Shown here: one piece after another, positions 1-64,000 of the stretch
How positions within the stretch are numbered: the stretch's first letter is position 1
Layout: every line of letters begins with the position of its first letter
Source of the DNA: Pseudomaricurvus alkylphenolicus
GTDB taxonomy: Bacteria; Pseudomonadota; Gammaproteobacteria; Pseudomonadales; Cellvibrionaceae
Length of the DNA: 64,000 nt
Reading direction: 5' to 3'
Assembly: GCF_011683955.1 (NCBI RefSeq)
Contig: NZ_JAAQPI010000002.1
Span: 262,157 to 326,156, forward strand
Program-made: the position numbers and the translations under genes
Notes under the pieces: model-generated
What the model was told of the DNA's origin: nothing
The model's database searches: none
What the model saw: the letters and a program-made list of their open reading frames with translations, nothing else

Positions 1-1
1 C

Positions 2-247
2 ACTGAGATGCAAACCCGCATTCAGTATCGTTACGAATCCGCGGCCGTTCCGGAAGCCTGTCTGAACGAAGTGCTTGAGCTGCAGAAAATGTGTGGCGGT
101 CGTGCCATTTTTACCGACAGCCCACTGCAACGCTTCGTATTGGATATACTCGCCGGGCGGGCACATGTGGCCAACAACCCATATAAGTTTGGACAGAACT
201 ATGGCGGTGTTCAGCTGGGTCTGGAAAGCACCGACACCTTCCTTTAA
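2..247 (+). CDS. Flavin-dependent monooxygenase oxygenase component, C-terminal fragment (HsaA-like)
   Basis: Partial gene running in from the left edge; only about 81 C-terminal residues are present, ending in TAA. The visible part has the C-terminal helix pattern of class D flavin monooxygenases with an acyl-CoA-dehydrogenase fold (HsaA/HpaB-type): a GGRAIF segment, then PLQR, then the RAHVANNPYKFG stretch and a GGVQLG end. In steroid degradation HsaA hydroxylates the phenolic ring A of the 9,10-seco intermediate before extradiol cleavage. The assignment rests mainly on context: hydrolase, hydratase, dehydrogenase and aldolase genes of a meta-cleavage route follow directly. The substrate cannot be fixed from this fragment, and a related aromatic hydroxylase is possible. 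Confidence 0.65.
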   Translation, partial: TEMQTRIQYRYESAAVPEACLNEVLELQKMCGGRAIFTDSPLQRFVLDILAGRAHVANNPYKFGQNYGGVQLGLESTDTFL

Positions 248-280
248 AGCCAACCAGCAAAACACAGCAGAGTGCCAACT

Positions 281-1111
281 ATGAGCGTTCCAACAAAACC
301 TGTAAGCCAAAAAATCGAACTCGCCGATGGACTACAGATCGACTTTACGCGTATGGGCAAAGGCGAGCCTGTCGTCTTTCTGCAAGGCAGTGGTCCCGGC
401 GCCAGCGGTTGGATGAACTTCCGCTACAACGCCCAGCATTTTGTCGACCAGGGGTTTGAGGTCATTATCCCTGATCTGCCGGGCTTCGGCGACAGCGACA
501 AACCCGATACCGACTACACACTGGACTTTTTTGTGGAGTCGGTCGTAGGTTTTCTCGATCAGTTGGATCTCAACAGCGTCTCATTGGTGGGCAACTCTCT
601 GGGCGGCGCGGTCAGCCTCGGCGTCGCACTCGCGCACCCACAGCGAGTGGAAAAATTGATTCTGATGGGTTGCGGCGGCCTTGAAGATGTGGAGGTTTAC
701 TTCCAGACTATGGAAGGTATTCAGGCAATGACCAAGATTCCGCTCGGATCTCCCGAGTTTACGCCTGAATACCTGAAGGAAGTGCTGAAACTGATCGTGT
801 TTGATCCAAAACACATTACCGACGAATTGATTGAAGAGCGTTACCGAATTCTCAAAACACAGAATGCGAGCGTCTTCGGGCGCATGCGTATTCCCAATAT
901 TTCTTCGCGCTTAAACGAAATCAAAGTACCCGTGCTCGGCTTTTGGGGGGCTCAAGATCGCTTCTGTCCTATCAGTGGCGCGGAGAAAATTGTCCGCAGT
1001 TGCGATAACGCCAAAATGATCACACTGAGCCAGTGTGGTCACTGGGTGATGATTGAATACGCCGAACTGTTTAATCGCGAGTGCACAAACTTCCTCAGAG
1101 AAAATTCATGA
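281..1111 (+). CDS. hsaD: Alpha/beta hydrolase, meta-cleavage product hydrolase (HsaD/TesD-like)
   Basis: 276 residues, alpha/beta-hydrolase fold. Catalytic triad visible: Ser106 in GNSLGG, Asp near 226 in GAQDRF, and His near 254 in CGHW. The oxyanion region QGSGPGASGW near residues 35-44 is typical of C-C hydrolases acting on vinylogous diketo acids (HsaD, BphD, MhpC). The ATG at 281 is preferred over the in-frame GTG at 272 because AGCAGAG lies 8 bases upstream of it. The stop overlaps the next start (ATGA), so the two are probably translationally coupled. By family and context it cleaves the ring-opened seco-steroid to a 2-hydroxydienoate; another aromatic meta-cleavage substrate cannot be excluded. 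Confidence 0.8.
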   Translation: MSVPTKPVSQKIELADGLQIDFTRMGKGEPVVFLQGSGPGASGWMNFRYNAQHFVDQGFEVIIPDLPGFGDSDKPDTDYTLDFFVESVVGFLDQLDLNSVSLVGNSLGGAVSLGVALAHPQRVEKLILMGCGGLEDVEVYFQTMEGIQAMTKIPLGSPEFTPEYLKEVLKLIVFDPKHITDELIEERYRILKTQNASVFGRMRIPNISSRLNEIKVPVLGFWGAQDRFCPISGAEKIVRSCDNAKMITLSQCGHWVMIEYAELFNRECTNFLRENS

Positions 1112-1902
1112 GCCTGACAGAACAGCAGCACCGGCAACTGGGTCGGGAGCTATACGACGCCCTGCGTGGCGGCGAAACCCTGACGCCATTCAGCGATCGC
1201 TTTGAGAGCATCGAAATTGAAGATGCTTACCGTATTTCCGAACAGATGCTGGCACTTCGCCTGGAACTGGACGGAGAGAAGGTGGTTGGCAAAAAAATTG
1301 GCGTGACATCCGCAGCGGTACAGGAAATGCTCGGTGTTTTTCAACCTGACTTTGGCTTTTTGACTGATGCCATGGAAGTGACCAATCGCGACAGCGTCAC
1401 CATTGCCGGCAATCTGATTGCGCCCCGCGCAGAAGCGGAGATCGCCTTTTTACTAAAGCAGGATTTGCAGGGACCGGGCGTTACTGAAGCCGATGTACTG
1501 GAAGCGACAGAGTGCATTATGCCCTGTTTCGAAATTGTCGATTCCCGTATTCGGGATTGGAAGATCCGCATTCAGGATACCGTTGCCGATAACGCCTCCT
1601 GCGGTGTCTATGTGATCGGAGAAGAACGTCTGAACCCCCGCCAACTCAATCTGCCGGAACTTGAAGTCAAAGTCTTTAAAAACGGCAATCACATCAGCAG
1701 CGGAAAAGGTTCGGCCGTTCAAGGTAACCCGTTGACTGCTGTCGCCTGGCTGGCCAACACCCTGGGCGAATTTGGCATTCCATTTAATGCCGGAGAGGTG
1801 ATTCTTTCCGGATCGCTGGTTCCTCTCGAACCCGTGGTTGCGGGAGACCGCATGCATATGGAGCTGGTGGGGCTGGGTAGCGCCAGCATTGATTTTGCTT
1901 AA
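1108..1902 (+). CDS. hsaE: 2-hydroxypenta/hexa-2,4-dienoate hydratase (HsaE/MhpD family)
   Basis: 264 residues, fumarylacetoacetate-hydrolase-like hydratase. It shows the family signatures GKKIGVTS (about residues 60-67), the metal-binding PRAEAEIAF (about 106-114) and the C-terminal GSLVPLEPVVAGD. It adds water to the 2-hydroxydienoate released by the upstream hydrolase, giving a 4-hydroxy-2-oxo acid. The start is the ATG of the ATGA overlap with the hydrolase gene; an upstream in-frame GTG would overlap that gene by about 30 bases and is less likely. An 81-base gap follows before the dehydrogenase gene. Confidence 0.88.
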   Translation: MSLTEQQHRQLGRELYDALRGGETLTPFSDRFESIEIEDAYRISEQMLALRLELDGEKVVGKKIGVTSAAVQEMLGVFQPDFGFLTDAMEVTNRDSVTIAGNLIAPRAEAEIAFLLKQDLQGPGVTEADVLEATECIMPCFEIVDSRIRDWKIRIQDTVADNASCGVYVIGEERLNPRQLNLPELEVKVFKNGNHISSGKGSAVQGNPLTAVAWLANTLGEFGIPFNAGEVILSGSLVPLEPVVAGDRMHMELVGLGSASIDFA

Positions 1903-1983
1903 TCAACGATGATTGATCGACTGTGATTGAAGGGCAATTTTTAGAAGCCCCTGAACAACTGAACTCAAGACAGGACAAAGGTA

Positions 1984-2880
1984 ATGTCTAAGAAATTCAA
2001 GGCCGCCATTATCGGCCCCGGCAACATCGGCACTGACCTGCTGATGAAAGCCATGCGCTCCGACTGGATTGAACCCGTATGGATGGTGGGGATTGAAGAA
2101 TCCGAGGGTATCAAACGCGCTCGTGACTTCGGTATGAAGGTGTCCACCAATGGAGTGGATGGCATGGTGCCTCACATGAAGGAAGATGAGATTGATTTCG
2201 TCTTCGATGCCACCTCTGCCTATGTTCACGCGGAAAATTCCCGCAAAGTTAATGAGCAGGGCGCAATCATGATTGACTTGACGCCCGCCGCCATCGGCCC
2301 CTATTGCATCCCCCCGGTAAATCTTCAGGACTTATTGAAAGAAGGCCGCACCCCCAACGTCAATATGGTGACCTGTGGTGGCCAGGCAACAATTCCGATG
2401 GTAAACGCCGTTAGTCGCGTGCAGGCCGTGGAATACGGCGAAATCGTCGCGACCGTTTCCTCAAAGTCCGTCGGTCCCGGCACGCGCAAGAACATCGATG
2501 AATTCACCCGCACCACCGCTGGTGCAATCGAGCAGATCGGCGGTGCCGACAAAGGCAAAGCGATCATTATTGTTAACCCTGCTGAGCCACCTTTGATCAT
2601 GCGTGACACCATCCACTGCCTGACCAAAGACGAACCCAATCAGGAGCGGATCACAGAATCCGTGCTGGAAATGGTCAAGCAAGTCCAGAAATACGTACCT
2701 GGGTATACCCTTAAGAACGGGCCGGTTTTTGATGGGAATCGAGTCACCATTTTTATGGAAGTCGAAGGTCTCGGGGATTTTCTGCCGAAATACTCCGGCA
2801 ATCTGGACATTATGACCGCCGCCGCACTGCGTACTGCCGAAATGTATGCCGAGTCGATTCACAACGGCGATATCGCCTGA
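1984..2880 (+). CDS. hsaG: Acetaldehyde/propionaldehyde dehydrogenase, CoA-acylating (HsaG/MhpF/DmpF)
   Basis: 298 residues, the usual length. The N-terminal nucleotide-binding loop [11 protein letters not shown] is at about residues 10-20, the catalytic Cys is in MVTCGGQAT near residue 130, and NPAEPP is near residue 198. The enzyme converts the aldehyde from the partner aldolase to acetyl- or propionyl-CoA with NAD and CoA, normally channelling it through a complex with that aldolase. AGGA lies 8 bases before the ATG. The aldolase gene begins 16 bases downstream, as expected for a co-translated pair. In the steroid route the substrate is propanal; in phenol or phenylpropionate routes it is acetaldehyde. 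Confidence 0.9.
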
Positions 2881-2896
2881 GCCCGGGAGAAACAAC

Positions 2897-3916
2897 ATGA
2901 ATTATCAAGGCAAGAAAATCACCTTGCATGACATGTGTCTGCGCGACGGCATGCACCCCAAACGGCACCAGATTTCTCTGGATGAAATGGTCGACATCGC
3001 CACCGGTCTCGATGATGCCGGCGTGCCCCTGATCGAGGTCACCCACGGGGATGGCCTTGGCGGCACTTCGGTTAACTATGGATTTCCCGCTCACACTGAT
3101 AAGGAATACCTGAGCACGGTGATCCCAAGAATGAAACGAGCCAAGGTGTCGGCTTTGCTGTTACCTGGCATAGGTACCGTGGATCATTTAAAAATGGCTG
3201 CCGACCTTGGTGTCAATACCATCCGTGTCGCCACTCACTGTACCGAAGCGGACGTCTCCGAACAGCACATTGGTATGGCCAGCGACATGGGGCTGGATAC
3301 CGTCGGCTTCTTGATGATGGCCCACATGATTTCGGCAGAGCAATTGTTGCAGCAGGCGCTGCTAATGGAGTCATACGGTGCCAACTGTATCTACTGTACA
3401 GATTCCGCCGGCTACATGTTGCCCCATCAGGTGACCGAGCGCATTCAACTGCTGCGCAGCCGGTTAAAGCCTGAAACCGAATTGGGTTTCCATGGGCATC
3501 ACAACCTGGGGCTGGGTGTGGCCAACTCCATGGCTGCGGTGGAAGCTGGAGCCAATCGTATTGATGGTTCCGCCGCCGGCCTGGGTGCGGGAGCCGGCAA
3601 TACACCACTGGAAGTCTTCGCTGCCGTACTGGATCGCCTCGAGGCCGATACCGGCGTCGATATATTTAAACTGATGGCGGTAGCCGAGGAAAAAGTCGTT
3701 CCCCTGATGGACGAACTGGTGCGCGTTGATCGTGATTCTCTGACACTGGGCTATGCCGGTGTTTATTCCTCCTTCTTGCTGTTTGCGAAACGGGCTGGCG
3801 AAAAATACGGTGTACCCTCGCAGGATATTCTGTTGGAAATGGCCAAACGCAAGGCAATTGGTGGCCAGGAAGACCTGATCGAAGATGTGGCAATGGAAAT
3901 GGCGGGCAGCCGATAA
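2897..3916 (+). CDS. hsaF: 4-hydroxy-2-oxovalerate/hydroxy-oxohexanoate aldolase (HsaF/MhpE/DmpG)
   Basis: 339 residues, DmpG-type class II pyruvate aldolase of the HMGL-like family. The opening segment [16 protein letters not shown] carries the catalytic Arg-Asp pair. Metal-binding His residues are in FHGHHNLG near residues 196-203, and the C-terminal communication domain (about 280-339) forms the channel to the dehydrogenase. It splits the 4-hydroxy-2-oxo acid into pyruvate and an aldehyde. The ATG at 2897 is chosen because GGGAGA sits 7 bases upstream; an in-frame start at 2846 would overlap hsaG. It is the last gene of the catabolic run, and no T-tract terminator follows it. Confidence 0.9.
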
Positions 3917-4000
3917 GAACAGGAAGCAAAGTTTCCTCATTTGATACAAACGGGACACACTGTTTTGTAGCACAAAGGCTACTGGATCAGTTGGCACTCT

Positions 4001-4028
4001 TATCAGACACCAACTAGAGTGTCTGATA
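4001..4028. promoter_or_regulatory. Perfect 10-bp inverted repeat, candidate operator
   Basis: TATCAGACAC, an 8-base spacer, then GTGTCTGATA: both arms match perfectly. It lies 85 bases after the aldolase stop and 67 bases before the TonB receptor start. No T-tract follows, so it is not an intrinsic terminator. The size and symmetry fit a dimeric TetR- or GntR-type operator. The assignment is inference. Confidence 0.5.
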
Positions 4029-4094
4029 TGCCCGAGGTTTTGTCGGAATTTGGCACTGGGTTCAAACTCCCGATTAAGCTAATATGGGCGCCAC

Positions 4095-6278
4095 ATGATA
4101 GCCAAGCAATACAAAACTATGAGTCCCATTCAGTTGCCACGCAGTCACAAGCAATCAGGACGGACCACTTCGAAGGCAGGAACGCCATCATCACTTACAC
4201 CCCTGGCGGTTGTAACCGCCGCCATGTGCTCACTGTCTGTACAAGGACAGGGGCTGACCGAAGAAGACCTTTTGAGCCGAATTCCCAGCGTTGCGTCTTC
4301 TACACGTATGGAACAACCGATTACTGAAGCCCCCTCTTCGGTAACCATTATTTCCCGCGAAATGATCGACGCGTTGGGCGCGCAGCACATCGCCGAAGTG
4401 TTCAAATTGGTACCCGGGTTCCAATCTTTTTATTCCAATGGCATGACTTTCGGTGTTACTGCCCATGGATTTACGGATAGAGACCCGCGCCGACTGGAAG
4501 TTCGCGTAAACGGTCGTTCCGTGTATATGCCACAATTGAACTCCGTATCCTGGGAGTCTCTGGGCGTGCTACCAAGCGATATTAGCCATATTGAGGTGGC
4601 TCGAGGCTCCAATGTCTCAGCCTACGGCTCCAACGCCATTCTGGGCGCGATCAATATCAAGACCAAAAGCCCGGTGGAAGCATCCGGCGGCAATATCTCG
4701 GTATCGGTAGGAAGCCAGTCCGAGCGGGTGATCAACAGCAACCAACAATTCGCCACCGACGAAATGTTCCTGTCGCTGCGAGCCGCATACAAAGAGACCG
4801 AAGGCTTTGATGGTATTAACGACCAATCCCACGTAGGCCATGTGGTGTTGTCCGGTGTTTACACTCCGACCATGGCCACTTCCTACAGTTTTGAAGTGGG
4901 CACCAGTCGCGGCTCCTTTGGCATCGGTGACACTGACCACCTGCACAGGATCACGGATGACGAACGGGATTCCAGCTGGCTCAACATCAACGGCGACTAC
5001 CGAGTCGACAACCAGCTTTGGAAAGCGCATTTGTCATACGCCAAACACGAGTATGACATCAGTCGCCAGGTACTCTTGTCGGAGCAAGCTGGAATTGATC
5101 CGCTGGAAGTCGGCGAATTGTTTCCTGGCCATGTGGATGAATTGGTGGAATTGGAAGAAGGTGCCCGGGACATGTCGGTCTGGATGGCCGAACTGGAGCA
5201 TCATTGGATCATCAACAATCACTGGAAAACCGTCTGGGGTCTGGGGGCCCGCGTCGACCGCGCCAAGAGCGACTGGCTCGCGGGCGATGGATATGTGGAT
5301 ACGCCCGTTTACTATGCCTTTGGGAATGTCGAGTGGAAGCTTAGCTCCAAGCTGGCCCTTAACCTGGGCTTGATGCTGGAAGACAAGGACAGTTTGGATA
5401 CAGAAGCCTCCCCCCGGCTTGCACTGAATTATCACTTCAACAGCAACCACCACTTACGCGTCGGGGCCACGAAGGCATATCGACAACCGGCGCTGATGGA
5501 GACCGATCGCCTGCGCGCCATTCGTTTTTCCAATGGCGACCTGGCACAGCTGATCGAGCGTTCCCATCCGAACATCAAGCCCGAAGAAGTGGATACCTAC
5601 GAAATCGGTTACCTGGGCTATTGGTTCGATCAAACTCTGAGCCTCGATGCCCGTGTGTTCCGTGAGGAAATTCGAGGCGCTATCGATCTTATTGACACCT
5701 ACACGGGTATTTGCGGCAATCTCGAAGCAGAGCCTGATTGGGTCATAGAGCTGGGCCAACGCTACTGCCTGCCCTTTAGCGTTGACGGTGAAAGTGGCGT
5801 GGTCCTCGATGACAAGGTCCGCGTAGTTGGCAATACCGCACTCTGGACGGTCGAGGGACTGGAAGCCGAAATGAGCTGGAAGCCCAGTGCCGACACTTTG
5901 CTAAACCTCAGCTACGCCTACCTCAACGCCGGCGGCCAGCGCACCAGAAAGGTACGCAGTTTCAGCTCCATCAGTCAACTTAGAGATGGAGCGCCAGAGC
6001 ATACGTTCAGTGCGCTATTCAGTCACAAGCTCACCCCAGAGTGGACCGTCAGTGGATTCGCTCAGTATGTGGAACTGATTGACTGGCGCAATGGCACCAG
6101 CGTTTGGGCACATTCGCGTGTGGACATGAGCCTGAGCCGCGAGTGGCAATTCAATGCCTACCAGGCCAAGGTAGCACTGGTTGGCCAAAATATCTTTAAC
6201 GATACCTACAACGAATACCAAAGGCACAACGAATTTGGCCGTCGTGCCTACATTTCGTTTAGTCTGAGCTGGTTATAA
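4095..6278 (+). CDS. TonB-dependent outer-membrane receptor
   Basis: 727 residues. A long N-terminal region (about 32 residues) precedes a hydrophobic signal core and a probable cleavage site after VQGQG. The plug domain follows (about residues 70-190: EAPSSVTIISREMIDALGAQ, then ISHIEVARGSNVSAYGSNAILGAINI). The remainder is a beta-barrel rich in alternating aromatic strands, ending in SFSLSWL with the terminal hydrophobic residue needed for barrel assembly. It imports a siderophore, vitamin or hydrophobic nutrient; the substrate is unknown. Its position after steroid-type genes suggests, but does not show, a nutrient role. Start uncertain: a second ATG is 24 bases downstream and neither has a clear ribosome-binding site. 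Confidence 0.88.
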   Translation: MIAKQYKTMSPIQLPRSHKQSGRTTSKAGTPSSLTPLAVVTAAMCSLSVQGQGLTEEDLLSRIPSVASSTRMEQPITEAPSSVTIISREMIDALGAQHIAEVFKLVPGFQSFYSNGMTFGVTAHGFTDRDPRRLEVRVNGRSVYMPQLNSVSWESLGVLPSDISHIEVARGSNVSAYGSNAILGAINIKTKSPVEASGGNISVSVGSQSERVINSNQQFATDEMFLSLRAAYKETEGFDGINDQSHVGHVVLSGVYTPTMATSYSFEVGTSRGSFGIGDTDHLHRITDDERDSSWLNINGDYRVDNQLWKAHLSYAKHEYDISRQVLLSEQAGIDPLEVGELFPGHVDELVELEEGARDMSVWMAELEHHWIINNHWKTVWGLGARVDRAKSDWLAGDGYVDTPVYYAFGNVEWKLSSKLALNLGLMLEDKDSLDTEASPRLALNYHFNSNHHLRVGATKAYRQPALMETDRLRAIRFSNGDLAQLIERSHPNIKPEEVDTYEIGYLGYWFDQTLSLDARVFREEIRGAIDLIDTYTGICGNLEAEPDWVIELGQRYCLPFSVDGESGVVLDDKVRVVGNTALWTVEGLEAEMSWKPSADTLLNLSYAYLNAGGQRTRKVRSFSSISQLRDGAPEHTFSALFSHKLTPEWTVSGFAQYVELIDWRNGTSVWAHSRVDMSLSREWQFNAYQAKVALVGQNIFNDTYNEYQRHNEFGRRAYISFSLSWL

Positions 6279-6300
6279 CCTGACTCGATGAAATTGAATC

Positions 6301-6339
6301 GGCTGCGGAGCAGAAACCTAATGCTTTTGCTCTGCCGCC
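6301..6339 (+). terminator. Imperfect hairpin after the TonB receptor gene
   Basis: GGCTGCGGAGCAGAA pairs with TTTTGCTCTGCCGCC across an 8-base loop (15 bp, one mismatch, two G-U pairs). It lies 22 bases past the receptor stop. No clean U-tract follows, so it may be a weak or Rho-assisted terminator, or a 3' stabiliser. Confidence 0.4.
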
Positions 6340-6517
6340 AATTCAAATAACGCCTCTGAAGCAACGTAACCTGCCTACAACACGCTTACCGCAGACTTGT
6401 TTTTATACAAATTGCACAGCACTTGAGCTGTCGCTTTTCCCTGCTTGCCTAATGCTCTCTAAAGGGCTATAAACGCCGTCATAATTGATGTGCGAAGTAA
6501 GTGGATATTCACTCTTA

Positions 6518-7465
6518 ATGGATTCAACACAAGCCAGCGCGGCCAGCGTCGCCCCCTCCTCCAGCTTTCGCCTAAAAGGCGGGCTGTTCCCTATGACCCT
6601 GCTGGAGTTGAAGCATTTCGATGCCGCTGACTTTGAGGCTGACCTGCAGAACAAGGTGTCTGAAGCACCCGCCTTCTTTCAACAGGCCCCAGTCGTCATC
6701 AGCGCCGAGCAACTGCAAACAGAATCCTTTGATTTGGACTCGTGCCTGTCCCTGTGTCGGCAATACGGTTTAATTCCTGTCGCACTTCGGGGCGGCAGTG
6801 AATCTCTGCAGGCCCTCGCACGCGAGTTGAATCTGGCGCAGATGGCGGAAAGCCGCCAGCGCGGCTCCCGCGTTGCAACCAATTCCGGGGGTGAGGAGCC
6901 CTCAGCTATGCAACAAGAGCCCTCAGCTCTACAACAAGAGCCCTCAGCTCTGCAACAAGAGCCTTCAGCGCCAACCGATGAACCACCGGTTCCTGAACAA
7001 CAACAGCTGTTGCCTCTGGACGAAAGCGAAGCGTCCCAATTAGAAGTGGATGCTGCTGACAGAGAAGCAAACGAATGTGTGGATCAGAGCAACGACGGCG
7101 TTGGCAGCACTGCAATCGAAACACCTCCTCCAGCTCCCATGCAGAGCAAGATCATCACCACTCCCGTGCGCTCTGGGCAGCAGGTGTATGCCGCCGGAGG
7201 TGATTTGATCGTGATGTCGTCGGTATCGGCGGGCGCGGAGATTTTGGCTGATGGCAACATTCACGTCTATGGTGCACTTCGTGGAAGAGCACTGGCGGGC
7301 GTAAGGGGCGACAGCAAGGCTCGAATTTTTTGTCAGAGCCTGGAGGCCGAATTGATTTCCATCGCCGGCAGCTTCAAGCTGGATGAAGATTTGCGTGGTG
7401 AACTGTGGAAAAAACCGGCACAGGCCAGTCTCAGCGATGAGGCTCTGAACATTACCGGCCTGTAA
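6518..7465 (+). CDS. minC: Septum site-determining protein MinC
   Basis: About 315 residues, longer than the usual 220-250. It inhibits FtsZ assembly at cell poles, recruited to the membrane by MinD. The N-terminal domain opens with FRLKGGLFPMTLLELKHFD. The C-terminal beta-helix domain (about residues 208-300) has the typical RSGQQVYAAGGDLIVM and HVYGALRGRALAG. The extra length is an acidic, Pro/Gln-rich linker (about residues 126-205) containing a three-copy seven-residue repeat. The ATG at 6518 gives a normal N-terminus; upstream starts at 6485/6488 are in frame and none has a good ribosome-binding site. First gene of minCDE. Confidence 0.92.
   Translation: MDSTQASAASVAPSSSFRLKGGLFPMTLLELKHFDAADFEADLQNKVSEAPAFFQQAPVVISAEQLQTESFDLDSCLSLCRQYGLIPVALRGGSESLQALARELNLAQMAESRQRGSRVATNSGGEEPSAMQQEPSALQQEPSALQQEPSAPTDEPPVPEQQQLLPLDESEASQLEVDAADREANECVDQSNDGVGSTAIETPPPAPMQSKIITTPVRSGQQVYAAGGDLIVMSSVSAGAEILADGNIHVYGALRGRALAGVRGDSKARIFCQSLEAELISIAGSFKLDEDLRGELWKKPAQASLSDEALNITGL
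6896..6970 (+). repeat. 21-bp in-frame tandem repeat inside minC
   Basis: Three full units (6896-6916, 6917-6937, 6938-6958) and a partial fourth (6959-6970). Units differ at only one to three positions and encode EPSA(M/L)QQ. As 21 is a multiple of three, gain or loss of a unit keeps the frame and changes only the linker length between the two MinC domains. Confidence 0.9.
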
Positions 7466-7521
7466 CCGGCCTCACACAAAACGGAAACATTAACGAACAA
7501 AACTTCCAAAGGAATATGACC

Positions 7522-8337
7522 TTGGCCAAGATAATTGTAGTGACCTCAGGAAAGGGCGGTGTTGGCAAGACCACCACCAGTGCAGCCATCAGCAGCGGCC
7601 TGGCCCTGCGCGGACACAAGACAGCGGTCATCGACTTTGACATCGGTCTGCGCAATCTCGACATCGTGATGGATTGCGAACGCCGGGTGGTCTATGACTT
7701 CGTCAACGTGATCAACGGTGAAGCCAACCTGAGGCAGGCGCTGATCAAAGACAAGCGCTGTGAAAACCTTTACATCCTGCCGGCATCCCAGACCCGCGAC
7801 AAAGATGCCCTTTCTCAGGAAGGTGTTGAGCGGGTCCTCAAAGAGCTGGACGAGGAGGGTTTCGAATTTATCATCTGCGACTCCCCCGCGGGCATCGAGC
7901 ACGGCGCCTTTATGGCTCTCTACTTTGCCGACATGGCCATTGTGGTTGCCAACCCCGAGGTCTCCTCGGTGCGCGATTCCGACCGTATTCTCGGCATTCT
8001 GCAGAGCAAGTCACGCCGCGCCGAGAACGGTGGCCAGGTGGAAGAACGCCTGTTGCTGACCCGCTACAATCCAGCCCGGGTCGCCAAGGGTGAAATGCTG
8101 GGCGTGGAAGATGTGGAGGAAATCCTGGCGACCAAATTGCTGGGTGTGATTCCCGAATCGGAATCGGTGCTGAAAGCGTCAAATCAGGGTGTGCCGGTAA
8201 TTCACGACGCCGACAGCAACGCCGGCCAGGCGTACGGTGACGCAGTCTCCCGCCTGCTCGGTGAGGAAGTGGACCACCGCTTCCTGTCTGTTGAACAAAA
8301 AGGCTTGCTGCAACGCCTGTTCAGGAGAAGTGCATGA
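7522..8337 (+). CDS. minD: Septum site-determining ATPase MinD
   Basis: 271 residues from a TTG start. Deviant Walker [10 protein letters not shown] is at residues 9-17, with switch regions [10 protein letters not shown] and CDSPAGIE. The C-terminus LLQRLFRR is an amphipathic membrane-targeting helix. MinD binds ATP, dimerises on the inner membrane, carries MinC and is released by MinE. An in-frame ATG at 7516 exists, but AAAGGA would lie only 2 bases from it against 8 bases from the TTG, and the TTG gives the canonical [12 protein letters not shown] beginning. It overlaps minE by 4 bases. Confidence 0.95.
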
Positions 8338-8588
8338 GTATTTTTGACTATTTTCGCAACAACAAGAAAAACAGCGCTGCCATTGCCAAAGAGCGACTGC
8401 AGATTATCGTGGCTCATGAGCGCTCACAGCGCAACAAGCCTGACTATCTGCCCAAAATGCAACAGGAATTGCTGGAAGTGATTCGGCGCTATGTTGAAGT
8501 GGATCAGGATCAGGTGGAAGTGCAGCTGGACCAAAACGGTAACTGTTCTGTTTTGGAGCTGAACATTACGCTGCCAGAGGCTCGTTAA
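8334..8588 (+). CDS. minE: Cell division topological specificity factor MinE
   Basis: 84 residues, the usual size. The N-terminal membrane-targeting and anti-MinCD segment begins [20 protein letters not shown], followed by the dimerisation domain with [13 protein letters not shown]. MinE stimulates MinD ATPase and drives pole-to-pole oscillation. The ATGA overlap with minD and AGGAG 6 bases before the ATG show translational coupling. A strong terminator follows 34 bases after the stop. Confidence 0.95.
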
Positions 8589-8622
8589 AACCTATTTCAC
8601 CTGGATCATTGGCTAATGAACC

Positions 8623-8648
8623 AAAAAGGGGCGCGAGGCCCCTTTTTT
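8623..8648. terminator. Bidirectional intrinsic terminator between minE and the AGCS gene
   Basis: GGGGC, a 5-base loop, then GCCCC, flanked by five A upstream and six T downstream. It can stop transcription of minCDE from the left and of the convergent symporter gene from the right. Confidence 0.9.
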
Positions 8649-8686
8649 ACGATTGTTGCTTTTGACAGCTACCGGTTATTGCGCAA

Positions 8687-10384
8687 TTACTTGCCAGAAC
8701 TCTCTACAGTTTCACCGGCCTGTTCTTTTTCAAAGTCCACCCAGTACTGATTCACCGTCTGCTTCATTTCTTTCCTCAACATGAGAATACCCAGAAGGTT
8801 GGGAATCGTCATCAATACGATGGTGACCGCGGACAAATTCCAGATCAGCGTAGTATCGGAAAACGACGCCCAAAAGAAGCCAAACACGTAACACACCCGA
8901 TACGGCATTATGGCCCGGTACCCCACCAGATAAATCATGGCCCGGTCGCCGTAGTAGGACCAGGCAATCGCCGTGGAAAATGCGAACAGTAACAGTCCGA
9001 TAGACACAATGTACTGCCCAAATTCCCCCATAAAGCCCTTGGTGAATGCCAGGGTCGTCAACTCCGCAGAGTGAATCAGGGATTTGCCGGTCACAATGAT
9101 GGAATCGTCCTCAATACGACCATCCTTCACCAGCATAGGGCCCGTATAAAGGTGTTCCTCACTACCAACGCTGAAACGAACGTCTTCAGCGACAGACCGG
9201 GCACTAAGAACCGTGTAGCCCGGTGAGGTGGAAACGCCTTCGACAACCTGGACAGTACCGCTGTAAAACTTCAGCTGATGTTCACCGGTCTTGTTGATAT
9301 AAGCAAACAGCTGCTGACGATCAGCTTCATTGGTATCCGTATAGTGTCCCGCCAGAAATACCGTATCCGTACGCTGGAACTGATTCTCATGCTTTTCGGT
9401 CCAGACACCGGAGGAGAGAATAGCCAAGCCTGTGAGCGTACAAATCAGAATGGTATCAATGAAGGGCTCCAGGATGGACACCATACCTTCTGACACCGGC
9501 TCATGAGCTTTTGCCGAAGCGTGGGCGATGGGGGCTGAACCCTGACCGGCTTCGTTGGAAAACAAACCCCGGTTGACACCACGGTTGAACGCGTACGCAA
9601 AGGTTGCACCGAGAAAACCACCCGCCGCCGCGGAGCCGGTAAAAGCATCGGCGAACACGGCACCGAGCGATGGCAAAATATTGTCGGCGTTGTAGAAGAT
9701 CACACCGAGCGCGCCCACGACATAGAGCACCGACATCACCGGTACGATTCGTGAGGTCACCGCGGCAATACGTTTAATGCCACCGAGAATCACCAGGGCC
9801 AACAGAAAGGCGAGTACACCGCCGGTGACCATGGGATCGATGCCAAAGGTCGCCTCCATCCCCTGCGCGATATTGTTGATCTGAGGCAGGTTTCCGGTAC
9901 CGAAAGAAGAAATCACAGTCGCAATGGCAAACAGGATACCCAACCATTTCATGTTGAGGCGTTTGTCCATGTAATACATGGGGCCACCAGCCATGGTGCC
10001 GTCTGCGGTTTTTTCGCGATATTTATGAGACAGGGTTACTTCCACGAACTTGGTGGTCATGCCCAGAAATGCGGTCATCCACATCCAGAACAGCGCGGCG
10101 GGACCACCGAGGAATATGGCAAAAGCGACACCACCGATGTTGCCCGTGCCCACGGTACCGGACAGCGCCGTGGAAAGCGCCTGAAAGTGAGTGGTATCAC
10201 CGGGGTCAGAGTCGCGGTCGTATTTGCCGGTCACTACCCGCCAGGCGTGCCCAAAATAGCGCACTTGGGGAAAACCGAGATAGATGGTGAAGAACGCACC
10301 AACACCCAGTAGCAGAAACGGAAAGTACGCGGCAGAGCCAAGAAAACCGTCGATCCAGAGTAAGAACGAGTTAAGAGTATCCAA
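8687..10384 (-). CDS. Sodium:alanine/glycine symporter, AGCS family, with large loop insertion
   Basis: 565 residues, inner-membrane carrier with about 10 helices. AGCS signatures are clear: [24 protein letters not shown] near residue 75, [15 protein letters not shown] near 280 and [15 protein letters not shown] near 465. It imports alanine or glycine with sodium. Between about residues 322 and 440 there is a hydrophilic insertion of roughly 100 residues that common members lack. The start is TTG at 10384, with GGGGGA 6 bases upstream. It stands alone and converges with minCDE on a shared terminator. Confidence 0.88.
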
Positions 10385-10557
10385 AGATGTCCCCCAGTTA
10401 TTGTAATTCTGTGACCGAGGCCATTATATCGGTCTCTGCGCAGGGCGCATTAACATAATTGACGTGTGAAAACATAAAATCCCCAAAAAAAGCGGGCATT
10501 TCGTAATCGATGATACATAATAGGAGGGTTGTGCTGCCGAATTAACCAGATCGCTGT

Positions 10558-10872
10558 ATGAAACCGGTAAAGACCAAAGCGCAGATTCGCGCCGAAATCG
10601 ACGCCCAGGTGAATTCCTATCTCGCCAAAGGGGGGCGGGTGGATACCCGTGAGCCCGGTGAAAGCGGTCGCAGTCTCAATGCGCCATTGCCCTCCGCACC
10701 ACTGATCGAGCGTAATGCCCAGTCACGCACCCCGGTACTGGCCGAGATCAAAGCCATCGAAGCACGGCGACACCCGGTCAAAACGCACAAGCCAAAACGC
10801 CGACGTTATGAAGAACGCAAAAAGCTGGTAACCGACGATTTCGGCGAACCGCTGCGCTGGATAAACGATTAA
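10558..10872 (+). CDS. Small basic conserved hypothetical protein
   Basis: 104 residues, not confidently assigned. It is highly charged. Near residues 18-30 is a VNSYLAKGGRVDT segment resembling the FLAKGGKV element of the Pseudomonas RNA-polymerase-binding protein SutA. A basic stretch HKPKRRRYEERKK lies near residues 80-92 and the end is EPLRWIND. No membrane segment or signal peptide is seen. It is divergent from the symporter gene and converges with a DUF3094 gene 7 bases downstream. A role in nucleic-acid or polymerase binding is a guess from composition and the short motif. Confidence 0.65.
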   Translation: MKPVKTKAQIRAEIDAQVNSYLAKGGRVDTREPGESGRSLNAPLPSAPLIERNAQSRTPVLAEIKAIEARRHPVKTHKPKRRRYEERKKLVTDDFGEPLRWIND

Positions 10873-10879
10873 CGGTGTT

Positions 10880-11068
10880 TTAAATCACACCGTGCTGGAG
10901 AGCAATCCAATAGCTGGCAGCACTCAATCCCCCCAAAACCAGCCAGATAAAACCCAGCAGACGCCAGATTCGAAAGGGTTTACGTTCGGTCTGATTCACC
11001 CCGGAGTGCAAGACTTTCTCAAGCCGGGCTTGATCTTCGGGATAGAGACGCTTTTGAGGATCATCCAT
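10880..11068 (-). CDS. DUF3094 family small membrane protein
   Basis: 62 residues. The N-terminal RLYPEDQARLEKVL and ERKPFRIWRLL match the DUF3094 pattern (RLxPEDQxRV...ERRPFRPWRLL) common in Pseudomonas relatives, followed by one membrane helix (about residues 36-58). Function unknown. The ATG at 11068 gives the family-typical start; a longer frame from GTG 11128 is possible but atypical. A 7-bp hairpin sits where the ribosome-binding site should be. It lies downstream of, and in the same direction as, the acyl-CoA dehydrogenase gene. Confidence 0.75.
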   Translation of the reverse strand: MDDPQKRLYPEDQARLEKVLHSGVNQTERKPFRIWRLLGFIWLVLGGLSAASYWIALQHGVI

Positions 11069-11073
11069 GGACG

Positions 11074-11142
11074 GGCATCCTGGTTTCAAGGGATGCCTGA
11101 CTGTACCACATTGATGCCCGGCTGCCACAGGGTGACAGCCGG
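11074..11142 (-). promoter_or_regulatory. Two hairpins between the acyl-CoA dehydrogenase and DUF3094 genes
   Basis: Hairpin 1 (11118-11142): CCGGCTG pairs with CAGCCGG and has an inner CAC/GTG stem; it lies just after the dehydrogenase stop and lacks a T-tract. Hairpin 2 (11074-11097): GGCATCC pairs with GGATGCC over a 10-base loop, ending 5 bases before the DUF3094 ATG, so it would mask the initiation region. Confidence 0.45.
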
Positions 11143-11154
11143 ATGGGAAGGCAA

Positions 11155-12939
11155 TCAGAACAGGTCTGCATCCAGAGCCATAAGCGTTTCACTGCCCGCC
11201 TGGATGGAGTTCACGAAGGACTGGACTTTGGGCAGCTCGCGCTGGAAAAAGAAACGCGCCAGTTTGAGTTTGGACTGGTAGAAGTCCGCCTCGCCGCCAT
11301 CTTTGTTAGCCTCAGCCACCTTGGCCATACGCGCCCACATGTAGGCCATGGCAGTGTACCCAAACAGGTGCAGATAATCATTGGCGGCCGCGCCTATGGC
11401 ATTGGCATCGGTCTTGGATTGTTCGATAACCGCAGCCGTGGCCTCTTTCAGCAACTGCAATTGGGTCTGCAGGGGAGCGATAAATTCCGCCATATCATCG
11501 CCACAACCGTTAATAAAGCTCTGCACGTCGGCGGCAAACACTTCCAGGAACTGGCCACCATTGGCAACCACCTTACGGCCCATCAGATCCATCGCCTGAA
11601 TACCGTTGGCGCCTTCATAGATCTGGGTAATGCGCACATCGCGCACCAGCTGCTCCTGGCCCCATTCGCGAATATAACCATGACCACCAAACACTTGCTG
11701 GCCCGCAATGGTGGTTTCCAACGCTTTATCGGAAACGAAAGCCTTGGCCACCGGAGTAAGCAGGGCCACCATGGCGTTGGCCTCTTTGCGCGTGGTTTCG
11801 TCCTCACTGAACTTGGCAATGTCCAGCCACTGGGCCACGTAGGTTGAGAAGGCGCGTGCACCTTCGGTCTGCGCACGCATCGTCAACAGCATACGGCGAA
11901 CATCCGGGTGCACAATAATCGGGTCAGCCGCCTTGTCCGGATTCTTGGGGCCTTCGGGGCTGCGGCTCTGAATACGTTCACGGGCGTATTCCACTGCGTT
12001 CTGATAAGAGGCCTCCGCGGCACCCAGGGCCTGGATTCCCACCACCAGGCGCTCATAATTCATCATCGTAAACATGCAGGCGAGCCCCTGATTGAGTTCA
12101 CCCACCAGCCAGCCTTTGGCGTTATCGAAGTTCATGACACAGGTGGCAGATCCCTTGATGCCCATCTTCTTCTCGATGGAGCCGCAACCGAGGCTATTGC
12201 TTTCACCCAGGGAGCCATCTTCATTGACCATAAACTTGGGTACCAGGAACAGGGAAATCCCCTTGGGCCCCGCGGGAGCGTCCGGCAGCTTTGCCAACAC
12301 CAGATGGATGATGTTCTCTGCCATGTCATGCTCGCCCCAGGTGATAAAGATCTTGGTCCCGGTGATGTCGTAGGAGCCGTCGCCGTTGTCAATCGCCTTG
12401 GTGCGAATAATGCCCAGATCCGTCCCGGCGTGAGGTTCGGTCAGATCCATAGCCCCCGACCAGATACCGGAGTACATGTTAGGCAGGTACTTTTGCTTGA
12501 GCTCGTCTGATCCATGCGCATTGATCGACAGGCAGGCACCTGCGGTCAACATCGGCGCCAGGCCAAAGGCCATGGAGCCGGCCTGCAGCATTTCTTCCAC
12601 CTGCGCGGTCAGGGTCTTGGGCATCCCCATACCGCCGTACTCGGGGTTGCCGCCGAGGCCGTTCCAGCCGCCTTCACAAAAGGCCTGGTAGGCCGCCTTA
12701 AAGCCCTCGGGCGCGGTCACATTGCCGTTGTCCCAGGTGGAACCCTGCTCGTCGGCCTCGCGATTGAGGGGAGCAATTTCCTGCTCAATCAGCTTGGCAG
12801 CTTCCTCGAGGATGGCGTCGGCGGTTTCGGGATCAACCACTTCGCTGACACCGGGCAGGGAGGCCCAGAGCTTGCCCGCCTCAAATACTTCATTTAGAAC
12901 AAAGCGCATGTCGCGCAGGGGAGCCTTGTATTCAGCCAT
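11155..12939 (-). CDS. Acyl-CoA dehydrogenase with C-terminal extension (FadE5-like)
   Basis: 594 residues, flavoprotein of fatty-acid beta-oxidation forming trans-2-enoyl-CoA. It starts MAEYKAPLRDMRFVLNEVF, typical of the about 600-residue subfamily. The FAD/substrate segment MDLTEPHAGTDLG is near residue 165, the catalytic-base region YERLVVGIQALG near 295 and QVFGGHGYIREWGQEQLVRD near 420. After about residue 460 comes the extra helical domain seen in this subfamily. GAGG is 8 bases upstream of the chosen ATG; three upstream in-frame codons are less likely. PsrA-like boxes lie 56 bases upstream, consistent with fatty-acid control. Confidence 0.9.
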   Translation of the reverse strand: MAEYKAPLRDMRFVLNEVFEAGKLWASLPGVSEVVDPETADAILEEAAKLIEQEIAPLNREADEQGSTWDNGNVTAPEGFKAAYQAFCEGGWNGLGGNPEYGGMGMPKTLTAQVEEMLQAGSMAFGLAPMLTAGACLSINAHGSDELKQKYLPNMYSGIWSGAMDLTEPHAGTDLGIIRTKAIDNGDGSYDITGTKIFITWGEHDMAENIIHLVLAKLPDAPAGPKGISLFLVPKFMVNEDGSLGESNSLGCGSIEKKMGIKGSATCVMNFDNAKGWLVGELNQGLACMFTMMNYERLVVGIQALGAAEASYQNAVEYARERIQSRSPEGPKNPDKAADPIIVHPDVRRMLLTMRAQTEGARAFSTYVAQWLDIAKFSEDETTRKEANAMVALLTPVAKAFVSDKALETTIAGQQVFGGHGYIREWGQEQLVRDVRITQIYEGANGIQAMDLMGRKVVANGGQFLEVFAADVQSFINGCGDDMAEFIAPLQTQLQLLKEATAAVIEQSKTDANAIGAAANDYLHLFGYTAMAYMWARMAKVAEANKDGGEADFYQSKLKLARFFFQRELPKVQSFVNSIQAGSETLMALDADLF

Positions 12940-12994
12940 TACCATCACCTCGGAGTGTCAGTTGGGCAGTGTTATTGAAAGGCCCAAATTAAAA

Positions 12995-13021
12995 CAAACA
13001 AGTGTTTGAAACACAAGTTTA
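12995..13021. promoter_or_regulatory. Tandem PsrA-type operator boxes
   Basis: CAAAC-AAGT-GTTTG (12995-13008) matches the (G/C)AAAC-N2-4-GTTT(G/C) consensus of PsrA, the long-chain fatty-acid-responsive TetR regulator. A second overlapping copy, GAAAC-ACAA-GTTTA (13008-13021), differs at one end base. Position: 56-82 bases upstream of the acyl-CoA dehydrogenase start. Binding is inferred from the motif only. Confidence 0.6.
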
Positions 13022-13186
13022 TTTTGATCGAAAGTTAAACAGCTCTATGTAACAGCCTAGTACTGAAATGCCGTGGATTCGATTGCGCCGGGCATTAATA
13101 CCTTGGGGAAGTGACGCCAGTAAACCGGTAGATTGCCAGCGAGATCAGTAGATATGAGATTGCGAAGGGGGCAGGAACCCCAGGGA

Positions 13187-14056
13187 TCAGGCGATTTGGT
13201 CGAACAAGCCACCAATCGGCGCTATGGGTTCGCTGACGCCGATTTCGATCAGGCGGCGGTTGAGGTCAATATTGGTTTGGGCAGTAGTGTCCTCAATCTC
13301 AGCCCGCTCGGCAGTGCGCTGCTCTTGTTGCTCTGCCTGAGCCGCCAGCCGTTCCTCTTCCTCTTGCCTTTCCAGCCTGTCAGCTTCTGCCTGTTCCGTG
13401 ACCTCACGCTGCTCCTGCCGGGCCTGGGCAGCAATCTCTGCCAGTGCCTGCTGCTGCAACCGGGCCGCTTCTGCGGCTACCTGACGATCCTGGGGCGAAG
13501 GTTCGGCCGGAGCCAGAGCGGCCTGCTGCACACGACGGGCATTTTCGAGGGTGGCCTGGGGGTCGCCCGGAACGGCGCCGGTACTGATGGGAACTTCACC
13601 GGCAATGGCGTAGCTGACGCCATCGGGGCCCCGGGTATAGGTATAACTGGGAGAACCGGCCAGCGCGCCTCCCACCGCTGCGTGGGCCTGCTCGTGGGCC
13701 CGCACCTCGCGATCGCGCTGGGCCAGGCGTTGGATTTCGTCCTGATCCTGGCGCTGTTGCTGCTGCTCAACCTCTTGCCGCGCCCGGTTTTCGAGCTCCT
13801 CGCGTTCGAGGTCTTGCTGTTGCTGATCCCGCTCCTGCTGTTGCGGCTCATTAAAGTCAATTCGCTGATCCGCTTCAGCGGCACGCTCCGCGGTTGATGC
13901 GCGATTGTCCTGGCGCGAGGTTTCTGAGCTTTCCTCGACCGGCTTGAAAGGCGTGTCACGGGATTCCGGGCTTTCTTCGCCCACGGGCAACTTACCCACC
14001 GGACTGAAGGGGGTGATCACGTTTGCCAGATTGGATGGCAATGAGGGTGTGATCAT
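13187..14056 (-). CDS. SprA-related putative metalloprotease (CJM1_0395 family)
   Basis: About 289 residues. The conserved core (about residues 123-200) carries REVRAHEQAHAAVGG, with a probable zinc-binding HExxH-like HEQAH, then SYTYTRGPDGVSYAIAGEVPI and GDPQATLENARRV, the hallmark of the SprA-related family. The Gln/Arg/Glu-rich flanks (about 40-120 and 205-265) look like coiled coil. No signal peptide is seen. Function unproven; the family is called a putative metalloprotease from the motif. A start at 14056 (MITPSLP) is preferred to 14161, which would overlap the upstream gene. A 254-residue frame on the other strand is a shadow of its biased composition. Confidence 0.75.
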   Translation of the reverse strand: MITPSLPSNLANVITPFSPVGKLPVGEESPESRDTPFKPVEESSETSRQDNRASTAERAAEADQRIDFNEPQQQERDQQQQDLEREELENRARQEVEQQQQRQDQDEIQRLAQRDREVRAHEQAHAAVGGALAGSPSYTYTRGPDGVSYAIAGEVPISTGAVPGDPQATLENARRVQQAALAPAEPSPQDRQVAAEAARLQQQALAEIAAQARQEQREVTEQAEADRLERQEEEERLAAQAEQQEQRTAERAEIEDTTAQTNIDLNRRLIEIGVSEPIAPIGGLFDQIA

Positions 14057-14090
14057 GATGTTTGCCCGTAAATACCCTTGTAATCTGCCT

Positions 14091-14411
14091 TTAGGCCGTA
14101 ACGTCCAAAAGGCTTCCCAGTGTTTTGTCTCCAACCTCAACCAGCTTGGCAGAGGCCTCAAATACCAACTGTTCTGACTTGATCTCTACCAGGGGTTCTA
14201 CCAGATCCTGGGGCAGGTTGGCCTCACCCGTAAACGGCGTCTCCTCAACCGTGCCGGTCGCCAGCTCGGTCTCCACCGGCTTGGTTGCCTGGGAGTTGTC
14301 CTGGACAAATGTCCTGGCCGCATCGGCCACGTCTCCTGCAGCTCGATTGATATTTGACTGACTTTGCACCAATCCCTGCACACCGACATTCAATACCGAA
14401 TTAATGGCCAT
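14091..14411 (-). CDS. Mini flagellar rod/hook-like protein
   Basis: 106 residues. The N-terminus SVLNVGVQGLVQSQSNINRAAGDVADA resembles the conserved N-terminal helix of FlgC/FlgE/FlgG-type axial proteins. The C-terminus LVEIKSEQLVFEASAKLVEVGDKTLGSLLD resembles their C-terminal helix. The middle is only about 45 residues of low-complexity Thr/Glu sequence instead of a folded domain. No flagellar genes are nearby. It lies 34 bases upstream of the SprA-like gene on the same strand, so a joint role is plausible. Identity as a flagellar protein is not established; the resemblance is in the two terminal helices. Confidence 0.65.
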   Translation of the reverse strand: MAINSVLNVGVQGLVQSQSNINRAAGDVADAARTFVQDNSQATKPVETELATGTVEETPFTGEANLPQDLVEPLVEIKSEQLVFEASAKLVEVGDKTLGSLLDVTA

Positions 14412-14596
14412 ACTACCTCTGTCATCCTGATTCCTGTTTGCACCTTTTTGGCGCGTAAATACGCCCCGAAAATCACGAGCGCTGATAGGGAAATTTTACC
14501 CCATCGAAAATTGGAAATCAGACCGACTCGGCCGGATAAAGCAGTTCTTTAAGATCAATAACGATTAAGAATTGCCAAAATAAGAGCGGACGGGCA

Positions 14597-15058
14597 TCAA
14601 AACAGGTTTTTGATGGAAAAACCCTTGAAGTTGGGCTTGGGACCTTTGCGTTCTACCTCAAGGGGACGAATCAGCACCTCTCGGGAGCGCATGTCAGCTT
14701 TGCAGACCATGCGGGTCACACCACTGGAATAATGCCCCGGCTTATCGACGTCCACCATGATCTGGTAATTGGCCGGTGAGGTCTCCCGGCTGGAGCGACT
14801 ATCCACCGCCACCACGGATAATCTGGGGGCGGTGGCTTTAACACGGGTCAGACACAGGTGCTCGGCATCCCAGATATCCATTGGAGAACGAGAATTCTTG
14901 GCGGTAGCCTTGGCCTTTTCAAACATAGAGACTGCAAACCAATCTGGTCGCATAAATTGCAGCGTTGCAAGAACAGCGACACTGACCAGGGAAAAATAAA
15001 ACAGGGTGATACCCATGGAGACTTTGTTGTTATTTTTTTTGTTAGCCACGGAAAGCAA
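14597..15058 (-). CDS. Hypothetical single-pass membrane protein
   Basis: 153 residues, unrecognised. A basic Asn/Lys-rich N-terminus (NKKNNNKVSMG) is followed by one hydrophobic helix at about residues 16-36, giving a probable N-in anchor. The remaining about 115 residues form a soluble periplasmic domain with two Cys (CLTRV, MVCKADMRS) that could form a disulphide. It is basic near the C-terminus (RKGPKPNFKGFSIKNLF). It stands alone between the mini flagellar-like gene and the TonB receptor gene. Confidence 0.65.
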   Translation of the reverse strand: MLSVANKKNNNKVSMGITLFYFSLVSVAVLATLQFMRPDWFAVSMFEKAKATAKNSRSPMDIWDAEHLCLTRVKATAPRLSVVAVDSRSSRETSPANYQIMVDVDKPGHYSSGVTRMVCKADMRSREVLIRPLEVERKGPKPNFKGFSIKNLF

Positions 15059-15183
15059 TACTCAACGCACAATTCTTCAAACAGTGAGAGATGAAACACA
15101 AGATTAAACGGTTCAGTTCCCCCCAGAAACTGAACGCAGGAAATTACTAAAAATCACTCGCTTCGACAAGTCCCAAATCATTT

Positions 15184-15217
15184 GAAAAAAAAGGCACCTC
15201 CATTGCTGGCAGGTGCC
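15184..15217 (-). terminator. Intrinsic terminator of the TonB receptor gene
   Basis: Read on the minus strand: GGCACCT, 11-base loop, AGGTGCC, then a run of eight T. It starts 52 bases past the receptor stop at 15269. Confidence 0.88.
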
Positions 15218-15268
15218 GGAGTAGTCATTTCGAAAAAATGACTCGAGAGAGCAGATCAGGCAGGGGAA

Positions 15269-17647
15269 TTAAAAGCGATAGATTCCCTCGATACCAATGG
15301 TGCGAGGCCGCCCAATTTGGGCCGTGAGGCCCCCACGGCTCTGAGAAAGATTCGTTGCGTAATTAATAACCTCTCTATCAGTCAGGTTTTTACCTGTAAG
15401 TGCCACCTGCCAACGGTCGTCATTGGAGGCCAGCGCCAGCCTGGCGTTCACCATGGTGGTTCCTGGCTGTTCTGAACGCGCATCCAAGGTGTTGGCCACG
15501 TAGTGATTGTCTTTAAAATTGGTGTCCAGTGTGGAACGTAATTCCAGGTTGTTACTGATCGGGTAAACGTGATTGGCCGACAGATTCAGTGTCCACTCCG
15601 GAGTGTGATTATTTTCAAGCCCGTTATAGACGCAGTTACCACTGTTGCTGGGACTCGCGGTGTTGTGCCCCTGCCCGGGACACGGCCCCTCCTCATAGTC
15701 GGTCCATTCAAAGTCCAGGTACGCAAGCCCGGCAGTCAAGAGCAGGTTTTCGGTGGGTCGCCAACGACCATCGAGCTCCAGACCGCGAACGGTCGCCTCA
15801 CCGGCGTTGAGCACGGTAAACCCGAATGTGCCATCGAAGACACTGGTTTGCATATCAGTGTAATCCGTCTGGTAGAGCGCCATATTCAGTTCGGCTGATC
15901 CGTCAAGTAACGTCATCTTTGCGCCCAACTCCAGCGTGCTGGCTTCCTCCTGGTCAAACACAAAATTGTCGGCACCCAGAGCAAAAATATTGTAGGGGCG
16001 GCCAAATGCGTCCGCTGCTCCTGCACTTAACCCGTTAACGCCACGTGCATCGAAACCGCCGGCTTTATAACCCTCCGAGTAAGTCACATAAACCATGGTG
16101 TCGGCGTTGAGGTCATATTGCAGATTGAGTGATGGAGTCCAGTTTTCTTTCTCCAGCGTTGCTTTCAACTCGTGATCGACCAGCTGAAAACCATCGGGTA
16201 GTGGCGTGGCATTGCCATCGTTATTCAGGGCCAGTAAATCGGCGACAGTAAATGACGTTCCCGGAACCATAATGTCACTCTGAAGAACGCCAGGTGCTAC
16301 GTTCAGGGAGTAGGTTTGCTGTTGACGCAGGCCATCTTTTTCATCCTTTGTGTAACGTAATCCCAACGTCAGGCGCAATGCCTCCGTCATGTTCCAGGTG
16401 AATTGCCCAAATAATGCCAGCGTGTCAGAGTCCTGTGAAAAGGGTCGCTTCACCAGCGAATCGAATGCAGGAAAACCCGGCGCCGGTTGCATACCCAGGC
16501 TGGATACCTGCAGACTGGCATCTTCGTTGTAACGCTGCTCCGAAGACTGAAAGAATGCCCCCAGGATATAGTCAACCGTTTCACCACCGGGTGAGGTTAA
16601 TCGAATTTCCTGGCTAAACTGTTCAAACTCCTCTGACAGATCCATCGAAATCAACGGCACTTCCGAATTATCGCCATCGTAGTTATCTTCGCGATAGTCG
16701 AATTGCGAATAGCCGGTGACAGATGTCAAAGTGTGTTCGCCCAAAGCGTAGTCCAGCTTTAACACCAGGTTGTCGCTTTCGAAGGACATGCGGATATCTT
16801 CGTTAAGGTAGGTGTCGTAATCGAGTTCAGCATCATCCTGCAGTCCGGGGACAATCAGTGGATAGATTCCAAGGTCAATGGTCTGCGTTTGGCGACCACG
16901 TCGATCGATTTCTGACGCTTCCAGCTTGAGCGTAGCGGATAGATTGTCTGTCGGTTCCCATGCCAATGTCACCCTGGCGGCCTGCTCTTCAACTGCGGGC
17001 ATATCTTCGTCGAGCAATTTGTTTTCCACGTAGCCGTCTTCCTGTCGGTTACGCAGAGCGAGTCGAGCGGAAAGGGTGTCCGTCAGCGGTCCGGAGATGA
17101 CGCCATTGATTTCATGTTCATTATGTTCCGGCGCATAACTTGCGCTCAACAGCGCCTCAAACTCGTGCGTCGGCTTTGCGCTGACAAGGCTGATCGCACC
17201 GGCAATGGAACTTTGCCCAAACAGAATACTCTGCGGACCACGCAGCACTTCGACCCGTTCAAGGTCCATAAATGAGGAACGCGACTGTAGACTGCGCCCC
17301 ATATAAACACCATCGGAATAGGTACCTACGGATTGCTCGAATCCCTGGTTGGCGCTGGAGCCGATGCCCCGGATAAACATTTGTGGCACCAGCCCGCCTT
17401 CAACAATCTTCAAATTGGGCACATAGGCGGATAAATCCTGCAGATTTTCAATACCCGCTTCCGCCAGTTTTTCGCCACCAACCGCACTCACCGAAATCGG
17501 AACGTCCTGTAAACTTTCCACGCGCTTTTGTGCAGTAATAACTATTTCTTCCAGTGCATATTCCTGAGCCAGCGTCGGTGTCGCGAAGATACCGGTGGTC
17601 AATGCAACTGCGGCTGCAATAGGTGCTTTTTTTGTATGAAAAATCAT
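15269..17647 (-). CDS. TonB-dependent outer-membrane receptor
   Basis: 792 residues. Signal peptide to about residue 27 (FATPTLAQ). A clear TonB box LEEIVITAQKR follows at about 32-42, then the plug domain (QDVPISVSAVGG ... VEVLRGPQSILFGQSSIAGAI) to about 170, and a 22-strand-type barrel ending GIEGIYRF with terminal Phe. This subfamily with an EIVVTAQKR box is expanded in sphingomonads and marine gammaproteobacteria using steroids, lignin products and other hydrophobic nutrients, but substrates are mostly unknown. GAGGAAGAG precedes the ATG and a strong terminator follows. It is co-directional with the DUF1254 gene upstream, after a 154-base gap. Confidence 0.92.
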   Translation of the reverse strand: MIFHTKKAPIAAAVALTTGIFATPTLAQEYALEEIVITAQKRVESLQDVPISVSAVGGEKLAEAGIENLQDLSAYVPNLKIVEGGLVPQMFIRGIGSSANQGFEQSVGTYSDGVYMGRSLQSRSSFMDLERVEVLRGPQSILFGQSSIAGAISLVSAKPTHEFEALLSASYAPEHNEHEINGVISGPLTDTLSARLALRNRQEDGYVENKLLDEDMPAVEEQAARVTLAWEPTDNLSATLKLEASEIDRRGRQTQTIDLGIYPLIVPGLQDDAELDYDTYLNEDIRMSFESDNLVLKLDYALGEHTLTSVTGYSQFDYREDNYDGDNSEVPLISMDLSEEFEQFSQEIRLTSPGGETVDYILGAFFQSSEQRYNEDASLQVSSLGMQPAPGFPAFDSLVKRPFSQDSDTLALFGQFTWNMTEALRLTLGLRYTKDEKDGLRQQQTYSLNVAPGVLQSDIMVPGTSFTVADLLALNNDGNATPLPDGFQLVDHELKATLEKENWTPSLNLQYDLNADTMVYVTYSEGYKAGGFDARGVNGLSAGAADAFGRPYNIFALGADNFVFDQEEASTLELGAKMTLLDGSAELNMALYQTDYTDMQTSVFDGTFGFTVLNAGEATVRGLELDGRWRPTENLLLTAGLAYLDFEWTDYEEGPCPGQGHNTASPSNSGNCVYNGLENNHTPEWTLNLSANHVYPISNNLELRSTLDTNFKDNHYVANTLDARSEQPGTTMVNARLALASNDDRWQVALTGKNLTDREVINYATNLSQSRGGLTAQIGRPRTIGIEGIYRF

Positions 17648-17801
17648 AACTCTTCCTCTCGGATTTTCCGGATGCTTGCCAGTACTTCAAACACCCGTAG
17701 TGTTTTTATCGTTTGTGAATGATCAGCTTATTCAAATCCATCCCTGGATACTTAGCTTTAAACGACACTTGTCTGAACACTGATTAATGGTTGTCAATTC
17801 A

Positions 17802-19343
17802 CTAAGGGGTTGAGGCCAGCGCACCTTCGGTTCTGATCACTGGAGGCACATAATGCTCAATGGATGCTTCATCCAGCACACCCGGTTTAGGCATATACAT
17901 CCGCAAATTGAGGCGGAACATTTCACCCTCAGGTATCGGCAGCCAATTGCTGGTTCCCTGTTTCGGTTCGGCAGATTGGATATAGAGCGTCAGTGAACCG
18001 TCGGCGTTGTAAGTCAAACCTTGCGTGCGGTCGCCAATGCTATAACGGCGAAAATCGTTCTCCACCAGATTATAGTCATCGGTATAGCCCGTCAGTGACC
18101 AAAATGCATTAACGGGGGGCAGATGATCGGCACTAAACGTCAAGGTGTAATTGTTGCTTCCGTTAAGGGTTTCGCCGGCGCCGTCATGATAAGTGTGAAA
18201 ATACATGCCTTCAGCGGCGCTGTGTACCACCAGCCCCTGAATAGCACCTTCTGCCCGGGCCAGATAATCCTGCCCATAGCGTCCGCCCACCAGGTCCACA
18301 TTCCACATCGACTGTGATTTGTGGCCACGGTATTTGACCTTCCAGGCAATCAGGTCCTTGGTGGCCGCGATGGCACGCTTCATGCCACGTTTGATGGCAG
18401 GATCCAGACTGGCCGGGTCAAATTCCTGTTCAAGTGACAATCCAATGTGCTTGAAACTGTCCCAAATGGCTTTGCCGGCTGCATCCTGGGGTGGATTTCT
18501 GTGGGCGAAGTCGACGATGCGAGCAAAGTCTGGCAATTCGCCGCTGGTCACAGGTTGGGGAAACTCCTCTCTGGTGGTTACCACCTTCTGCCCCTCTTCG
18601 GCAGACAGGGGTTTGACGTAGAATTGGTCCTGAAGGGCCATCACCGTCCCGGTATCTTCAGCGCCATCGACCAAAATACGCAGCGCAAAAAAACCTTCAT
18701 TGGTGGGCACATCAATACGGGTCATGCCCTTCGGCAATTCTCCCTGCCAATCGGGTCCTACCAGGGCGTACTTACCCGGGCGGGCGTGGGTGGCGCGAGT
18801 ACCGATATAGGCGGCGTTGCTGAGGTTTCCGTCCACCACCTGCACGGAATAATAGCGGTCCTGGATGTCCGGTACCGTCAGCACCAGAGGCTCGTCTTTC
18901 AGCTGATAAAAGCAGGAGCTGTACATGGTGTCGTTGTTGGGCGTAATGCCCAGCTTCAGACTCGGGGTGGACAACATGCGGACATGCACAATTTCATTAA
19001 ACTGGGCGCCATCCAGGGAAGACTCGCTAAAGGAATTCATGCCACGTTTGGCGTAGGCATCGGCCATGCGATTGAGACCATAGCGAAACTCCTCAAAGCG
19101 CAGAGAGGGCAATCCGTAGGTATAGGCTTGCATACCCAGGCTGTAGCCCAGTTCTTCTTTGGCCCGCTCATCGCGCCGTGGGTCGGTACTGGCACGCAGG
19201 GATTTGTCCGGACTCAGGTCTACCACTTCGTTTTCTGAGGTGTAGCGCTGCAGTGAATTGCGTTCTGCGTGAACCCCGGTATGTACGGCCGCGCCGACCG
19301 CAATCACCAACAGATGCCGTGACCAGCGTTTGAACTTCAACAT
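17802..19343 (-). CDS. Secreted DUF1254/DUF1214 domain protein
   Basis: 513 residues. Signal peptide about 1-26 (LLVIAVGAAVHTGVHA). DUF1254 domain about 70-210 (GMQAYTYGLPSLRF, TPNNDTMYSSCFYQL, VQVVDGNLSNAAYIG) and C-terminal DUF1214 about 385-490 (LPPVNAFWSLTGYTDDYNLVEN, TSNWLPIPEGEMFRLNLRMYMP). Proteins of this type are exported and their biochemical function is unknown; they often occur in catabolic islands. AGGAGGAG precedes the ATG. It is divergent from the AraC-type regulator, with a shared 117-base promoter region, which suggests control by it. Confidence 0.88.
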   Translation of the reverse strand: MLKFKRWSRHLLVIAVGAAVHTGVHAERNSLQRYTSENEVVDLSPDKSLRASTDPRRDERAKEELGYSLGMQAYTYGLPSLRFEEFRYGLNRMADAYAKRGMNSFSESSLDGAQFNEIVHVRMLSTPSLKLGITPNNDTMYSSCFYQLKDEPLVLTVPDIQDRYYSVQVVDGNLSNAAYIGTRATHARPGKYALVGPDWQGELPKGMTRIDVPTNEGFFALRILVDGAEDTGTVMALQDQFYVKPLSAEEGQKVVTTREEFPQPVTSGELPDFARIVDFAHRNPPQDAAGKAIWDSFKHIGLSLEQEFDPASLDPAIKRGMKRAIAATKDLIAWKVKYRGHKSQSMWNVDLVGGRYGQDYLARAEGAIQGLVVHSAAEGMYFHTYHDGAGETLNGSNNYTLTFSADHLPPVNAFWSLTGYTDDYNLVENDFRRYSIGDRTQGLTYNADGSLTLYIQSAEPKQGTSNWLPIPEGEMFRLNLRMYMPKPGVLDEASIEHYVPPVIRTEGALASTP

Positions 19344-19460
19344 ATTCTCTCCTCCTAGCTGCGTGATTGAGTTGATTACAAATTAACCTCCTGACTCCTT
19401 TGCTTCTTAGCATTTGACGACATATCATCCATAGACCGGTTTAGAGGGAAGGGTGGCGCG

Positions 19461-20483
19461 GTGAGTGATTTCGTGATTCGCAGCCAGGCATTGAATGGCT
19501 TTGAGGAAACAGTTGTCGAACTGGGCGGCGACCCCCGTGTTTTGTACGACCAGCTTGAATTACCCTGCGCTGCTGAATTGCAACGAAAGGAATTTATCGA
19601 CTATGAAATAGTGATCCGGTTGTGGAATGCCGCAGCGGCCACTTTAGACTGTCCGCAGTTCGGCTATTTGGTCGCGTTGAAAAAAGACCCACGCCATCAA
19701 TACGGTATCCTCAGTATGATCACCGCCACATCCGCCACCGGCGCGGAGGCGATCAGCAGTTTCGCACGCTACCTGAAGATTCATACCAAGACCGGGGTGG
19801 TGGAGTTAAGGCATGATGCCGGAAAGTCCTGTTTGCAGAATGCGATTCTGTATCCGGGAAAAGAATCGGTTTACCAGGTGTATCTTCACGCCATTGGATT
19901 GGGTATTAATATCCTTCGGGTACTGAGTGAAGACAGTATCAAGCCTGTTGCCATACACCTGATGTTCAAAGAGCCCGCACACAGCAGCAGGCTGCGTAAA
20001 GCGATACGTTTACCCATATTCTTTAACTCCAGCTGGAACGGTCTGGAGTTTAATACAGCCGACTTGACGCGCCCGCTGCCGCGCGCAAATACGCAACTGC
20101 ACCAACGGCTCGAACAGGAAATCAGCGATAGCCTGACGGAATCACGACATGACTTCGCACAGCGCTTGAGAACCCTGATTGGACGTACATTGGATATTGG
20201 TGATCCCTCCATCGATCGGGTTTCAACGTATCTTGCGTGCAATAAACGCACGCTGCAACGACGACTGGAAAAGTGGGATCTCAATTTTAAGCAACTGCTG
20301 GATCAGGTACGTCTGCATCGTGCCAAACATTACCTGCAGCACTCCAGCCTCTCCCTGATCGAAATAGCCGAGTTACTCAGTTATAACGACCAGAGTTCTT
20401 TCAGTCGATTCTTCAGCCGTTGCGAGGGCATGGCTCCATTACATTGGCGTCAGCTGCAGCTGGAACAAACCAAAGAGGATTAA
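19461..20483 (+). CDS. AraC-family transcriptional regulator (Arabinose_bd-type N-terminus)
   Basis: 340 residues. The N-terminal sensor region (about 10-200) matches the Arabinose_bd type used by OruR/ArgR-like regulators. The C-terminal double helix-turn-helix (about 240-335) has VSTYLACNKRTLQRRLEKWDLNFKQLLDQVR and IAELLSYNDQSSFSRFFSRCEGMAPLHWR. The start is GTG, with GAGGGAAGGG about 12 bases upstream. It is divergent from the DUF1254/TonB-receptor unit and probably regulates it. Its TAA overlaps the bioD stop on the opposite strand by 4 bases, with no room for a terminator. Confidence 0.9.
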   Translation: MSDFVIRSQALNGFEETVVELGGDPRVLYDQLELPCAAELQRKEFIDYEIVIRLWNAAAATLDCPQFGYLVALKKDPRHQYGILSMITATSATGAEAISSFARYLKIHTKTGVVELRHDAGKSCLQNAILYPGKESVYQVYLHAIGLGINILRVLSEDSIKPVAIHLMFKEPAHSSRLRKAIRLPIFFNSSWNGLEFNTADLTRPLPRANTQLHQRLEQEISDSLTESRHDFAQRLRTLIGRTLDIGDPSIDRVSTYLACNKRTLQRRLEKWDLNFKQLLDQVRLHRAKHYLQHSSLSLIEIAELLSYNDQSSFSRFFSRCEGMAPLHWRQLQLEQTKED

Positions 20484-21160
20484 AGACTTTCCAGATCGAG
20501 ATACTTTGCAATATTTTCCTTGGAGGGCACTTCAAGAAATGGAACTTCCCCCAGGCAAGGAGCACCAATCAGTGTCCGCAGGGTCATGATGTTTTCTTCG
20601 TAACAACTCATGGCCGGGTCGATCCGATTCGCCACCCAACCAGCGACTTTAAGTCCATCACGCTCGATGGCCTCAACGCTTAACAGGGCATGATTAATAC
20701 AACCGAGTTTCATACCCACCACCAGAATTACCGGCAGATTGAGTTCCACGGCGAGGTTGGCCAGGGTCTCGCGGGGGTTTAGCGGCACTCGCCAGCCACC
20801 AGCGCCCTCGATGACCACCCAATCGCAAGACTGCATCAGTATACCGTTGCAGAATCCTGCAAGACGATTGACCGACAGCGATTTGTTTTCATGCATGGCG
20901 GCAATATGCGGCGCTATGGCTTCTTCCAATGCCACTGGATTGACCTGGGCGTAGGGAAGCTGAAGTGTCATAGCATCCTGCAGCGCCAGAGCATCGTCGT
21001 TGCGAAGCCCGGCATCCGTTTTTTCACAGCCAGCCGCTACAGGTTTGATGGCTGCGGTCTGTAATCCGGACTGACGTGCTTTTTCCAAAAGGCCACAGGC
21101 GACCCGGGTTTTTCCGGCATCGGTGTCGGTGCCAGCGATAAAAAATTTTTTCTTGGCCAT
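20480..21160 (-). CDS. bioD: Dethiobiotin synthetase BioD
   Basis: 226 residues. P-loop FIAGTDTDAGKTRVACGLL at about residues 6-24, the KPVAAGC substrate segment near 38 and EGAGGWRVPL near 117 are all diagnostic. It closes the ureido ring of 7,8-diaminopelargonate using CO2 and ATP. The ATG at 21160 is used; a TTG at 21175 would overlap bioHC. Last gene of the bio operon, 11 bases after bioHC. Confidence 0.95.
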   Translation of the reverse strand: MAKKKFFIAGTDTDAGKTRVACGLLEKARQSGLQTAAIKPVAAGCEKTDAGLRNDDALALQDAMTLQLPYAQVNPVALEEAIAPHIAAMHENKSLSVNRLAGFCNGILMQSCDWVVIEGAGGWRVPLNPRETLANLAVELNLPVILVVGMKLGCINHALLSVEAIERDGLKVAGWVANRIDPAMSCYEENIMTLRTLIGAPCLGEVPFLEVPSKENIAKYLDLESL

Positions 21161-21171
21161 AGTAGGATTTA

Positions 21172-22755
21172 TCAACAGCTGAGTTCGAGGTAATAAGCCT
21201 GGTAAGTGGCCGGCAGTTTTTGTCGCTCGTTGCGAAACTGTTCATAGGCCTGCTTGAATTTGATCACACGCTGGCGACCGGTCAGACCGGCGCTTTGCCC
21301 ATGGTTCATATTGTGAGCGCCGAGAGTTTTGAGCTCATAAGTGAGCTGTCGAACCTCATCGTATTGCAGCACGATATCTTCGCCATGAAAACGATCCAAA
21401 GTGAGTCCGCTGGCCGATATCGCCTCACGCAACTTCTCTTTACTGGCAAAAGTATTGACGTGGGTATAGTTGTCCACATTGCTCCATGCCTGACGTAACT
21501 CTTTTAGCGTATCGGGACCCAAAGTCGCCAGATAGAGCTTTCCGCCCGGTCTGATCACGCGTTTGAGTTCGCTGAACAAGGCGGGCAGATCAGCGCACCA
21601 CTGAATCGCCAGCGACGAAAAAACGGCGGATACCGAATGATCGGCCAGGGGAAGATTTTCCGCATCACCGCACAGCCACAAGTAGTCTCCGGAGCGCGTC
21701 TCCCTCGCGTAAGACAACATGCCCTGCGCAAGATCCAATCCCGCCACACACGAAAACTTTTCACCCAACAGAGGAGTGAAATAGCCAGTGCCACAACCGA
21801 GATCCAGGGCCAGACCATCGCAACTCTGAACCTGCTCCATCATACGATGGCCGATTTGGCGCTGAACGGCGGCGACACTGTCGTAGTTGTGTGCGGCCTT
21901 GCCAAACGAGTCCGCGACTTTTTGTTTATCGACGGCGTAATGAACGGATTGCAAAAAGTCTTCGATGCGCTGCCAAACTTGTTCGGCATCAGAACAGTGT
22001 GGTGCGTGCCCTGACCCAGCAAGCACCGACACCTGTTGACGCAGGTTAAGAGATTGCATGCCCTCAGCTGCGCCGCAGGGAACCAGAGCATCTTCACGTC
22101 CCAATAAGTGCAGGCCGGCCATTGCCAAGGTAGAGAAACTCTTAATGTTATCCAGTTCTCCTAACCACTGCAGAGGAAGTTGCCACTGGTTAGAGCTGTG
22201 TTGCCAGGAGCTTTGTGTTGCCTCTCGCAGCGACTTGAGCAGTGGCCGCGCATTTTTGTCGCCTTGGCTCATCAGACCGGAAAAGCGCTTGAGCGTCATT
22301 TCCGGTGCGGAAGAAAAACTGCCACAGAACTCAGAGAAGGTATCGGCAGCCATGGCAGCCGTCCAATTGTCCCGCTGCACAAAACTCAAGTTGGCGGCCA
22401 GGGTTATCAGCGCACTGACCCTCTGTGGCTGTAAGGCAGCCAGGCGCGTGGCAAGCATTCCTCCCAACGACCAGCCAAGCAACATAAAACGCTGCGGCAG
22501 TTGCACCAGCAATTGTTCGATAAAGGCGTCGACAGATTCGAATACACTCGAATCCCCAAAGCCGGGAAGATCCACCAAGAGCAAATCGCAGTTTTCATGC
22601 AACCGGGGCAGCAGTGCTTCCCAACTGCGGCTGTCACTGCCCCAACCGTGTAGCAGTACGAGAGGCTCGGGGTAACGACAGGCTTGGCGTGCGGGCAGGT
22701 GTCGCACAGCAATAGGCTCAACCGGGGGCGTCGATATCAGGGGCAATGCGCTCAT
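21172..22755 (-). CDS. bioHC: Bifunctional biotin biosynthesis protein BioHC (pimeloyl-ACP methyl ester esterase / malonyl-ACP O-methyltransferase)
   Basis: 527 residues, a fusion of two normally separate enzymes. The N-terminal BioH part (about 1-265) is an alpha/beta hydrolase with Ser96 in GWSLGG, Asp222 in GREDALVP and His250 in GSGHAPHC. The C-terminal BioC part (about 275-527) is a SAM methyltransferase with LDLGCGTGYF at 317-326. BioC methylates malonyl-ACP to start pimelate synthesis on the fatty-acid pathway; BioH removes the methyl ester at the end. The ATG at 22755 follows AGAGAGG 7 bases upstream; GTG 22785, which overlaps bioF, is the alternative. Known as BioHC in Saccharophagus and Teredinibacter. 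Confidence 0.93.
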   Translation of the reverse strand: MSALPLISTPPVEPIAVRHLPARQACRYPEPLVLLHGWGSDSRSWEALLPRLHENCDLLLVDLPGFGDSSVFESVDAFIEQLLVQLPQRFMLLGWSLGGMLATRLAALQPQRVSALITLAANLSFVQRDNWTAAMAADTFSEFCGSFSSAPEMTLKRFSGLMSQGDKNARPLLKSLREATQSSWQHSSNQWQLPLQWLGELDNIKSFSTLAMAGLHLLGREDALVPCGAAEGMQSLNLRQQVSVLAGSGHAPHCSDAEQVWQRIEDFLQSVHYAVDKQKVADSFGKAAHNYDSVAAVQRQIGHRMMEQVQSCDGLALDLGCGTGYFTPLLGEKFSCVAGLDLAQGMLSYARETRSGDYLWLCGDAENLPLADHSVSAVFSSLAIQWCADLPALFSELKRVIRPGGKLYLATLGPDTLKELRQAWSNVDNYTHVNTFASKEKLREAISASGLTLDRFHGEDIVLQYDEVRQLTYELKTLGAHNMNHGQSAGLTGRQRVIKFKQAYEQFRNERQKLPATYQAYYLELSC

Positions 22756-22781
22756 GAGATTACCTCTCTCGTTTTGCTCGT

Positions 22782-23972
22782 TCACAGCGGTGTTTTTGGC
22801 AGGGCGGTGACAACGTCGTCCAGCGCCTGCAACAAACCATCGACCTGCTCTTGCGTATGGGCGGCCGACAAGGTCACGCGAAGCCGGGCACTGCCCTGCG
22901 GAACCGTAGGCGGGCGAATGGCTCCCACCCAGTAGCCTTTTTGTTCCAGGCCCTCGGCCACTTCCAGGGTGGTTCGAGCGTCGCCAAATACGATGGGCTG
23001 AATGGCTGTATCGGAGTCCATCAGTGTCAGCCCAAGCTCGCCGGCTCCCTGACGAAAGTGTCTGATTAATCCCTTGAGTTGTTGTCGTCGCCAGCCTTCT
23101 TCCTGAATGACTTTGAGACTGGCTCGGGTTGCTGCCGCTACAGCGGCCGGCATGGCAGTGGTGTAGATATAGGGACGAGCCTGTTGAATCAGGGTTTCGA
23201 TCAAAACTTCGCTGCCGGCTACAAAAGCGCCGTATGTGCCCGCGCCTTTGCCCAGCGTCCCCATCAAGACAGGCAGCTTGTTTTGGTCCAGGCCAAAATG
23301 CTCTGCCGTGCCCGCACCGGTGTCACCCAGACAACCAAAGCCATGAGCATCGTCCATCATCAGCCAGGCGCCGTGTCGCTCGGCCAGCTCGGCCAGTTCC
23401 GGCATAGGTGCCAAATCCCCATCCATGCTGAACACGCCATCTACCACTATCAGCTTGCGCTCGGCTTCACTGCGCTGCAGCTTTTTTTCCAGATCCGCGA
23501 CCCGGTTGTGCAGGAAGCGCTGAAAACGCGCACCGGATAGCAGGCCTCCGTCGAGCAATGAGGCGTGGTTCAGCTTGTCCTCAAAAACCGCGTCACCTTT
23601 TCCCACCAAAGCGTTGATGGTGCCAACATTGGCCATATAACCGGTGGAAAACAGCAGTGCTCTGTCGCGACCGGTAAATTCAGCCAGTTCTTCTTCCAGA
23701 GCGTGGTGTTCGCTAGTGTGGCCGCAAACCAGATGAGAGGCTCCGCTGCCGACACCGTAGTGTTCGGCAGCCGATCGCATGGCCTCCACTATGCGAGGGT
23801 GATTGGCCAGACCCAGGTAGTCGTTGCTGCAAAAGCCTGTCAGTTGTCGGCCATCGACCTGTACCTGACTGCCCTGGGCGGACGCCAGAGTACGGCGGCG
23901 TCGGTACAGGTGCTGCTGCTGGCGAGCCTGCAGGCCAGGAGCCAACGCCTTGTCTAAGAGAGAATCCGGCAT
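22782..23972 (-). CDS. bioF: 8-amino-7-oxononanoate synthase BioF
   Basis: 396 residues, PLP-dependent alpha-oxoamine synthase. Signatures: [15 protein letters not shown] near residue 47, [11 protein letters not shown] near 75, MMDDAHGFG near 205 and the PLP-Lys motif [14 protein letters not shown] near 240. It condenses pimeloyl-ACP with alanine. It sits 16 bases after bioB, and its end abuts the bioHC start region. Confidence 0.95.
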
Positions 23973-23988
23973 GGCGAATCAAGCGGAC

Positions 23989-25047
23989 TTACTTGGTCGC
24001 TGCGTCGTAGAAGAATTTGTCGTTCTGCGCCGCCTGCAGAGAGTCACGTACCGCAGCTTCCTGTTCAGACTCGTCCTCAGTGACCTCGTACTTTTCGGTG
24101 TTAATGCCCAGCCGCTTGAGCAGCTGCATGTCTTTGTTGGCTTCGGGGTTCGGCGTGGTCAACAGTTTTTCGCCGTAGAAAATCGAATTGGCGCCGGCCA
24201 TAAAGGCCATGGACTGCATTTGCTCATTCATCTCTTCACGGCCGGCAGACAAGCGCACGTGAGATTTCGGCATCACAATACGGGCCACCGCAATGGTGCG
24301 GATAAAGTCGAACGGATCCAGATCAGCCTGATCGGCCAGTGGGGTACCTTCAACCCGCACCAGCATATTGACCGGTACGGATTCCGGGTGCTGGGGCATG
24401 GTCGCCAGCTGATGTAACAGGCCTACGCGATCTTCCTGCCCTTCACCCATGCCCACAATGCCACCGCTACACACTTTCATGCCCGCCGCACGGACATTGC
24501 CGAGGGTATTGAGACGATCCTGGTAAGTGCGGGTGGTAATGATGTCACCGTAGAATTCAGGGGAGGTGTCAAGGTTGTGGTTGTAATAATCCAGACCGGC
24601 ATCGGCCAGTTCCTGTGCCTGGTCTTCGCTTACCATACCCAGGGTCATGCAGGTTTCCATGCCCAGCGCTTTGACCTGCTGTACCATTTTGGTCACATAG
24701 GGCATGTCTTTCTTCTTGGGTGAACGCCAGGCTGCGCCCATGCAAAAGCGGGTGGCACCACTGGCTTTGGCGGCACGGGCTTCTTCCAGTACCTTTTCCA
24801 CCTTCATCAATTTCTCTTTTTCCAGACCGGTATCGTAGCGGGCGCTCTGGGGGCAGTATTTGCAGTCTTCGGGGCAGGCACCGGTCTTGATGGAACATAG
24901 GGTGCTGATCTGGACTTCATTGGGATTGAAGTACTGGCGATGCACCACTTGAGCCTGAAACATCAGATCGTTGAAAGGCAGGTCAAACAACGCCGCGATT
25001 TCTGCGCGGGTCCAGTCGTGGCGGATGGTGTCTGTAGTGGCGCCCAT
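23989..25047 (-). CDS. bioB: Biotin synthase BioB
   Basis: 352 residues, radical SAM enzyme. The 4Fe-4S motif [14 protein letters not shown] is at about residues 58-71, and the 2Fe-2S ligands and Arg are in later conserved blocks ([22 protein letters not shown]). It inserts sulphur into dethiobiotin. First gene of bioB-bioF-bioHC-bioD. Its leader of about 125 bases contains a tandem 16-bp repeat, and its promoter overlaps a BirA-type operator. The ribosome-binding site is weak. BioA is not in the operon and must be elsewhere. Confidence 0.96.
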
Positions 25048-25119
25048 AATCTTTAATACCCTGTTAATGTTTGGTCTGCCCCACTGGTGAGGCCAATCCC
25101 CCGCTGACTTTGGTCTTTT

Positions 25120-25151
25120 TAGATCTCAAGCAATGTAGATCTCAAACAATG
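25120..25151. repeat. Tandem 16-bp direct repeat in the bioB leader
   Basis: TAGATCTCAAGCAATG (25120-25135) is followed directly by TAGATCTCAAACAATG (25136-25151), 15 of 16 bases identical. Each contains the AGATCT palindrome. It lies between the predicted bio promoter and the bioB start. Role unknown. Confidence 0.8.
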
Positions 25152-25179
25152 CCAGCGGAATTGTGAATCGAAAGATCAA

Positions 25180-25233
25180 ATAATAACCGCTTCCGCCGAC
25201 TTGTCAACCTGCGCGCCACCCCAAGGTTAACAG
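25180..25233 (-). promoter_or_regulatory. bio operon promoter with BirA operator
   Basis: Operator TTGTCAACC-N15-GGTTAACAG (25201-25233) fits the gammaproteobacterial BirA pattern TTGTAAACC-N14-16-GGTTTACAA. On the minus strand the same bases give a -35 TTGACA (25202-25207) and, 16 bases on, a -10 TATTAT (25180-25185), so bound BirA would block bioB transcription. The divergent comF start is 30 bases away and could also be affected. Prediction by sequence match. Confidence 0.78.
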
Positions 25234-25262
25234 GTAGGACTCAATCAAGGATATTAAAGGCA

Positions 25263-26006
25263 ATGGATTTGCCACTGAAAGCAAACCGTCTTTTTAAGGG
25301 CTTGTTGCCCGCGCAGAACTGCCGAAATTGCCTCGGCCCCGCTGAAGATCACTGCCTGTGTTCAAGCTGCCGCCAAGAGCTGGAGGCGTCTGAGCAACGG
25401 CTTCGGCGCTGTTATCGCTGTGCCTTGCCATTGCCCGGCACCGAATCCGAGTCGGCGCAACCTTTGTGCGCAGAATGTCTGGCCGCCCCACCTCCCTTTA
25501 AGCGCTGTATTTGTGCCCACCACTACCATGCCCCCATTAGTCAATGGCTCCGGCAATTCAAATATCGGGGAGACCTGCGGGACGGGCAACTGCTGGGCGA
25601 ACAATTGGCGCACCGCATTGAGCAAACCGCTGAGACACTACCCCAGTGGTTGATTCCCGTCCCCTTGCACTGGCGCAAGCTACTGCAGCGGGGCTTCAAT
25701 CAATCACAATGGATCAGCCGTCACCTGCATCAGCGCCTGCAGATACCGGTCCTGGATTGCCTTCGACGCAGTCATGGCAGATACAGCCAGAAGGAGCTCA
25801 ACCGAGAGCAAAGGCTCGTTGCTTTGCGCTCTGCATTTCGGCTCAGACAGGGCAAGGTGGCACTGCTGGCAGGGGCAGATGTCGCCCTTATCGACGACGT
25901 CGTCACCACCACCGCGACCGCACGCAGCGCCTCCAGTGTGCTGCTGTCAGGCGGCTGCCGTTCCGTCCAGATATGGTGCCTAGCGCGCACAGAGAAAAGT
26001 GGCTGA
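25263..26006 (+). CDS. comF: ComF family phosphoribosyltransferase-like protein
   Basis: 247 residues. N-terminal zinc-ribbon-like Cys pairs are present (NCRNCLGP, CLCSSC, CYRCALPLP, CAECLA). The C-terminal PRTase domain has ALIDDVVTTTATARS, the PRPP loop, near residue 210. ComF proteins take part in DNA uptake in competent bacteria; in others (GntX) they relate to gluconate use, and the molecular role is unclear. Divergent from the bio operon, the usual arrangement in gammaproteobacteria. Confidence 0.9.
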   Translation: MDLPLKANRLFKGLLPAQNCRNCLGPAEDHCLCSSCRQELEASEQRLRRCYRCALPLPGTESESAQPLCAECLAAPPPFKRCICAHHYHAPISQWLRQFKYRGDLRDGQLLGEQLAHRIEQTAETLPQWLIPVPLHWRKLLQRGFNQSQWISRHLHQRLQIPVLDCLRRSHGRYSQKELNREQRLVALRSAFRLRQGKVALLAGADVALIDDVVTTTATARSASSVLLSGGCRSVQIWCLARTEKSG

Positions 26007-26188
26007 CCGGTCACGGCCGGGAGGAGTTTGCCATTAGACCTATCGCCGTATTTGCGGCACAATCGTGCACGAAATCACCCTCTTTCGGCGACGTTCAACT
26101 ACTCCTTCAAGGTGATATTTCCCGAAAAAGCGACTCTGATGCAATTATTCAAGCGACGTCGAGGCCTGCCCGACAGTCTGGATGGAAC

Positions 26189-27316
26189 ATGACAGAAACA
26201 AATGTAGTAATCAGTGGTGTTGGTCTGTGGACTCCCGAGCACAGTATCAGCAACGAAGAACTGGTAACGGCCTATAACGGCTACGCCGAGAAGTATAATG
26301 CCGACAATGCCAGCGCTATTGAGGCTGGTGATCTCAGCGCCAAGCCCTTATCAAGTGTCGAATTTATCAACAAAGCCTCTGGCATCAACAGCCGATTTGT
26401 CTATCGGAAAGACGGTATTCTGGATATAGACCGCATGCGCCCCAAGTGGGAAGAGCGGGGCAATGAAGAGTTGTCACATCAAGCTGAGGTAGCCCTGCTG
26501 GCGGCGCGCAAGGCCCTGGCTGCCGCCAACAAGAAACCGGAAGATATTGATGCGGTTATCGTTTCCTGCGCCTATACCCAGCGCTCCTACCCGGCCATCG
26601 CCATTGAGGTGCAGAACCAACTGGGAATCCAGGGATTTGGCTTTGATATGCTGGTGGCCTGTTCAGCGGCAACTTTTGCCCTGCAGAGGGCCTATGAGAT
26701 GGTCAAGGCAGGCACCGCACGCTGCGTATTGGCCATCAACCCCGAGTTGACCTCGCCACAGAACAATTGGCGCGACCGGGACAGCCACTTTATTTTTGGC
26801 GATGTTGCCACCGCCACAGTCGTGGAAACGGAGGCGACGGCAAACTCTGAGCACTGTTACGATGTCCTCAGCACCAAGGCGGTGACATCCTTTTCCAATA
26901 ACATTCGCTCCAACTATGGTTACTCTTCTTACGCCGATGACAGCGAGCCCTACGGACTCGATAAGTTCTTTATCCAGAATGGACGCAAGGTGTTTAAAGA
27001 GGTGTGCCCCATGGCGGCGGAACATATTTCCAGCCAGCTGGATGCCCTGGGTATTGCCGTTACGGATGTACGTCGCTGGTGGTTACACCAGGCTAATATC
27101 AACATGAATGTGTTGATCGGCAAACGCCTGCTGGGCCGCGAAGCCACCGCGGAAGAAGCGCCGATTGTGCTCGACCGCTATGCCAATACCGCATCAGCAG
27201 GTTCACTGATTGCCTTCAACCTCCATCACGAGGACTTGGTGAGCGGCGATCTGGGCGTCATCTGTTCCTTTGGTGCCGGTTACTCCATCGGCAGTCTGGT
27301 GGTACGTAAACGCTGA
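26189..27316 (+). CDS. Beta-ketoacyl-ACP synthase III family protein (FabH2/PA3286-like)
   Basis: 375 residues, longer than classical FabH (about 320). Catalytic Cys is in MLVACSAATFALQ near residue 153, His in WWLHQANINM near 297 and Asn in LDRYANTASAGS near 333. It matches the subgroup starting VISGVGLWTPEHSISNEELV, like Pseudomonas PA3286, which feeds beta-oxidation acyl-CoA into fatty-acid synthesis; that role here is inference. The ATG at 26189 gives the family start; an extension back to 25646 runs antiparallel to nothing conserved and overlaps comF. It overlaps srkA by 1 base. Confidence 0.85.
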   Translation: MTETNVVISGVGLWTPEHSISNEELVTAYNGYAEKYNADNASAIEAGDLSAKPLSSVEFINKASGINSRFVYRKDGILDIDRMRPKWEERGNEELSHQAEVALLAARKALAAANKKPEDIDAVIVSCAYTQRSYPAIAIEVQNQLGIQGFGFDMLVACSAATFALQRAYEMVKAGTARCVLAINPELTSPQNNWRDRDSHFIFGDVATATVVETEATANSEHCYDVLSTKAVTSFSNNIRSNYGYSSYADDSEPYGLDKFFIQNGRKVFKEVCPMAAEHISSQLDALGIAVTDVRRWWLHQANINMNVLIGKRLLGREATAEEAPIVLDRYANTASAGSLIAFNLHHEDLVSGDLGVICSFGAGYSIGSLVVRKR

Positions 27317-28305
27317 TGCATGAGACTCACCCTTACGATGATTTAACCCCCGACTGCATCCTCGATGCGGTCGAGGCCGAAGGCTACTTCTGTGATGGAC
27401 GTACTCTGGCCCTGAACAGCTATGAGAACCGTGTCTATCAAGTGGGCATAGAGGATGCCCAACCCCTGATCGTCAAATTTTACCGTCCCAAGCGCTGGAG
27501 CCTTGAACAAATCCAGGAGGAGCACGACTTTTGCCGGGAACTGGTTGAAGCCGACCTGCCAGTGGTTCCGCCGATGGAAGACAGCGACGGCAACACCATC
27601 CGTTTCCACAAGGACTTTATGTTTGCGCTGTTTGAGCGGCGTGGCGGGCACGCGCCAGAGCTGGACAACCTCCACAATCTGGAAGTAATGGGACGTTTCC
27701 TGGGGCGTATGCATAACATGGGCTACGAACGCCCGTTTACGCATCGACCTGCCATTGATGTGCAAAGCTATGGCATCGATAGTATGCGCTTCCTGCTGGA
27801 TGAGCACTTCATTCCTGTAGAGCTGGAGACCCCTTATCGGACTCTGTGTGATGATTTAATCGCAATTCTGCAGCAGCGTTTCGCCGAAACGCGGTATGAG
27901 GGCCTGCGTCTGCACGGCGATTGTCACCCGGGCAATATCCTGTGGCGGAATGATGCCCCCAATTTTGTAGACTTTGACGATACCCGTACTGGACCGGCGG
28001 TACAGGATCTGTGGATGCTGTTGTCTGGCGAAAGAGATCAGCAACAGGGGCAGCTGGACAAGATCCTGAAGGGTTACCGTCAGTTTTGCCCCTTCAACGG
28101 CGCAGAGCTGAATCTGGTGGAAAGTTTGCGCACACTGCGCATAATGAACTACAGCGCCTGGCTGGCCAGGCGCTGGGAGGATCCTGCGTTTCCTCACAAT
28201 TTCCCGTGGTTTAATACCCAGCGCTATTGGTCAGATCATATTTTGACACTGCGGGAACAGCTGGCTGCGCTGCAGGAACCCCCCTTACAAATGCCGTTTA
28301 TGTAG
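27316..28305 (+). CDS. srkA: Stress response kinase A (YihE/SrkA)
   Basis: 329 residues, Ser/Thr kinase of the choline-kinase-like fold. It has NSYENRVYQVG (nucleotide loop) near residue 34, LIVKFYRPKRW with the ATP Lys near 55, RLHGDCHPGNILW (catalytic loop) near 197 and VDFDDTRTGPAVQDLW (metal-binding DFD-type) near 215. In enterobacteria SrkA counters MazF-linked death and supports envelope stress responses. Start ATG overlaps the previous stop in TGATG, so it is probably co-translated. Confidence 0.92.
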   Translation: MHETHPYDDLTPDCILDAVEAEGYFCDGRTLALNSYENRVYQVGIEDAQPLIVKFYRPKRWSLEQIQEEHDFCRELVEADLPVVPPMEDSDGNTIRFHKDFMFALFERRGGHAPELDNLHNLEVMGRFLGRMHNMGYERPFTHRPAIDVQSYGIDSMRFLLDEHFIPVELETPYRTLCDDLIAILQQRFAETRYEGLRLHGDCHPGNILWRNDAPNFVDFDDTRTGPAVQDLWMLLSGERDQQQGQLDKILKGYRQFCPFNGAELNLVESLRTLRIMNYSAWLARRWEDPAFPHNFPWFNTQRYWSDHILTLREQLAALQEPPLQMPFM

Positions 28306-28322
28306 ATAGGAGCCAAAGCCTC

Positions 28323-29111
28323 ATGTCCTACGCACCAGACAGCGATACCATCTGGCAGACCATTCGCGAGGAATCCCGGCAGCAGGCAGCGGAAGAACCG
28401 ATTCTGGCCAGTTTTTTTCATGCCACCGTGCTGAATCACAGCCGCCTGGAGGATGCGCTCAGCTTCCATCTGGCCAATAAACTCGACAGCCCTGCGGCCT
28501 CGGCCATGCAGATCCGTGAAGTGGTACAGCAGGCCTTCGACAGTGACTGCGACCTTGGTGCGGCTATGCGCGCGGACCTGCTGGCCATCAAGGATCGGGA
28601 TTCTGCCTGTGACAACCTCTCTACACCGTTGCTGTTCTTCAAGGGCTTTCACGCCTTGCAGGCCTATCGCGTCGCCCACTGGCTATGGAATCACCAGCGC
28701 CGGGAACTGGCGCTGTTTCTGCAAAATCGTATCTCGGTGGAATTCGGGGTGGATATTCACCCGGCCGCGCGAATTGGTCAGGGGATTATGTTTGACCATG
28801 CCACCGGCATTGTGATTGGTGAGACCGCCGTGGTCGAAGACAATGTTTCTCTGATGCAATCGATTACACTGGGCGGCACGGGCAAGGAATCCGGAGACCG
28901 CCACCCCAAGATTCGGGCCGGAGTTATGATCGGCCCCGGCTCCAAGATCCTCGGCAATATCGAAGTCGGCGAGGGGGCCAAGGTGTGCGCGGGCAGCGTG
29001 GTCCTGAAGCCCGTTTCAGCCCATGCCGTGGTGGCTGGAGTTCCGGCCAAGGTGTTGGGACATACCAGCAGTGGCCAGCCGGCGCTGGAAATGGATCAGG
29101 GGCTCAGTTGA
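28323..29111 (+). CDS. cysE: Serine O-acetyltransferase CysE
   Basis: 262 residues. The N-terminal helical domain (about 1-140) is followed by a left-handed beta-helix of hexapeptide repeats (about 142-240: DIHPAARIGQGIMFDHATGIVIGE, ITLGGTGKESGDRHPKI, VVAGVPAKVLG). It acetylates serine with acetyl-CoA for cysteine synthesis and is usually feedback-inhibited by cysteine. AGGAG lies 10 bases before the ATG at 28323; the frame from 28227 overlaps srkA. It converges with epmA, 20 bases apart. Confidence 0.95.
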   Translation: MSYAPDSDTIWQTIREESRQQAAEEPILASFFHATVLNHSRLEDALSFHLANKLDSPAASAMQIREVVQQAFDSDCDLGAAMRADLLAIKDRDSACDNLSTPLLFFKGFHALQAYRVAHWLWNHQRRELALFLQNRISVEFGVDIHPAARIGQGIMFDHATGIVIGETAVVEDNVSLMQSITLGGTGKESGDRHPKIRAGVMIGPGSKILGNIEVGEGAKVCAGSVVLKPVSAHAVVAGVPAKVLGHTSSGQPALEMDQGLS

Positions 29112-29131
29112 TCGGAGCTCTCCGAGCGAGC

Positions 29132-30088
29132 TTAAATCCGCTCGAAAGCAAACGCCAGCGAGCGACGAATATCGTCGCAGTCGCTGCTGAGCATTAGCAA
29201 TCGATCCACGCCCAACGCAACCCCGGCGCAGTCTGGCAGGCCGGAATTGAGGGCCTGCACCAGTTTTTCATCGCTGCGATAAAGCGGTAACCCCAGACGC
29301 TTGCGCTGCTCGATGTCGCGGCAGAAGCGGCTCGCCTGTTCCTCTGCGTCTGTGAGCTCAAAGTAGCCATTGGCCAACTCCACACCTCGAACATAGGCCT
29401 CAAACCGTTTTGCCACAGACTGTCCCTGCTCGTCGGGCTGCACCCGAGCCAGAGCGGCCTGGGTTTCCGGAAAGTCATAGACGAAAACCAATCCCTCGCC
29501 CATGGCCGGTTCGATGACGTGGGTCATAAGAAGATCAAGCCATACATCCCGGTCATTATCTTGCCAATCTGCATCGATGTGTTGCCTGGCTAACATACTC
29601 AGCTGCTCAGCGTCAGCTTTATGAGGATCGATGCCCAGGTGTCGTTCGAACAGATCCCGATAGCTGCAGCGGCTGATACCGGAGGGCGCACAAAACCGCA
29701 CGATAAGCGCTTCCACCTCATCCATCAGCTGTTGATCGTCCCACCCAAGCCGATACCACTCCAGCATCGTGAATTCGGGGTTGTGACGTCGCCCCGCCTC
29801 CCCATTACGAAAGGCTTTGCCGAGACTGTATATATCGCCACTACCGGCAGCAAGTAGCCGCTTGAGGAAAAATTCCGGCGAAGATTGCAGGTACAACAAC
29901 TCACCGCAAACACTGGCAGAGATACTGTCAATATGTGGATCGGTGGCGGCAGCCCGCGCCAACAGGGGCACTTCAACTTCCAGAACCCGTCGCTCGGCAA
30001 AAAAAGTGCGTAGCTGGGCATATAGCTGCGCACGTGCGCGCAGTAGAGGCATATCCGCGGACGGCTGCCAGTCAGGCGTAGTCATCAT
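29132..30088 (-). CDS. epmA: EF-P--(R)-beta-lysine ligase EpmA (PoxA/GenX)
   Basis: 318 residues, a truncated class II lysyl-tRNA synthetase paralogue without the anticodon-binding domain. Motif 2 region AFRNGEAGRRHNPEFTMLEWYR is near residue 90; motif 3 ALGVDRLLML is near 295. It attaches (R)-beta-lysine to Lys34 of EF-P. Two adjacent ATG codons (30088, 30085) could start it. It lies 115 bases downstream of efp on the same strand. Confidence 0.95.
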   Translation of the reverse strand: MMTTPDWQPSADMPLLRARAQLYAQLRTFFAERRVLEVEVPLLARAAATDPHIDSISASVCGELLYLQSSPEFFLKRLLAAGSGDIYSLGKAFRNGEAGRRHNPEFTMLEWYRLGWDDQQLMDEVEALIVRFCAPSGISRCSYRDLFERHLGIDPHKADAEQLSMLARQHIDADWQDNDRDVWLDLLMTHVIEPAMGEGLVFVYDFPETQAALARVQPDEQGQSVAKRFEAYVRGVELANGYFELTDAEEQASRFCRDIEQRKRLGLPLYRSDEKLVQALNSGLPDCAGVALGVDRLLMLSSDCDDIRRSLAFAFERI

Positions 30089-30203
30089 GGTAGAGAGCTT
30101 TGTAAAAAGGGGTATTGATAAGGACTTTGAATGACTGCCGTGGCGATTGTGTGCCGTGGCCGCAGGGCCGAGGCGGTCGGATGCCGCTCAGCCCCGACAG
30201 AAT

Positions 30204-30773
30204 TCAGTCTTTGGCGCGACCGAGGTATTCGCCAGTACGAGTGTCCACACGAACCACTTCACCCTCGGACAGAAACAGGGGAACCTTGACCACGGCGCCG
30301 GTAGAGAGAGTCGCCGGCTTGGTACCGCCCTGGGCGGTATCACCTTTGAGACCCGGATCGGTCTGAACGATCTCCAGCTCCACGTGGTTGGGAGGGGTCA
30401 CCGCCAGTGGAGAACCGTTATACAAAGTCACAACAACGGTGTCCTGTTCCTTCAGCCACTTGGCAGAATCTCCTACCGCTTTGGCGTCTGCCTGGTGCTG
30501 CTCAAAAGTGTTGGGCTCCATAAAGTGCCAGAATTCACCGTCGGTGTAGAGGTACTCCATGTCATGATCCATGACATCCGCTGCCTCCAGAGACTCACCG
30601 GACTTGAAGGTGCGCTCCCACACACGACCCGTGGTGAGGTTGCGCAGCTTGACGCGGTTGAAGGCCTGGCCCTTGCCTGGCTTTACAAATTCGTTGTCCA
30701 GAATGGCACAGGGTTCGCCGTCGAGCATGACCTTCATGCCGCTGCGAAATTCATTGGTGGAGTAGCTACCCAT
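30204..30773 (-). CDS. efp: Elongation factor P
   Basis: 189 residues. Three beta-barrel domains; the modified Lys34 is present in [11 protein letters not shown] binds beside the P-site tRNA and relieves stalling at polyproline. GAGAGA precedes the ATG at 30773; longer frames run into the promoter region. The same block holds both modification genes, epmA and epmB; the hydroxylase gene epmC is not seen. Confidence 0.97.
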
Positions 30774-30905
30774 TGTATCTCTCGCTTGTTTAACCGTAAT
30801 CGTAAAGCGCGGCATTATACAGCAGCCATTGCACGAAGATAACTCCATGCCTGTGGAGACTGATACAATAAACTCTTTTTACCCCGCTTTGGATAGCCCA
30901 CCCCT

Positions 30906-31913
30906 ATGACCGCGAACCTGCAACCCATCGCTGTGCATACGCCCGCCAGCTGGCAACAAGAGCTTGCCGATATGATTCGCGACCCTGCCGAATTGCTTCA
31001 CCTGCTGGAGTTACCCAAGCGCTGGCTGCCTGGGGCACAGGCGGCCGCGGAATTGTTTGACCTGCGGGTGCCCCGACCATTCGCGGCACGGATGGAAAAG
31101 GGCAATATCAATGATCCGTTGCTAAAGCAGGTCCTGCCGGTTACCGAAGAACATGTGCTCACCCCGGGCTATAGCGCTGACCCCCTGGCGGAACAAGACA
31201 GTAATCCCCAAAGCGGTCTGATCCATAAGTACCATGGCCGGGTGCTATTGGTTATCGCCCCGAGCTGCGCCGTTAACTGCCGCTATTGTTTCCGTCGCCA
31301 TTTCCCCTACGCAGACAACAACCCCGGCAGACACCAATGGCAAACGGTGCTGGATACCATTCGCAGGGACAAGAGTATCCGCGAAGTGATTTTCAGCGGC
31401 GGAGACCCTCTGATGTGTGGAGACCGCCAGCTGGCCGAATTGGTCAATGAACTGACCAATATCCCCCACATCAAACGGTTGCGGGTGCATTCCCGCCTGC
31501 CGGTGGTGATTCCACAGCGAATAACTGACGACAGCCTGAACTGGCTCACCGCTTTGCCCTCGGTGATGGTCCTGCACATCAACCATCCCAACGAAATCGA
31601 TGAGCAGCTGCGCCAGACCATTGAACGCCTCAGAGACGCCGGCGTTTGGGTCCTCAATCAGTCGGTTCTCCTCAAAGGCGTCAACGATTGCGCTGAAACA
31701 CTGGCAAGACTCAGTGAACGGCTGTTTGACTGTGGCGTTCAACCCTACTATCTGCACCTGCTGGACCGGGTTCAGGGTGCTGCTCACTTCGCCGTAGATG
31801 ACACCGATGCAAGAGCGCTTTACCAAACCCTACAGACTCGATTGCCCGGGTTCTTAGTCCCCAAACTGGCCAGAGAAGAGCCTGGAGCTGCGGCAAAAAC
31901 CTTGATCCTGTAA
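30906..31913 (+). CDS. epmB: EF-P beta-lysylation protein EpmB (lysine 2,3-aminomutase-like)
   Basis: 335 residues, radical SAM enzyme. Cluster motif CAVNCRYCFRRHFPY is near residue 119, and PLP-binding and substrate elements include FSGGDPLM near 165. It isomerises L-lysine to (R)-beta-lysine for EpmA. It is divergent from efp with a 132-base shared region, the standard arrangement. Confidence 0.95.
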   Translation: MTANLQPIAVHTPASWQQELADMIRDPAELLHLLELPKRWLPGAQAAAELFDLRVPRPFAARMEKGNINDPLLKQVLPVTEEHVLTPGYSADPLAEQDSNPQSGLIHKYHGRVLLVIAPSCAVNCRYCFRRHFPYADNNPGRHQWQTVLDTIRRDKSIREVIFSGGDPLMCGDRQLAELVNELTNIPHIKRLRVHSRLPVVIPQRITDDSLNWLTALPSVMVLHINHPNEIDEQLRQTIERLRDAGVWVLNQSVLLKGVNDCAETLARLSERLFDCGVQPYYLHLLDRVQGAAHFAVDDTDARALYQTLQTRLPGFLVPKLAREEPGAAAKTLIL

Positions 31914-32122
31914 TACCCTTTATCCTGTAATAGTCGGAATACCGACATTCCAGGGAGCATCTGACACCAATATCCGCCTAGAATCAGAGCAAACCTGCTT
32001 GCGACAATCGCAATGATTGAGGAGGATATCTGGCCACTGGCGCCCGGAAGGTGTACAAAGTTACTATTAATTTTACTGTTCTCGATATTTGAGATCATGG
32101 AAGATAGAGCTACATTACTGCA

Positions 32123-33904
32123 ATGAATCAGGATACTGCGCTGCTGACGTTGGTCAATCGGTTGCGCTTACCGCCACAAGACCAAGCCAAACTCGCTTTT
32201 TGCGACAGTGCGCGCGCCGCCAAAGTCGCGGATTGGGCGCATCAGCTGCCGGCCACCCGGATCAGCCACACCAGTGTGCTTCTTTACCAGGCGCTGCCTG
32301 AAATCTCGCGTCTGGACACCTCCGCGTCAAATCGCTTACAGATGCTGGAGCACCTGCGGCCCTATGTACAGCAATGCATTCAGGGGCTGGCCAAGAATTT
32401 CCTCAATAAACCGCTGATATTGCCCCAGGCCGCGCGCAAGACGGCGGTGATTGCGCAAGCGCTGCAGAAGCACATGAGCAATGGCTACTGTCTGGTGGCA
32501 AAGACATTGGTACAGCAGCACACCGATGGCAAATTCAAGGCGGATCAATTGGAGATATTGAGCCTCGCCATACACAGGGCTATTACAGGTATGGGATTGC
32601 AGTTATTGCGTAACGCCCAGATCTATACCCCGGTATCGAATCAGCTGTGGCAGGAAGTCCACGCCCTCTATGGCTTGGCTGAACACCTGCAATTGTTGAA
32701 GAAATCGTGCGTCGATCCACTGTTGAAACTCAATCGCGCCTGTACCATCGAACAGGCCTATTTCAGAATTCTCCTGCTCGCCTGCTCCCGCCCCAACCAA
32801 TTGCGCCAGAATGAAGTAGGCATTTTGTACGACACCCTGGAGGATTGGGCACGGATGGTGCACTTCACCGATTTGAATGGCAACGAACGCAATCTGTTCG
32901 TTGTGGATTTGGACAGCGCCAGTGCACCGATCTACAAGAATACTGCCGATCCCGACAGAAACCTGCGTGAAATGGATGTTCAGCCACTGCTGGAATCCAT
33001 TCACAAGCAGCAGGAGCACGGAGATCAAAGCCAGATCATCGCTATCCCCTTGGCTATCGCCGATCACCTGATCAACCACCTCACCACCTCCTGGGGTGAG
33101 CTGCACCAGCGTCAACATCCTCGCCGCGCCGCTCAGGCACAACTGGAAGTGGCTGTGGGCCTGACCAGCATTCATTACCATTTGGCGGGGCAGGTCGAGT
33201 TTCAGGAGTTTCTGAAATTGGGGGGGCGCAGAGGCAGCGGCAGCCAATTTGAAAGCATGCAACTGTCTTCCGAGTACGATCCCTGGTCGGAAGCCACCGA
33301 TGCCGGTATGAATACCAAGGCGGGTATCGGCAAGGAACTCAACTATGAAGGGGTGCCAGCCCCCGCCACCAAACAACACGCTTCTCTGCCGATTTACCCG
33401 GTCCATACTATTGACGCCAGCAGCGGCGGTTATTGCCTGGACTGGCGCGATGAAGTGCCGCCCCAAGCCAAGGCCGGAGAGCTGGTCGGCCTTCGCGAGC
33501 CTGGTCGCCGATATTGGAATATCGGCGTCATCCGCTGGCTCAAGCAAAGCAAAGGGGCATCCCAGCTGGGGATACAGGTGTTGGCTCCCCAGGCCAGAGC
33601 CGTGGCGGCCAAGCAACTGCAGAAGGTGGGCAATGACAACGTCTACATGCGGGCGTTGCTTATTCCCCCAAGCAGTACGGATGCTAACCAGCTGGCAGGG
33701 ATTGTTACGGCTGCACACCCCTTCCGGGCCAACAACAAGGTCAAATTGAACGAATATGGTTCCGTTTCCAACGCGTTTTTGACTGAGTTGCGCTACGCCA
33801 CAGGATGCATGAGCCTGTTCAGCTTCCGCCGCCTGGAGTCGCCACAGAGTATCGCAGAGAGTGATGAGCCATCACCGGATCAGGGTTTTGACTCGCAGTG
33901 GTAG
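32123..33904 (+). CDS. FimW-like cyclic-di-GMP receptor (PilZ-like C-terminus)
   Basis: 593 residues, cytoplasmic. The N-terminal 370 residues are helical and unlike known enzymes. The C-terminal part (about 425-520) resembles a PilZ-type beta-barrel: YPVHTIDASSGGYCLDWRDEVPPQAKAGELVGLRE and WNIGVIRWL. The arrangement next to fimX and serB matches Pseudomonas PA4958-PA4959-PA4960, where FimW binds c-di-GMP and marks the attached pole to promote type IV pili. The function is transferred by synteny and overall likeness; the canonical RxxxR motif is not obvious. Confidence 0.75.
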   Translation: MNQDTALLTLVNRLRLPPQDQAKLAFCDSARAAKVADWAHQLPATRISHTSVLLYQALPEISRLDTSASNRLQMLEHLRPYVQQCIQGLAKNFLNKPLILPQAARKTAVIAQALQKHMSNGYCLVAKTLVQQHTDGKFKADQLEILSLAIHRAITGMGLQLLRNAQIYTPVSNQLWQEVHALYGLAEHLQLLKKSCVDPLLKLNRACTIEQAYFRILLLACSRPNQLRQNEVGILYDTLEDWARMVHFTDLNGNERNLFVVDLDSASAPIYKNTADPDRNLREMDVQPLLESIHKQQEHGDQSQIIAIPLAIADHLINHLTTSWGELHQRQHPRRAAQAQLEVAVGLTSIHYHLAGQVEFQEFLKLGGRRGSGSQFESMQLSSEYDPWSEATDAGMNTKAGIGKELNYEGVPAPATKQHASLPIYPVHTIDASSGGYCLDWRDEVPPQAKAGELVGLREPGRRYWNIGVIRWLKQSKGASQLGIQVLAPQARAVAAKQLQKVGNDNVYMRALLIPPSSTDANQLAGIVTAAHPFRANNKVKLNEYGSVSNAFLTELRYATGCMSLFSFRRLESPQSIAESDEPSPDQGFDSQW

Positions 33905-34063
33905 GGCAATCTGTAACCAGTAGAAGAAAAGCACGCCACAGGCCGTGCCAATAGCCTATGCTTGTGGTTGTGGCAATTAATTTTTCGCGTATCCTGTGCA
34001 TCGAACCGGAACATCTCCTGGCCATAAACGACACCAGGGCAAACAGGGAATAGCAATTGCGGT

Positions 34064-36160
34064 ATGAGTGCTAACGAAACCATTCGTCTCCTGATCCTCA
34101 ACGACTCTCGCGCCGAGGTCGAGCGCCTGATCAGTATGCTCAACAATGCCGGGCACCCCACCCGCGCCCAGCATGTCGAAAGCGAAGAGGCGCTCACCAA
34201 GCTGCTGCAGGAGCAACCCTGGGAGCTCATGATTGCCGATATGGCCAGTTCGGAACCGCCACCCGGTACCGCCGCGCGCCAGATCAAACGTCTCAATAAA
34301 GATGTTCCCCTGATTCTGGTTACGGAAGACGAAGACCGTCAGCAAGTGGTTGAGGGCCTGAAAATGGGCGCCACCGATGTCGTCCAGCTGGACCAGGACC
34401 AACACCTGTTACTGGTAATCCAGCGCGAATTACACAATCGCGAACAGAGACACCAGAAACGCCAGGCGGACCGCCGCCTCAAAGAAGTGGAGCGCCGCAA
34501 CCAGCAGTTGCTCGACAGCTCCCGTGACGCCATTGCCTACGTGCAGGATGGTATGTACCTCTATGCCAACCAGTCCTTTGCCGAACGATTCGGTTATGCG
34601 GAACGCGACGATATCGAGTGCATGCCGGTTATCGACATGATTGCCGACAACAGCCAGGAAGAGGTCAAACAGTTTCTCAAGGACTTCACCCTCAAAGGCG
34701 ATGAAGCGGAAAGTTGCCAGCTCAGCTTCCACGGTTTGCGTGAAGACGGTTCCCCCTGCAAACTCAACGTCGATGTAGCTAATGCGATATACGACGAAGA
34801 ATCCTGTGTCCAGTTCCTGATCCCGGCGCAGTCGGCCGATAACGAGGAACTGCAGGCTGAACTGCAGAAGATCAAGGACCAGGACCTGGTCACCGGTCTC
34901 TACAATCGGCAATATCTGGTGGAACAACTGGAGATCGAGGCCAATAATGCGGTCGACAATGAAACCACCAGCTGCCTGCTTTATATTGAAATCGACAACT
35001 TCGCGGAGAATGTTCAGCCGCAAATGGGCATCGCCGGCTCCGATGTGGTTCTTGGGGATGTAGCGGCTTTTGTTAAGCAGCGAACCCAGTCCCACGAAAC
35101 CCTGGCCCGTTTTGGCGATGACGCCTTTATGCTATTGGCTCCCCAGCAGAGTGCTGACGATAGCCTGGAACGGGCTCAACAGCTGGTTGGCGACCTTGAG
35201 CAGCACATTGTTGATGTCGAAGGCAAGACCGTACAGCTGACGGTCACCATCGGTATTGCCCTGATCAACGAGACCTCCAGTAACACAGAAACCGCCATAG
35301 ACCACGCTCTGCGAGCCGTGGAGATTTATCGCGAAAACAACGAAGGGGCCGGCAGTGGCGTTCAACTGTTTGAACCCGAGCTGCCAGAGGGTGCCGTTGA
35401 CGAAAGCGAAATGCATCGGTTGTTACAGCACGCACTGGACAACAACCGCTTCCAGCTGCTGTTCCAGCCCATAATCAGCTTGCGCGGGGCCGAAGACGAG
35501 CTCTATGAGATTCTCCTGCGGATGCAGGACGAAGAGAATGAACTGATCTCACCGGCTGAATTTATGGATATGGCCAATCAGATCGGTGCCACCACCAAGA
35601 TAGACCGCTGGGTGGTATTGGAAGCCATCAAGATGCTGGCGGAACACCGTGGCAATGGCCATAAAACGCGCGCAATTATCAACCTGAGTCGCCAGTCCCT
35701 CTGCGATGAGACCCTGGTACCCTGGCTCAGCGTCGCCTTTAAGGCTGCCAAATTACCCACCGACGCCATTGTTTTCCAGGTGGACGAGGTGGATGTCACC
35801 AACCATTTGACCTCTGCCAAGAGCTTTTTCGAGTCTCTCAAGGAAATCCGCAGCTTCTCCTCCATCAGTAACTTTGGCTGCTCGCTAAACCCCTTTAACA
35901 CTCTGCAGCACGCTCCGGCGGATTACGTTAAAGTGCATGGTTCTTTTACGTTGGACATCCAGAACAACAACGAGAGCCCCGAAACCCTTAGCAATCTGAT
36001 CAAGCAGCTGCTGGAAGCCAATAAGATTTCCATCGTGCCCTTCGTGGAAAACGCCAGCGTACTGTCTGTGCTATGGCAGACTGGCGTGCACTATATTCAG
36101 GGGCACTATCTCCAGGCCCCTACCGCCTCCATGGACTACGATTTCACCATGGAGGGGTAG
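34064..36160 (+). CDS. fimX: FimX-like REC-PAS-GGDEF-EAL protein
   Basis: 698 residues. Receiver-like domain about 8-125; PAS about 140-260; degenerate GGDEF about 275-430, with FGDDAF in place of GGDEF; EAL about 445-690, with YEILLR in place of the EAL motif. As in P. aeruginosa FimX, loss of both catalytic signatures suggests a c-di-GMP-binding effector that promotes type IV pilus assembly at one pole. Preceded by the fimW-like gene and convergent with serB (10 bases between stops), the same order as in Pseudomonas. Confidence 0.85.
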   Translation: MSANETIRLLILNDSRAEVERLISMLNNAGHPTRAQHVESEEALTKLLQEQPWELMIADMASSEPPPGTAARQIKRLNKDVPLILVTEDEDRQQVVEGLKMGATDVVQLDQDQHLLLVIQRELHNREQRHQKRQADRRLKEVERRNQQLLDSSRDAIAYVQDGMYLYANQSFAERFGYAERDDIECMPVIDMIADNSQEEVKQFLKDFTLKGDEAESCQLSFHGLREDGSPCKLNVDVANAIYDEESCVQFLIPAQSADNEELQAELQKIKDQDLVTGLYNRQYLVEQLEIEANNAVDNETTSCLLYIEIDNFAENVQPQMGIAGSDVVLGDVAAFVKQRTQSHETLARFGDDAFMLLAPQQSADDSLERAQQLVGDLEQHIVDVEGKTVQLTVTIGIALINETSSNTETAIDHALRAVEIYRENNEGAGSGVQLFEPELPEGAVDESEMHRLLQHALDNNRFQLLFQPIISLRGAEDELYEILLRMQDEENELISPAEFMDMANQIGATTKIDRWVVLEAIKMLAEHRGNGHKTRAIINLSRQSLCDETLVPWLSVAFKAAKLPTDAIVFQVDEVDVTNHLTSAKSFFESLKEIRSFSSISNFGCSLNPFNTLQHAPADYVKVHGSFTLDIQNNNESPETLSNLIKQLLEANKISIVPFVENASVLSVLWQTGVHYIQGHYLQAPTASMDYDFTMEG

Positions 36161-36163
36161 AAT

Positions 36164-36181
36164 ACAGCCTCTAGAGGCTGT
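36164..36181. terminator. 18-bp perfect palindrome at the fimX/serB junction
   Basis: ACAGCCTCTAGAGGCTGT is fully self-complementary and contains the serB stop codon (36171-36173). It lies 3 bases after the fimX stop. It may act as a bidirectional terminator or RNA 3'-end stabiliser, although no T-tract flanks it. Confidence 0.4.
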
Positions 36182-37382
36182 CTCTATCGCGGAAACCAAT
36201 CAAATAGAGAATGCCATCGAGCCCCAGATTGGAGATGGACTGCTTGGCGGAGGCCTTAACCAAGGGCTTGGCCCTAAAGGCAATACCGAGGCCGGCAATG
36301 CTGAGCATGGGCAGATCATTGGCACCATCCCCCACCGCAATTACCTGCTCCAGAGACAAGTTCTCTCGATCCGCCAGCTCCCGTAACAATTCAGCCTTGC
36401 GAGCCCCGTCGACCACTACACCGGAGACATTGCCGGTCACTTGACCGTCTTCAATCTCCAGCTCATTGGCGTAGACATAGTCAATGCCGAGACGCCGCTG
36501 CAGATAGCGCCCGAAATAGTTAAAGCCCCCGGACAAGATCGCGGTCTTGTAACCGAGCTTCTTTAACGTGCTGATCAGGTGCTCCGCCCCTTCGGTAATG
36601 GGCAGATTCTCTGCGATCTCAGCCAATACCGACTCGTCAAGCCCCTTCAACAGGGCCATACGGCGGGAAAAGCTCTCTTTGAAATCCAGCTCTCCTGCCA
36701 TTGCTGCTTCGGTAATCGCCGCTACCTGGTCACCGACACCAGCCGCCTTGGCCAGCTCATCAATGACCTCCGCCTCGATCAGGGTGGAGTCCATATCAAA
36801 GCACACCAGGCGGCGGTTACGGCGATAGACGTTATCTTCCTGGAAGGCGATATCGATATCCAGACGCATCGACAGCTCCATAAAGTCTGAACGCAGTGCG
36901 GCCAGATCCGACGAACTGCCACGCACTGAGAATTCCACGCAGGCCTTGGTGCGATCATCCTGGCTGTCCAGCTCCACCCGCCCCGAGAGGCGGCTGATAT
37001 TGTCGATATTCAGCCCGTGGCGGGTGGCAATTGCCGTCACCTCGGCAATTTGCTCAGCGGTAATGCGCCGGGCCAGCAGAGTGACAATGTGGCGGTCCTT
37101 ACCCTGCTGTGTGACCCACTGGTGATAACTGTCCTCACTGATGGGCTGGAACTTGACCTGCATATCCAGCTCATGGGCCTTGAACAGCACATCTTTGAGA
37201 ACCGGTGAGGATTCAAACTCGGTGGGAATCTCCACCAACAGTCCCAGAGTCAGATTATCGTGGATGACCGCTTGGCCAATATCGAGGACATTGGCATGAT
37301 ACTGGGTCAGAATGGCAGTGATGGCCGAGGTGACCCCGGGTCGATCGGCGCCGGACAAATTGATTAACAGGATTTCTTTCAC
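36171..37382 (-). CDS. serB: Phosphoserine phosphatase SerB with N-terminal ACT domains
   Basis: 403 residues. Two ACT-like regions (about 1-180; opening LINLSGADRPGVTSAI) precede a HAD phosphatase domain with motif I CFDMDSTLIEAE near residue 193, motif II LSGGFNYF near 288 and AVGDGANDLPML near 345. It makes serine from phosphoserine. The start is GTG at 37382. It provides serine to CysE and related pathways and sits in the conserved fimX-serB neighbourhood. Confidence 0.95.
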   Translation of the reverse strand: MKEILLINLSGADRPGVTSAITAILTQYHANVLDIGQAVIHDNLTLGLLVEIPTEFESSPVLKDVLFKAHELDMQVKFQPISEDSYHQWVTQQGKDRHIVTLLARRITAEQIAEVTAIATRHGLNIDNISRLSGRVELDSQDDRTKACVEFSVRGSSSDLAALRSDFMELSMRLDIDIAFQEDNVYRRNRRLVCFDMDSTLIEAEVIDELAKAAGVGDQVAAITEAAMAGELDFKESFSRRMALLKGLDESVLAEIAENLPITEGAEHLISTLKKLGYKTAILSGGFNYFGRYLQRRLGIDYVYANELEIEDGQVTGNVSGVVVDGARKAELLRELADRENLSLEQVIAVGDGANDLPMLSIAGLGIAFRAKPLVKASAKQSISNLGLDGILYLIGFRDRDSL

Positions 37383-37517
37383 GGAGAGGCTCTGCTGTCA
37401 GCTGGGTGGGTTATGGCATTGGGGCGGCATTATAACTTTACTCTGCCGCCAGACTAAAATAATCTCTCTGCCCATCGGCGGCTCTCTCCGTCAAAAGAAG
37501 AGATAAACGGCACCCCT

Positions 37518-38687
37518 ATGCTGCCCAAAACAGTGCAAACCCTGCTGCGAAGCCCCCTGTTTATGATGAGCGCCACCGCCCTGGGGATCCTGCTTCTCAG
37601 CGCCACCTTATTCGGAAACCAAAACCGCTCACTGCTGGACCAGCGCACAGACCACTACGGCAAGGCTCTGGCGAGCATGGCTGCCGGTCAGGCCACTGAC
37701 GCCACCCTCAATCATGATTTGGTCAGCCTGCAGGTGACCGTCAGCGACGTGGCTCATAACCCCGACGTGCTCAATGCCACCATTCACGATGTGGAAAACC
37801 GCTTACTGGTGCAGGCCGGGGCCTCACCGAATACCGGCGATTTTCTGCACCGCCAGACTCGCTCCTATACGGCGGCCATCACGCTGCACGACAGCGTGGC
37901 CGGTTATGTGACCGTAACCGTTGATACCCAGCGCTTGCTGGAACAACAGGACGATGCCTGGCTGCTGGGGTTGGTGGCCATGGCCGCGGTACTGCTGGTA
38001 ATGAGTTTACTGAATCTTCGAAATACAGAGACCGGTCCAGCGACTCTATCGCCTGCAGCGGATGAGGAGGAGGAGAGCGAGCAGTCACCCCCCAATCTGC
38101 CCGCCAGGCCACCCACCCACAGCGGCTCTATCAATATTGCGCTGGAGCTCGTATGCCTCAATGTGGAGCAGCTGCAACAGCAACTCAGCAGCACCCTGCG
38201 CCAACAACTCTATCGGGAACTCGAACGCACCCTGGATGGCATTAATGCTCTGTACCAATGCCGTATCGAGAATGCCGACAGCTATTACCTGCGCCTGCTA
38301 TTCAACGGCGATGATCTCGACAGCACCGGTTTTCGCGCGATTTGCGCCGCCCAACTGCTCTACTCGCTGTTAGGCAAGGGCGAGGCGGGCATCAGCCTGC
38401 AGTACGCCGGTGCTGTCTATCGGGTCGAAAACGACTCAACCCTACAGGCACGATTGGAACAAAGCCGTTTTCGCAATAACTGCCAACGCTTGCTGGCCCG
38501 GGGCCGCGCAGAACAATTATGGCTACACCGTTCGAACTGCGCGGCAGATGCACTGCTGCAGCGCCTGAACCTGGACGAGCACCCTCAAGAGGAGGAGTGG
38601 CTTGCGATTGAGGGATTGCAGCCCAGCTATCAGGACCTGCTGCACAAGCAGGCCGAGCAGCTGGGTAAACTCAGAGACGCCAGTTAG
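37518..38687 (+). CDS. AhpA/YtjB-like membrane protein
   Basis: 389 residues. Two membrane helices (about 13-30 and 152-170) bracket a periplasmic domain of about 120 residues; an acidic linker (DEEEESEQ) leads to a cytoplasmic domain (about 205-389). The N-terminal half matches the Smp/AhpA type encoded beside serB in many gammaproteobacteria. In enterobacteria the gene is called smp or ytjB, and its function is poorly defined. Divergent from serB, with a 135-base gap. Confidence 0.7.
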   Translation: MLPKTVQTLLRSPLFMMSATALGILLLSATLFGNQNRSLLDQRTDHYGKALASMAAGQATDATLNHDLVSLQVTVSDVAHNPDVLNATIHDVENRLLVQAGASPNTGDFLHRQTRSYTAAITLHDSVAGYVTVTVDTQRLLEQQDDAWLLGLVAMAAVLLVMSLLNLRNTETGPATLSPAADEEEESEQSPPNLPARPPTHSGSINIALELVCLNVEQLQQQLSSTLRQQLYRELERTLDGINALYQCRIENADSYYLRLLFNGDDLDSTGFRAICAAQLLYSLLGKGEAGISLQYAGAVYRVENDSTLQARLEQSRFRNNCQRLLARGRAEQLWLHRSNCAADALLQRLNLDEHPQEEEWLAIEGLQPSYQDLLHKQAEQLGKLRDAS

Positions 38688-38701
38688 GCCTTTGGCAAGA
38701 A

Positions 38702-40417
38702 TCAGTCTCCCAGGTAACGCTTGCGCTTGGCGGCTTTGAGCTTTGACAAATCAGCAAGGAACAGGCCGTCAATACAATCGGCAAAGTCCGGATCCACACT
38801 GAACGCCAGCAACTGAAAGCCACCCTCCTCGAACAGGGCTGCATACTGCTTGAAGAGCACAGGAACCTTCTCGCCCTGCGCCCGAAAAACCGCCTGCAGA
38901 TGAGCAAAACCGGCGTCGCGGTCAAGATCGCGATACTCCTGCTCCAGGCCGCAGCGTTGCGGCGGATCGATAAAATGCGGATGCCTGGCGCTGGCCAGTG
39001 CCTTGGGGCAGGCATAGTAACGCTGATAGTAAAACACCATGTGGTCAATCAAGGTCTTCGAAAAGCGGGCGCTGATGGTCACTGGCCCCACCAGGTAGCG
39101 GATATCGCTGTGATGATTAACGTAGGCGCCGATTCCCTGCCACAGATAATCCAGGCTGTTTTTACCCCAGTAGGCGGGATTGACGAAGCTGCGCCCCAGC
39201 TCCAGCCCTTGTTTTAGATAAGCGTGAAAGCCTGGCTGAAAGTCGAACAGCGAGCGGGTATAGAGCCCCTTTTCACCATTTTCGCGAAGCAGCCTTGCCA
39301 TGTCTCCGATGCGGTAAGCCCCTGCCACCACCATATCTTCCCTGTCCCAGAGCACAAGGTGTTGATAATTGCGGTCAAACTGGTCCAGATCGCGCTTGCC
39401 GCCAGTGCCTTCACCCACCTTGCGAAAGGTCAATTCACGCAGACGACCGATTTCGCGCATCATCACCGGGCTGTCGCAATAGCGGGTCATCAGAATACGG
39501 TTGCCGTCCCGAGTTTCCCCAAGACTGGTCATTTGGCGGGTTTCCTCCAGCAATAATGTCCGATCCTCCGGATGGGCGATCGTTTTCTCCGTCACAAACA
39601 AAGCATGTTTCTTCTTGCGCCCCACCTTGTACAGATGCTTCTTGAGACGCTTTAGCAGAGCTTTGTCGTTGAGTTGATCGCTAGTCAGGGCATCGGCGGT
39701 AATAGGTTCACCCACACGAAAGTGAATGGTCGCCGATTTTTTGTTGAACATTTCCTTGGCTAACAAGGCCGTTCCCAGGGGTTTGAACAGCATGGAGGCG
39801 CTGTAAAACAGTAGCGAATTCTTGGCTCCGATATGAACCGGCAATATGGAAGCACCGCTGCGACGGGCCAACTTCAGGAATCCGGGACGCCAGCGGGTGT
39901 CGCGCACTCCCGATGGTCTGGCTCTGGACACTTCACCGGCGGGGAAGACGATCACCGCGTGGTCATTATTCAGTTCATCCAGAGCCGCTCGGAAGCTCTT
40001 GAGCGCACTGTTGCCGGTCATGTTGTCCAGTGGAATCAGCAACGGGTGCAAGGCCTCAAAATTCATCAGCATGTCATTGGCCAGAATCTTCACGTCCGGG
40101 CGAACCTCACAGACCAATCGCAGGATGGCAAGGCCATCCAGAGAGCCAATGGGATGGTTGGCAATAATCACGACGCGCCCTTGGGCGGGAATATTGGCCT
40201 TATCGCGGTTGGGCACGGTGTAACTGAAGTTGAAATAGTCGAACACGCTCTCGATAAAGGCGATCGGGTCCAGCCCGTGATTTTCTTCCAGAAAGGCGTT
40301 GATCTCCTGCTCGTGTGTGAGCTTTCGCAAGAAGGAAAATGTGGAGCGCTTGATCATCTCCGGTTGCTGTTCAAATGCGGGAAACTTGTCACAGACGCTT
40401 TGTTCGATATTGATCAT
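38702..40417 (-). CDS. OlsF-like bifunctional acyltransferase (PlsC-type + OlsB/GNAT-type)
   Basis: About 571 residues. N-terminal PlsC/LPLAT domain (about 70-260) has the acyltransferase motifs NHPIGSLDG, with the HPxxxxD form, and FPAGEVSRA. The C-terminal half (about 300-540) is OlsB-like: GNRILMTRYCDSPVMMREIGRLRELTFRKVGEGTGG and YDLD-type DQFDRNYQHLVLWD. The domain order matches OlsF, which makes ornithine lipids in one protein, so ornithine-lipid synthesis is the best guess. The ATG at 40417 has no ribosome-binding site; an in-frame start at 40555 would overlap the LiuR promoter region. Convergent with the AhpA-like gene. Confidence 0.8.
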   Translation of the reverse strand: MINIEQSVCDKFPAFEQQPEMIKRSTFSFLRKLTHEQEINAFLEENHGLDPIAFIESVFDYFNFSYTVPNRDKANIPAQGRVVIIANHPIGSLDGLAILRLVCEVRPDVKILANDMLMNFEALHPLLIPLDNMTGNSALKSFRAALDELNNDHAVIVFPAGEVSRARPSGVRDTRWRPGFLKLARRSGASILPVHIGAKNSLLFYSASMLFKPLGTALLAKEMFNKKSATIHFRVGEPITADALTSDQLNDKALLKRLKKHLYKVGRKKKHALFVTEKTIAHPEDRTLLLEETRQMTSLGETRDGNRILMTRYCDSPVMMREIGRLRELTFRKVGEGTGGKRDLDQFDRNYQHLVLWDREDMVVAGAYRIGDMARLLRENGEKGLYTRSLFDFQPGFHAYLKQGLELGRSFVNPAYWGKNSLDYLWQGIGAYVNHHSDIRYLVGPVTISARFSKTLIDHMVFYYQRYYACPKALASARHPHFIDPPQRCGLEQEYRDLDRDAGFAHLQAVFRAQGEKVPVLFKQYAALFEEGGFQLLAFSVDPDFADCIDGLFLADLSKLKAAKRKRYLGD

Positions 40418-40593
40418 GGGGGAATACAACCGTTGACGTGGACGATTCGGATAGACGCTGAATGCGACCAAATTACTGCGATCCTGTGACAGAAGGGTGA
40501 TGGTGCCGTGGCAAAAATGTGACAGACACGGTGTCGGCAAGCCGTAAATCCGCAATCGGAATAACCAGCGGCTGACTTAGAACAAAGTTTACC

Positions 40594-40609
40594 TTTACGT
40601 TAACGTAAA
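40594..40609 (+). promoter_or_regulatory. LiuR operator, perfect 16-bp palindrome
   Basis: TTTACGTTAACGTAAA is fully symmetrical and lies 52 bases before liuR. MerR-type LiuR proteins bind similar TTTACGTAAACGTAAA-type sites in liu promoters of proteobacteria, usually between the -35 and -10 elements. It is the natural control point for liuR-liuABCDE. Confidence 0.82.
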
Positions 40610-40660
40610 CCTGGGTTAATCTGACAACCGTTGACTGATCATCCACAGGACTGACCGCAC

Positions 40661-41101
40661 ATGAGTGACATCACCGGCGAGGCCTCCGCTGAATCCAGGA
40701 CCTACAGCATTTCCGATCTGGCGCGGGAATTTGACGTCACCACCCGGGCCATCCGTTTTTACGAAGACAAGGGCATGATCTCGCCCGAACGCCGCGGCCA
40801 GACCCGTATCTACACCCCCGCTGACCGCACTAAGTTAAAGCTGATTCTTCGCGGTAAACGCCTGGGACTGACCCTGGACGAAAGCCGGGACATTATCGAG
40901 ATGTACAGTCCCGGCGAAAGCAATGCCGAACAGCTCCTGAAGCTGATCCGCAAAATCCGCGAACGCCGCGACTACCTCACCCAACAGATGCACGACCTGG
41001 AGGTCATGATGGTGGATTTGCAGGAGAGCGAGCGGCGTTGCCTGGAGACTCTGCGCGAGGTGGCACCCGAAGCCGAAGCCAAGCTCGAACCCCAAGACTG
41101 A
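40661..41101 (+). CDS. liuR: MerR-family regulator of leucine degradation, LiuR
   Basis: 146 residues. The N-terminal winged helix-turn-helix (about 16-85) contains YSISDLAREFDVTTRAIRFYEDKGMISPER, followed by a coiled-coil dimerisation helix (about 95-130). It lacks the Cys cluster of metal-sensing MerR proteins. LiuR represses or activates liu genes in response to a leucine-pathway CoA ester. It heads the liu cluster directly behind its predicted operator; liuA starts 95 bases later. Confidence 0.92.
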   Translation: MSDITGEASAESRTYSISDLAREFDVTTRAIRFYEDKGMISPERRGQTRIYTPADRTKLKLILRGKRLGLTLDESRDIIEMYSPGESNAEQLLKLIRKIRERRDYLTQQMHDLEVMMVDLQESERRCLETLREVAPEAEAKLEPQD

Positions 41102-41196
41102 ACAGACACCTAGCACCGATTAACGAAACCCTTTAAGAGCCACTTTTCAGACTATCTGAATTTACAGGCCAACTTCTTTATTAGGAGAGAACCGCG

Positions 41197-42366
41197 ATGA
41201 ACACCAGCTACCCCACCCTCAACTTTGACCTGGGTACCGACATCGACATGCTGCGCGACGCCGTATACCAGTTTGCTCAGGCCGAACTGGCACCGCGCGC
41301 GGAAGAGATCGACCGCAGTAACGAGTTCCCCATGGACATGTGGCGCAAGTTCGGTGACATGGGTCTGCTGGGCATGACCGTTGCAGAAGAGTACGGCGGC
41401 ACCAATATGGGATACCTGGCGCACGTGGTCGCCATGGAAGAGATCTCTCGTGCCTCCGCCTCTGTGGGTTTGTCCTATGGTGCTCACTCCAATCTGTGCG
41501 TTAACCAGATTCACAAGAACGGCACCCATGAGCAGAAGTTGAAGTATCTGCCCAAGCTGTGCTCCGGCGAGCATATCGGTGCCCTGGCCATGTCTGAGCC
41601 CAATGCCGGTAGTGATGTAGTGAGCATGAAGCTGCGTGCAGAAAAGCAGGGTGATAAATATATCCTCAATGGCAACAAGATGTGGATTACCAATGGGCCC
41701 GATGCCAACACCTATGTGATCTACGCCAAGACTGACGTACAGGCTCACTCTCGCGGTATCACTGCCTTCGTCGTGGAACGCGACTTCCCCGGTTTCTCCC
41801 GCCACCAGAAACTCGACAAACTGGGTATGCGTGGCTCCAACACCTGTGAGCTGGTGTTTGAAGATTGTGAAGTACCCGCCGAGAACATTCTGGGTGAAGA
41901 AGGCAAGGGTGTCGCCGTATTGATGAGCGGCCTCGATTACGAGCGCACCGTCCTGTCCGGCGGTCCGGTGGGCATCATGCAGGCGTGCATGGATGTGGTT
42001 GTACCCTACATTCACGATCGCAAGCAGTTCGGTCAATCAATTGGTGAGTTCCAGCTGATGCAGGGCAAGGTGGCCGACATGTACGCCGACCTCAACGCCT
42101 GCCGCGCCTACCTCTACGCCGTGGCCAAAGGCTGCGACCGTGGCGAGGAAAGCCGTAAGGACGCCGCCGCCGTCATTCTCTATACCGCCGAAAAAGCCAC
42201 CCAAATGGCTCTGCAGGCGATTCAGACACTGGGCGGTAACGGCTACATCAATGAATTCCCAACAGGCCGACTGTTGCGCGATGCCAAGCTCTATGAAATC
42301 GGTGCCGGTACCTCTGAAGTTCGCCGCATGCTGATCGGTCGCGAACTGTTTAACGAAACCAAGTAA
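41197..42366 (+). CDS. liuA: Isovaleryl-CoA dehydrogenase
   Basis: 389 residues, acyl-CoA dehydrogenase family. FAD-binding blocks [15 protein letters not shown] near residue 130 and [20 protein letters not shown] near 160 are present, as is the C-terminal [35 protein letters not shown]. The catalytic Glu typical of isovaleryl-CoA dehydrogenase is in [13 protein letters not shown]. It makes 3-methylcrotonyl-CoA and feeds electrons to ETF. AGGAGA precedes the ATG. Confidence 0.95.
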
Positions 42367-42411
42367 CGAATTACCGCCAGACCCACCGTGCAGAGATCTT
42401 GAGGATTATCG

Positions 42412-44019
42412 ATGGCTAGCATCCATTCCAAAATCAACACCCGCTCGGCGGAATTTGCCGACAACGCCGAGCACATGCAGACGCAGGTGGATGACCTGCA
42501 GTCCAAACTGGAAACCATTAAGCTGGGCGGTGGCGAGCGTGCCCGGGACCGCCACACCAGCCGCGGCAAATTGCTGCCCAGAGACCGTGTCAATGGCCTG
42601 CTCGACCCGGGTTCGCCGTTTTTGGAGCTGTCGCAACTGGCAGCACACGATGTGTATGGCGAAGATGTTGCTGCCGCCGGCATCATCACCGGCATCGGGC
42701 GTGTCAGCGGCCAGGAGTGCATGATTGTCGCCAATGATGCCACGGTGAAGGGGGGGACTTACTACCCATTAACCGTCAAAAAACATCTTCGCGCGCAAAC
42801 CATCGCCCAGGAAAACAACCTGCCCTGTATTTACCTGGTGGATTCCGGTGGCGCCAACCTGCCGCGCCAGGATGATGTTTTCCCGGATCGGGATCACTTC
42901 GGTCACATCTTCTTTAACCAGGCCAATATGTCCGCCCGCAACATTCCGCAGATTGCAGTGGTCATGGGCTCATGTACGGCCGGTGGCGCTTATGTGCCGG
43001 CGATGGCAGACGAGTCGATTATTGTGAAGGAGCAGGGCACTATCTTTTTGGGTGGGCCTCCTCTGGTAAAGGCCGCAACCGGTGAGGTGGTCACTGCCGA
43101 AGAGTTGGGCGGTGCCGATGTGCACTGCCGCACCTCCGGCGTCGCAGATCACTTTGCTCAGAATGATCACCACGCGCTGCAATTGGCCCGACAAGCCGTG
43201 TCCCGTCTGAATCGCACCAAACCACTGGGACTGGATGTCGCCGACCCCAAAGAGCCTCTCTACGACGCGCGGGAAATTTACGGCATTATTCCCAAAGACA
43301 CCCGCAAGCCCTACGACGTTCGCGAGATCATCGCCCGCATTGTCGACGGCTCAGAGTTCGATGAATTTAAGGCCCTCTATGGCAATACCCTGGTCTGCGG
43401 TTTTGCCCGCATCTTTGGCTACCCCGTGGGGATTGTCGCCAACAACGGCATTCTGTTCGGTGAGTCCGCTCAGAAAGGCGCACACTTTATTGAACTCTGT
43501 GCACAGCGCAAGATTCCACTGGTATTCCTGCAGAACATCACCGGCTTTATGGTGGGCAAGCAGTACGAACACGGTGGCATCGCCAAGCACGGTGCCAAGA
43601 TGGTAACGGCAGTAGCCACCGCGCAGGTGCCCAAATTTACCGTGCTGATCGGCGGTTCGTTTGGTGCAGGCAACTACGGTATGTGTGGCCGCGCCTATGA
43701 CCCCCGCTTCCTGTTTATGTGGCCCAATGCCCGTATCTCCGTGATGGGCGGCGAGCAGGCTGCCGGCGTACTGGCTCAGGTCAAACGCGAACAGCTGGCA
43801 AAAGCCGGACAGGAATGGTCAGAACAGGCAGAGACCGAATTCAAGCAGCCCATTATCGATACTTATGAAGAGCAGGGTCATCCCTATTACGCCTCCGCCC
43901 GTCTCTGGGACGATGGTGTCATAGATCCCGCCGAAACCCGCATGGTGCTGGGGCTGTCTCTGTCAGCCAGTTTGAACAAAGACATCGAGGAAACGCGCTT
44001 TGGCGTGTTCCGTATGTGA
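42412..44019 (+). CDS. liuB: Methylcrotonyl-CoA carboxylase carboxyltransferase (beta) subunit
   Basis: 535 residues, biotin-dependent carboxyltransferase with N and C crotonase-like halves. MCCase-type features: [36 protein letters not shown] in the N half and [26 protein letters not shown] in the C half (each quoted in the sequence near residues 140-175 and 363-390). Transfers carboxyl from biotin on LiuD to 3-methylcrotonyl-CoA. Confidence 0.5.
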
Positions 44020-44032
44020 CGGGGGCGAGATC

Positions 44033-44818
44033 ATGACTGAACCAATGGTAGTGACCAATATCGACGCTCGCGGCGTCGCTACCGTCACTATGAACAACCC
44101 CGACAAACACAACGCTTTTGATGATGCCATTATCGCGCAACTGACCGAGACCTTTCAGTCGGTGGCCAACAACCCGGAAGTACGCATTCTGGTACTGGCT
44201 TCCGAGGGCAAGAGCTTCTCGGCCGGCGCCGATCTCGGTTGGATGAAACGCATGGCCACCTACACCCGCGAGGAAAACCTGCGCGACTCCCAGGCATTGG
44301 CGGAAATGCTGCGGGTTTTGAATTTTATGCCCCAGCCCACCATCGCCCGAGTTCAGGGAGCCGCCTTTGGCGGTGCCGTGGGGTTAGTGAGCTGTTGCGA
44401 TCTGGCGGTTGCCGCACCACGCGCCAGCTTTAGCCTGAGTGAAGTCAAGATCGGTTTGATTCCCGCCACCATCAGTCCCTATGTGGTTGCTGCGATGGGC
44501 CAGCGCGCTGCCCGGCGCTACTTTCTAACCGCCGAACGCTTCAGCGCCATCAGCGCTTTGGAAAACGGTCTGGTGAGTGAAGTCAATGAAGAGCTCGACG
44601 CGGTGATCGACCAGTGGGTAGAGCAGCTTCTTGGCAACAGCCCGGCAGCTCTGACAGCCGCCAAACAGCTGGTGTTCGATGTCGCTGAACGGGAAATCAC
44701 CGCCGAGTTGATTGAGGACACCTGTCATCGCATCGCCGACATCCGTGTTTCACAAGAAGGGCAGGAGGGCCTGGGTGCCTTTCTGGATAAGCGCAAAGCC
44801 GCTTGGGTAAGGGATTAA
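44033..44818 (+). CDS. liuC: 3-methylglutaconyl-CoA hydratase
   Basis: 261 residues, crotonase fold. Oxyanion-hole and CoA-binding blocks SFSAGADLGWMKRM near residue 62 and VQGAAFGGAVGLVSCCDLAVA near 108; the catalytic Glu lies in SLSEVKIGLIPATISPYV near 138. It hydrates 3-methylglutaconyl-CoA to HMG-CoA. The ATG at 44033 (13 bases after liuB) is preferred over 44000, which would overlap liuB. Confidence 0.93.
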   Translation: MTEPMVVTNIDARGVATVTMNNPDKHNAFDDAIIAQLTETFQSVANNPEVRILVLASEGKSFSAGADLGWMKRMATYTREENLRDSQALAEMLRVLNFMPQPTIARVQGAAFGGAVGLVSCCDLAVAAPRASFSLSEVKIGLIPATISPYVVAAMGQRAARRYFLTAERFSAISALENGLVSEVNEELDAVIDQWVEQLLGNSPAALTAAKQLVFDVAEREITAELIEDTCHRIADIRVSQEGQEGLGAFLDKRKAAWVRD

Positions 44819-44838
44819 GAGAATAAAGGTTACGCACT

Positions 44839-46857
44839 ATGAGCATTAAACAGTTCACAAAGATCCTTATCGCCAACCGCGGCGAAATCGCCTGCCGAGT
44901 GATACGAAGCGCTCGCAAAATGGGTGTGCGCACCGTTGCCGTCTACAGTGATGCCGACCGGGATGCCTTGCATGTCGCCATGGCTGACGAAGCCATCCAC
45001 ATTGGCTCCGCACCCTCACGCGAATCTTATCTGGTGTTTGAACGGGTAATCGAAGCGGCTAAGAAAACTGGCGCACAGGCCATTCATCCGGGCTATGGCT
45101 TCCTGTCGGAAAATGCCGATTTCTGCCGGGCCTGCGAACAAAACGATATTGTATTTATCGGTCCTCCTGTGGGCGCCATTGAGGCCATGGGCTCGAAATC
45201 CGCCGCCAAACAGATTATGGAAAAAGCACAGGTGCCACTGGTTCCCGGCTACCATGGCGAAGACCAAAGTCGCGATTTGCTTAAACAGGCTTCTGACGAT
45301 ATGGGCTACCCGGTTCTGCTGAAAGCCGCTGCTGGCGGTGGCGGCAAGGGCATGCGTCAGGTATGGAGCCCCGAAGAGTTTGACGAGGCTCTGGACGCCG
45401 CCAAACGCGAAGCCATGAACGGCTTTGGCGACGACACCATGCTGGTGGAGAAATACCTCACCCAGCCACGGCACGTTGAGATCCAGGTTTTCTGCGACCA
45501 GCAGGGCAACGGCGTTTATCTGTTCGAGCGTGACTGCTCCGTTCAGCGCCGCCACCAGAAAGTCATTGAAGAAGCTCCTGCCCCGGGCATGACCGAAGAA
45601 CTGCGGGCAGCGATGGGAGACGCCGCTTTGCGAGCTGCCCAAGCGATCGACTATGTGGGCGCCGGTACCGTTGAATTCCTGTTGGACGAAGATGGTTCGT
45701 TCTACTTTATGGAAATGAACACCCGCCTGCAGGTGGAGCACCCAGTGACAGAAATGATCTCCGGTCAGGATCTGGTGGAATGGCAGCTGCGCGTTGCGGC
45801 CGGGGAACCCCTGCCACTGCGACAGGATCAATTGCAGATCAATGGCCACGCGTTTGAAGCCCGAATTTATGCCGAGGACCCGGAGAATGATTTCCTGCCG
45901 GTAACCGGCACCCTGTCGTTCCTGCAACCGCCGGAAAGCAGCGACAATGTCCGTGTGGATACGGGCGTCCGTCAGGGCGATGAGGTCAGCGTCTACTACG
46001 ACCCCATGATCGCCAAGCTGATTGTCTGGGATGAAAACCGGGACAAAGCGCTGCAACGCCTGACTAAGGCACTGAGTGAATACCGCATCAGCGGCATGAC
46101 CACCAATATTGATTTTCTCTACAATCTGGCCAGCTGCGCACCCTTCCGCGATGCGCAGCTGGATACCGGCTTTATTGAAAAACACCACTCGGTGATCTTC
46201 CACGACTCACAGCAGGAAGTGGAAAAAGACTTGCCTCTGGCGGCTCTGTACCTGGTACTCAAGCAGGCCCAGCAGGCCGATGACAATGCCGCCCGTTCCA
46301 GCGATGCCAGCTCACCCTGGCACGCCACCAGTGCCTGGCGTCTCAACGAGCCGCATGTGCACCGGTTTGGTTTGCAGTTTCATGAACAGGAATACCCGGT
46401 CGCTGTTACTCAGCACAATGTTGCCAACGCCACTCGTTACTCTATCACCCTCGATGGTAAAACCATCACGGCGCAAGGCAGCATGGATGGCAATGTGCTG
46501 CACGCCGACCTTGATGGCTATCAACTCAAAGCCAGTGTCGCCGAACACGATGGCAGTTACAGCCTCTATACCCAGGACAGCGCCCTCAGCTTTAGCCTGG
46601 TACAACCCGACCTGGGCGATGCTGATACCGATGGTAGTGCCGGTGGGCTGACCGCGCCGATGAACGGCACCATGGTGACACTTTTGGTCGACAAGGGTGC
46701 GGCCGTGACCAAAGACGATGCCTTGCTGGTGATGGAAGCCATGAAAATGGAGCACACGATACGTGCCCCAGCTGACGGTGTGGTCAAGGAATTCTATTTC
46801 GCCCCGGGCGATTTGGTCGATGGTGGTGCCGAGCTGTTAGACTTTGAACCGGCCTAA
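44839..46857 (+). CDS. liuD: Methylcrotonyl-CoA carboxylase biotin-containing (alpha) subunit
   Basis: 672 residues. Biotin carboxylase domain (about 8-455) begins ILIANRGEIACRVIRSARKMG and has the ATP-grasp glycine loop AAAGGGGKGMRQV near residue 160. A linker/BT domain follows, then a C-terminal biotinyl domain (about 600-670) with the biotinylated Lys in EAMKMEH. With LiuB it forms methylcrotonyl-CoA carboxylase. It needs biotin from the bio operon and BirA for loading. AAGG precedes the ATG; 20 bases after liuC. Confidence 0.95.
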   Translation: MSIKQFTKILIANRGEIACRVIRSARKMGVRTVAVYSDADRDALHVAMADEAIHIGSAPSRESYLVFERVIEAAKKTGAQAIHPGYGFLSENADFCRACEQNDIVFIGPPVGAIEAMGSKSAAKQIMEKAQVPLVPGYHGEDQSRDLLKQASDDMGYPVLLKAAAGGGGKGMRQVWSPEEFDEALDAAKREAMNGFGDDTMLVEKYLTQPRHVEIQVFCDQQGNGVYLFERDCSVQRRHQKVIEEAPAPGMTEELRAAMGDAALRAAQAIDYVGAGTVEFLLDEDGSFYFMEMNTRLQVEHPVTEMISGQDLVEWQLRVAAGEPLPLRQDQLQINGHAFEARIYAEDPENDFLPVTGTLSFLQPPESSDNVRVDTGVRQGDEVSVYYDPMIAKLIVWDENRDKALQRLTKALSEYRISGMTTNIDFLYNLASCAPFRDAQLDTGFIEKHHSVIFHDSQQEVEKDLPLAALYLVLKQAQQADDNAARSSDASSPWHATSAWRLNEPHVHRFGLQFHEQEYPVAVTQHNVANATRYSITLDGKTITAQGSMDGNVLHADLDGYQLKASVAEHDGSYSLYTQDSALSFSLVQPDLGDADTDGSAGGLTAPMNGTMVTLLVDKGAAVTKDDALLVMEAMKMEHTIRAPADGVVKEFYFAPGDLVDGGAELLDFEPA

Positions 46858-46888
46858 GCTACCAGACTGAACAGGAAGGAACACAACC

Positions 46889-47797
46889 GTGACAGATTTA
46901 CCCGCAAAGGTTCGCATCGTTGAGGTGGGTCCCAGAGACGGGCTGCAGAATGAAAAACAGCCCATCGACGCTTCCACCAAAATTGCATTGATCGAACAAC
47001 TGGCTGACGCAGGTGTCAGCTATATTGAAGCCGGCAGCTTCGTCAACCCGAAGTGGGTGCCTCAGATGGCCGGCAGCGATACCATTTTTGAGCAGATGTC
47101 CCGCAGGCAAGGGGTCACCTATGCAGCCCTCACGCCAAACCTCAAGGGCTATGAGAGAGCCGTTGCCGTGGGAGCAGGCGAAGTTGCCATATTCGCGGCC
47201 GCTTCTGAAGCTTTCAGCCAAAAGAACATAAATTGTTCAATAGAAGAAAGTCTGGATCGCTTCGCCCCTATCATGAGTGCCGCCAGGGAGCAGAACGTCA
47301 CTGTACGCGGCTATGTTTCCTGCGTAGTGGGCTGCCCCTATGAAGGTGATGTCAGCCCCGAAAAGGCGGCCGATGTGGCGAAACAACTGTTGGACATGGG
47401 CTGCTATGAAGTTTCCATGGGCGACACCATTGGCGTGGGCACCCCCGGCTCGGTAGCGCGAATGCTGGAAGCCTGCCTGGTGGATATACCGGCCGAAAAG
47501 CTAGCCGTTCACCTGCACGATACCTACGGTCAGGCCCTCGCCAATATTCTGGCTGCCCTGCAAATGGGCATCAACGTTGTCGACAGCTCCGTCGCCGGAC
47601 TCGGTGGCTGCCCCTACGCCAAAGGCGCCTCGGGTAATGTCGCCACCGAAGATGTGGTCTATATGCTCGACGGCCTGGGTATTGAACACGGTATTGATCT
47701 CGACAAGCTGATCAATGCCGGCGACCGAATTTGCCAGCAGCTGCAACGGGACAACGGCTCCAAAGTTGCCAGAGCGTTGTTGGCAAAAAGGGGTTAG
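46889..47797 (+). CDS. liuE: Hydroxymethylglutaryl-CoA lyase
   Basis: 302 residues, TIM barrel of the HMGL-like family. Starts [15 protein letters not shown] (catalytic Arg-Asp), metal-binding His pair in [14 protein letters not shown] near residue 208, and the active-site Cys loop [19 protein letters not shown] near 240. It splits HMG-CoA into acetoacetate and acetyl-CoA, the end of leucine breakdown. GTG start with GGAAGGA upstream. A strong terminator closes the operon. Confidence 0.95.
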
Positions 47798-47832
47798 CCC
47801 CACTTTTTGTATCCTCGTCTTCTTTAATGTTT

Positions 47833-47857
47833 ACCGCCGCTCGCCGGCGGTTTTTTT
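47833..47857 (+). terminator. Intrinsic terminator of the liu operon
   Basis: ACCGCCG, 5-base loop, CGGCGGT and a run of seven T, 35 bases after the liuE stop. Confidence 0.92.
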
Positions 47858-47960
47858 ATGCCCCTGGCTTATTTCCTTTACCCGCATTTCACACCGTTGT
47901 AACCTGCTGACTTCAATCTTGAGCGCCCATTCAGGGTCCGGATAGGGAAGTCGTAGTGTG

Positions 47961-49421
47961 ATGCCCCGTAAAACATTTTTTATCATCGCCGTCTGCGCCG
48001 TTCTGGTCGTGGGTTTTGGTACCACCAGTCTGGTAAGTTACTTTGTGGCCAATAGCGCCCTGAGTCGCCACATACAAACCAATAGCCTGCCCATCACCAG
48101 CGACAACATCTATTCAGAGATTCAACGGGATCTGCTGCAACCGATTCTGGTGTCCTCATTGATGGCCCAGGACACCTTTGTCCGCGACTGGGTAATAGAA
48201 GGCGAACAGGGTGCCGAAGCCATGGTGCGCTACCTTCAATCTATTCAGAATCGGTACGATACCATTACTGCTTTTTTTATCTCGGATGTAACCCGCCAGT
48301 ATTATCATTCCAGCGGGGTACTGAAACAGGTTGATCGCGATAATCCGCTGGACCAGTGGTATTTCCGCGTCTCAGCCATGCAATCGGAGTTCGAGATCAA
48401 TCTGGATGTCGACACGGCCGATAGCTCCCGAACCACGCTGTTTGTTAACCACAAAGTTTACGATTATAAAGGCGACTACCTGGGGGCGATCGGTGTCGGC
48501 TTGGCCTCCAGTGCCATCAGTGACCGCATCGAGGCGTATCGTATGCGCTATGGTCGAGATGTCTATTTCGCCGACCGGCAGGGCAATATTGTGCTGCATG
48601 GCGCCGAGTACGACACCCGCGACAACATTCGCCAAATCCCCGGACTGCGCGATCTGGCCACCAATATCCTCACCAACCCAAGTGGCTCCTTTGAGTATCG
48701 TCGCAAAGGACGTGAGGTGTTTTTGCAGAGCCGTTACGTGCCGCAACTCGATTGGTATTTGTTAGTTGAAGAAGAGCGCCATGGGGACTCGAATGTGATT
48801 CAGGCGCTATGGTTAAATCTGGGGCTGAGTCTTGTGATCACCGTTGTGGTTATTGTATTGGTCTATTTTTCGATACGTGGCTACCAGCAAAAGCTGGAGC
48901 GCATGGCCACCACCGATGCCCTCACCGGCACGACCAGCCGGCACGCTTTTGATCCTGTCCTGGAGCAAATGCTACAGCTTTCAGTGAGGCGCAACCTGCC
49001 ATTGTCGGTACTGATGGTCGACGTGGATCTGTTTAAACAGGTCAATGATATTCACGGGCATCTGATGGGCGATCGAGTACTGAAAGAAGTAGCCAGGTTA
49101 CTTAACGAGCAATTACGGCGCTCGGACGCGATTTGCCGTTGGGGAGGTGAGGAATTCCTGATTGCACTGCCGGAATGTGACATCGAGTCCGCCAGTACCC
49201 TGGCTGAGCGCATGCGGCACAATATTTCCGAGTCGCTGCAGGTGGTGGATGGAAAGATATTGAATATCACCGCGAGCTTTGGCGCCGCACAGTTTAACCT
49301 GCAAGAGTCGGCTGACAACCTGTTTGCCCGGGCTGACAGCGCGCTTTATCGGGCCAAGGAGGCCGGTCGCAATAATGTCGTCTGTGCCCGGCCACTGGCG
49401 TCCACGACGGAGGCGACCTGA
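47961..49421 (+). CDS. Membrane diguanylate cyclase with periplasmic sensor domain
   Basis: 486 residues. First membrane helix about 7-29, Cache-like periplasmic sensor about 30-285, second helix about 288-310 and GGDEF domain about 318-480. The active site is intact (RWGGEEF near residue 392) and an inhibitory I-site RRSD lies five residues before it, so product inhibition by c-di-GMP is expected. It makes c-di-GMP from GTP, the ligand of the FimW/FimX pair encoded 14 kb upstream. Start could be ATG 47961 or the GTG directly before it. Confidence 0.92.
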   Translation: MPRKTFFIIAVCAVLVVGFGTTSLVSYFVANSALSRHIQTNSLPITSDNIYSEIQRDLLQPILVSSLMAQDTFVRDWVIEGEQGAEAMVRYLQSIQNRYDTITAFFISDVTRQYYHSSGVLKQVDRDNPLDQWYFRVSAMQSEFEINLDVDTADSSRTTLFVNHKVYDYKGDYLGAIGVGLASSAISDRIEAYRMRYGRDVYFADRQGNIVLHGAEYDTRDNIRQIPGLRDLATNILTNPSGSFEYRRKGREVFLQSRYVPQLDWYLLVEEERHGDSNVIQALWLNLGLSLVITVVVIVLVYFSIRGYQQKLERMATTDALTGTTSRHAFDPVLEQMLQLSVRRNLPLSVLMVDVDLFKQVNDIHGHLMGDRVLKEVARLLNEQLRRSDAICRWGGEEFLIALPECDIESASTLAERMRHNISESLQVVDGKILNITASFGAAQFNLQESADNLFARADSALYRAKEAGRNNVVCARPLASTTEAT

Positions 49422-49448
49422 ACGGTTACTCCGTCAAGGCGATATTGT

Positions 49449-49844
49449 CTACCAAGGCCAGGCCGCCTGTAGCATTGTCATGATGGTGATATAGCTGACT
49501 CGGTAACCAGCCTGAATCCAAAACAGCGGCAACCCCCAGCCGCAAAACAAATTATCTGAGAGCAGCGCCGGCGCCACCACTCCCACACCAAGAATCAAAC
49601 CCAGGCCAAATCCCTGCCCGACACCACTGACTCCGGTCATAGCCACCACCAACGCCACCGCAATGGCGCTGACCAGGCAGGCCAACACACTGCCGATCAT
49701 GGGTCCTGTTGGAGAACCGATATCGGCCTCTGTCTTACCGATAGCCGCCATCCATTGACGACCAAACAGCAGGGGTGAATACCAGAGTGCTCCCAACAGC
49801 ATGCCACTGACGGTTGCCGCGATAATGGCGGAAATGCTGACCAC
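49449..49844 (-). CDS. DUF1761 family membrane protein
   Basis: 131 residues, four predicted membrane helices. It has the family-typical GMLLGALWYSPLLFGRQWMAAIG N-terminus and a central helix pair. Function unknown. GTG start with GGAG 7 bases upstream. It converges with the cyclase gene, 27 bases between the stops. Confidence 0.82.
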   Translation of the reverse strand: MVSISAIIAATVSGMLLGALWYSPLLFGRQWMAAIGKTEADIGSPTGPMIGSVLACLVSAIAVALVVAMTGVSGVGQGFGLGLILGVGVVAPALLSDNLFCGWGLPLFWIQAGYRVSYITIMTMLQAAWPW

Positions 49845-50011
49845 GTGTGTTCTCCTTGTGTCTAAGTTTGGCCCAGTCTAGGGGCAGAGAGGGAATAGTC
49901 AATGGGGCAAGTGTCATTCCGGAAAAGGGCGTCTTAGTGCCATAACCGGAAGTTCATAATCCTGGTTCAGGGCACCATGGGCGTTCGATAATGTCCGCAA
50001 CGGCCGCACGA

Positions 50012-50198
50012 CGTAGGGTGGATTAGAAGCGCTTTGCGCTTCGTAATCCACCGATCCGCCGAAGGTTTAAATTGGCGGCGGCCGTGTACAAATCACCTGT
50101 TGCAGGCACATTCAAGGGTGTTAAAAACCGGGCCGAAGCCAACGAACATCTCCGGCAGAACCGGCGGATTACGGCGCAAGCGCCTAATCCGCCCTACG
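50012..50198. repeat. Inverted pair of REP-like palindromes
   Basis: Hairpin 1 (50017-50052): GGTGGATTA-GAAGCGC-TTT-GCGCTTC-G-TAATCCACC. Hairpin 2 (50163-50193): GGCGGATTA-C-GGCGC-AA-GCGCC-TAATCCGCC. Each has a one-base bulge. The outer ends CGTAGGGTGGATTA and TAATCCGCCCTACG are inverted repeats of each other (13 of 14). This is the BIME-like layout of repetitive extragenic palindromes mobilised by REP-associated tyrosine transposases; no such transposase is in the window. Confidence 0.78.
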
Positions 50199-50305
50199 CA
50201 TAAACAACGCCGTCAGAGTACCAATCCTGCGAATTTCTATGACCGGTTATGGCACTTTGCGGTCTATCGGAGAACCCCGCCCCTGTAGCTTAAATCGACC
50301 CCAAA

Positions 50306-50330
50306 CAAAAAAAGGGGGATAAATCCCCCT
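50306..50330 (-). terminator. Intrinsic terminator of the CoA-transferase operon
   Basis: On the minus strand: AGGGGGAT, 2-base loop, ATCCCCCT, then a run of T (plus-strand A7 at 50307-50313). It lies 75 bases past the subunit B stop. Confidence 0.88.
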
Positions 50331-50404
50331 GTGCACAAGCATGAGTATCGGCACTGCCTCCGATATTCGCGGCTCAATCGAGCCACAAACTGTTACAAAT
50401 TCTT

Positions 50405-51061
50405 TTAGAACTCCATTTCCGGAACCACTTCCGGTACCACCAGTTCACCGGCAGTTTTCTGAACAATTTCGTCAACCGAGATGCCTGGTGCACGTTCCTT
50501 CAGCCAGAACTTACCGTCAGCGATCTCGACGTAAGCCAGGTCAGTTACCACCTTTTTGATACAGCCGGCGCCGGTCAGGGGCAGGGTACACTGGGGTAGC
50601 AGCTTGGACTCTCCGTGCTTGGACGCATGGGTCATGGTAACGATGATGTTGTCAGCACCGGCCACAAGATCCATCGCGCCGCCCATACCTTTGATAAGCT
50701 TGCCCGGAATCATGTACGAAGCAATATTGCCCTGTACATCCACTTCAAACGCACCGAGCACGGTCAGATCAACGTGACCACCACGGATCATGGCAAAGGA
50801 CTCAGCGGAAGAGAATATGGAAGCGCCGGTGATCGCTGTGACAGTCTGCTTACCGGCATTGATCATGTCGGCATCCACTTGGTCGTCGGTGGGAAAGGGC
50901 CCCATACCCAACAGCCCGTTCTCGGACTGCAACATTACTTCCATGCCCTCAGGCACATAGTTGGCGACCAATGTGGGGATACCAATCCCCAGGTTAACGT
51001 AGTATCCGTCCTGAAGTTCACGGGCCACACGCATGGCCAATTGTTCGCGGGATAAAGACAT
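50405..51061 (-). CDS. scoB: 3-oxoacid CoA-transferase subunit B
   Basis: 218 residues. Family I CoA-transferase beta chain: VNLGIGIPTLVANYVPEGMEV near residue 20 and the catalytic Glu in the QSENGLLGMGP motif near 46; GAFEVDVQGNIASYMIPGK is near 103. With subunit A it activates acetoacetate to acetoacetyl-CoA using succinyl-CoA. TGAGGAGAAA precedes the ATG, 11 bases after subunit A. Confidence 0.94.
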   Translation of the reverse strand: MSLSREQLAMRVARELQDGYYVNLGIGIPTLVANYVPEGMEVMLQSENGLLGMGPFPTDDQVDADMINAGKQTVTAITGASIFSSAESFAMIRGGHVDLTVLGAFEVDVQGNIASYMIPGKLIKGMGGAMDLVAGADNIIVTMTHASKHGESKLLPQCTLPLTGAGCIKKVVTDLAYVEIADGKFWLKERAPGISVDEIVQKTAGELVVPEVVPEMEF

Positions 51062-51072
51062 ATCGTTTCTCC

Positions 51073-51774
51073 TCAGGCCTCACGCACGGTGCGCTGTTCA
51101 ATACGTTTTTCAAAGGTGCCCTTGATCAGGCGATTCACATAGATGCCGGGGGTGTGGATCTGAGTGGGCTCCAGTTCGCCGGGCTCGACGATCTCTTCCA
51201 CTTCCACCACGGTGATCTTGCCAGCAGTCGCAGCCATGGGGTTGAAGTTCTGCGCAGTGTGACGGAAAACCAGGTTGCCGTAGCGATCGGCCTTCCAGGC
51301 TTTGACAATGGCAAAGTCGCCGGTAATGGACTCTTCGAGGATATACTTGCGACCATTGAATTCCTTAACATCCTTGCCTTTACCCACTTCGGTGCCATAA
51401 CCGGTAGCGGTGTAAAACGCCGGGATGCCCGCGCCGCCGGCACGCATCTTCTCCGCCAGAGTGCCCTGAGGGGTCAGCTCCACTTCGAGGTCACCAGCCA
51501 GCAGCTGCTCTTCAAACAGCTTGTTCTCGCCTACGTAGGAAGACACCATTTTCTTAATCTGGCGATCTTCCAGCAGTACACCGAGGCCAAAGCCATCCAC
51601 GCCACAATTGTTGGAAACAATGGTCAGCTCACGGGTACCCTTGTGCTTGATTTCATTGATCAGATTCTCAGGTATGCCGCAGAGACCGAATCCGCCGGCA
51701 ATGATGGTCATGCCATCTTCCAGACCGGCCATCGCCTCTTCGTAACTGCCCACCACTTTGTCAAAACCGGACAT
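51073..51774 (-). CDS. scoA: 3-oxoacid CoA-transferase subunit A
   Basis: 233 residues. Alpha chain signatures: [19 protein letters not shown] near residue 28, the [13 protein letters not shown] block near 52 and [20 protein letters not shown] near 118. It is first in the two-gene operon, with GGGAGG before the ATG. Handling the acetoacetate made by LiuE is the likely job. Divergent from the LysR gene, which is its probable regulator. Confidence 0.94.
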
Positions 51775-51865
51775 GGCGTCCTCCCAGAATGATTAAATCG
51801 GCTTGTGTTCGTTCAATGATGTTTAGAATGAGCCAGCCTCTTATATTTATCAAATCGAAATATTT

Positions 51866-51881
51866 CATTAATTAATAAATG
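51866..51881. promoter_or_regulatory. Near-palindrome in the scoA/lysR promoter region
   Basis: CATTAATTAATAAATG is symmetrical apart from one mismatched position pair. It lies in a very A/T-rich 150-base divergent region and is a candidate LysR-type binding site, but such symmetry is easily met by chance in A/T-rich DNA. Confidence 0.3.
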
Positions 51882-51924
51882 TTTTAAAATAATAAGACTC
51901 CAACCAATCCATCGGATCTATCCC

Positions 51925-52860
51925 ATGCCCAATGGCTCCTTCAATCCCAACAACATTACACTGAAGCAGGTCCGTGCCTTTGTCGCCGTGGCTCGCAGCC
52001 GCAGCTTTGCGGAAGCAGCGGCCCAGATACACCTGTCGCAGCCGGCCTTGAGTATTGCTATCAAGACCCTTGAGGACACGCTAGGCGGTAAACTTCTGTC
52101 CCGCACCACCCGTACCTTTGCCCTGACGCCCGAGGGCGAGAGCTTTTACCCCACCGCCCAACGCCTGTTGTTGGAGTGGGATCACGCCCTGGTGGATCTG
52201 GGCAACCGTTTTGCCCTTAAGACCGGTCGTATCACCCTCGCCGCCATGCCGTCTTTTGCAGCCAATCTGATGCCCCAGGCCTTGTTCCGGTTTCGCCAGC
52301 AGCACCCCAATATCAGGGTGGCATTACACGATGTCATTGCTGAAGAAGTGGTCCGGATGGTGCGTACAGGTCGTGCGGAGATCGGCATCAGCTTCGACCC
52401 TGGACAGCAAGAGGACCTGCTGTTCACGCCACTGTTTGAAGACGCCTTTGTGGTGGTATTACCGGTCGGTCACCCCCTGGAACCGAAGGCAGAAGTGGAT
52501 ATTCAGGCTCTCGGCGAATGGGATTTGATCACCCTGCAGGCCCCCTCCCAGGTCAGGGAGTTGATCGCGACAACCCTGCAACAGAATCAGCTCAGATTCA
52601 GTCCGGCGCTCGAAGCCCATCAGTTGGTAACCATCGGGCGTATGGTGGCCAAGGGTATGGGCATCAGCCTGGTACCGGCACTCTGCCAACAACAAATGTG
52701 TGAACTCGGGGCCATTTGTCGGCCCTTGAAGAACAATGTGTTAAGGCGTCAGGTCGGCGTATTGTCGAGAAGGCGTTACCCCCTGTCCGCCGCTTCAGAC
52801 GCACTGCTTGATATTCTGGTGGAAACCTTTGCCGATCTAGAAACCCAGGCTTCGGATTAG
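51925..52860 (+). CDS. LysR-family transcriptional regulator
   Basis: 311 residues. N-terminal helix-turn-helix (about 8-67): ITLKQVRAFVAVARSRSFAEAAAQIHLSQPALSIAIKTLE. A periplasmic-binding-protein-like effector domain follows (about 95-300). Divergent from scoAB, so control of ketone-body use in response to a pathway acid or CoA ester is likely; the effector is unknown. The ribosome-binding site is weak. Confidence 0.9.
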   Translation: MPNGSFNPNNITLKQVRAFVAVARSRSFAEAAAQIHLSQPALSIAIKTLEDTLGGKLLSRTTRTFALTPEGESFYPTAQRLLLEWDHALVDLGNRFALKTGRITLAAMPSFAANLMPQALFRFRQQHPNIRVALHDVIAEEVVRMVRTGRAEIGISFDPGQQEDLLFTPLFEDAFVVVLPVGHPLEPKAEVDIQALGEWDLITLQAPSQVRELIATTLQQNQLRFSPALEAHQLVTIGRMVAKGMGISLVPALCQQQMCELGAICRPLKNNVLRRQVGVLSRRRYPLSAASDALLDILVETFADLETQASD

Positions 52861-52972
52861 CCAGTGACTGTGCACAGGTCTGTACCCACTTAGGTCTGGT
52901 TTGCAGACGGGCACTAGCTAGCTGTGCAAATTACTTTATAGTGTCAGCTCTGAAGTCTGGCCGGATTTAACC

Positions 52973-53287
52973 ATGACCATATATGACCTAATCATCGCGA
53001 GTATCGTTGTCCTGGTGGGCATTGTTATCTGGCAGAACGCCGGCTTCAGGGACCGCGCCATGGGACTGGCCAGGCAAAATTGTGAACGCCTGGATGTGCA
53101 ATTGCTGGATGACACCGTATCACTTAAGGCTCTGCGGGTTCGAAGAGATGCCCGCGGCAACCCCTGCCTGGCCAGACGCTACGAATTTGAATTTACCTCT
53201 ACGGGAGAGCGCCGCCACCGGGGAGAGCTGCTGCTAATGGGCACGCGCCTGGCGGAATTTGAACTCGAGCCCCACCGGCTCCAGTAG
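52973..53287 (+). CDS. DUF3301 family protein
   Basis: 104 residues. One N-terminal membrane helix (about 5-24, LIIASIVVLVGIVIWQNAG) followed by a small cytoplasmic domain with LARQNCERLDVQLLDDTVSL, RRYEFEFTSTGERRHRGELLLMG and a final EFELEPHRL, matching DUF3301. Function unknown. It converges with the DUF4124-like gene. Confidence 0.85.
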   Translation: MTIYDLIIASIVVLVGIVIWQNAGFRDRAMGLARQNCERLDVQLLDDTVSLKALRVRRDARGNPCLARRYEFEFTSTGERRHRGELLLMGTRLAEFELEPHRLQ

Positions 53288-53308
53288 TTCACGGCCGATT
53301 CTTTCCTA

Positions 53309-53614
53309 TCAGCGACAGCTGTAGATCTTGCGCTCGTTACGCCTGTGATTGCGCTTCTTGTTCCAGCTCTTGGCTTCACTTTTGTAACCGATACTGGGAT
53401 CACAGGATCCCTTTGGCTTAACGGTGCCGATGTTCTGCGGCACTTTGACCGATTTTGACTCTGCTCCTGCCCCCGGGGGCTTCATATCAGAAATATGCAA
53501 CTGACCATTTTCATCAACCCAGTAGTAGACCATCTCCTCTTTGGTCACTGAGGTTTTCGCCGAAGCCATTGCAAGCCATAACAGAGTAAAGAGTAGTGTA
53601 AAGACTCTGAGCAT
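53309..53614 (-). CDS. DUF4124-like secreted small protein
   Basis: 101 residues. Signal peptide about 1-19 (MLRVFTLLFTLLWLAMASA) and the DUF4124 hallmark YYWVDENGQLHISDMKPPGAG near residues 29-50. A basic tail (NKKRNHRRNERK) contains two Cys that may pair. Periplasmic; function unknown. Start 53614 chosen for GGAGG 8 bases upstream. Confidence 0.8.
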   Translation of the reverse strand: MLRVFTLLFTLLWLAMASAKTSVTKEEMVYYWVDENGQLHISDMKPPGAGAESKSVKVPQNIGTVKPKGSCDPSIGYKSEAKSWNKKRNHRRNERKIYSCR

Positions 53615-53860
53615 CGCCTTTACCTCCCGTTCGCTTGTGGGGTGTTCCATAAGTTTAACCCCACACCTCCAAAGCGGCCAGTTTCAGTGGACCTGCGGGT
53701 TTGAAACCGGAATTAACACTCGCCTTGCACAGAGTTAACCCTCTCCGACAAACCTGGACAGATCTTTACAGTTGCTAAGCCTACTTAGGATTCAAATCCG
53801 TAGACTGTGTTTCAACGGTTAAGCAATCACCGACACACACCACCAAAGAGGATATACAAC

Positions 53861-53947
53861 ATGGCTATCATCGCACTGACTTACACCACCACCTTCGCCC
53901 TGCTGGGCATGATCGCTGCTGACGACCTGGCCGCAGCCATCAAGTAA
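53861..53947 (+). CDS. Tandem hydrophobic micropeptide, copy 1
   Basis: 28 residues: a short hydrophobic stretch (residues 2-20, opening AIIALTYTTTFALLG) fit for one membrane helix, then the shared MIAADDLAAAIK end. Strong AGAGGA lies 8 bases before the ATG, and codons are those of well-expressed genes. It is the first of three adjacent paralogues (next starts 118 bases on). I recognise no family. The coding case rests on three copies that keep frame, start, stop, ribosome-binding site and the IAADDL motif while varying at nucleotide level. Confidence 0.8.
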   Translation: MAIIALTYTTTFALLGMIAADDLAAAIK

Positions 53948-53978
53948 GCCATTAACGAAGACCAAAGGAGATATTGAA

Positions 53979-54065
53979 ATGACTGCTATCGCACTGACTT
54001 TTGTAACCGCTTTCGCCCTGCTTGGCCTGATCGCCGCTGACGACCTGGCAGCTGCAGTTCACTAA
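53979..54065 (+). CDS. Tandem hydrophobic micropeptide, copy 2
   Basis: 28 residues, opening MTAIALTFVTAFALLG and ending LIAADDLAAAVH. AAGGAGA lies about 7 bases before the ATG. It differs from copy 1 mainly by conservative changes within the hydrophobic stretch, and the LIAADDLAAA core is retained. It follows copy 1 after 31 bases. Same predicted topology: one short membrane helix with an acidic pair at its end. Function unknown. Confidence 0.8.
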   Translation: MTAIALTFVTAFALLGLIAADDLAAAVH

Positions 54066-54110
54066 GACCCGTTAACAACCGAACTCATTGATTAATAAAG
54101 GAAATTGACC

Positions 54111-54200
54111 ATGGCTATTATTGCACTGACCTTCACCACCAGCCTTTCTCTGCTGGGTCTGATCGCCGCCGACGACCTGCGTCCGCTGCTGAAGAAGTGA
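54111..54200 (+). CDS. Tandem hydrophobic micropeptide, copy 3
   Basis: 29 residues, opening MAIIALTFTTSLSLLG, with LIAADDL retained but a different tail, RPLLKK, more basic than the other two. AAGGA lies 8 bases before the ATG. Last of the array, 45 bases after copy 2, and followed 23 bases later by a 12-bp perfect hairpin. The diverged C-terminus suggests the copies are not fully redundant. Function unknown. Confidence 0.8.
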   Translation: MAIIALTFTTSLSLLGLIAADDLRPLLKK

Positions 54201-54223
54201 TCCGCCTGATGCTGCTTAGCAAA

Positions 54224-54257
54224 TCCTGAAGGCCTGCCCCTTAAAAGGCCTTCAGGA
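54224..54257. terminator. 12-bp perfect hairpin after the micropeptide array
   Basis: TCCTGAAGGCCT, 10-base loop, AGGCCTTCAGGA. It is followed by AATTAATTCC rather than a clean T-tract, so it is probably the array's terminator or 3' stabiliser; it could also serve mscS read from the right (TTTGC follows on that side). Confidence 0.65.
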
Positions 54258-54378
54258 AATTAATTCCTCCCTCTCCCAACCTCTTTACTACTCTCCCCAC
54301 AAATCTAAACTTCTCGCACTTGCTCCCTGTCCGGGTAAGCTCTCAATAGTGATTTTTTGCCCCTGCCGATTGTGCCCT

Positions 54379-55188
54379 TTATGCCTGTTTTTCGATGTGA
54401 ACATCCATTTGCGGGAATGGTATTTCAATACCCAGCTCATCGAAGCGAATCTTGATCTTTTCATTAAGATCAAAGAAAACACCCCAATAATCCGGCGTAT
54501 TTACCCAGGGACGCAGCACAAAGTTAACGGAAGAATCCGCCAGCTCGGACACCGCGATGGTCGCAGCGGGATCCTTGAGTATGCGCTCGTCCGCCTCCAC
54601 CAGCTCCTGAAGGGTTTTCTTAACCAGCGCCAAATCAGCGCTGTAGCCCACACCCACGACCATATCCACACGGCGGGTTGGCAACGCAGAATAGTTGACA
54701 ATATTGCCACCCATCACAGCATTGTTGGCTATAACGATGAGCTTGTTGTCACCGGTGGTCAAAATGGTGGAGAAAATGGAGATCTCCTTTACAACTCCTG
54801 ATGCCCCACCGGCCTCAATAAAGTCACCCGCTTTGAAAGGACGGAATAGGATCAACAGCACACCGGCAGCAAAATTGGCCAGAGAGCCTTGCAGCGCAAA
54901 ACCAATTGCCAAGCCTGCAGCACCAATGACGGCCACAAAAGAGGCGGTTTGAACACCCAACTGCCCCATCGCTGCAATAATCACCATGGTAAGCAGCGCG
55001 TAATAACTGATATTGCGTGTAAAACGGGCTACCGTGGCATCAACATTTTTGGCCGACATGGTCTTTTCCATGGTATCGGCGATTAAATTCGCCAACCACT
55101 TACCAACGATGTAGACCACCACCGCAAGGGCGATTTTGATGGCGTATGACGTCACCAGATCCATGATTCCATCGACATTGGTATCCAT
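54379..55188 (-). CDS. mscS: Small-conductance mechanosensitive channel MscS
   Basis: 269 residues. Three membrane helices (about 15-40, 58-80, 85-115). The pore helix carries the Gly/Ala pattern AVIGAAGLAIGFALQGSLANFAAG. The cytoplasmic beta/alpha-beta vestibule (about 120-265) follows. It releases solutes under hypo-osmotic shock. AGGAGATATT precedes the ATG. It converges with the micropeptide array. Confidence 0.95.
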   Translation of the reverse strand: MDTNVDGIMDLVTSYAIKIALAVVVYIVGKWLANLIADTMEKTMSAKNVDATVARFTRNISYYALLTMVIIAAMGQLGVQTASFVAVIGAAGLAIGFALQGSLANFAAGVLLILFRPFKAGDFIEAGGASGVVKEISIFSTILTTGDNKLIVIANNAVMGGNIVNYSALPTRRVDMVVGVGYSADLALVKKTLQELVEADERILKDPAATIAVSELADSSVNFVLRPWVNTPDYWGVFFDLNEKIKIRFDELGIEIPFPQMDVHIEKQA

Positions 55189-55349
55189 AATATCTCCTAG
55201 GAAAGGTTTATTTTTTCGAAAGAAATTGTTTAAAAATCAAACAAGAAGGAATAAAGCGCCGCGAAACGCCGTGATTTCGTAATTACTGTATAGCATAGAT
55301 GGAAGACAGGACTGAAAAAATATCGTCCTGTAAAGGAATCGTAAAAAAC

Positions 55350-55940
55350 TCAGGGACGCCGCTTTTGGTGTCGCTCCAGGTTTTCGTGGCGTTTGCGCTC
55401 ACTCTTGCGCAGCAGCACGTAGGTGGCTCCCGTAGAACCGTGCTGTTTCTGGGCAGAGTGGAAAGCCAGAACCGCATCCAGTTGAGGCAGCCAGTGAGCG
55501 ATGCAACTCTTCATCAATGCGGGTTGTTGCCGCCCCTCACCCTTGCCATGGGTGATCAGGGCGCAGCGGATATCGTATTCCAGACAATCGCGAATAAAGG
55601 TAAACACAGCGGTGCGCGCCTGTTCAACGCTGTGACGGTGCAGATCGAGTCGAGCGTCGATATGGTATTTACCCAGCCGCAGATTGCGAAACACACCGTG
55701 CTGGACACCGGGCCTCTGGAAGGACAACAGGGCATGAGGGTCTACAGCGTCAATAAACTCGCCGGAGAGCTCGTTGAAATTGGATTCCGGCTCCTCGGTT
55801 GCCGACTCGCGACGAGCCCGAATGGCGCTCTCAGACTCCTTGGATGACTTCAGCCCAACCCGGGCCTTGTGCTTGAGAGGCTTAACATCGCCCATGGCCT
55901 GGCGAAAATCATCAAAGTCGGAAGACTGCTCGTCGGACAT
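55350..55940 (-). CDS. Smr domain protein (SmrA-like)
   Basis: 196 residues. An N-terminal charged region precedes the Smr domain (about 105-185) with DARLDLHRHSVEQARTAVFTFI and the catalytic-type ALITHGKGEGRQQPALM and the HGSTGATYVLLRK end. Smr domains act as nucleases on DNA or collided-ribosome mRNA; the stand-alone SmrA type has been called a DNA endonuclease. Start at 55940 (MSDEQSSDFDD) with AGGG close upstream; the longer frame from 55991 is unlikely. Confidence 0.88.
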   Translation of the reverse strand: MSDEQSSDFDDFRQAMGDVKPLKHKARVGLKSSKESESAIRARRESATEEPESNFNELSGEFIDAVDPHALLSFQRPGVQHGVFRNLRLGKYHIDARLDLHRHSVEQARTAVFTFIRDCLEYDIRCALITHGKGEGRQQPALMKSCIAHWLPQLDAVLAFHSAQKQHGSTGATYVLLRKSERKRHENLERHQKRRP

Positions 55941-56098
55941 GCTGCCCTGATTCCTGAAGTACTGCGGTAAACGGCCAATTATAACCTGCATCTGCCCAGA
56001 GTCTGAATGTCTCTCTGCAGTTGTATTCGTTTCTGACTGAAGTTTGTATCCAGGTCATCTCACGAGCTATAGTGAACAGTAACTGCAGAGGAGTGAGT

Positions 56099-56722
56099 AT
56101 GTCCGCACAGGCCCTTGATCGCCGCAATATCAGTCCCCAGACACTGGAAAAATTGCGAGCGACGGTTATTCAGTTGTTCTCCCAGGGACTGTTCCACAAG
56201 GTGGGCATCCGTGATATCGCCAAACAGGCGGAAGTCGGCCCCCAAACCATCTACAAGTACTTTGGCAATAAAGACGAACTGATTTTTGCCTGTATCAAAC
56301 CCGATCTTGAGGCGTTAACCGAAGAGCTGCAAAGGGCGGTGGAGGACGCCGGCACGCAGGCGCTGGACCAGTTTCGAGCTTTTCTGTTTGCTTTTGTCGG
56401 TTATTACCTGCGCAACCGACGGATTGCAGAGATCGTATACTTCACCATCCCTGCCCGGCAGTGGGTTGCCAACCCGGAATTTACCCAGGATGGAATGATG
56501 AATCTGTTGGAACAGGTACTGGAGCTCGGGCAGAGCCAGGGCAGCGTGCGCGCAGACGCCTCCGCGAAAGAGCTGGTTGACCTGATGGCGGGGGCATTCA
56601 GTCGTTATATCATGCGCAAGTTGACGGAATTACAGATGCAAGACGCCGATCAGGAGTGTGAGCATCTGCTGCGTCTTGCATTACCGTTGGTGCAACAGAG
56701 CCCAGTTAAGACCGGGACTTAA
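56099..56722 (+). CDS. TetR-family transcriptional regulator
   Basis: 207 residues. N-terminal helix-turn-helix about 15-62 with GIRDIAKQAEVGPQTIYKYFGNKDELIFACI. The C-terminal helical ligand domain (about 70-200) is generic. GAGGAG precedes the ATG at 56099. It converges with the thioesterase gene, 6 bases apart. Fatty-acid or CoA-related control is possible from neighbours (thioesterase, acs), not shown. Confidence 0.9.
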   Translation: MSAQALDRRNISPQTLEKLRATVIQLFSQGLFHKVGIRDIAKQAEVGPQTIYKYFGNKDELIFACIKPDLEALTEELQRAVEDAGTQALDQFRAFLFAFVGYYLRNRRIAEIVYFTIPARQWVANPEFTQDGMMNLLEQVLELGQSQGSVRADASAKELVDLMAGAFSRYIMRKLTELQMQDADQECEHLLRLALPLVQQSPVKTGT

Positions 56723-56728
56723 TTGAGT

Positions 56729-57199
56729 TCAGTCTATCGCCATCACGGCTGATCCGTAGATGTCCTTGAACTCCGCCGGCATGCGCTTCGGTCGACCGCT
56801 GCTGATTTCGATACAGACCAGCTGCCAGCGCGCCCTGAGAACCGTCACACCATCACAGGCACGGATTACCTGAAAACGCCGTTCCATGGACAAGCGGCCA
56901 TCATTGGCGGTGAGCCAGGTCCCCACCAGCAACGCCTGATCCAGGTAAGCGGACTGAATATAGTCGTATTCTCCGTGGCGAATGGCCATGGCGCGATCCA
57001 GTCGCTGATAATCGTCCAAACCCAAACCCAGCTGTTGGGAATGGGCCCAGCCGGCATCCTGGCACCAGCTGACAAACACGGCGTTGTTAACATGCTGCAA
57101 GCCGTCAATATGGTCTGGGCCCACGCGGACTTCGTGGAGATAAGGAGAGGGATGGTCCCAAGAGGCGGGACGGCTACTGAAGGACTCGTGGTGACTCAT
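56729..57199 (-). CDS. Acyl-CoA thioesterase, 4HBT family
   Basis: 156 residues, single hot-dog domain. The segment RVGPDHIDGLQHVNNAVFVSWCQDAGWAH (about 25-53) carries the Asp-His-Asn pattern of YbgC/4-hydroxybenzoyl-CoA thioesterases (Asp to His replacement in a HID-type motif). It hydrolyses an acyl-CoA of unknown chain. Ribosome-binding site weak. It lies downstream of nothing co-directional within 130 bases except acs. Confidence 0.85.
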   Translation of the reverse strand: MSHHESFSSRPASWDHPSPYLHEVRVGPDHIDGLQHVNNAVFVSWCQDAGWAHSQQLGLGLDDYQRLDRAMAIRHGEYDYIQSAYLDQALLVGTWLTANDGRLSMERRFQVIRACDGVTVLRARWQLVCIEISSGRPKRMPAEFKDIYGSAVMAID

Positions 57200-57330
57200 G
57201 GAGTTGGCAAAACGTCATATCGGGGTAAACGCGTATTTTGCCAGCTTTAACAATGATAAACCACGCACAAAGAAAGGAACAAGAAAGAGACGGGACCAGG
57301 GTGGGCCCCACCTCTCAGCGCTCGCTGGAA

Positions 57331-59268
57331 TTAGCGATTCAGACGATTGTCGATCAGCTGATCCACTACTGAAGGATCCGCAAGGGTGGAGGTATCTCCC
57401 AGGTTCTCCAGCTCATTGGCGGCAACTTTCCGCAGAATCCGGCGCATGATCTTGCCGGAACGGGTTTTCGGCAGGCCCGGCGCCCACTGAATCCAGTCCG
57501 GTTTGGCAATGGGGCCGATTTCCTGAACACACAGGTTAATCAGCTCTTTCTTCAGCTCATCAGTGCCTTCAACACCCACCATGGGTGTCACGTAGCAATA
57601 GATACCCTGGCCCTTAATGTCATGAGGTGCACCCACGACAGCGGCTTCAGAAATCTGAGGATGCAGGACCAGCGCACTTTCGATTTCCGCAGTACCCATA
57701 CGATGGCCGGAGACATTCAACACATCATCGACACGGCCGGTGATCCAGTAAAAGCCATCTTCATCACGGCGGGCGCCGTCACCGGTAAAGTAATAACCGG
57801 GGTAAGTGCTGTAATAAGTATCCACACAGCGCTGGTGATCCCCGAACACGCTGCGGATTTGGCTGGGCCAAGAGGCTTTGATAGCCAGGCTGCCTTCACA
57901 GGGCCCTTCGATTTCTTTGCCTTCGGCATCCAGAATGACCGGTTGCACACCGAAGAAAGGCAAGGTTGCAGAACCTGGCTTAAGATCGGTGGCCCCCGGC
58001 AGCGGAGTTAACATGTGCGCGCCGGTTTCGGTCTGCCACCAGGTGTCAACGATGGGGCAGCGGGTTTCGCCAACGACATTGTGATACCACTCCCAGGCTT
58101 CCGGGTTGATTGGCTCGCCCACAGTACCCAATAGACGCAACGAGGAGCGGGAGGTCTGGGTCACTAACTCATCACCGGCGCCCATCAATGCGCGAATGGC
58201 GGTAGGTGCGGTGTAGAAGATGTTAACTTGGTGTTTATCCACTACCTGCCAGAAGCGCGAAGCGTCGGGGTATGTGGGCACACCTTCAAACATGAGCGTA
58301 ATGGCGCCATTGGCCAGAGGACCATAGACGATATAGCTGTGGCCGGTAACCCAACCCACATCCGCGGTGCACCAGTAAACGTCACCTTCGTGGTAGTCAA
58401 AGGTGTATTTGTGAGTCATTGCGGACTGCAGCAGATAGCCGGCTGTGGTGTGCAAAACACCCTTGGGCTTGCCGGTGGAGCCAGAGGTGTAGAGGATAAA
58501 CAGGGGGTCTTCCGCTGCCATGGCTTCAGGTTCACATACGGCCGAAGCATTGGCGGTTGCCTCGCCATACCAGATGTCGCGTCCTTCAGTCCATGCAACG
58601 TCATTGCCGGTCCGCTGGACCACTACGCAGGTGTGAACATCCGGGCAGCCTTCAAGGGCTTTGTCCGCATTGACCTTGAGCGGGACGGAACGGCCACCGC
58701 GAACACCTTCGTCGGCGGTGATCACTACCTGGCAATCGGAGTCGAGAATACGGCCCTGCAGAGCGTCGGGAGAGAAGCCGCCAAACACCACCGAATGCAC
58801 TGCGCCGATGCGGGCACAAGCCAGCATGGCGTAAGCCGCCTCGACAATCATGGGCATGTAGATGCAAACGCGATCACCCTTTTTAACGCCACGTTCTTTC
58901 AGTACATTGGCCAGCTTGCACACCTCGTCGTGCAGCTGTTGGTAGGTAATCTTTTTGTCGTCGGTGGGCTCGTCGCCCTCCCAGATGATGGCAGTCTGGT
59001 CCGCGCGGCTGCTCAGGTGGCGATCGATACAGTTAACGCTGACATTGAGCTCACCGCCATCAAACCAGTTAGCCGTACCCTGGTGAAAATCGAACTCCTG
59101 AACCTTGCCGAACGGCTTGCTCCAAGTCAGGAATTCGTTGGCCTGTTCGGCCCAGAACTGGTCCGGGTTTTCCACCGATTGGCGGTACATGGCATCGTAC
59201 TTTTGTTTGTCGATCCAGGCGTTGCTGGCAACCTCTGTGGGTACCGGGTAGACGTGAACTTCGGACAT
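57331..59268 (-). CDS. acs: Acetyl-CoA synthetase
   Basis: 645 residues, the usual length. AMP-binding motif [16 protein letters not shown] near residue 263, acetate-pocket and adenylation blocks [10 protein letters not shown] near 411 and [31 protein letters not shown] near 495, and the regulatory acetylation Lys in TRSGKIMRR near 608. It activates acetate in two steps through acetyl-AMP. GGGAG precedes the ATG. A sigma-54-like element and a 6-bp inverted repeat lie upstream. Confidence 0.97.
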
Positions 59269-59319
59269 GTTGACTCCCTAATAATGTGAAAATTCTTTTA
59301 GTTGAATCCATCATAGACC

Positions 59320-59335
59320 AGCAAAAGTTAATCCT
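59320..59335 (-). promoter_or_regulatory. Possible sigma-54 promoter of acs
   Basis: Minus-strand AGGATTAACTTTTGCT has the GG-N10-GC skeleton and the TTGC of the -12 element; the -24 element is poor (GGAT in place of GGCA). It is about 52 bases before acs. Weak match. Confidence 0.25.
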
Positions 59336-59378
59336 GAACCCCCACTTTAGTAGGAAGCGAGAACTCATTTTTTTCACA

Positions 59379-59394
59379 TTAGACTTTAGTCTAA
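59379..59394. promoter_or_regulatory. Inverted repeat between panC and acs
   Basis: TTAGAC-TTTA-GTCTAA, perfect 6-bp arms, just after the panC stop and 111 bases before acs. A/T-rich. Could be an operator for acs or a weak panC 3' hairpin (A-tract, not T-tract, follows on the panC strand). Confidence 0.35.
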
Positions 59395-59398
59395 GAAT

Positions 59399-60250
59399 TT
59401 AGCTTAGGGAGAGAGAAACATTGTCTATCAGACGCGCGGCACTGGTATACATGGCGCCCAGCACGGTAATTTCCGTGTCGTCCACAGCGGCGGGGTCCAG
59501 GGTTTTGCTGTCTGAAATGGTGAAGTAATCCACCCGAAAACCGGCCTCCTCGATCTGCTGTTTGGCCTCGGCCTCCAGCACCTCAAAATCCTTGCGGCCG
59601 CCTTTGATTTCTTCTGCCACCCAGTTGAGGCTTTGGTTCAGCTGATTCACCCGCGGACGCTCTTCTTCGGTGATATAACCATTGCGGGAACTCATCGCCA
59701 GGCCGTCGGTTTCCCGGTGAATCTCACCCGCGGTAATTTGAACAGGCATACACAGGTCTTCTGCCATCCGTCGGATCACAGCCAGCTGCTGGTAGTCCTT
59801 TAGGCCGAATACGGCTTCATCCGGTTGCACGATGTTAAACAGTTTGGTGACAACGGTGGTTACCCCTTCGAAGTGTCCCGGACGGCTGGCACCACAGAGC
59901 ACATCCGTCATGGTCGGGCAGATCACCCGCGTCTGAGTATCCATGCCATTGGGGTACATCTCGCGGTCATCGGGATGGAACAGGTAATCACAATTGGCGT
60001 CGCGCAGGCGCTGGCAATCGGTCTGAAAGGTGCGGGGATACTTATCCCAATCTTCATTCAGACCAAACTGGAGTCCATTGACAAAGATCGAACAGACCAC
60101 AATGTCGTTGGTCTGCTGGGCTTTTTTGACCAGCTCGATGTGAGCGTCATGAAGATTGCCCATGGTCGGAACAAAACCAATGCGTTTGCCGGCCAGGCGC
60201 TCCTGTTTGAGGGCATCACGCAGTGAGGCAATATGATGGAATATTTGCAT
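59399..60250 (-). CDS. panC: Pantothenate synthetase
   Basis: 283 residues. ATP-binding [14 protein letters not shown] near residue 29 (HxGH-type as HDAH), [21 protein letters not shown] near 59, FGLKDYQQL near 153 and the KMSKS-like SSRNGYI near 188. It joins pantoate and beta-alanine for CoA synthesis. The VNGLQFG motif has Gly where most members have Pro. The ATG at 60250 gives the standard N-terminus. panB is not adjacent in the window. Confidence 0.95.
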
Positions 60251-60335
60251 ACTGTTTGTCTCTCGAAGAACCATTGATTACCGTCTGCGCGGCTTGGATT
60301 GGATGGATCGCTCTAATTCAGTATTGATCTGTTAC

Positions 60336-61817
60336 TCAGAAATCGTCCGCCTGATTGAAATATTCGGGAGCAAGATTTTCGAAGCGTGTGAACTTGCCGA
60401 CAAAGGCCGCTTTACTGGTACCCACCTCACCGTTACGCTGTTTACCCACAATCAGCTCGGCGATGCCCTTGTCCGGGCTGTCTTCGTTGTAATATTCGTC
60501 GCGATAGATAAACAGAATGACATCGGCATCCTGCTCGATGGCTCCCGATTCCCGCAGGTCGGAGTTCATCGGGCGCTTGTTGGGTCGTTGCTCAACACCC
60601 CGATTCAACTGTGATAAGGCGATCACCGGGCAGCTGTATTCCTTCGCCAGAGCCTTGAGCGAGCGCGAAATTTCTGAAATTTCCTGGGTCCGGCCTTCGC
60701 TGCGGCCAGCCACCTGCATCAGCTGCAGGTAATCCAGCATTATCACCCCGGGGCGGCTGTTCTCCTCCAGCTCCTCCAGTGGCATCTGCGGGTGCTTTTG
60801 TTGCAGCTCGATCTGATAGCTGCGCGTGACCCGTTTGACACGCGCTCTCACTTCCTGAGGCGTCAGCCCCGGCGTGTCGTCAATAAACAGCGGCTTGTCC
60901 TTCATTTTGGCCACCGCAGCCGAAAGCTTCGGCCAATCTTCTTCTGTCAGCGAGCCGTCGCGTAATTTACCCGCATCGATTCGACCAATGGATGACAACA
61001 TCCGCATCACCAGAGAGTCCGCCGGCATTTCCATGCTGAATACCAGGGAAGGCTTGTTTTGGGTCATCAGCGCCGCTTCGACGAAATTCAGGGCCAACGC
61101 GGTCTTCCCCATCGAGGGCCGCGCAGCCAGAATAATCATCTCGCCAGGCTGCCAGCCGGAGGTACGCTGATCGAGATCCGTCAGTCCAGTGGATAATCCG
61201 GTGATTTCAGAATCGGAGCGAAAGCGGGCATCGATTTTTTCCACCGATACCTTGAGCAGGGTATTTACGTCGAGAAAGCCGCCCTCCTTGGGGCGATCCT
61301 CGGCAATCTCGGCAACCTTTTTCTCCGCCATTTGCAGCAGATCGTCAGAGTCGAGGCCCGCAGGATTGAGGCTGGAACGACTGATCTCGTTGGCCGCATT
61401 GATGAGCTGCCGCAGGGTGGCCCGTTCGCGAACGATACGTCCATAGGCGGCAATATTGGCGGCACTGGGTGTGTGAGTCGCCATCTCTGACAGATAAGCC
61501 AGACCACCGACACGCTCTAACAAGTCGTGTCGATTGAGCTCTTCGGAAAGAGTAATCACATCAAGAGGCTGACCTGCATCACTGAGCTTGGCCATCATCT
61601 GGTAGATCAGGCGGTGACTTTCCCGGTAGAAGTCCTCCTCGCCCATGACTTCGGCCACGGCATCGAAGCGCTGGTTGTCCAGCATCAGACCGCCCAACAC
61701 CGCCTGTTCGGCCTCAATCGAGTGAGGCATAGGGTCTTCTACCTGATCCACGGGGCCGGCGCCGTCTGGGAAAAAGTCCGGTTCGTAGTCAGACTCGTAG
61801 GCAGGTGAATCAGTCAT
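60336..61817 (-). CDS. dnaB: Replicative DNA helicase DnaB
   Basis: 493 residues, somewhat longer N-terminus than E. coli. N-terminal domain about 30-130 (PHSIEAEQAVLGGLMLD), linker, then RecA-like ATPase about 205-480 with Walker A AARPSMGKTALALNFVEA near 230 and Walker B VIMLDYLQLM near 345. No intein is seen. It unwinds DNA at the fork. It follows rplI after a structured 238-base gap. Confidence 0.97.
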   Translation of the reverse strand: MTDSPAYESDYEPDFFPDGAGPVDQVEDPMPHSIEAEQAVLGGLMLDNQRFDAVAEVMGEEDFYRESHRLIYQMMAKLSDAGQPLDVITLSEELNRHDLLERVGGLAYLSEMATHTPSAANIAAYGRIVRERATLRQLINAANEISRSSLNPAGLDSDDLLQMAEKKVAEIAEDRPKEGGFLDVNTLLKVSVEKIDARFRSDSEITGLSTGLTDLDQRTSGWQPGEMIILAARPSMGKTALALNFVEAALMTQNKPSLVFSMEMPADSLVMRMLSSIGRIDAGKLRDGSLTEEDWPKLSAAVAKMKDKPLFIDDTPGLTPQEVRARVKRVTRSYQIELQQKHPQMPLEELEENSRPGVIMLDYLQLMQVAGRSEGRTQEISEISRSLKALAKEYSCPVIALSQLNRGVEQRPNKRPMNSDLRESGAIEQDADVILFIYRDEYYNEDSPDKGIAELIVGKQRNGEVGTSKAAFVGKFTRFENLAPEYFNQADDF

Positions 61818-61905
61818 AGTGGAATGGGCCGTGTGTCAGTGGCAGAAAAACAAAGGGGGTAGTTTGCAACACCCGGGCACACAAGAGAAGTGCTTTATAC
61901 GCAAA

Positions 61906-61997
61906 CGGGGCACTACCCGTATTCCAGCGTTGATCGGCTGGATAGGATAGTGCCCCGCGCGCGTGATTTCTGCCGGAACTGGGGACAGCCCCGGCAG
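61906..61997. other. Two hairpins in the rplI-dnaB gap
   Basis: Outer stem CGGGGCACTA (61906-61915) with TAGTGCCCCG (61948-61957), perfect 10 bp, enclosing CCAGC/GCTGG (61924-61928, 61937-61941). Second stem CTGCCGG (61970-61976) with CCGGCAG (61991-61997). No T-tract. May separate ribosomal-protein and dnaB transcripts by processing or attenuation. Confidence 0.55.
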
Positions 61998-62055
61998 GGA
62001 ATCAATGCTTGTAGATCAGCGCATGGCTTTTCTGTAGCAGCTTGGCAGCAACTAC

Positions 62056-62502
62056 TTACTCAGCAACAACGATAACCTTAACTGCCTGAATGACTTCAGC
62101 GTGCAGCTGTACGTCAATCTCGTACTCGCCAACTTCACGCAGAGTTCCTGCAGGCAGCTTAACTTCAGACTTGCTGATCTCAACACCGCCCTGGGAGATG
62201 GCAGCGGCCAGGTCACGAGTACCCAGGGAGCCGAACAGCTTGCCTTCATCACCGGCGTTGGCAGTGATGGTCACTTCCAGCTCAGCCAGCTGAGCGGCGC
62301 GGGCTTCAGCAGAAGCCTTCTTCTCGGCAGCGGCAGCTTCCAGCTCGGCGCGGCGGGCTTCAAAGTCAGCCACATTAGCGGCGGTAGCGGGGATAGCCTT
62401 CCCCTGTGGGATCAGGAAGTTACGACCGAAACCGGCCTTAACAGTTACCTGGTCGCCGATGTTACCCAGCTTACCCACTTTTTCGAGCAGAATAACGTTC
62501 AT
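62056..62502 (-). CDS. rplI: 50S ribosomal protein L9
   Basis: 148 residues. N-terminal rRNA-binding domain [19 protein letters not shown] and the [11 protein letters not shown] motif, a long connecting helix rich in Ala/Glu (about 45-75), and the C-terminal domain with [20 protein letters not shown] precedes the ATG by 8 bases. Part of the rpsF-rpsR-membrane protein-rplI cluster. Confidence 0.98.
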
Positions 62503-62546
62503 TTCGTTAATCCTCTAAGTCAAATTGTAGTGTTCTGCGACAGCGC

Positions 62547-63434
62547 TTATTGGTCGCGATCATCGGTTTTGTCGATCTCCGATGTCGCCGGCGCCAGACG
62601 CGAACGAAAGTCTGTCCAAGTATCCAGTAACGCAAGCACAATAATCAGTGGGCCTGCGAACAGAAGTACCAAATAAAACAAGATCAGCCACTGTGCACCC
62701 ATACCCCTGGCCTTAACCAACCGATGGGCAATGGCTGCCCCGGTGACCATCAGCGGCAGAGCAAACAAGCTCGCCCAATGCTGATAGTCCAGCCCCTGGC
62801 GCCAGCAGTACAGGGTTGCCGCGAAGCAAACCAGCGCCGGCACGGGCCCCAACCGCACTTGGTGGAACTCCGTCTGTAACCCGCCCGGGTTGTAGAGCAT
62901 CGCCTGCCACCAGCGCGCCAGCAGCAGACTCAACAGGGCGTTTACCGCCATCACATAGCCAACCAGTCCCACCACAAATGTCTCGCTGGGCAGCGATAAC
63001 GGTGATGGTTCACCGGTCTGCTGGGCTTGCTCTTGCATCTGCTTGAGCATATCGCCCAGCGCTTCGGTAACATCCGCCACCGGGTCAGGGATAGAGCTGG
63101 CTAATACCAGGCTGCCAAGGCAACTCAGGGTGACCAGCCCCATCAGGCAGACTGACCAGTTGGAGCTGTTCCGCAGAACCAGCGCCATCACAAAGGTCAG
63201 CAACAAACCCAGCAGGGTTACCGAGGGCATCAAGGGCCCCATATCACTGAGCCAGAACGCGGCCAGTGCGGGTAACAGCGCCCACAGCAGGATCAGTGAT
63301 CCGTCCAATGGGCCGCGACGCAAGCTAACCAGCGCCGCTGTGGCCGGACTGATGAGTGGAAACCAGCTTCCAATCAGAGCAATCACAATGGCCTGTGCGC
63401 GGCCACGCATAATAAATTCTGCCAGAGCGCGCAC
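62547..63434 (-). CDS. DUF2232-like polytopic membrane protein
   Basis: 295 residues, about eight hydrophobic helices; a charged loop near residues 115-150 and a charged C-terminal tail (TSEIDKTDDRDQ). Genes of this type sit between rpsR and rplI in Pseudomonas and relatives. Function unknown. It starts 12 bases after rpsR, so it is co-transcribed with ribosomal protein genes. Confidence 0.8.
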   Translation of the reverse strand: MRALAEFIMRGRAQAIVIALIGSWFPLISPATAALVSLRRGPLDGSLILLWALLPALAAFWLSDMGPLMPSVTLLGLLLTFVMALVLRNSSNWSVCLMGLVTLSCLGSLVLASSIPDPVADVTEALGDMLKQMQEQAQQTGEPSPLSLPSETFVVGLVGYVMAVNALLSLLLARWWQAMLYNPGGLQTEFHQVRLGPVPALVCFAATLYCWRQGLDYQHWASLFALPLMVTGAAIAHRLVKARGMGAQWLILFYLVLLFAGPLIIVLALLDTWTDFRSRLAPATSEIDKTDDRDQ

Positions 63435-63446
63435 AATAATCTTGTC

Positions 63447-63674
63447 TTAGTCGTGACTGTCCGTGTATGGCAGCAGAGCCAGGTAGCGAGCGCGCTTGAC
63501 AGCGGTAGCCAGCTGACGCTGATACTTGGCTTTGGTACCGGTGATACGGCTGGGTACAATCTTGCCGGTCTCTGAAACGTAGGCTTTCAGAGTATCCAGG
63601 TCTTTGTAGTCGATCTGCTTAACGCCTTCGGCGGTAAAACGGCAGAACTTACGACGACGGAAAAAACGTGCCAT
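63447..63674 (-). CDS. rpsR: 30S ribosomal protein S18
   Basis: 75 residues, full length. [34 protein letters not shown] with the C-terminal [29 protein letters not shown] is diagnostic. It binds 16S rRNA together with S6 on the platform. 12 bases after rpsF. Confidence 0.98.
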
Positions 63675-63686
63675 GGTGTTGACTCC

Positions 63687-64000
63687 TTACTCTTCGCCAG
63701 CGTTGTCAGCGGCAGGGGCTTCTGCGGGAGCAGCGGCAGCTGGCTTCTCGGCAGACTCTTCACGGCGCTCTTGACGTTCCTGACGGTTCGCCTTGCGCTC
63801 GCGGCTCTCTTTTTCCGCTTTCATGATGGGAGACTCTTCAGTTACAGCCTCGTCGGTGCGAATCACCAGATTACGCAGCACGGCATCGTTGTAACGGAAG
63901 TTGGTAGTCAACTCGTCCAGTACTTCTTCAGTACACTCAACATTCATCAGAATGTAGTGAGCCTTGTGGATTTTGTTGATGGAGTAGGCCAACTGGCGGC
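63687..64000 (-). CDS. rpsF: 30S ribosomal protein S6, 5'-truncated by the window edge
   Basis: The last about 104 residues are present; the reading frame is open through the right edge, which cuts the first 35-40 codons. The core [20 protein letters not shown] and [26 protein letters not shown] are typical. The C-terminus is a long charged and Ala-rich tail ([16 protein letters not shown], then [17 protein letters not shown]); in enterobacteria the S6 tail is polyglutamylated by RimK. S6 pairs with S18. Confidence 0.96.

Follow-up and report, generated by a model that had tools for sequence, protein, structure and literature searches.

Three micropeptide genes in tandem

The DNA analysed here, termed the window, is a 64-kb stretch covering positions 262157-326156 of contig C23 of an 8.88-Mb genome. 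Its plus strand carries three adjacent short genes, defined by sequence, homologues and selection, at 53861-53947 (28 residues, MAIIALTYTTTFALLGMIAADDLAAAIK), 53979-54065 (28 residues, MTAIALTFVTAFALLGLIAADDLAAAVH) and 54111-54200 (29 residues, MAIIALTFTTSLSLLGLIAADDLRPLLKK). Each gene has its own ribosome-binding site in the sequence, i.e. AGAGGA at 53847-53852, AAAGGAGA at 53964-53971 and AAAGGAAA at 54097-54104. The first-pass annotation had described three frames of 28, 28 and 29 codons with ribosome-binding sites, the motif IAADDL common to all copies, differing tails (AAAIK, AAAVH and RPLLKK) and a 12-bp hairpin at the array end, and all of this is found in the sequence. The hairpin is located at 54224-54257 of the plus strand (-22.7 kcal/mol, z -5.35) and is directly followed by AAATTAATTCC in place of a T run. 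As it lacks the T run and is not among the entries of the terminator scan, it is not recognised as a normal intrinsic terminator; the orthologue in genome G003 has a similar hairpin, followed by TTTTT. A promoter-like site at 54092-54121 lies ahead of copy 3 (the scan found two sites, with 1.0 expected by chance), and thus a single transcript for all three copies is not certain.

A fixed filter, devised after the array had been seen (ATG, 22-35 codons, a good ribosome-binding site and a hydrophobic 19-residue stretch), gave three matches in the whole window, exactly the three array frames, vs. a mean of 0.1 and a maximum of 2 in 100 dinucleotide shuffles of the window, none of which had three matches within 300 nt. 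Common codons, another feature proposed for the array, are used in copies 1 and 3, whose codon adaptation of 0.76 each is near the values of six neighbouring genes (0.63-0.80) and above the maxima of 500 uniform-synonym versions (0.63 and 0.52, respectively); this applies less to copy 2, with a moderate adaptation of 0.59 (uniform-synonym versions: mean 0.42, maximum 0.68). The openness of the ribosome-binding sites is 0.55-0.63 in the array vs. 0.40-0.58 in the six neighbouring genes. The array peptides may be well expressed, as the first-pass annotation proposed.

According to Pfam the seven neighbouring genes encode two CoA transferase subunits, a LysR-type regulator, DUF3301 and DUF4124 proteins, an MscS channel and an Smr protein; neither cydAB nor kdpABC is among them. 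The gene next to the array, coding for the MscS-type channel, is located on the minus strand (54379-55188). The LysR gene (51925-52860) lies 1 kb upstream of the array on the same strand, i.e. the array is not divergent from a LysR gene, and it is of a kind unlike the LysR partner of the class B genes described below. Together with the two CoA transferase genes it occupies 50405-52860, and G002 and G003 have a similar group close to their class A gene.

Residues 1-19 of the peptides have a hydropathy of 1.8-2.2, and for the 31-residue orthologue from Pseudomaricurvus sp. HS19 one helix comprising residues 2-28 is predicted (mean pLDDT 87). As this prediction was made for one orthologue from a single sequence, the model says little beyond the helix. 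The array peptides probably sit in the membrane. The best match among solved structures, cytochrome oxidase subunit 3 (E 1.1), is regarded as chance.

A family of micropeptides under purifying selection

Homologous frames occur in five or more families of the order. With a single peptide as query and E values up to 10 accepted, 12 of 58 genomes gave matches; those under E 0.01 are from the own genome and four genomes of the same genus. A profile of 12 peptides detected relatives in genera g1, g6, g10 and g24 of the host family (E 2.6e-9 to 1.6e-15), most of these strong matches being source sequences of the profile, with new ones in G147, G148, G149 and G150. Relatives occur in Pseudomaricurvus sp. 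HS19, Aestuariicella hydrocarbonica and a Cellvibrionaceae metagenome-assembled genome, and weaker homologues in other families, several of them at the same position beside a LysR gene. The pattern of the family is LxxIAxxDL.

Weak profile matches were inspected singly for a minority only. Matches of the first profile up to E 1 that lie inside frames of several hundred residues (approximately 500 in genus g4) are unrelated proteins, and a candidate in G248 was dropped as the peptide is part of a 106-residue frame. G677 encodes a member-like peptide, with no LysR of the class B kind seen in its 11 kb, and two other loci, L121 (G860, MEIMYGAMVVTLILLAAIAREDLISSQR) and L123 (G254, MIMSIMIPVTLALFAALAYEDC), encode family-like peptides with no LysR seen on the same stretch. 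The pattern ATTGCNGCNGAYGAYYTN had no match in the own genome owing to a wrong codon choice in the pattern; pattern searches gave 23 matches in viral contigs, none of them a relative, and no match in plasmids.

The amino acid sequences are under purifying selection, as indicated by dN/dS values and by the codon positions at which changes occur. Among the pairs listed, finite dN/dS values lie between 0.04 and 0.38, a 0 being given where synonymous sites are saturated, and the array copies compared with each other give 0.30-0.36. Between copy 1 and its G003 orthologue 15.5 of 22.3 synonymous, but only 4.5 of 58.7 nonsynonymous sites have changed, and the differences at codon positions 1/2/3 are 5/1/14 (7/4/12 for copy 1 vs. 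copy 3 and 7/3/11 for copy 1 vs. copy 2). More than half of the changes are at third positions in all seven close ungapped pairs. Pooled pS exceeds pooled pN in class A (0.72 vs. 0.36), class B (0.80 vs. 0.37) and family f41 (0.74 vs. 0.25), with the caveat that the peptide motif served as the anchor of these comparisons, so that a low pN is favoured for distant pairs. The homologues and the purifying selection bear out the earlier proposal of real peptides, and the claim that the copies arose by duplication stands.

The peptides had also been said to match no recognised family, which agrees with our database searches. For four peptides the best Pfam match was DUF2107 (E 0.039, 14.5 bits vs. 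a cut-off of 27.5), NCBIfam gave no match and PHROGs a single one (E 0.15, for a G318 peptide). Among the literature matches listed, full texts aside, no account of this micropeptide family was recognised. Judged by sequence, the peptides constitute an undescribed family of predicted single-helix micropeptides that is kept by selection in related bacteria.

The copy number varies: there are three copies in the genome of the window (G000), two with own promoters in G014, G148 and G150, two in G010 and four in G318. Expansions in four lineages (G000, g10, G010 and G318) suggest that selection may act on dose or variety.

Class A genes stand alone behind a common promoter element

Class A, which includes the window array, was found in 14 of 144 host-family genomes (genera g1, g10, g22 and g26), among which its distribution is patchy. 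Class A genes stand alone behind a common promoter element, which in the window is located at 53764-53806 of the plus strand and was recognised in an alignment of 17 upstream regions of class A genes, some of them near-copies from related genomes. These regions share a block ending CTTTACC, CTTGAACC, ACTTTAG and a -10-like TATACT. From the consensus TTTAC-N5-TTGAA-N5-TTTAG the copy in the window has diverged, having CTTTAC, CTAAGC and CTTAGG blocks at a spacing of approximately 10 bp and 20 bp between the -35-like block and TAGACT.

With up to three mismatches allowed, the promoter pattern has 14 matches in 11 of the 144 genomes, all 14 preceding a class A peptide, and the reversed control has one match. 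A relaxed pattern gave nine matches in seven of the 14 class A genomes, each at a known class A promoter. Neither pattern matches at the arrays of G000, G001 and G002, whose element became apparent only on alignment, and the element of the window is absent from the entries of the sigma-70 scan. A MerR reading of the 20-bp spacing was rejected, no consistent palindrome being visible by eye; the 10-bp repeats might be those of a CpxR/OmpR-like response regulator, which we take as a lead only. On the sequence evidence, the frames are conserved as protein and belong to one family, whose class A members have this promoter element in common.

No conserved partner adjoining the class A genes was found. 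An mscS gene lies within approximately 2.5 kb of the class A gene in four of the five class A genomes of the window's genus, but not in G005, nor in two g10 loci inspected. G001 and G005 contain class A, but no LysR orthologue at 1e-85. The 3' regions of class A differ between genera, and no RNA base-pairing segment was found for the class A array.

Class B genes are divergent from a LysR gene

In the second setting, class B, which accounts for many members of the family, the peptide gene is divergent from a gene for a LeuO/BsrA-like LysR. The genome of the window contains this arrangement as well, at C23:360429, outside the window and 44 kb from the array. With the class B LysR, none of the 25 NCBIfam models listed comes near its cut-off, the best scores being those of BsrA (125.6 vs. 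480) and LeuO (106.4 vs. 262). Profile searches detected this LysR in 27 of 194 genomes of the order at 1e-75, 18 of 144 host-family genomes at 1e-85 and two of 185 genomes of the class, one of them the own genome.

Scanning 55 LysR loci for short frames with a ribosome-binding site, a default position being used for the six in which the LysR start was unlocated, gave a profile match at E <1 in 24, i.e. 22 at E 0.0035 or better and two weak ones, L139 (0.28) and L145 (0.76). Fifteen of the 22 loci have peptides from the profile or shortened forms of them, four of these loci (L177-L180) sharing one peptide, and seven are new (L128, L130, L131 with four frames, L132, L134, L135 and L148). Four further loci (L159-L162) yielded one weak match (E 0.96) unlike the micropeptide family, so that the count is 24 of 59 LysR loci, two of them weak. 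At the f40 loci L154-L156 a short hydrophobic acidic frame without a profile match is found at the place of the peptide, and in the LysR tree the proteins of these loci cluster with those from the genus of the window (support 100/100). LysR paralogues L194-L198, L200 and L201 had no peptide match. On contig C11 of the window's genome there are two further convergent LysR paralogues (L158, L200, L201), whose matched parts are separated by approximately 60 bases and beside which no micropeptide was seen.

The LysR tree comprises 41 of 53 rows, as 12 rows, six of them peptide-bearing, were lost to the protein-recognition filter, by which L200 and L201 also appear identical; the near-copies L178 and L179 had been excluded beforehand. 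In these 41 rows no single origin of the peptide-bearing arrangement can be seen: the peptide-bearing rows do not form one clade, 15 rows requiring five changes, at least three of them forced, and two f4 rows are placed among LysRs without peptide.

In g1 and g10, CAGTCAGTTT or a close variant of it recurs in the class B 3' regions, along with a CU-rich stretch. The predicted class B transcript of G026 and G061 has almost nothing past the frame. In G318 (family f41; L131/L120) four tandem homologues are divergent from LysR, each with a promoter-like region and a terminator-like hairpin, as judged by eye.

Related LysR loci without the frame

Eleven LysR loci (L185, L189, L191, L136, L138, L141, L143, L144, L137, L140 and L142) have a divergent promoter-like region and mostly a terminator, as judged by eye, with no matching frame in the scans; L144 is the least clear of them, and the LysR gene of L143 has an in-frame stop. 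Five of these are f40 loci (L136, L137, L138, L140 and L142), and in their alignment CCAGGTCC is invariant in all five. For L137, L140 and L142, 78% of 439 positions agree from promoter to terminator vs. 32% of 174 positions thereafter. The divergent RNA of f40 comprises approximately 120-155 nt from promoter to terminator, and short non-family frames are present in some loci, the longest having 56 codons (L140), with none in common. The conservation up to the terminator and the lack of a common frame make it likely that the LysR-divergent transcript of f40 is a conserved non-coding RNA. The other six frameless loci may encode small RNAs or be remnants; L185 and probably L189, both of genus g26, contain two tandem frameless units.

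Rfam gave nothing at threshold in 21 loci, all eleven frameless ones included. Sub-threshold matches (five in 17 loci and six in four loci) are regarded as chance. Those in L129, L137, L140, L142, L143 and L177 share strand and side with the divergent transcript, belong mostly to small-RNA or leader families, and are probably due to terminator hairpins.

Discussion

We consider it rather probable that the three duplicated genes form a small operon encoding membrane micropeptides with a single helix and an accessory or regulatory function. In such an operon a regulator acting on the class A element would start a transcript of approximately 450 nt, and each cistron would be translated from its own ribosome-binding site. 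Residues ~2-20 would span the inner membrane as a helix, with the acidic pair and the following leucine at the helix edge, and the small residues at positions 13, 16 and 19 may pack against a partner helix. The peptide might tune how active or stable a membrane protein is, or join it as a micro-subunit, and extra copies would provide more peptide or a mixed set. A membrane micro-subunit or regulator is our best guess for the role of the peptide. The micro-subunits CydX and KdpF have approximately 30 residues and one helix, as predicted for the peptides discussed here, but the array is not located beside their host operons and has no Pfam or NCBIfam match.

Short hydrophobic peptides are also typical of type I toxins such as Ldr, Ibs, TisB and DinQ, the first two of which occur in tandem copies. 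The array peptides might accordingly be membrane-damaging and held down by an RNA, as size, hydrophobicity and repeated tandem duplication would allow, and when the class B 3' region is paired with the start region of copy 3 or of the G003 gene, the pairing beats all but one of 200 shuffles in each case. However, the other eight of ten comparisons show ordinary pairing, 23 to 198 of 200 shuffles giving values as low, and the scan lists no promoter-like site for the minus strand of the array. The ribosome-binding site is usually hidden in the messages of type I toxins, whereas the openness of the array sites is similar to, or greater than, that of the neighbouring genes. Moreover, the conserved acidic motif behind the helix is unlike the end of most type I toxins. 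We regard a toxin function as unlikely.

In a second alternative, equally doubtful in our view, the RNA is the main actor, i.e. the transcript is regulatory and the peptide secondary. The eleven frameless loci, the f40 RNA, conserved without a frame and with its invariant core, and the 3' motifs common to class B within g1 and g10 are in line with this. On the other hand, class A is conserved as protein, its third codon positions vary and its 3' regions diverge between genera, the class B frame is followed by almost nothing in G026 and G061, and none of the 21 loci contains an Rfam family at threshold. Attenuator leader peptides or chance frames, as short frames followed by a hairpin might suggest, are very improbable, since the next gene is on the opposite strand, leaving nothing directly downstream to attenuate, and since homologues, selection and shuffles exclude chance.

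Beyond the membrane micropeptide operon proposed for the array, we tentatively suggest, at somewhat below an even chance, an order-wide LysR-linked module, in which one short transcript carried a membrane micropeptide, an RNA function or both, and in which these were separated repeatedly; the window array would be an amplified, peptide-only branch. The discovery of the f40 RNA made such a module more probable to us. In three f40 genomes one LysR copy faces the conserved frameless RNA and another one faces a short hydrophobic frame, and in genus g26 the frame is missing from the LysR-side transcripts, the peptide being encoded behind a class A promoter.

LysR regulators with a divergent small RNA are known from GcvA-GcvB and OxyR-OxyS, which have the same layout as class B and the frameless loci. 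Our system differs from them in its LysR, far below the NCBIfam cut-offs of the 25 models listed, in having a micropeptide partner at 24 of 59 loci (two weak), and in the array itself, which is not divergent from LysR. According to its published description, VcdRP of Vibrio cholerae is a dual-function RNA with a 29-residue protein, VcdP, which binds citrate synthase, and vcdRP is repressed by CRP (PMC8672173). VcdRP resembles our system in being a short RNA with a frame of approximately 29 codons, and class B may also carry an RNA function. It differs in that the array peptides are predicted hydrophobic single helices, whereas VcdP binds citrate synthase, and in that class B adjoins a LysR gene, whereas vcdRP is under CRP repression.

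Taken together, these data add a conserved peptide gene family that is too short for routine annotation, occurs in two regulatory settings, an unusual organisation, and has been duplicated repeatedly. As the LysR-side transcript persists without the frame in some relatives, the loci offer natural cases for the conversion between coding and regulatory RNA. Finally, at two loci of family f4 (L133 and L146) CTCCCTGTCCAGGCCGACAG is present in the 3' region past the peptide frame and resembles the core of the f40 RNA.
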